From positions 1 through 11,259 of the forward strand of contig DAOVMD010000058.1 in the NCBI GenBank assembly GCA_030630935.1: a stretch of DNA of 11,259 nt. Reading direction: 5' to 3'. Positions 1 to 11,259 of this stretch are shown one piece after another (positions within the stretch are counted from its first letter, which is position 1; the number at the start of each line of letters is the position of its first letter). The notes beneath the pieces were generated by a model. It had not been told where the DNA came from, did no database searches, and saw nothing but the letters and a program-made list of their open reading frames with translations. The DNA is from Candidatus Mcinerneyibacteriota bacterium. GTDB lineage: Bacteria > AUK180 > JAQVHJ01. Position numbers and translations under genes: made by a program.

Positions 1-92
1 AAGAACATTATTCATTGTTCATTATTATTTTTTCCTTGCAGAGCAAAGCGATGCTTTTAGTTCTCGTTAGTTCTCCCGATACGCTTCACTAT

Positions 93-108
93 CCCCGATG
101 CATCGGGG
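93..108. repeat. 16-bp perfect palindrome CCCCGATGCATCGGGG
   Basis: The two 8-base arms are exact reverse complements with no spacer. The right arm runs into TAAACTC, giving the 12-mer CGGGGTAAACTC at 104-115. Its exact reverse complement occurs at 7720-7731, also beside a CCCCG/CGGGG stem. This marks it as part of a dispersed repeat rather than a local accident. Confidence 0.75.
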
Positions 109-216
109 TAAACTCAATCTCCTCCCTCCGGTCAGCGACCTGCTGAAGAAATATTTTTTTGTTTTTCTTTTGTTTTGTTCTTTTTTTTCATATGGGAGGA
201 TTAATTTCATTTGATC

Positions 217-240
217 AGGGCGTCCGGCCGGAAGCCCCTA
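217..240. repeat. GGCCGG-centred imperfect palindrome, copy A
   Basis: An AGGGCG arm and a GCCCCTA arm flank a CCGGCCGG core, giving a GC-rich imperfect inverted repeat in an AT-rich background. A second copy with the same core lies at 6959-6985. Upstream of this copy (188-203) is the string CAT.TGGGAGGATTAA, which also recurs at 7101-7116. The element resembles the widespread CGACCGGCCGGTCG-type intergenic palindromes, here decayed. Confidence 0.6.
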
Positions 241-321
241 CTGCATTGTAATAAATTATGTTGTTAAACCTACGTCTATATAATTGAATAGTGTTTTTAA
301 AACATTCTTGTCTTCAATCAT

Positions 322-363
322 GGTCAAGTATAACAAACCCTGCTTGCAGGGCTGAACTTGACC
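322..363. repeat. Nested inverted repeat (outer 8-bp, inner 6-bp stem)
   Basis: The outer arms GGTCAAGT (322-329) and ACTTGACC (356-363) are exact complements. They enclose the inner arms CCCTGC (338-343) and GCAGGG (346-351), which are also exact complements. In RNA this would fold as a stem with an internal loop and a GC-rich tip. On the minus strand the inner stem is followed by TTTGTT, so a weak terminator role for the gene ending at 451 is possible but not convincing. Confidence 0.6.
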
Positions 364-370
364 GAAGGTT

Positions 371-388
371 AGTACTTTGAAAAGTATT
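371..388. repeat. Imperfect 8-bp inverted repeat
   Basis: The arms AGTACTTT (371-378) and AAAGTATT (381-388) pair with one G-T position. It sits between two better stems in the same spacer and is AT-rich, so chance is a real alternative. Confidence 0.35.
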
Positions 389-404
389 ATAATTAGGCAC
401 AACA

Positions 405-422
405 ATGGGGTTTCACCCCCAT
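405..422. repeat. 6-bp stem ATGGGG / CCCCAT
   Basis: Perfect arms at 405-410 and 417-422 enclose a 6-base loop, TTTCAC. It lies 28 bases beyond the stop codon of the minus-strand receiver-like gene. No T-run follows on the minus strand, so it is scored as a repeat hairpin rather than a terminator. Confidence 0.5.
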
Positions 423-450
423 AGATCATAGATGTGTAGCGAAGCGAAAC

Positions 451-999
451 TTATTTTTCTTCGTTATCTTTCTCATGAAGTTTTTTTAATGCATTTGCAT
501 ATTCCTTCGGAGTGCACGAGTATCTTTTCTTAAAAATAATTGAAGTATTTTTGTAATTTAAACCATTAATCGTAATGATTTTACAGATAGGAAAATTATA
601 TTTCTGAGTAATGAGATTTTTCAATTTAATTTCATTAGGTATATTGTAAGGCGGAAACAAATTCAAGATCCTCGATTTCAATTCTTTATAGTTTAAAGGT
701 TTGTAAAAAAAATGCTCAGTAAAATTTCGGAATAGAGAATTTATCTCAAATCCCGGTTGGGAAATAATAATTATTGGAATATATTTTCGTAATTCAAAAG
801 TTTGAGCTAAACAACTAATAAAATTCGATTCATATTCCAAAGAATAATCAAAAATGAAAAGACCATAAAAATTGTCATTTATAGAAAGATTTAAATTCTT
901 ATGTTCATAAGTAATTTCTTTCGTATAAATTTTAAAATTCTCCTGAAAAAACCCTTTTAATTCATCATCAGAAGTGAAAATAAAAATTGAAAATTCCAT
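451..999 (-). CDS. Receiver-like protein with short AraC-type C-terminal helix-turn-helix
   Basis: This 182-residue protein is probably a cytoplasmic regulator. Residues 1-112 look like a response-regulator receiver. D51 after the hydrophobic strand GLFIF fits the phosphoacceptor, S80 after IPIIII fits the conserved Ser/Thr, and K100-P101 fits the conserved Lys-Pro. The usual acidic pair after strand 1 is T9-S10, with D11-D12 next to it, so phosphorylation is uncertain. Residues 141-172 resemble the last AraC helix-turn-helix (GLNYKNTSIIFKK, then TPKEYANALKK). Only about 60 residues follow the receiver, where AraC domains have about 100 with two helix-turn-helices. An upstream in-frame ATG at 1014 lies inside the ribosome-binding site. 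GGAGG (1008-1012) stands 8 bases before the ATG at 999, which decides the start. The gene has its own promoter. No partner kinase is in view. Alternatives are a pseudo-receiver or a protein-binding regulator. Confidence 0.75.
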   Translation of the reverse strand: MEFSIFIFTSDDELKGFFQENFKIYTKEITYEHKNLNLSINDNFYGLFIFDYSLEYESNFISCLAQTFELRKYIPIIIISQPGFEINSLFRNFTEHFFYKPLNYKELKSRILNLFPPYNIPNEIKLKNLITQKYNFPICKIITINGLNYKNTSIIFKKRYSCTPKEYANALKKLHEKDNEEK

Positions 1000-1007
1000 A
1001 CCCCCTT

Positions 1008-1012
1008 CCTCC
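1008..1012 (-). promoter_or_regulatory. Ribosome-binding site deciding the start at 999
   Basis: The minus strand reads GGAGG, then AAGGGGGT, then ATG. The first G of this GGAGG is the third base of an upstream in-frame ATG (1012-1014), so starting there would place the Shine-Dalgarno inside the coding sequence. Spacing of 8 bases favours the ATG at 997-999. Confidence 0.85.
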
Positions 1013-1082
1013 ATCTTAAACGTTACTTAATATGGCCTACCTTGCTTTTTAAAAATGTCTCTTAATTTAGTTTTCTACTAAA

Positions 1083-1111
1083 AGTATAGCACAAAATGTT
1101 GAATTTTGCAA
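1083..1111 (-). promoter_or_regulatory. Sigma-70-type promoter of the receiver-like gene
   Basis: The minus strand reads TTGCAA (1106-1111), a 17-base spacer, then TATACT (1083-1088). TG one base before the -10 gives an extended -10. Predicted transcription starts near 1076, leaving a leader of about 77 bases. A perfect 6-bp inverted repeat (1066-1071 with 1077-1082) covers the predicted start and could be an operator or a short 5' hairpin. Confidence 0.7.
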
Positions 1112-1323
1112 GTTTTTAATTATTTTTTTTAAAATTATTAATATATTATATTATTATTGAAGACTGACAAAAAACATTTAATATGTTATTGCGCATCGCA
1201 GCGAAGCAAGATCTAGCCTGCGTCCGAGAAAGTTCAAAGAGTTTGTGCCTATCAAAAAGGCTATGCCTTTGGTAATCTATCTTTTTCTTTAAAATTAGAT
1301 TGCTTTGTTCAATATCAAGATTT
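1112..1323. other. Spacer downstream of the cyclase operon
   Basis: No gene is supported. The out-of-frame reading on the minus strand here has no ribosome-binding site and mostly overlaps the DUF3795 gene. The stretch holds a hairpin at 1256-1270 that could end the operon and a repeat fragment, AAGATCTAGC (1208-1217), whose reverse complement lies at 7145-7154. Confidence 0.6.
1252..1270 (-). terminator. Possible weak terminator of the cyclase operon
   Basis: The minus strand reads AAAGGC, ATA, GCCTTT and then two further T, so a 6-bp stem with a 3-base loop ends in five consecutive T. It lies about 53 bases after the DUF3795 stop codon, the expected place for an operon terminator. The stem is short and the T-run modest. 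It could equally be one more tight-loop hairpin of the repeat class seen elsewhere in the window. Confidence 0.4.
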
Positions 1324-1764
1324 TCACCAATCTCTTTTTCCTTTAATGAATTCTTTCTTACCTTTTTTTGCAATGCGTTTAAGGTTCTTAATATTAGCAT
1401 CGCCATGGACTTCCTTTAGGAATGCGAACTTTTTACATTCCGGGAATTTCTCACATTCCCAGCACCCATCATATCCTTTTTTCTGAACACATTTTCGAAT
1501 TGCGCACCATGGATTACCACCGCCGCCTGTACATGCTTTCTTACATCTGAATTTTACCATTGCACCAAGGACTTTATAACAAGCTTCATAGTCTTTTAGT
1601 TCTTTAAAAAATTTAGAAGTTGCATTTGCAAATTTATCATATTTATATTCTCTCAGTTTCTTTCTTAAATCCCGGGCAAGATCAGGGATCTCCTGGTTAT
1701 ACCCATGGCAATCACCACAATACAATCCGCAATAAGCGATTAACTTTTCTTTATTCTCTTTCAT
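1324..1764 (-). CDS. DUF3795 cysteine-rich protein
   Basis: This 146-residue soluble protein belongs to the DUF3795 family, whose function is unknown. The sequence shows the family pattern: an N-terminal YCGLYCGDC (C12, C16, C19), then FRCKKAC with C74 and C78, C87, IRKC at 92, and a GCWECEKFPEC block (C101, C104, C110). There are 11 cysteines in all. They probably bind zinc or an iron-sulfur centre, which is inference. The end, GKRDW, matches the usual C-terminus of the family, so the gene looks complete. There is no signal peptide or membrane segment. The ATG lies one base after the stop codon of the cyclase gene, so translation is probably coupled to it. The only candidate ribosome-binding site is a weak GAAGAAG within the cyclase end. 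It is the last gene of the operon. Confidence 0.85.
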   Translation of the reverse strand: MKENKEKLIAYCGLYCGDCHGYNQEIPDLARDLRKKLREYKYDKFANATSKFFKELKDYEACYKVLGAMVKFRCKKACTGGGGNPWCAIRKCVQKKGYDGCWECEKFPECKKFAFLKEVHGDANIKNLKRIAKKGKKEFIKGKRDW

Positions 1765-1765
1765 T

Positions 1766-4700
1766 TTACAGCATCTTCTTCATTTTACTCAACCTGATTT
1801 TGAATAAGTAATATGGTTTTTTAGTATTGAAATCATTCATTAATTGATAAACCTTCCTTCCGGTTATCCTGTCCTGTGTTAACTCCCATAATAAGTATAA
1901 TGCGTCACATTGATTAAAGAAATCTATCTTTCTTTTCAGAATCTTATTTAACAATTTTATTCCGCGGGTTTTATCATCAAAACTAATTAACTTCGCTTTT
2001 AAAATCGCTGCTTTCTTCAATAAGTCTTTCTTCAAATATTTTCTTGTATCAGTTTCAAGTTTATTCAGCATTTCACTTACATTATCAGTAATTCGATTTT
2101 CTAATAGAATCTCTATCTTAAGTGCTAAAGAATAAATGAAAATATAAAACATTGTCATGTCTTTGCTCAGATCCAAAGCCTTATCAATATTTGTTATTGC
2201 CCTCTTAATTCTTCCTCTACGATATTCCAGTTCACCTAAGTAAGCAAAATAAAATGCATTATCGATTTTGTTCTCAGAATCCAATCGTTTTTCAAGTTGT
2301 TTTATATATTTCTCAGCTTTCTTGAACTCTCCCAACTTAAGATATACTTCAACAATATTCTGTTGAACCGGCAGCGCCTTCTCAATTTCACTTTTGGTTG
2401 AATAGAATTTTAATTGTTTCAACAAAATATCCTCAGCTTTCAAGTATTTTTTTAGTTCCATATAAACTGTTGCAATGTTTCCCCAAACCGTGGCGATATT
2501 ATCAGTAAAACCTAACTCTTTATACATTTCAATTGATTTATTATAGTTTTCTAAAGCTTTCTCTGTGTCACCTTTTTCTGTGTAATAATTCCCTAAACTT
2601 AAATAGACTCGGGCTTCACCAAATCTATCTCCTAACTTCTGCGATACTTTTAAATGTTTCTTCAAACATTTCATTGCATTTTGGTAATCGGAAAGATTCA
2701 TATATATAATACCCAAATTCCCTAAATTTATAGCCATACCGTATTTATCTTTGTACTTGAATTGTATTTGATATTCCTTTTTAAAAAATTTCAATGCTTC
2801 TTTAAAATAGCCTTCCATACCGTAAAGAATTCCTAAAAGACCATAACCAAACGCATTGATTTTGTCTTCATTAAGCTTTTTACCGATTTTCAGTAATTTC
2901 TCAATATATTCCTTCGCTTTATTAAAATCAAAAATATTGCGGTAATAAATTGATATGTTCCCATATATATTTGATAATAATCTTTCATTCTTCTCCTTAA
3001 GTATATATTTCTCTGCTAATCTTAGTAAACGAATTGCCTCTTTACCTTTTCCTGAGTAAATTAATAATCTTGAATGCATTGAATAACTTCTTGCTAATGT
3101 AGTTTTATCATTTATTGATTTCGCGATTTTTTGTAATTTCTTTATAGCATCAATAAACCTCTTCCAATCACAAACCATCTGAAGAATTAGGGCTAAATCG
3201 AGATAACATTCCAGGAGCTGTTTCTTATCTTTTAAATAAGTAATTAATTGATTATATAGTTTTATTACTTTACGATTTTGATAATTATCTTTTGCATAAT
3301 GAATCGCTTTTAATAGATATTCTTTTGTCTTTTCAATATCCCCGGCATTCTCAAAGTGATATGCCAATTCCTCGTAATGAGTCTTTAGATTTCTTGAGTA
3401 GGCCTTTTCAATAGCTTTCCCTGCCAATGCATGTAATCTTCGAACTGTCTTTTTCAATTGCATCTCATAAACCGAGTCCCTGATCAATGCGTGTGAAAAT
3501 ATATATTTCATCTCAGAAATGCTGTTCCAAATGGCTTCGTCTTCTACTTTCTTTACATAATCAAGAGTATTTGGATTTCGTAGTAATGCTTTAATAATTT
3601 TAATCGAAAAGATCTGACCGAGGATGGAAGCTGTTTTTACTGTCTCTTTTAATTCTGTCTCTAATCGGTCAATTCTTGCAACAATAACCTCATTAATCTC
3701 TCTTGGGATTTTAGTGATCTCCTGTTCTAACTTATCTCTACTGATAATCTCTGTAGGAATTCCTGATTCTTTTAGAAATAAAATCATCTGCTCAATATAG
3801 AAAGGGTTTCCCTGGCTCTTCTCTAATATATGCTGAATAACACCCTTCGAAACCTTATCCCCGAGCAGGTCTTCAACAAAATTCTTGACGGAGTTTTCCG
3901 ATAAGTGTTTTAAATTGAAACTTACAATCTTTACATTCTCAATAGGTAATCGGATAAGAGAGCCGTCATCATTCAATCTAGATGTTATTATAAGTATAAC
4001 CGGAATATTCTCGATATTAATTACTAAATTCTTTAAGATATTTATTGTATCAGTATCCATCCAATGTCCATCCTCAATCTCTAAAATCACTGGCTTAATT
4101 CCGGCATGAGCTCGAATGAAATCTTTAAATGTAAAAATGGTATTATCGTATTTACCTTTAGCATCTAACTTCTCATAGAATGAATCTTTCCAGAAAATAT
4201 TTCCCAGACTGGCAATGACTGATTTTGAATGCTGCAATTTTTTCTTGAGATTCTTATCTTTGATTTCATTAATGAAATCCTTGAATAGCCTGTTAAAGTT
4301 TTCCTTATTAATTTTTTCAGCTGCATCAATTGAGATATCAAAATATTTCATGATAAAATATTTAACCGGATTAAACCCGCTCTTAATAATCTCCGCACAC
4401 TTTAAATGGAACCAGAAAACGTCATCTGTATTAATAGAATTTCGTAGTTCGGATACTAATGTACTCTTCCCTATACCAGCAGGTCCGTCAATATAAATAA
4501 GCCCTTCAAATTTCTTCTTCTTTAACAAGCGGGAAACGATTCTTCTTAAACCTTTTAGTTCTATTTCTCTCCCGAAAAATCTAACATGTGAAGAATCTCT
4601 TTCAAGTAATCTTCTTTTACAAAATTCATAAATTTGGATAATCTTTCGAAACCCTTTTAACTTTATCTTTTTTAAGAGCTGGCTTTCATATTTTTTCTCA

Positions 4701-5815
4701 ATTAGTTTTGATATCTTCTCATCATAACAAATCTTATTCCAATTGCTTTCCATTGTAATGCGTGCAGCCAGGTTAACTTTTTCTCCCATCACAGTATATT
4801 CTGCAGCAGAACTACCTCCTATGATCCCGGCATAAACCACTCCGTAAGATAACCCGAATCTGATATTAAGTTTTGTTTGATAGTTCTTTAAAATCTGATT
4901 TGAGAATTCAACTGCCCGCGTAATTGGTTTTTCAATACCCATGGGAGCCCCGAATAAAATCAGGATTATTGCACCCTTTTCACCAAAATCGACCTTATTA
5001 AAATATCCGCCATATTGATGGGATTGATCAACGACTTCTTTTATAAATTTCCCAATCTCGATTCGAGTTTTTTTTCTCTTTTTAAATGATATAAACATTG
5101 GAACAACATTTCGGAACTCACCATGTGTTTTCATTTCAGAAATCTTAGCTGGAATAAATTTGCTTTGAATATTGGGATCAACGTTATAGTGTGATACAGA
5201 TAATTCATCCAATTTAAAATCAACAAAAGTTTTTAATTTGTAAAATCCACGCTTAATAAATTTTCCAGAAAATAATTTACCCAATTTCATTTTTAGAGAA
5301 TGGTGAATAATAATTTCTCCGGGTTGACTAATTTTCTGAGCGATGGCGGAATATTCAATTGCATCACCTAAGAAATAATATGTATGATAAGGTTGAGTCT
5401 TCAAAATTCTCCAGGAGACATCTCCAAAAGCCAAACCTATCCTAACATTTAATCTGAAATTTCCAAACTTCGTTTTTGCAGTATAAGTTTTCAATAATCT
5501 TTTGATTTCAATTGCACATTGAATTGAATTTAAATAATCTTGATTCTTGAATATTGCAGTAAATGCATCACCTTCAAAATTAGCGAGGATTCCTTTGAAT
5601 TGACTTACTAAATTGGTGCTTGGCTCGAAAATCTCATTTATGATATCCGATAAAATCTCAGCTCCTTCCTTCCCATGTTTCATTAAACCCTGGGTTAAAG
5701 GAGTAAAGCCCACAATATCAACGAATAAGGATACTGCTTTAAACTTACCGGATAAGCGATTTGATTTAAATTGTTCTGATATAAATGAGGGAATTAAGTT
5801 CTTAACTTTACTCAT
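1766..5815 (-). CDS. Soluble adenylyl cyclase-like protein: two class III cyclase domains, AAA-type ATPase, TPR repeats
   Basis: This 1349-residue cytoplasmic protein has the domain order of mammalian soluble adenylyl cyclase. C1 (about 25-200) carries metal-binding D33 (FVDIVGFT) and D83 (FEGDAF). C2 (about 237-398) has F-I-S-F where a metal Asp would be, but keeps K280, T341, N348 and R352 (EYTVMGEKVNLAAR). The site is therefore split, and Lys/Thr predict ATP and cAMP. The ATPase starts at FGREIEL (414-420), with Walker A GPAGIGKST (444-452) and Walker B ending EDGHWMD (581-587). Tandem TPR-like helices fill about 830-1240. There are no membrane segments. At the positions that bind bicarbonate in the human enzyme (K95, R176, from memory) it appears to have N79 and A157. 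The start has no Shine-Dalgarno and is preceded by a palindrome. It lies 44 bases after the NHL gene and one base before DUF3795. An inactive signalling ATPase is the alternative. Confidence 0.9.
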   Translation of the reverse strand: MSKVKNLIPSFISEQFKSNRLSGKFKAVSLFVDIVGFTPLTQGLMKHGKEGAEILSDIINEIFEPSTNLVSQFKGILANFEGDAFTAIFKNQDYLNSIQCAIEIKRLLKTYTAKTKFGNFRLNVRIGLAFGDVSWRILKTQPYHTYYFLGDAIEYSAIAQKISQPGEIIIHHSLKMKLGKLFSGKFIKRGFYKLKTFVDFKLDELSVSHYNVDPNIQSKFIPAKISEMKTHGEFRNVVPMFISFKKRKKTRIEIGKFIKEVVDQSHQYGGYFNKVDFGEKGAIILILFGAPMGIEKPITRAVEFSNQILKNYQTKLNIRFGLSYGVVYAGIIGGSSAAEYTVMGEKVNLAARITMESNWNKICYDEKISKLIEKKYESQLLKKIKLKGFRKIIQIYEFCKRRLLERDSSHVRFFGREIELKGLRRIVSRLLKKKKFEGLIYIDGPAGIGKSTLVSELRNSINTDDVFWFHLKCAEIIKSGFNPVKYFIMKYFDISIDAAEKINKENFNRLFKDFINEIKDKNLKKKLQHSKSVIASLGNIFWKDSFYEKLDAKGKYDNTIFTFKDFIRAHAGIKPVILEIEDGHWMDTDTINILKNLVINIENIPVILIITSRLNDDGSLIRLPIENVKIVSFNLKHLSENSVKNFVEDLLGDKVSKGVIQHILEKSQGNPFYIEQMILFLKESGIPTEIISRDKLEQEITKIPREINEVIVARIDRLETELKETVKTASILGQIFSIKIIKALLRNPNTLDYVKKVEDEAIWNSISEMKYIFSHALIRDSVYEMQLKKTVRRLHALAGKAIEKAYSRNLKTHYEELAYHFENAGDIEKTKEYLLKAIHYAKDNYQNRKVIKLYNQLITYLKDKKQLLECYLDLALILQMVCDWKRFIDAIKKLQKIAKSINDKTTLARSYSMHSRLLIYSGKGKEAIRLLRLAEKYILKEKNERLLSNIYGNISIYYRNIFDFNKAKEYIEKLLKIGKKLNEDKINAFGYGLLGILYGMEGYFKEALKFFKKEYQIQFKYKDKYGMAINLGNLGIIYMNLSDYQNAMKCLKKHLKVSQKLGDRFGEARVYLSLGNYYTEKGDTEKALENYNKSIEMYKELGFTDNIATVWGNIATVYMELKKYLKAEDILLKQLKFYSTKSEIEKALPVQQNIVEVYLKLGEFKKAEKYIKQLEKRLDSENKIDNAFYFAYLGELEYRRGRIKRAITNIDKALDLSKDMTMFYIFIYSLALKIEILLENRITDNVSEMLNKLETDTRKYLKKDLLKKAAILKAKLISFDDKTRGIKLLNKILKRKIDFFNQCDALYLLWELTQDRITGRKVYQLMNDFNTKKPYYLFKIRLSKMKKML

Positions 5816-5829
5816 ATTAAAATTTTAAT
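5816..5829. repeat. 14-bp AT palindrome abutting the cyclase start codon
   Basis: ATTAAAATTTTAAT is a perfect palindrome ending at the base before the ATG. It occupies the place where a Shine-Dalgarno would be, and none is visible upstream, unlike at several other genes here. It could be an operator, a translation-limiting hairpin or simple AT-rich chance. Confidence 0.5.
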
Positions 5830-5859
5830 AAAATAAGTTTACAAATTTCAGGTGCCTAA

Positions 5860-6825
5860 CTATTTAATTTCCCCGGAAAATTTTATTACTCTATCATTGA
5901 ATGTATCAGAAACATAAACATTATTTTCATAATCAACCGCAACTCCGGAAGGACCATGGAATTGATTATTTCCGGTTCCAGTACTACCCCAGGACCCTAA
6001 AAAATCGCCGTTGGGAGTAAATTTCTGGACACAATCTCTCTGTGCATCAGTTACATAAACATAACCTAAGTGATCAACATAAATTTTCCATGCTTCTTGA
6101 AACTCACCGTCACCATCACCTTGAGAACCCCACTTAGTAATGAATTTATGATTGCTGTCAAACTTTTGAACTCTATAATTACCGGTATCAGTGATATAAA
6201 TAAATCCCTGCCTATCAATATCTATTCCGCTTGGGGAAGAAAACTCTCCATTTCCTTGACCAGATACTCCAAATTTCTGAACAAAAGCACCATTCGTAGT
6301 ATAAACATAGACTGCATCTTCTCCATCTCCAACAATATAAAGATGACCCTTGTTGTCGGTTGTAATGCTTTTGGGATAAAGATAAGCTACAAACTTTTTA
6401 CCAAAAACAACTTCTAAAGTCCACTTGTTAACAAAAGTTCCTGTGGAATCATACTTATAAAGAATACTTTCGTTACGTTGAACAATATAAACATTCCCAT
6501 GTATGTCAACTGTTATACCACCCGGGGTAGCAGAGAAAGCCCGCGTAATGGTTAAATCTAATTTTTTTAATAATTTCCCGGACGTATTGAATATCTGGAC
6601 TCGGGAATTGCCTTTTTCATATACATAGATTTTATTATTAAAGAAAAACATCTCACCCGGATTGATGAATTCTCCATTACCGGAACCTGTCGAACCCCAG
6701 GTGTCAACTTGAGAGTAAACCGCTTCAAATGATGGATTAACAGGTGGTTCAAAAACATCCGGTTTCTGACAGGATGATAAAACCAAAACGGCAACCAAAA
6801 AACTAAGAAATAAAAACCTTTTCAT
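5860..6825 (-). CDS. NHL-repeat beta-propeller lipoprotein
   Basis: This is a 321-residue exported lipoprotein. Residues 1-18 form a signal peptide (MKRF, then a hydrophobic run) ending in the lipobox L16-S17-S18-C19. Q20 at +2 is not an inner-membrane retention Asp, so the outer membrane is likely if there is one. Six NHL repeats follow, each with a G.(I/V)..D..G..Y(I/V) strand and a (R/Y)VQ.F-type strand, for example the blade with IDIDRQGFIYITDTGNYRVQ. Spacers of the type FGVSGQGNGEFSSP separate some blades. Six repeats fit a closed six-bladed propeller, a fold used for binding proteins, glycans or other ligands. The ligand cannot be read from sequence. An earlier in-frame ATG at 6873 overlaps the promoter. 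GGAGG at 6831-6835, 5 bases before the ATG at 6825, sets the start. First gene of the cyclase operon. Confidence 0.88.
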   Translation of the reverse strand: MKRFLFLSFLVAVLVLSSCQKPDVFEPPVNPSFEAVYSQVDTWGSTGSGNGEFINPGEMFFFNNKIYVYEKGNSRVQIFNTSGKLLKKLDLTITRAFSATPGGITVDIHGNVYIVQRNESILYKYDSTGTFVNKWTLEVVFGKKFVAYLYPKSITTDNKGHLYIVGDGEDAVYVYTTNGAFVQKFGVSGQGNGEFSSPSGIDIDRQGFIYITDTGNYRVQKFDSNHKFITKWGSQGDGDGEFQEAWKIYVDHLGYVYVTDAQRDCVQKFTPNGDFLGSWGSTGTGNNQFHGPSGVAVDYENNVYVSDTFNDRVIKFSGEIK

Positions 6826-6830
6826 CTTCT

Positions 6831-6835
6831 CCTCC
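6831..6835 (-). promoter_or_regulatory. Ribosome-binding site deciding the start at 6825
   Basis: The minus strand reads AAGGAGGAGAAGATG. This Shine-Dalgarno, directly before a signal peptide, rules out the ATG 16 codons upstream, which lies in the -35 box. Confidence 0.88.
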
Positions 6836-6844
6836 TTTTTTAAT

Positions 6845-6873
6845 AATCTAACACTTTTTCTTAATAATGTCAA
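6845..6873 (-). promoter_or_regulatory. Sigma-70-type promoter of the NHL-cyclase-DUF3795 operon
   Basis: The minus strand has a consensus TTGACA (6868-6873), a 17-base spacer and TAGATT (6845-6850, four of six consensus positions). Transcription would begin a few bases before the Shine-Dalgarno, giving a very short leader. No other promoter was seen inside the operon. Confidence 0.7.
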
Positions 6874-6902
6874 GTGTTTTTTATATGGAATGCATCACAT
6901 TC

Positions 6903-6923
6903 TCAAGCAACTACGTTGCTTGA
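6903..6923. repeat. 9-bp stem with 3-base loop
   Basis: The arms TCAAGCAAC (6903-6911) and GTTGCTTGA (6915-6923) are perfect complements around TAC. It lies 30 bases upstream of the operon -35 box, so it could be a regulator site. The same tight-loop style occurs at 7255-7271 and 7324-7340, which favours a repeat element. Confidence 0.6.
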
Positions 6924-6958
6924 ACAGAGACCAGAGAACAGTCGTTTTATAGATGGCA

Positions 6959-6985
6959 GTAGGGGCGACCGGCCGGGCGCCCTTA
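6959..6985. repeat. GGCCGG-centred imperfect palindrome, copy B
   Basis: GTAGGGGCG, a CCGGCC core and GGGCGCCC form a GC-rich imperfect inverted repeat. It shares its core and the neighbouring TA.TG pattern with copy A at 217-240. Two copies nearly 7 kb apart in the same degenerate context show a dispersed family. Confidence 0.6.
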
Positions 6986-7039
6986 TTGTATGAAACAAGT
7001 ATCCCATAAAGATTTTAATAATATTGCGCTAGATATTGT

Positions 7040-7067
7040 TTGACAAACAATTCTCTTATATTAGAAT
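7040..7067 (+). promoter_or_regulatory. Orphan near-consensus promoter
   Basis: TTGACA (7040-7045), a 16-base spacer and TAGAAT (7062-7067) match 11 of 12 consensus positions. No gene lies within 950 bases downstream. About 40 bases further on is GGGAGG (7106-7111), followed after 9 bases by GTG (7121) and a 16-codon reading frame ending at 7171. A small RNA, a leader peptide or the remains of a lost gene are all possible. Confidence 0.45.
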
Positions 7068-7100
7068 TTATATTTTAAAATTTATTACTTTTATTGTATT

Positions 7101-7120
7101 CATTTGGGAGGATTAAGTTC
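7101..7120 (+). repeat. GGGAGGATTAA element, second copy
   Basis: The string CATTTGGGAGGATTAAGTTC matches 188-207 except for three bases (CAT.TGGGAGGATTAA.TTC with one base shifted). In both places a T-rich tract precedes it and an AGGGC follows about 10-12 bases later. The shared flank shows the two loci derive from one repeat. Confidence 0.5.
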
Positions 7121-7228
7121 GTGTGGTTAGGGCTTGGATGCTTCGCTAGATCTTCGCCGCGTCCATACTGAACAATACAAATATTCTATTAATATATTTT
7201 GACATAATTTGTTTATATAATTATTCAT

Positions 7229-7340
7229 AGGAATAAATTCCTTTGAACAAACATCAGTCCCTATGGGACTGTTCTGGTTTTTTTACTTTCTAACCCAGCA
7301 ATAAATTGCTGGGCTACTACCATCAGTCCTTCCAGGACTG
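7229..7340. repeat. Two tandem double-hairpin units
   Basis: Unit 1 has a stem AGGAAT/ATTCCT (7229-7242) and a stem CAGTCCC/GGGACTG (7255-7271). Unit 2 has CCCAGCAAT/ATTGCTGGG (7294-7313) and CAGTCCT/AGGACTG (7324-7340). In each unit the first stem closes on the core AATAAATT and the second has a 3-base loop and is preceded by CAT. The stems differ between units but stay perfectly paired, implying selection or copying of structure. They resemble REP-like palindromic units. No transposase is in view. Confidence 0.7.
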
Positions 7341-7361
7341 TTAAGAAAAAACTTCATATTA

Positions 7362-7399
7362 AAACAAATGTAAACAACATAAGTAAGTCAATTATAAGT
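7362..7399 (+). repeat. Diverged long repeat, copy 1 (3' part)
   Basis: AAACAAATGT with TAAACAA just after, then a 16-base exact match ATAAGTAAGTCAATTA (7379-7394), are shared with copy 3 (exact match at 7882-7897). The 5' half present in copies 2 and 3 is not recognisable here. Confidence 0.6.
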
Positions 7400-7404
7400 C
7401 CCAC

Positions 7405-7429
7405 GCTTAAGAAACTCCGCCTCTTAAGC
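7405..7429. repeat. 7-bp stem GCTTAAG / CTTAAGC
   Basis: Perfect arms at 7405-7411 and 7423-7429 enclose an 11-base GC-rich loop. No T-run follows on either strand, so a terminator is unlikely. Confidence 0.5.
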
Positions 7430-7568
7430 AGTGAATAATTAATAGTGAGTAGTTAATAGTAAAATAAAATTCTCCCGATCTCTTAGAAATATTTGTATTG
7501 GAGTTTAACTTTTATCATATTAATTAATACATTTATTTTATTTTTGTTTTTTTTCATCCCGTCAATCC

Positions 7569-7630
7569 CTGTTAAAGATCTTTGCATTTTCTAGTTCCCT
7601 TAAGCACCGGTCGTTTTAAACAATTATAAC
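7569..7630 (+). repeat. Diverged long repeat, copy 2 (5' part)
   Basis: It shares the ordered blocks CTGTTAAA, ATCTTTGCATT, AGT.CC, TTAAGCA and GTTTTAAACAATTATAA with copy 3, 247 bases downstream. Mismatches and small gaps between blocks indicate an old duplication. Confidence 0.65.
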
Positions 7631-7699
7631 GATATTTTAATATTACATTACATGTCTCTTTGTAGTCACTGTTAATTATTTTTCTTTGTTTTTGTTTTT

Positions 7700-7717
7700 C
7701 TCTGCGTCCTCTGCGTC
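7700..7717 (+). repeat. Tandem 9-bp repeat CTCTGCGTC
   Basis: Two exact copies stand side by side (7700-7708, 7709-7717). A decayed version (TCTGTGTCT, then TCTCTGTGTTA) lies at 7941-7960, roughly one repeat period downstream. It is followed at 7727-7744 by a CCCCG/CGGGG stem around eight T. Confidence 0.6.
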
Positions 7718-7719
7718 CG

Positions 7720-7744
7720 GAGTTTACCCCGTTTTTTTTCGGGG
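7720..7744. repeat. GAGTTTACCCCG element with T8-loop stem
   Basis: The 12-mer GAGTTTACCCCG (7720-7731) is the exact reverse complement of 104-115. Its last five bases pair with CGGGG (7740-7744) across eight T. In both places the 12-mer is part of a GC-rich stem. Confidence 0.55.
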
Positions 7745-7812
7745 CGGTGAAAAATTTTGTCTTTGTTTTTATTTATTCTTTCTTTTTTGTTTTTTTAGTT
7801 CTCTTAAGTTCT

Positions 7813-7901
7813 CTGTTAAATATTATCTTTGCATTCATAAGTACCTTTAAGCAACAAATGTTTTAAACAATTATAAACACTATAAGTAAGTCAATTACAA
7901 G
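7813..7901 (+). repeat. Diverged long repeat, copy 3 (full)
   Basis: This copy joins the 5' blocks seen in copy 2 and the 3' blocks seen in copy 1, so it is the fullest member of the family in the window. It has no reading frame with a start site and no clear RNA gene fold. Confidence 0.6.
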
Positions 7902-7975
7902 TTTTTTCAAGTCTCGGTCTTTTTTTTATTTTTTATTTTTTCTGTGTCTTCTCTGTGTTAACCACACAAATTACC

Positions 7976-8004
7976 TTGACATCATTTATATTATATGATA
8001 TCAT
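7976..8004 (+). promoter_or_regulatory. Promoter of the methyltransferase gene, with palindrome over the -10
   Basis: A consensus TTGACA (7976-7981), a 17-base spacer and TATCAT (7999-8004, five of six) fit a sigma-70 promoter. Transcription would start near 8011. A perfect 14-bp palindrome, ATATGATATCATAT (7993-8006), covers the -10 box, a position where a bound repressor would block polymerase. No cognate regulator is identified. Confidence 0.65.
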
Positions 8005-8051
8005 ATTTTGTAAAGTTGAGCTGTAGTTAAATAAAAAAAGGTTTTAATTCT

Positions 8052-8747
8052 ATGGGAAAATATAAAGAAGAAAAAAACGCAGTAGAAAAGCAGATTTGGG
8101 ATTTAGCGGAGATTCATTCCTGTTTAAATGTCCTTGATATCGGCATCGGAAATAATCCAAATTCGATAATTAAGTTAATTGAGCTTGGTGCCAATGTAAC
8201 AGCGATTGATATTGAGCTAAAAAAGGTTGAGCAGAATAAGCATCTTGATGCCCGTCTAATACATGCAGATGTGACAAAATTACCATTTCAGGGGAAGGAG
8301 TTTGATCTTTCGGTTTTATTTTTTATATTACACGAGATTTCTGATAAGGATCATTCTAAAGTAATTGAAGAGTTATTCCGTGTTTCTGATAAGGTAATGC
8401 TTGTTGAACCTGTTCCTGATGGGGGAGAGCTGTATCTTGAATATTATTCTATATTTCAAGGGGTCATGGATTCCATTGGAAAGATTGAGAAGTACAGGGC
8501 TTTAAGTTATTGGACTAAACTGTTTAACAAACCTAATATTAAACTTCAGCATTCAGAGACATTCAAATTCGAAGATAAACTAATTGACACAGAAGCAGAA
8601 GAATATTTTAATGATTTAATTGAATATATTACGACACTTAATGTTCCTGAGAAATATATCTCAGATTTTAAGAAATTAAAGAGTGAAGTAGTCAAAAATG
8701 GAATGACCTTTTCAGATATAAATGTAATTATTGCAGAAACTTGTTAA
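8052..8747 (+). CDS. Class I SAM-dependent methyltransferase
   Basis: This 231-residue cytoplasmic protein has a Rossmann-type methyltransferase core. Motif I is VLDIGIGNN (D29, G31, G33). The acidic residue ending strand 2 is D53 in VTAIDIE, which would bind the ribose hydroxyls. D73 (HADVTKLPF) fits the adenine-contact motif, and FDLSVLFFILHEI (84-96) the motif IV strand and helix. Residues 100-122 (KVIEELFRVSDKVMLVEPVPDG) match the usual motif after it. The family resembles Methyltransf_11. The third glycine of motif I is Asn, which is tolerated in some members. The substrate cannot be told. The ATG has only a weak AAAAAGG about ten bases upstream. The gene heads the plus-strand group under the promoter at 7976. 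Confidence 0.82.
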   Translation: MGKYKEEKNAVEKQIWDLAEIHSCLNVLDIGIGNNPNSIIKLIELGANVTAIDIELKKVEQNKHLDARLIHADVTKLPFQGKEFDLSVLFFILHEISDKDHSKVIEELFRVSDKVMLVEPVPDGGELYLEYYSIFQGVMDSIGKIEKYRALSYWTKLFNKPNIKLQHSETFKFEDKLIDTEAEEYFNDLIEYITTLNVPEKYISDFKKLKSEVVKNGMTFSDINVIIAETC

Positions 8748-8843
8748 GGAAAAATTATTCTAATTTGTAATATTTTCTAATCCCTTTCGTATTTATTTGT
8801 TGAAAGCAGAAAAAGTTATTTGAAATTTTTTTGGAGAAGAAGC
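8748..8843 (+). other. 96-base gap, likely within an operon
   Basis: No terminator stem or clear promoter was seen. The only notable signal is GGAG at 8833-8836, the ribosome-binding site of the next gene. Read-through from the methyltransferase gene is the simplest reading. Confidence 0.5.
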
Positions 8844-9824
8844 ATGCAAAATTTAAAGGCACATAAAAAGTTAGAGAGAATTCATCACTTGAATTTCTCA
8901 CTCCTTCCAACACCAATTCATAAATTAAATAATCTATCAAGACTCTTAAATATTAATCTATATTGTAAGCGTGATGATTTGACTGGTTTTGCATTCGGCG
9001 GTAACAAGACCCGCAAACTCGACTACCTGATCGAGGATGCTCTTGAAAAGGGTTTTGATACGATCATTGCAGTTGGTGCGAATCAATCAAACTTCTGCCG
9101 CATGGCTTCAGCTGCAGGAATTGTCACTGGCTTAGAAGTACATTTAGTTCTTGGTGGAGAAGAACCAAAAAAGCCCACCGGTAACCTTTTGCTTATGCAC
9201 TTGACCGGCTCGATCATTCATCATATTAATTCTGAGAACTGGGACGACTGGGTTGCAGAGTCTGAGAACCTGAAAAAGAAATTAGAAAACTCGGGGAAGA
9301 ATGTGTATCTCCTTCCAGTCGGGGGTTCAACACCCATCGGTGCACTTGGTTATGTAAAGGCATTTAAAGAGATCGTTGAATTTGAAAGGATAAATGAAAT
9401 TAATTTCAATTATATATTTCATTCAACTTCTTCCGCAGGGACTCAGGCAGGCTTAGTTATTGGTAAAACAATCTCGGACTGGAGTGGTAAAGTAATTGGT
9501 ATTGCTGCTGCGATGGATAAAGAAATTTTGGAAAATGAAATTTTTGAATTATCCCTGGCAACCGGAGAATTATTAGATATTAAAGTAAATAAAGATGACA
9601 TCATTGTAGATGATAGGTATATAGGTGAGAAATATGCCGCGCGAACCAAAGGATGTGAAGAAGCGATTGAATTATTTTTTAAGAATGAAGGGATTTTATT
9701 AGATTATGTTTATACCGGTAAAGCTGCGTCCGGAGTGATTGATTATGCCCGTACAGGAAAATTTAATGATGCAGATAATATTCTATTTATTCATACAGGT
9801 GGAAACATTGAGCTCTTTGAATAA
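8844..9824 (+). CDS. dcyD: D-cysteine desulfhydrase / ACC deaminase family PLP enzyme
   Basis: This 326-residue cytoplasmic enzyme is close to the family's usual length of about 330. The PLP lysine is K55 in FGGNKTRKLDYL. The phosphate-binding and substrate region is VGANQSNFCRMASAAG, and PVGGSTPIGALGYV is a further family signature. Two positions separate the activities: ACC deaminase has Glu in PVYEGK and Leu in a HLGG-type motif, while D-cysteine desulfhydrase has Thr at both. Here they read VYTGKA and HTGG, so D-cysteine to pyruvate, ammonia and hydrogen sulfide is favoured. Phe follows QSN where His or Gln is usual, so another D-amino acid is possible. A TTG at 8820 would extend the protein by eight residues, but GGAG at 8833-8836, 7 bases before the ATG at 8844, sets the start. 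The symbol is tentative. Confidence 0.82.
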   Translation: MQNLKAHKKLERIHHLNFSLLPTPIHKLNNLSRLLNINLYCKRDDLTGFAFGGNKTRKLDYLIEDALEKGFDTIIAVGANQSNFCRMASAAGIVTGLEVHLVLGGEEPKKPTGNLLLMHLTGSIIHHINSENWDDWVAESENLKKKLENSGKNVYLLPVGGSTPIGALGYVKAFKEIVEFERINEINFNYIFHSTSSAGTQAGLVIGKTISDWSGKVIGIAAAMDKEILENEIFELSLATGELLDIKVNKDDIIVDDRYIGEKYAARTKGCEEAIELFFKNEGILLDYVYTGKAASGVIDYARTGKFNDADNILFIHTGGNIELFE

Positions 9825-9843
9825 ATTTAACCAATAACCTAAA

Positions 9844-9848
9844 GGAGG
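9844..9848 (+). promoter_or_regulatory. Strong ribosome-binding site of the VIT/VWA gene
   Basis: AAAGGAGGATCAAAGATG places GGAGG 7 bases before the ATG. It lies in the 31-base gap after the desulfhydrase stop, and no promoter is visible between, which suggests co-transcription. Confidence 0.85.
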
Positions 9849-9855
9849 ATCAAAG

Positions 9856-11259
9856 ATGAAAAAGAAAATTTTCATTCTTGCAGCAATTTTTATTTCTATG
9901 CTAATCTTAGCCAACCCGGTTTTTGCCCGAAACCCAAACCCAAAACCTAAACCCATTGAAGAAGCGCGAACCGGTCCCTATTTTCTGGTTGAAGGTGATA
10001 AGGATGTTGAAGGGTTCCCTCTACTTGAAACTAAGGTGAAAGTAAATATTGCCGGTGTGATTGCAGAGATTGAATTGACTCAGGTTTATAAGAATGATGG
10101 TAAGAAGACAATTGAAGCAGTTTATATCTTTCCATTAGGGACCAAGTCAGCAATTCATGCAATGCAGATGAAGATAGGCACTCGGGTAATTGATGCAGAG
10201 ATCAAGGAGAAGGGCGAAGCCCGGCAGATCTATGAAGATGCTAAGGAAGACGGGAAGGTTGCTTCATTGTTAGAGCAGCATAGACCGAATGTTTTTCAGA
10301 TGAATGTGGCAAATATTATGCCCGGTGATATTGTTCAGGTCACAGTTAGATATACTGAGAACCTGGTTCCTGAAGATGGAGTTTATAACTTTGCATTCCC
10401 AACCGTTGTCGGACCAAGGTTTACCGGTGAGGTAGATAAAAAAGATCTTAAAGGTAAGGATAAATGGATGTCTTCTCCTTTTACGACAGAAGGGAAGTTA
10501 CCGTCTTATGATTTTGACATTAAAGTAAACCTTAACACGGGCTTACCACTCGGAGAAGTTTCGGTTAATACACATAAAGTTGATATTATTAAAAACGGTC
10601 CGGCTTCTGCAATGATCAATCTTTCTAAGGACGATAAGAAAAGAGGGAATAAAGATTTCATTCTCAAATACAGTCTTAAAGGAAGGAAAATTCAATCAGG
10701 ATTGTTAATGTATCCGGGAAAGGATGAGAATTATTTTCTTCTAATGGTTGAACCACCGAAGCAAGTTGATTTAAAAATGGTTCCACCGAGGGAATATGTC
10801 TTTATCGTTGATGTTTCCGGGTCAATGAACGGTTTCCCATTGAATGTTTCAAAGAAATTAATAAAGGATATTCTTAATGGACTGAGGAAGGAAGATTATT
10901 TCAATATAATTTTCTTTGCCGGTGGTTCAAAAACACTATCTGATAAACCGCTCCAGGCAACAAAAAGCAATATCAAAAAAGCAATAGATATGTTAAATGC
11001 TCAGCGCGGCGGGGGTGGAACAAGGATAAATGCTGCGCTTAAGAAGGCAATTGCTTTAAAGAAAAAGAAAGGTATGTCAAGGATCATTGTAATTGCGACT
11101 GACGGATATATCGGGGTTGAGAAGAAGACTTTTGATTTGATCCGTGATAATATGGGTGAAGCCAATGTGTTTACATTTGGAATCGGAAGCAGTATGAATC
11201 GGTATTTATTGGAAGGTATGGCAAGAGTTGGAAAGGGAGAACCTTTTGTAGTTACGAAT
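9856..11259 (+). CDS. Exported VIT and von Willebrand A domain protein, 3' end cut by the window
   Basis: The reading frame is open for 468 codons to the window edge. Residues 1-24 are a signal peptide (KKK, hydrophobic run, VFA cleavage site), followed by a proline-lysine stretch (NPNPKPKP). A VIT domain spans about 55-170, with its typical blocks VYIFPLG, EIKEKGEARQIYEDAK, LLEQHRPNVFQMNVANIMPGD and VRYTE. A VWA domain starts near 310 with an intact metal-binding MIDAS: DVSGSM (D319, S321, S323), T389 in GGGGTRI and D416 in ATDG. It should bind a divalent metal and a protein ligand outside the cytoplasm. Family relatives include inter-alpha-trypsin inhibitor heavy-chain-like and sortase-target proteins. 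Whether this one ends in an anchor, TM helix or sorting signal cannot be seen. The start is set by GGAGG at 9844-9848. Confidence 0.88.
   Translation, partial: MKKKIFILAAIFISMLILANPVFARNPNPKPKPIEEARTGPYFLVEGDKDVEGFPLLETKVKVNIAGVIAEIELTQVYKNDGKKTIEAVYIFPLGTKSAIHAMQMKIGTRVIDAEIKEKGEARQIYEDAKEDGKVASLLEQHRPNVFQMNVANIMPGDIVQVTVRYTENLVPEDGVYNFAFPTVVGPRFTGEVDKKDLKGKDKWMSSPFTTEGKLPSYDFDIKVNLNTGLPLGEVSVNTHKVDIIKNGPASAMINLSKDDKKRGNKDFILKYSLKGRKIQSGLLMYPGKDENYFLLMVEPPKQVDLKMVPPREYVFIVDVSGSMNGFPLNVSKKLIKDILNGLRKEDYFNIIFFAGGSKTLSDKPLQATKSNIKKAIDMLNAQRGGGGTRINAALKKAIALKKKKGMSRIIVIATDGYIGVEKKTFDLIRDNMGEANVFTFGIGSSMNRYLLEGMARVGKGEPFVVTN

Follow-up and report, generated by a model that had tools for sequence, protein, structure and literature searches.

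The window, that is, the whole 11,259-nucleotide stretch of DNA analysed here, holds on its minus strand a single open frame (1766–5815) that encodes a 1,349-residue protein of the soluble adenylyl cyclase (sAC) type, recognized from the frame itself, Pfam and a sequence match to the protein data bank (PDB), with the layout C1–C2–STAND-like ATPase–TPR. It is followed by a DUF3795 gene (1324–1764, minus strand), and since the ATG of this gene lies one base past the cyclase stop codon, the two are probably co-transcribed. Further along the same strand (451–1014) lies the gene of a 187-residue protein that has no Pfam match and that, judged by eye, resembles a degenerate response-regulator receiver with an AraC-like C-terminal helix-turn-helix. 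At the other end of the window (9856–11259, plus strand) lies the gene of a VIT and VWA protein, which runs past the contig end; it resembles the marine sortase target family, with a score of 337 bits that falls short of the 552-bit cut-off. For the neighbours of the cyclase gene, Pfam and NCBIfam scans gave metabolic or structural assignments or none. No DUF3795, REC-like or NHL genes were found beside the other sAC-layout genes, many of whose flanks are short, and these flanks show no conserved neighbourhood.

Domain architecture and predicted fold

Pfam places in the protein two class III cyclase stretches, then an AAA_16 domain (5.3e-14) and then TPRs to the C terminus, in agreement with the original prediction of a sAC layout with ATPase and TPR parts in the mammalian order. 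C1 (about residues 22–197; 5225–5752, minus strand; alignments and model) and C2 (about residues 232–401; 4613–5122, minus strand; Pfam, alignments and model) are tandem class III domains making up one C1/C2 core, as expected of a sAC-type enzyme. Among PDB sequences, human sAC is the best phmmer match of residues 1–410, with both domains covered (E value of 1.6e-23), and a profile built from nine paralogues again selects human sAC (E value of 2.1e-52, 182 bits), followed by CyaB (104 bits). The match to sAC is far beyond chance.

The AF2 model of the C1–C2 region, computed from nine aligned paralogues, has a pLDDT of 87.5 and a pTM of 0.87. The best 24 entries of a Foldseek search with this model are all human sAC. 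In the structural comparison with human sAC proposed along with the original prediction, VIA-align finds agreement in overall fold (Z-score of 41.2, 2.4 Å over 391 residues; 37.0 over 356 residues for AC9), and the residue pairings rest on sequence alignments. Because the predictor may have had sAC in its training set, the model is supporting evidence rather than independent proof. The membrane enzyme AC9 shares the pseudo-heterodimeric C1/C2 core but has its own membrane domains and G-protein control, lacks STAND and TPR parts and is only 17% identical. Similarly, CyaB (3R5G) and CyaC (1WC0) share the class III fold and the C2-type T/N/R motif but have a single catalytic domain in each chain of their PDB entries, other regulatory domains and reach lower profile scores.

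The AAA_16 ATPase domain (residues 412–608; 3992–4582, minus strand) is STAND-like as judged from Pfam, motifs and Foldseek. Its Walker A motif, GPAGIGKS (residues 444–451; 4463–4486, minus strand), has G444, G449, K450 and S451 invariant in nine paralogues. The model of the ATPase region is of moderate confidence (pLDDT of 73) and its Foldseek matches are STAND proteins, ORC and other AAA+ folds, so that the STAND label rests on Pfam, on motifs and on matches shared with ORC and AAA+ proteins. A P-loop/STAND ATPase placed C-terminal to the cyclases is a further sAC-type feature of the protein, its human counterpart being drawn solely from the STAND domain predicted in human sACfl (PMC12802110). 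As in the STAND ATPases MalT, Apaf-1 and PH0952 (6MFV), the AAA/P-loop ATPase is followed by helical repeats; unlike in these proteins, the effector is a fused cyclase pair. The TPR and C-terminal sensor-like region (about residues 863–1,282; 1970–3229, minus strand) is the fastest-diverging part among paralogues.

The C1/C2 active site

Residue equivalences to human sAC were taken from phmmer and profile sequence alignments, ungapped around the key positions, and conservation was counted in a family set of 149 non-identical two-domain bacterial proteins that includes the 1,349-residue protein. The roles of the human residues in binding metals, bicarbonate, adenine and the α-phosphate follow Table 1 of PMC12867704.

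In C1, D33 (codon 5717–5719, minus strand as all codons below) aligns without gaps with the metal ligand D47 of human sAC and D83 (5567–5569) with D99, both positions being aspartate in 149 of 149 proteins, so that C1 does carry both metal aspartates, as had been claimed. C2 was correctly said to lack the first of them, its place being taken by S243; the second is also absent (G278), which had been overlooked. In C2, K274 (4994–4996) aligns with the adenine-binding K334 (lysine in 72/149), N348 (4772–4774) with N412 (asparagine in 145/149) and R352 (4760–4762) with R416, the α-phosphate ligand (arginine in 147/149). T341 (4793–4795), a threonine or serine in 138 of the 149 proteins, matches human T405, which we take to be an adenine contact. 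The protein thus has both sAC-type hallmarks of the catalytic centre, namely two metal aspartates in C1 with none in C2, and the lysine and threonine adenine contacts of C2 together with its asparagine and arginine. The C2 set had been given as K280, T341, N348 and R352, of which the last three stand. K280 is not the adenine lysine, since the paired segments gyfnKvdfgeKg and gqinKvfmfdKg match K274 to human K334 and K280 (4976–4978; lysine in 122/149) to human K340 in the C2 β2/3 loop (GEKG versus FDKG). The hairpin of C2 exceeds that of C1 by four residues in the protein and in 144 of the 149 relatives, as it does in the human enzyme when read off the phmmer alignment.

Sequence, model and family comparison agree with a split active site that takes its metals from C1 and is predicted to use probably ATP, as first proposed. 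The likeness to human ADCY10 (sAC; PDB 4CLF/4CLK) extends from the C1–C2 tandem core and its single split site to the D/D pair of C1, the K/T/N/R set of C2, the longer C2 hairpin loop and the downstream P-loop/STAND region. The two proteins are, however, only 24–25% identical and differ in N79 and A157 for K95 and R176, in R125, which pairs with human K144, and in GEKG for FDKG; regulation by bicarbonate and calcium is a feature of the human enzyme.

The full catalytic set is retained in 71 of the 149 relatives, and not all of them need be ATP cyclases, because some have lost the equivalents of K274 or T341. Glutamine and glycine stand at the adenine lysine and threonine places of L054, L055, L076, L081, L101 (Chloroflexota), L041 and L044, for which another nucleotide is possible. 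Could the 1,349-residue protein itself make no cAMP, being inactive or producing another cyclic nucleotide? The relatives with other residues for the adenine pair, Q/G for example, and a weak similarity to Pycsar cyclase models speak for this, but the protein keeps the complete human sAC catalytic set and the Pycsar matches, at 1e-11, are those expected from any class III domain, making a cyclase without cAMP output very unlikely. A Pycsar identity as such is not supported as far as this similarity, a weak class III one, and the Pfam and NCBIfam assignments of the neighbouring genes go. The residues of the protein are consistent with ATP specificity and cyclase activity, both of which it is predicted to have.

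The bicarbonate positions

Descriptions of sAC commonly present it as a bicarbonate sensor of ancient origin, common to bacteria and man. In mammalian sAC the pseudo-symmetric second site is used for bicarbonate, with Lys95 and Arg176 as ligands (PMC12867704). Neither ligand is present here: as the original prediction had stated, N79 (5579–5581) replaces K95 and A157 (5345–5347) replaces R176, in ungapped stretches of both the phmmer and the profile alignments. By the secondary structure of the model, the D83 loop is preceded by a strand that carries N79, and the helix that follows G150 contains A157. The K95-equivalent position is variable across the family set, with lysine or arginine in 16/149, and the R176-equivalent position is basic in 0/149: no arginine or lysine was found there among the 149 bacterial two-domain relatives, which have alanine, valine, serine and similar residues. 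In column entropy (372 columns) the two positions rank 281 and 174, respectively, the metal aspartates ranking 0 and 3.

A one-residue alignment slip was rejected as a rescue for R176, since S156 and I158 are not basic and none of the 149 proteins is basic at position 157. Four relatives combine a lysine or arginine at the K95 place with a nearby basic residue, which sits one position further on. As a substitute ligand, K161, one helix turn past A157, came into consideration; its column is mixed (lysine in 53/149). Judged from these alignments, the missing K95/R176 pair is the rule in the bacterial two-domain family and no peculiarity of the 1,349-residue protein. Scanning named genomes turned up relatives in WOR-3, Cloacimonadota, Delongbacteria, Fermentibacteria, Marinimicrobia, Chloroflexota, Spirochaetes and others, and genome searches added more; the sampling was seeded from this bacterial family, so that bacterial proteins closer to animal sAC may be missing.

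Outside the mammals, many animal sACs are likewise without K95, R176 or both, and those that have been assayed respond to pH (PMC12867704). Given these enzymes and the family-wide absence of the R176 ligand, N79 and A157 cause little surprise. They raise the alternative of a pH-gated cyclase like the sACs of sea urchin and salmon (PMC12867704): alkaline pH activates those non-mammalian sACs in which the residue at K95 or R176 is neutral (PMC12867704), and salmon sAC has at K95 an asparagine, the same residue as N79. The sea urchin and salmon enzymes resemble our protein in having a sAC core in which a bicarbonate position is taken by a neutral residue, but have lost one residue of the pair whereas it has lost both (PMC12867704). 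Moreover, the lysine proposed to sense pH in sea urchin sAC is an asparagine here, no pointer to pH is seen in the sequence, and the array of paralogues suggests varied inputs, so that pH gating is quite improbable.

The loss of the pair is thus neither unique nor proof of insensitivity to bicarbonate, since animal sACs vary and bacterial enzymes regulated by bicarbonate had already been noted to have this layout (Kobayashi 2004, as cited in PMC3085406 and PMC11006738). It may not exclude sensitivity to inorganic carbon, because an adenylyl cyclase of Chloroflexus is reported to be activated by bicarbonate (Kobayashi 2004, as cited in PMC11006738) and the Chloroflexota relatives with sAC layout have no R176 arginine. 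A response to bicarbonate or CO2 through a site outside the K95/R176 pocket would also fit CyaB1 and Slr1991 of cyanobacteria, which are reported to respond to inorganic carbon (as cited in PMC4390856), and the C2 hairpin, whose K–G loop and four-residue excess over C1 are kept as in human sAC. However, replacing K95 and R176 by neutral residues strongly lowers the activity of human sAC and its response to bicarbonate, the sea urchin enzyme, in which R176 alone is replaced, is unresponsive (PMC12867704), and the Chloroflexus enzyme of 2004 may lie outside the set of 149 relatives. On balance, such a response is unlikely.

Paralogues and proposed mechanism

The source genome, an 80%-complete assembly, has about ten sAC-layout genes, and all seven genomes of the same class that were searched have between 3 and 21 matches, split and single-cyclase matches included. 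In a FastTree tree, copies from the source genome are mixed in with those of other phyla; the paralogy is therefore old, and a recent local duplication was rejected. The 1,349-residue protein pairs in this tree with a sister-genus gene (support of 0.97), the two proteins being 45–46% identical in C1 and C2. Paralogue identity falls from 36–40% in C1, C2 and the ATPase to 25% in the TPR region and 22% at the C terminus. One paralogue (L014, 93–2378) ends at 762 residues within its ATPase, close to a contig end, and has a lysine at the R416 place and a serine at the K334 place; it may be truncated, decayed or affected by assembly.

Six proteins of the source genome have a cNMP-binding domain. 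Elsewhere in this genome (L020, 4837–9272), a distinct 1,247-residue frame with a cyclase domain is directly followed by a 237-residue cNMP-binding-domain protein, a possible pair of cyclase and cAMP receptor.

What the analysis shows is the order of the domains, the identity of the residues, their conservation in the family and the predicted fold; that the enzyme is active, is specific for ATP, yields cAMP and is controlled by its ATPase/TPR part is inferred. The best explanation, with a probability of about 0.7, is that the protein is a sAC-type adenylyl cyclase of class III located in the cytosol. C1 and C2 of one chain would pair to form a single catalytic site, to which C1 would contribute D33 and D83 for the metals, and C2 K274 and T341 for adenine together with N348 and R352. 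The second, pseudo-symmetric site has neither a metal pair nor bicarbonate residues and would be empty. The STAND-like ATPase and TPR region would sense a ligand or partner and switch the cyclase, and the cAMP made would act on cNMP-binding proteins. That the signal is other than bicarbonate and acts through the ATPase/TPR part, as the original prediction proposed, is reasonable and fits the divergence of paralogues in the TPR and C-terminal regions, a gradient that is only suggestive because fast divergence is common in TPR regions in any case. Overall, the observations behind that prediction hold except for K280, and its interpretation is partly supported.

As far as can be told from its sequence, the 1,349-residue protein appears to be a well-formed and largely expected representative of the sAC-type cyclases, and the evolutionary point is modest. 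It is conceivable, if somewhat against the odds, that ancestral bacterial C1–C2–STAND–TPR cyclases never had the R176 ligand, that the mammalian pocket is a late animal invention and that the bacterial enzymes form a large array of sensors that make cAMP, with inputs set by their divergent TPR regions. A catalytic set that is kept while the R176 ligand is absent in 149 bacterial proteins of this layout would shift pocket-based bicarbonate sensing to animals and suggest that the ATPase/TPR region is the older of the inputs, and it marks out a class of bacteria whose genomes have as many as about twenty such matches each.
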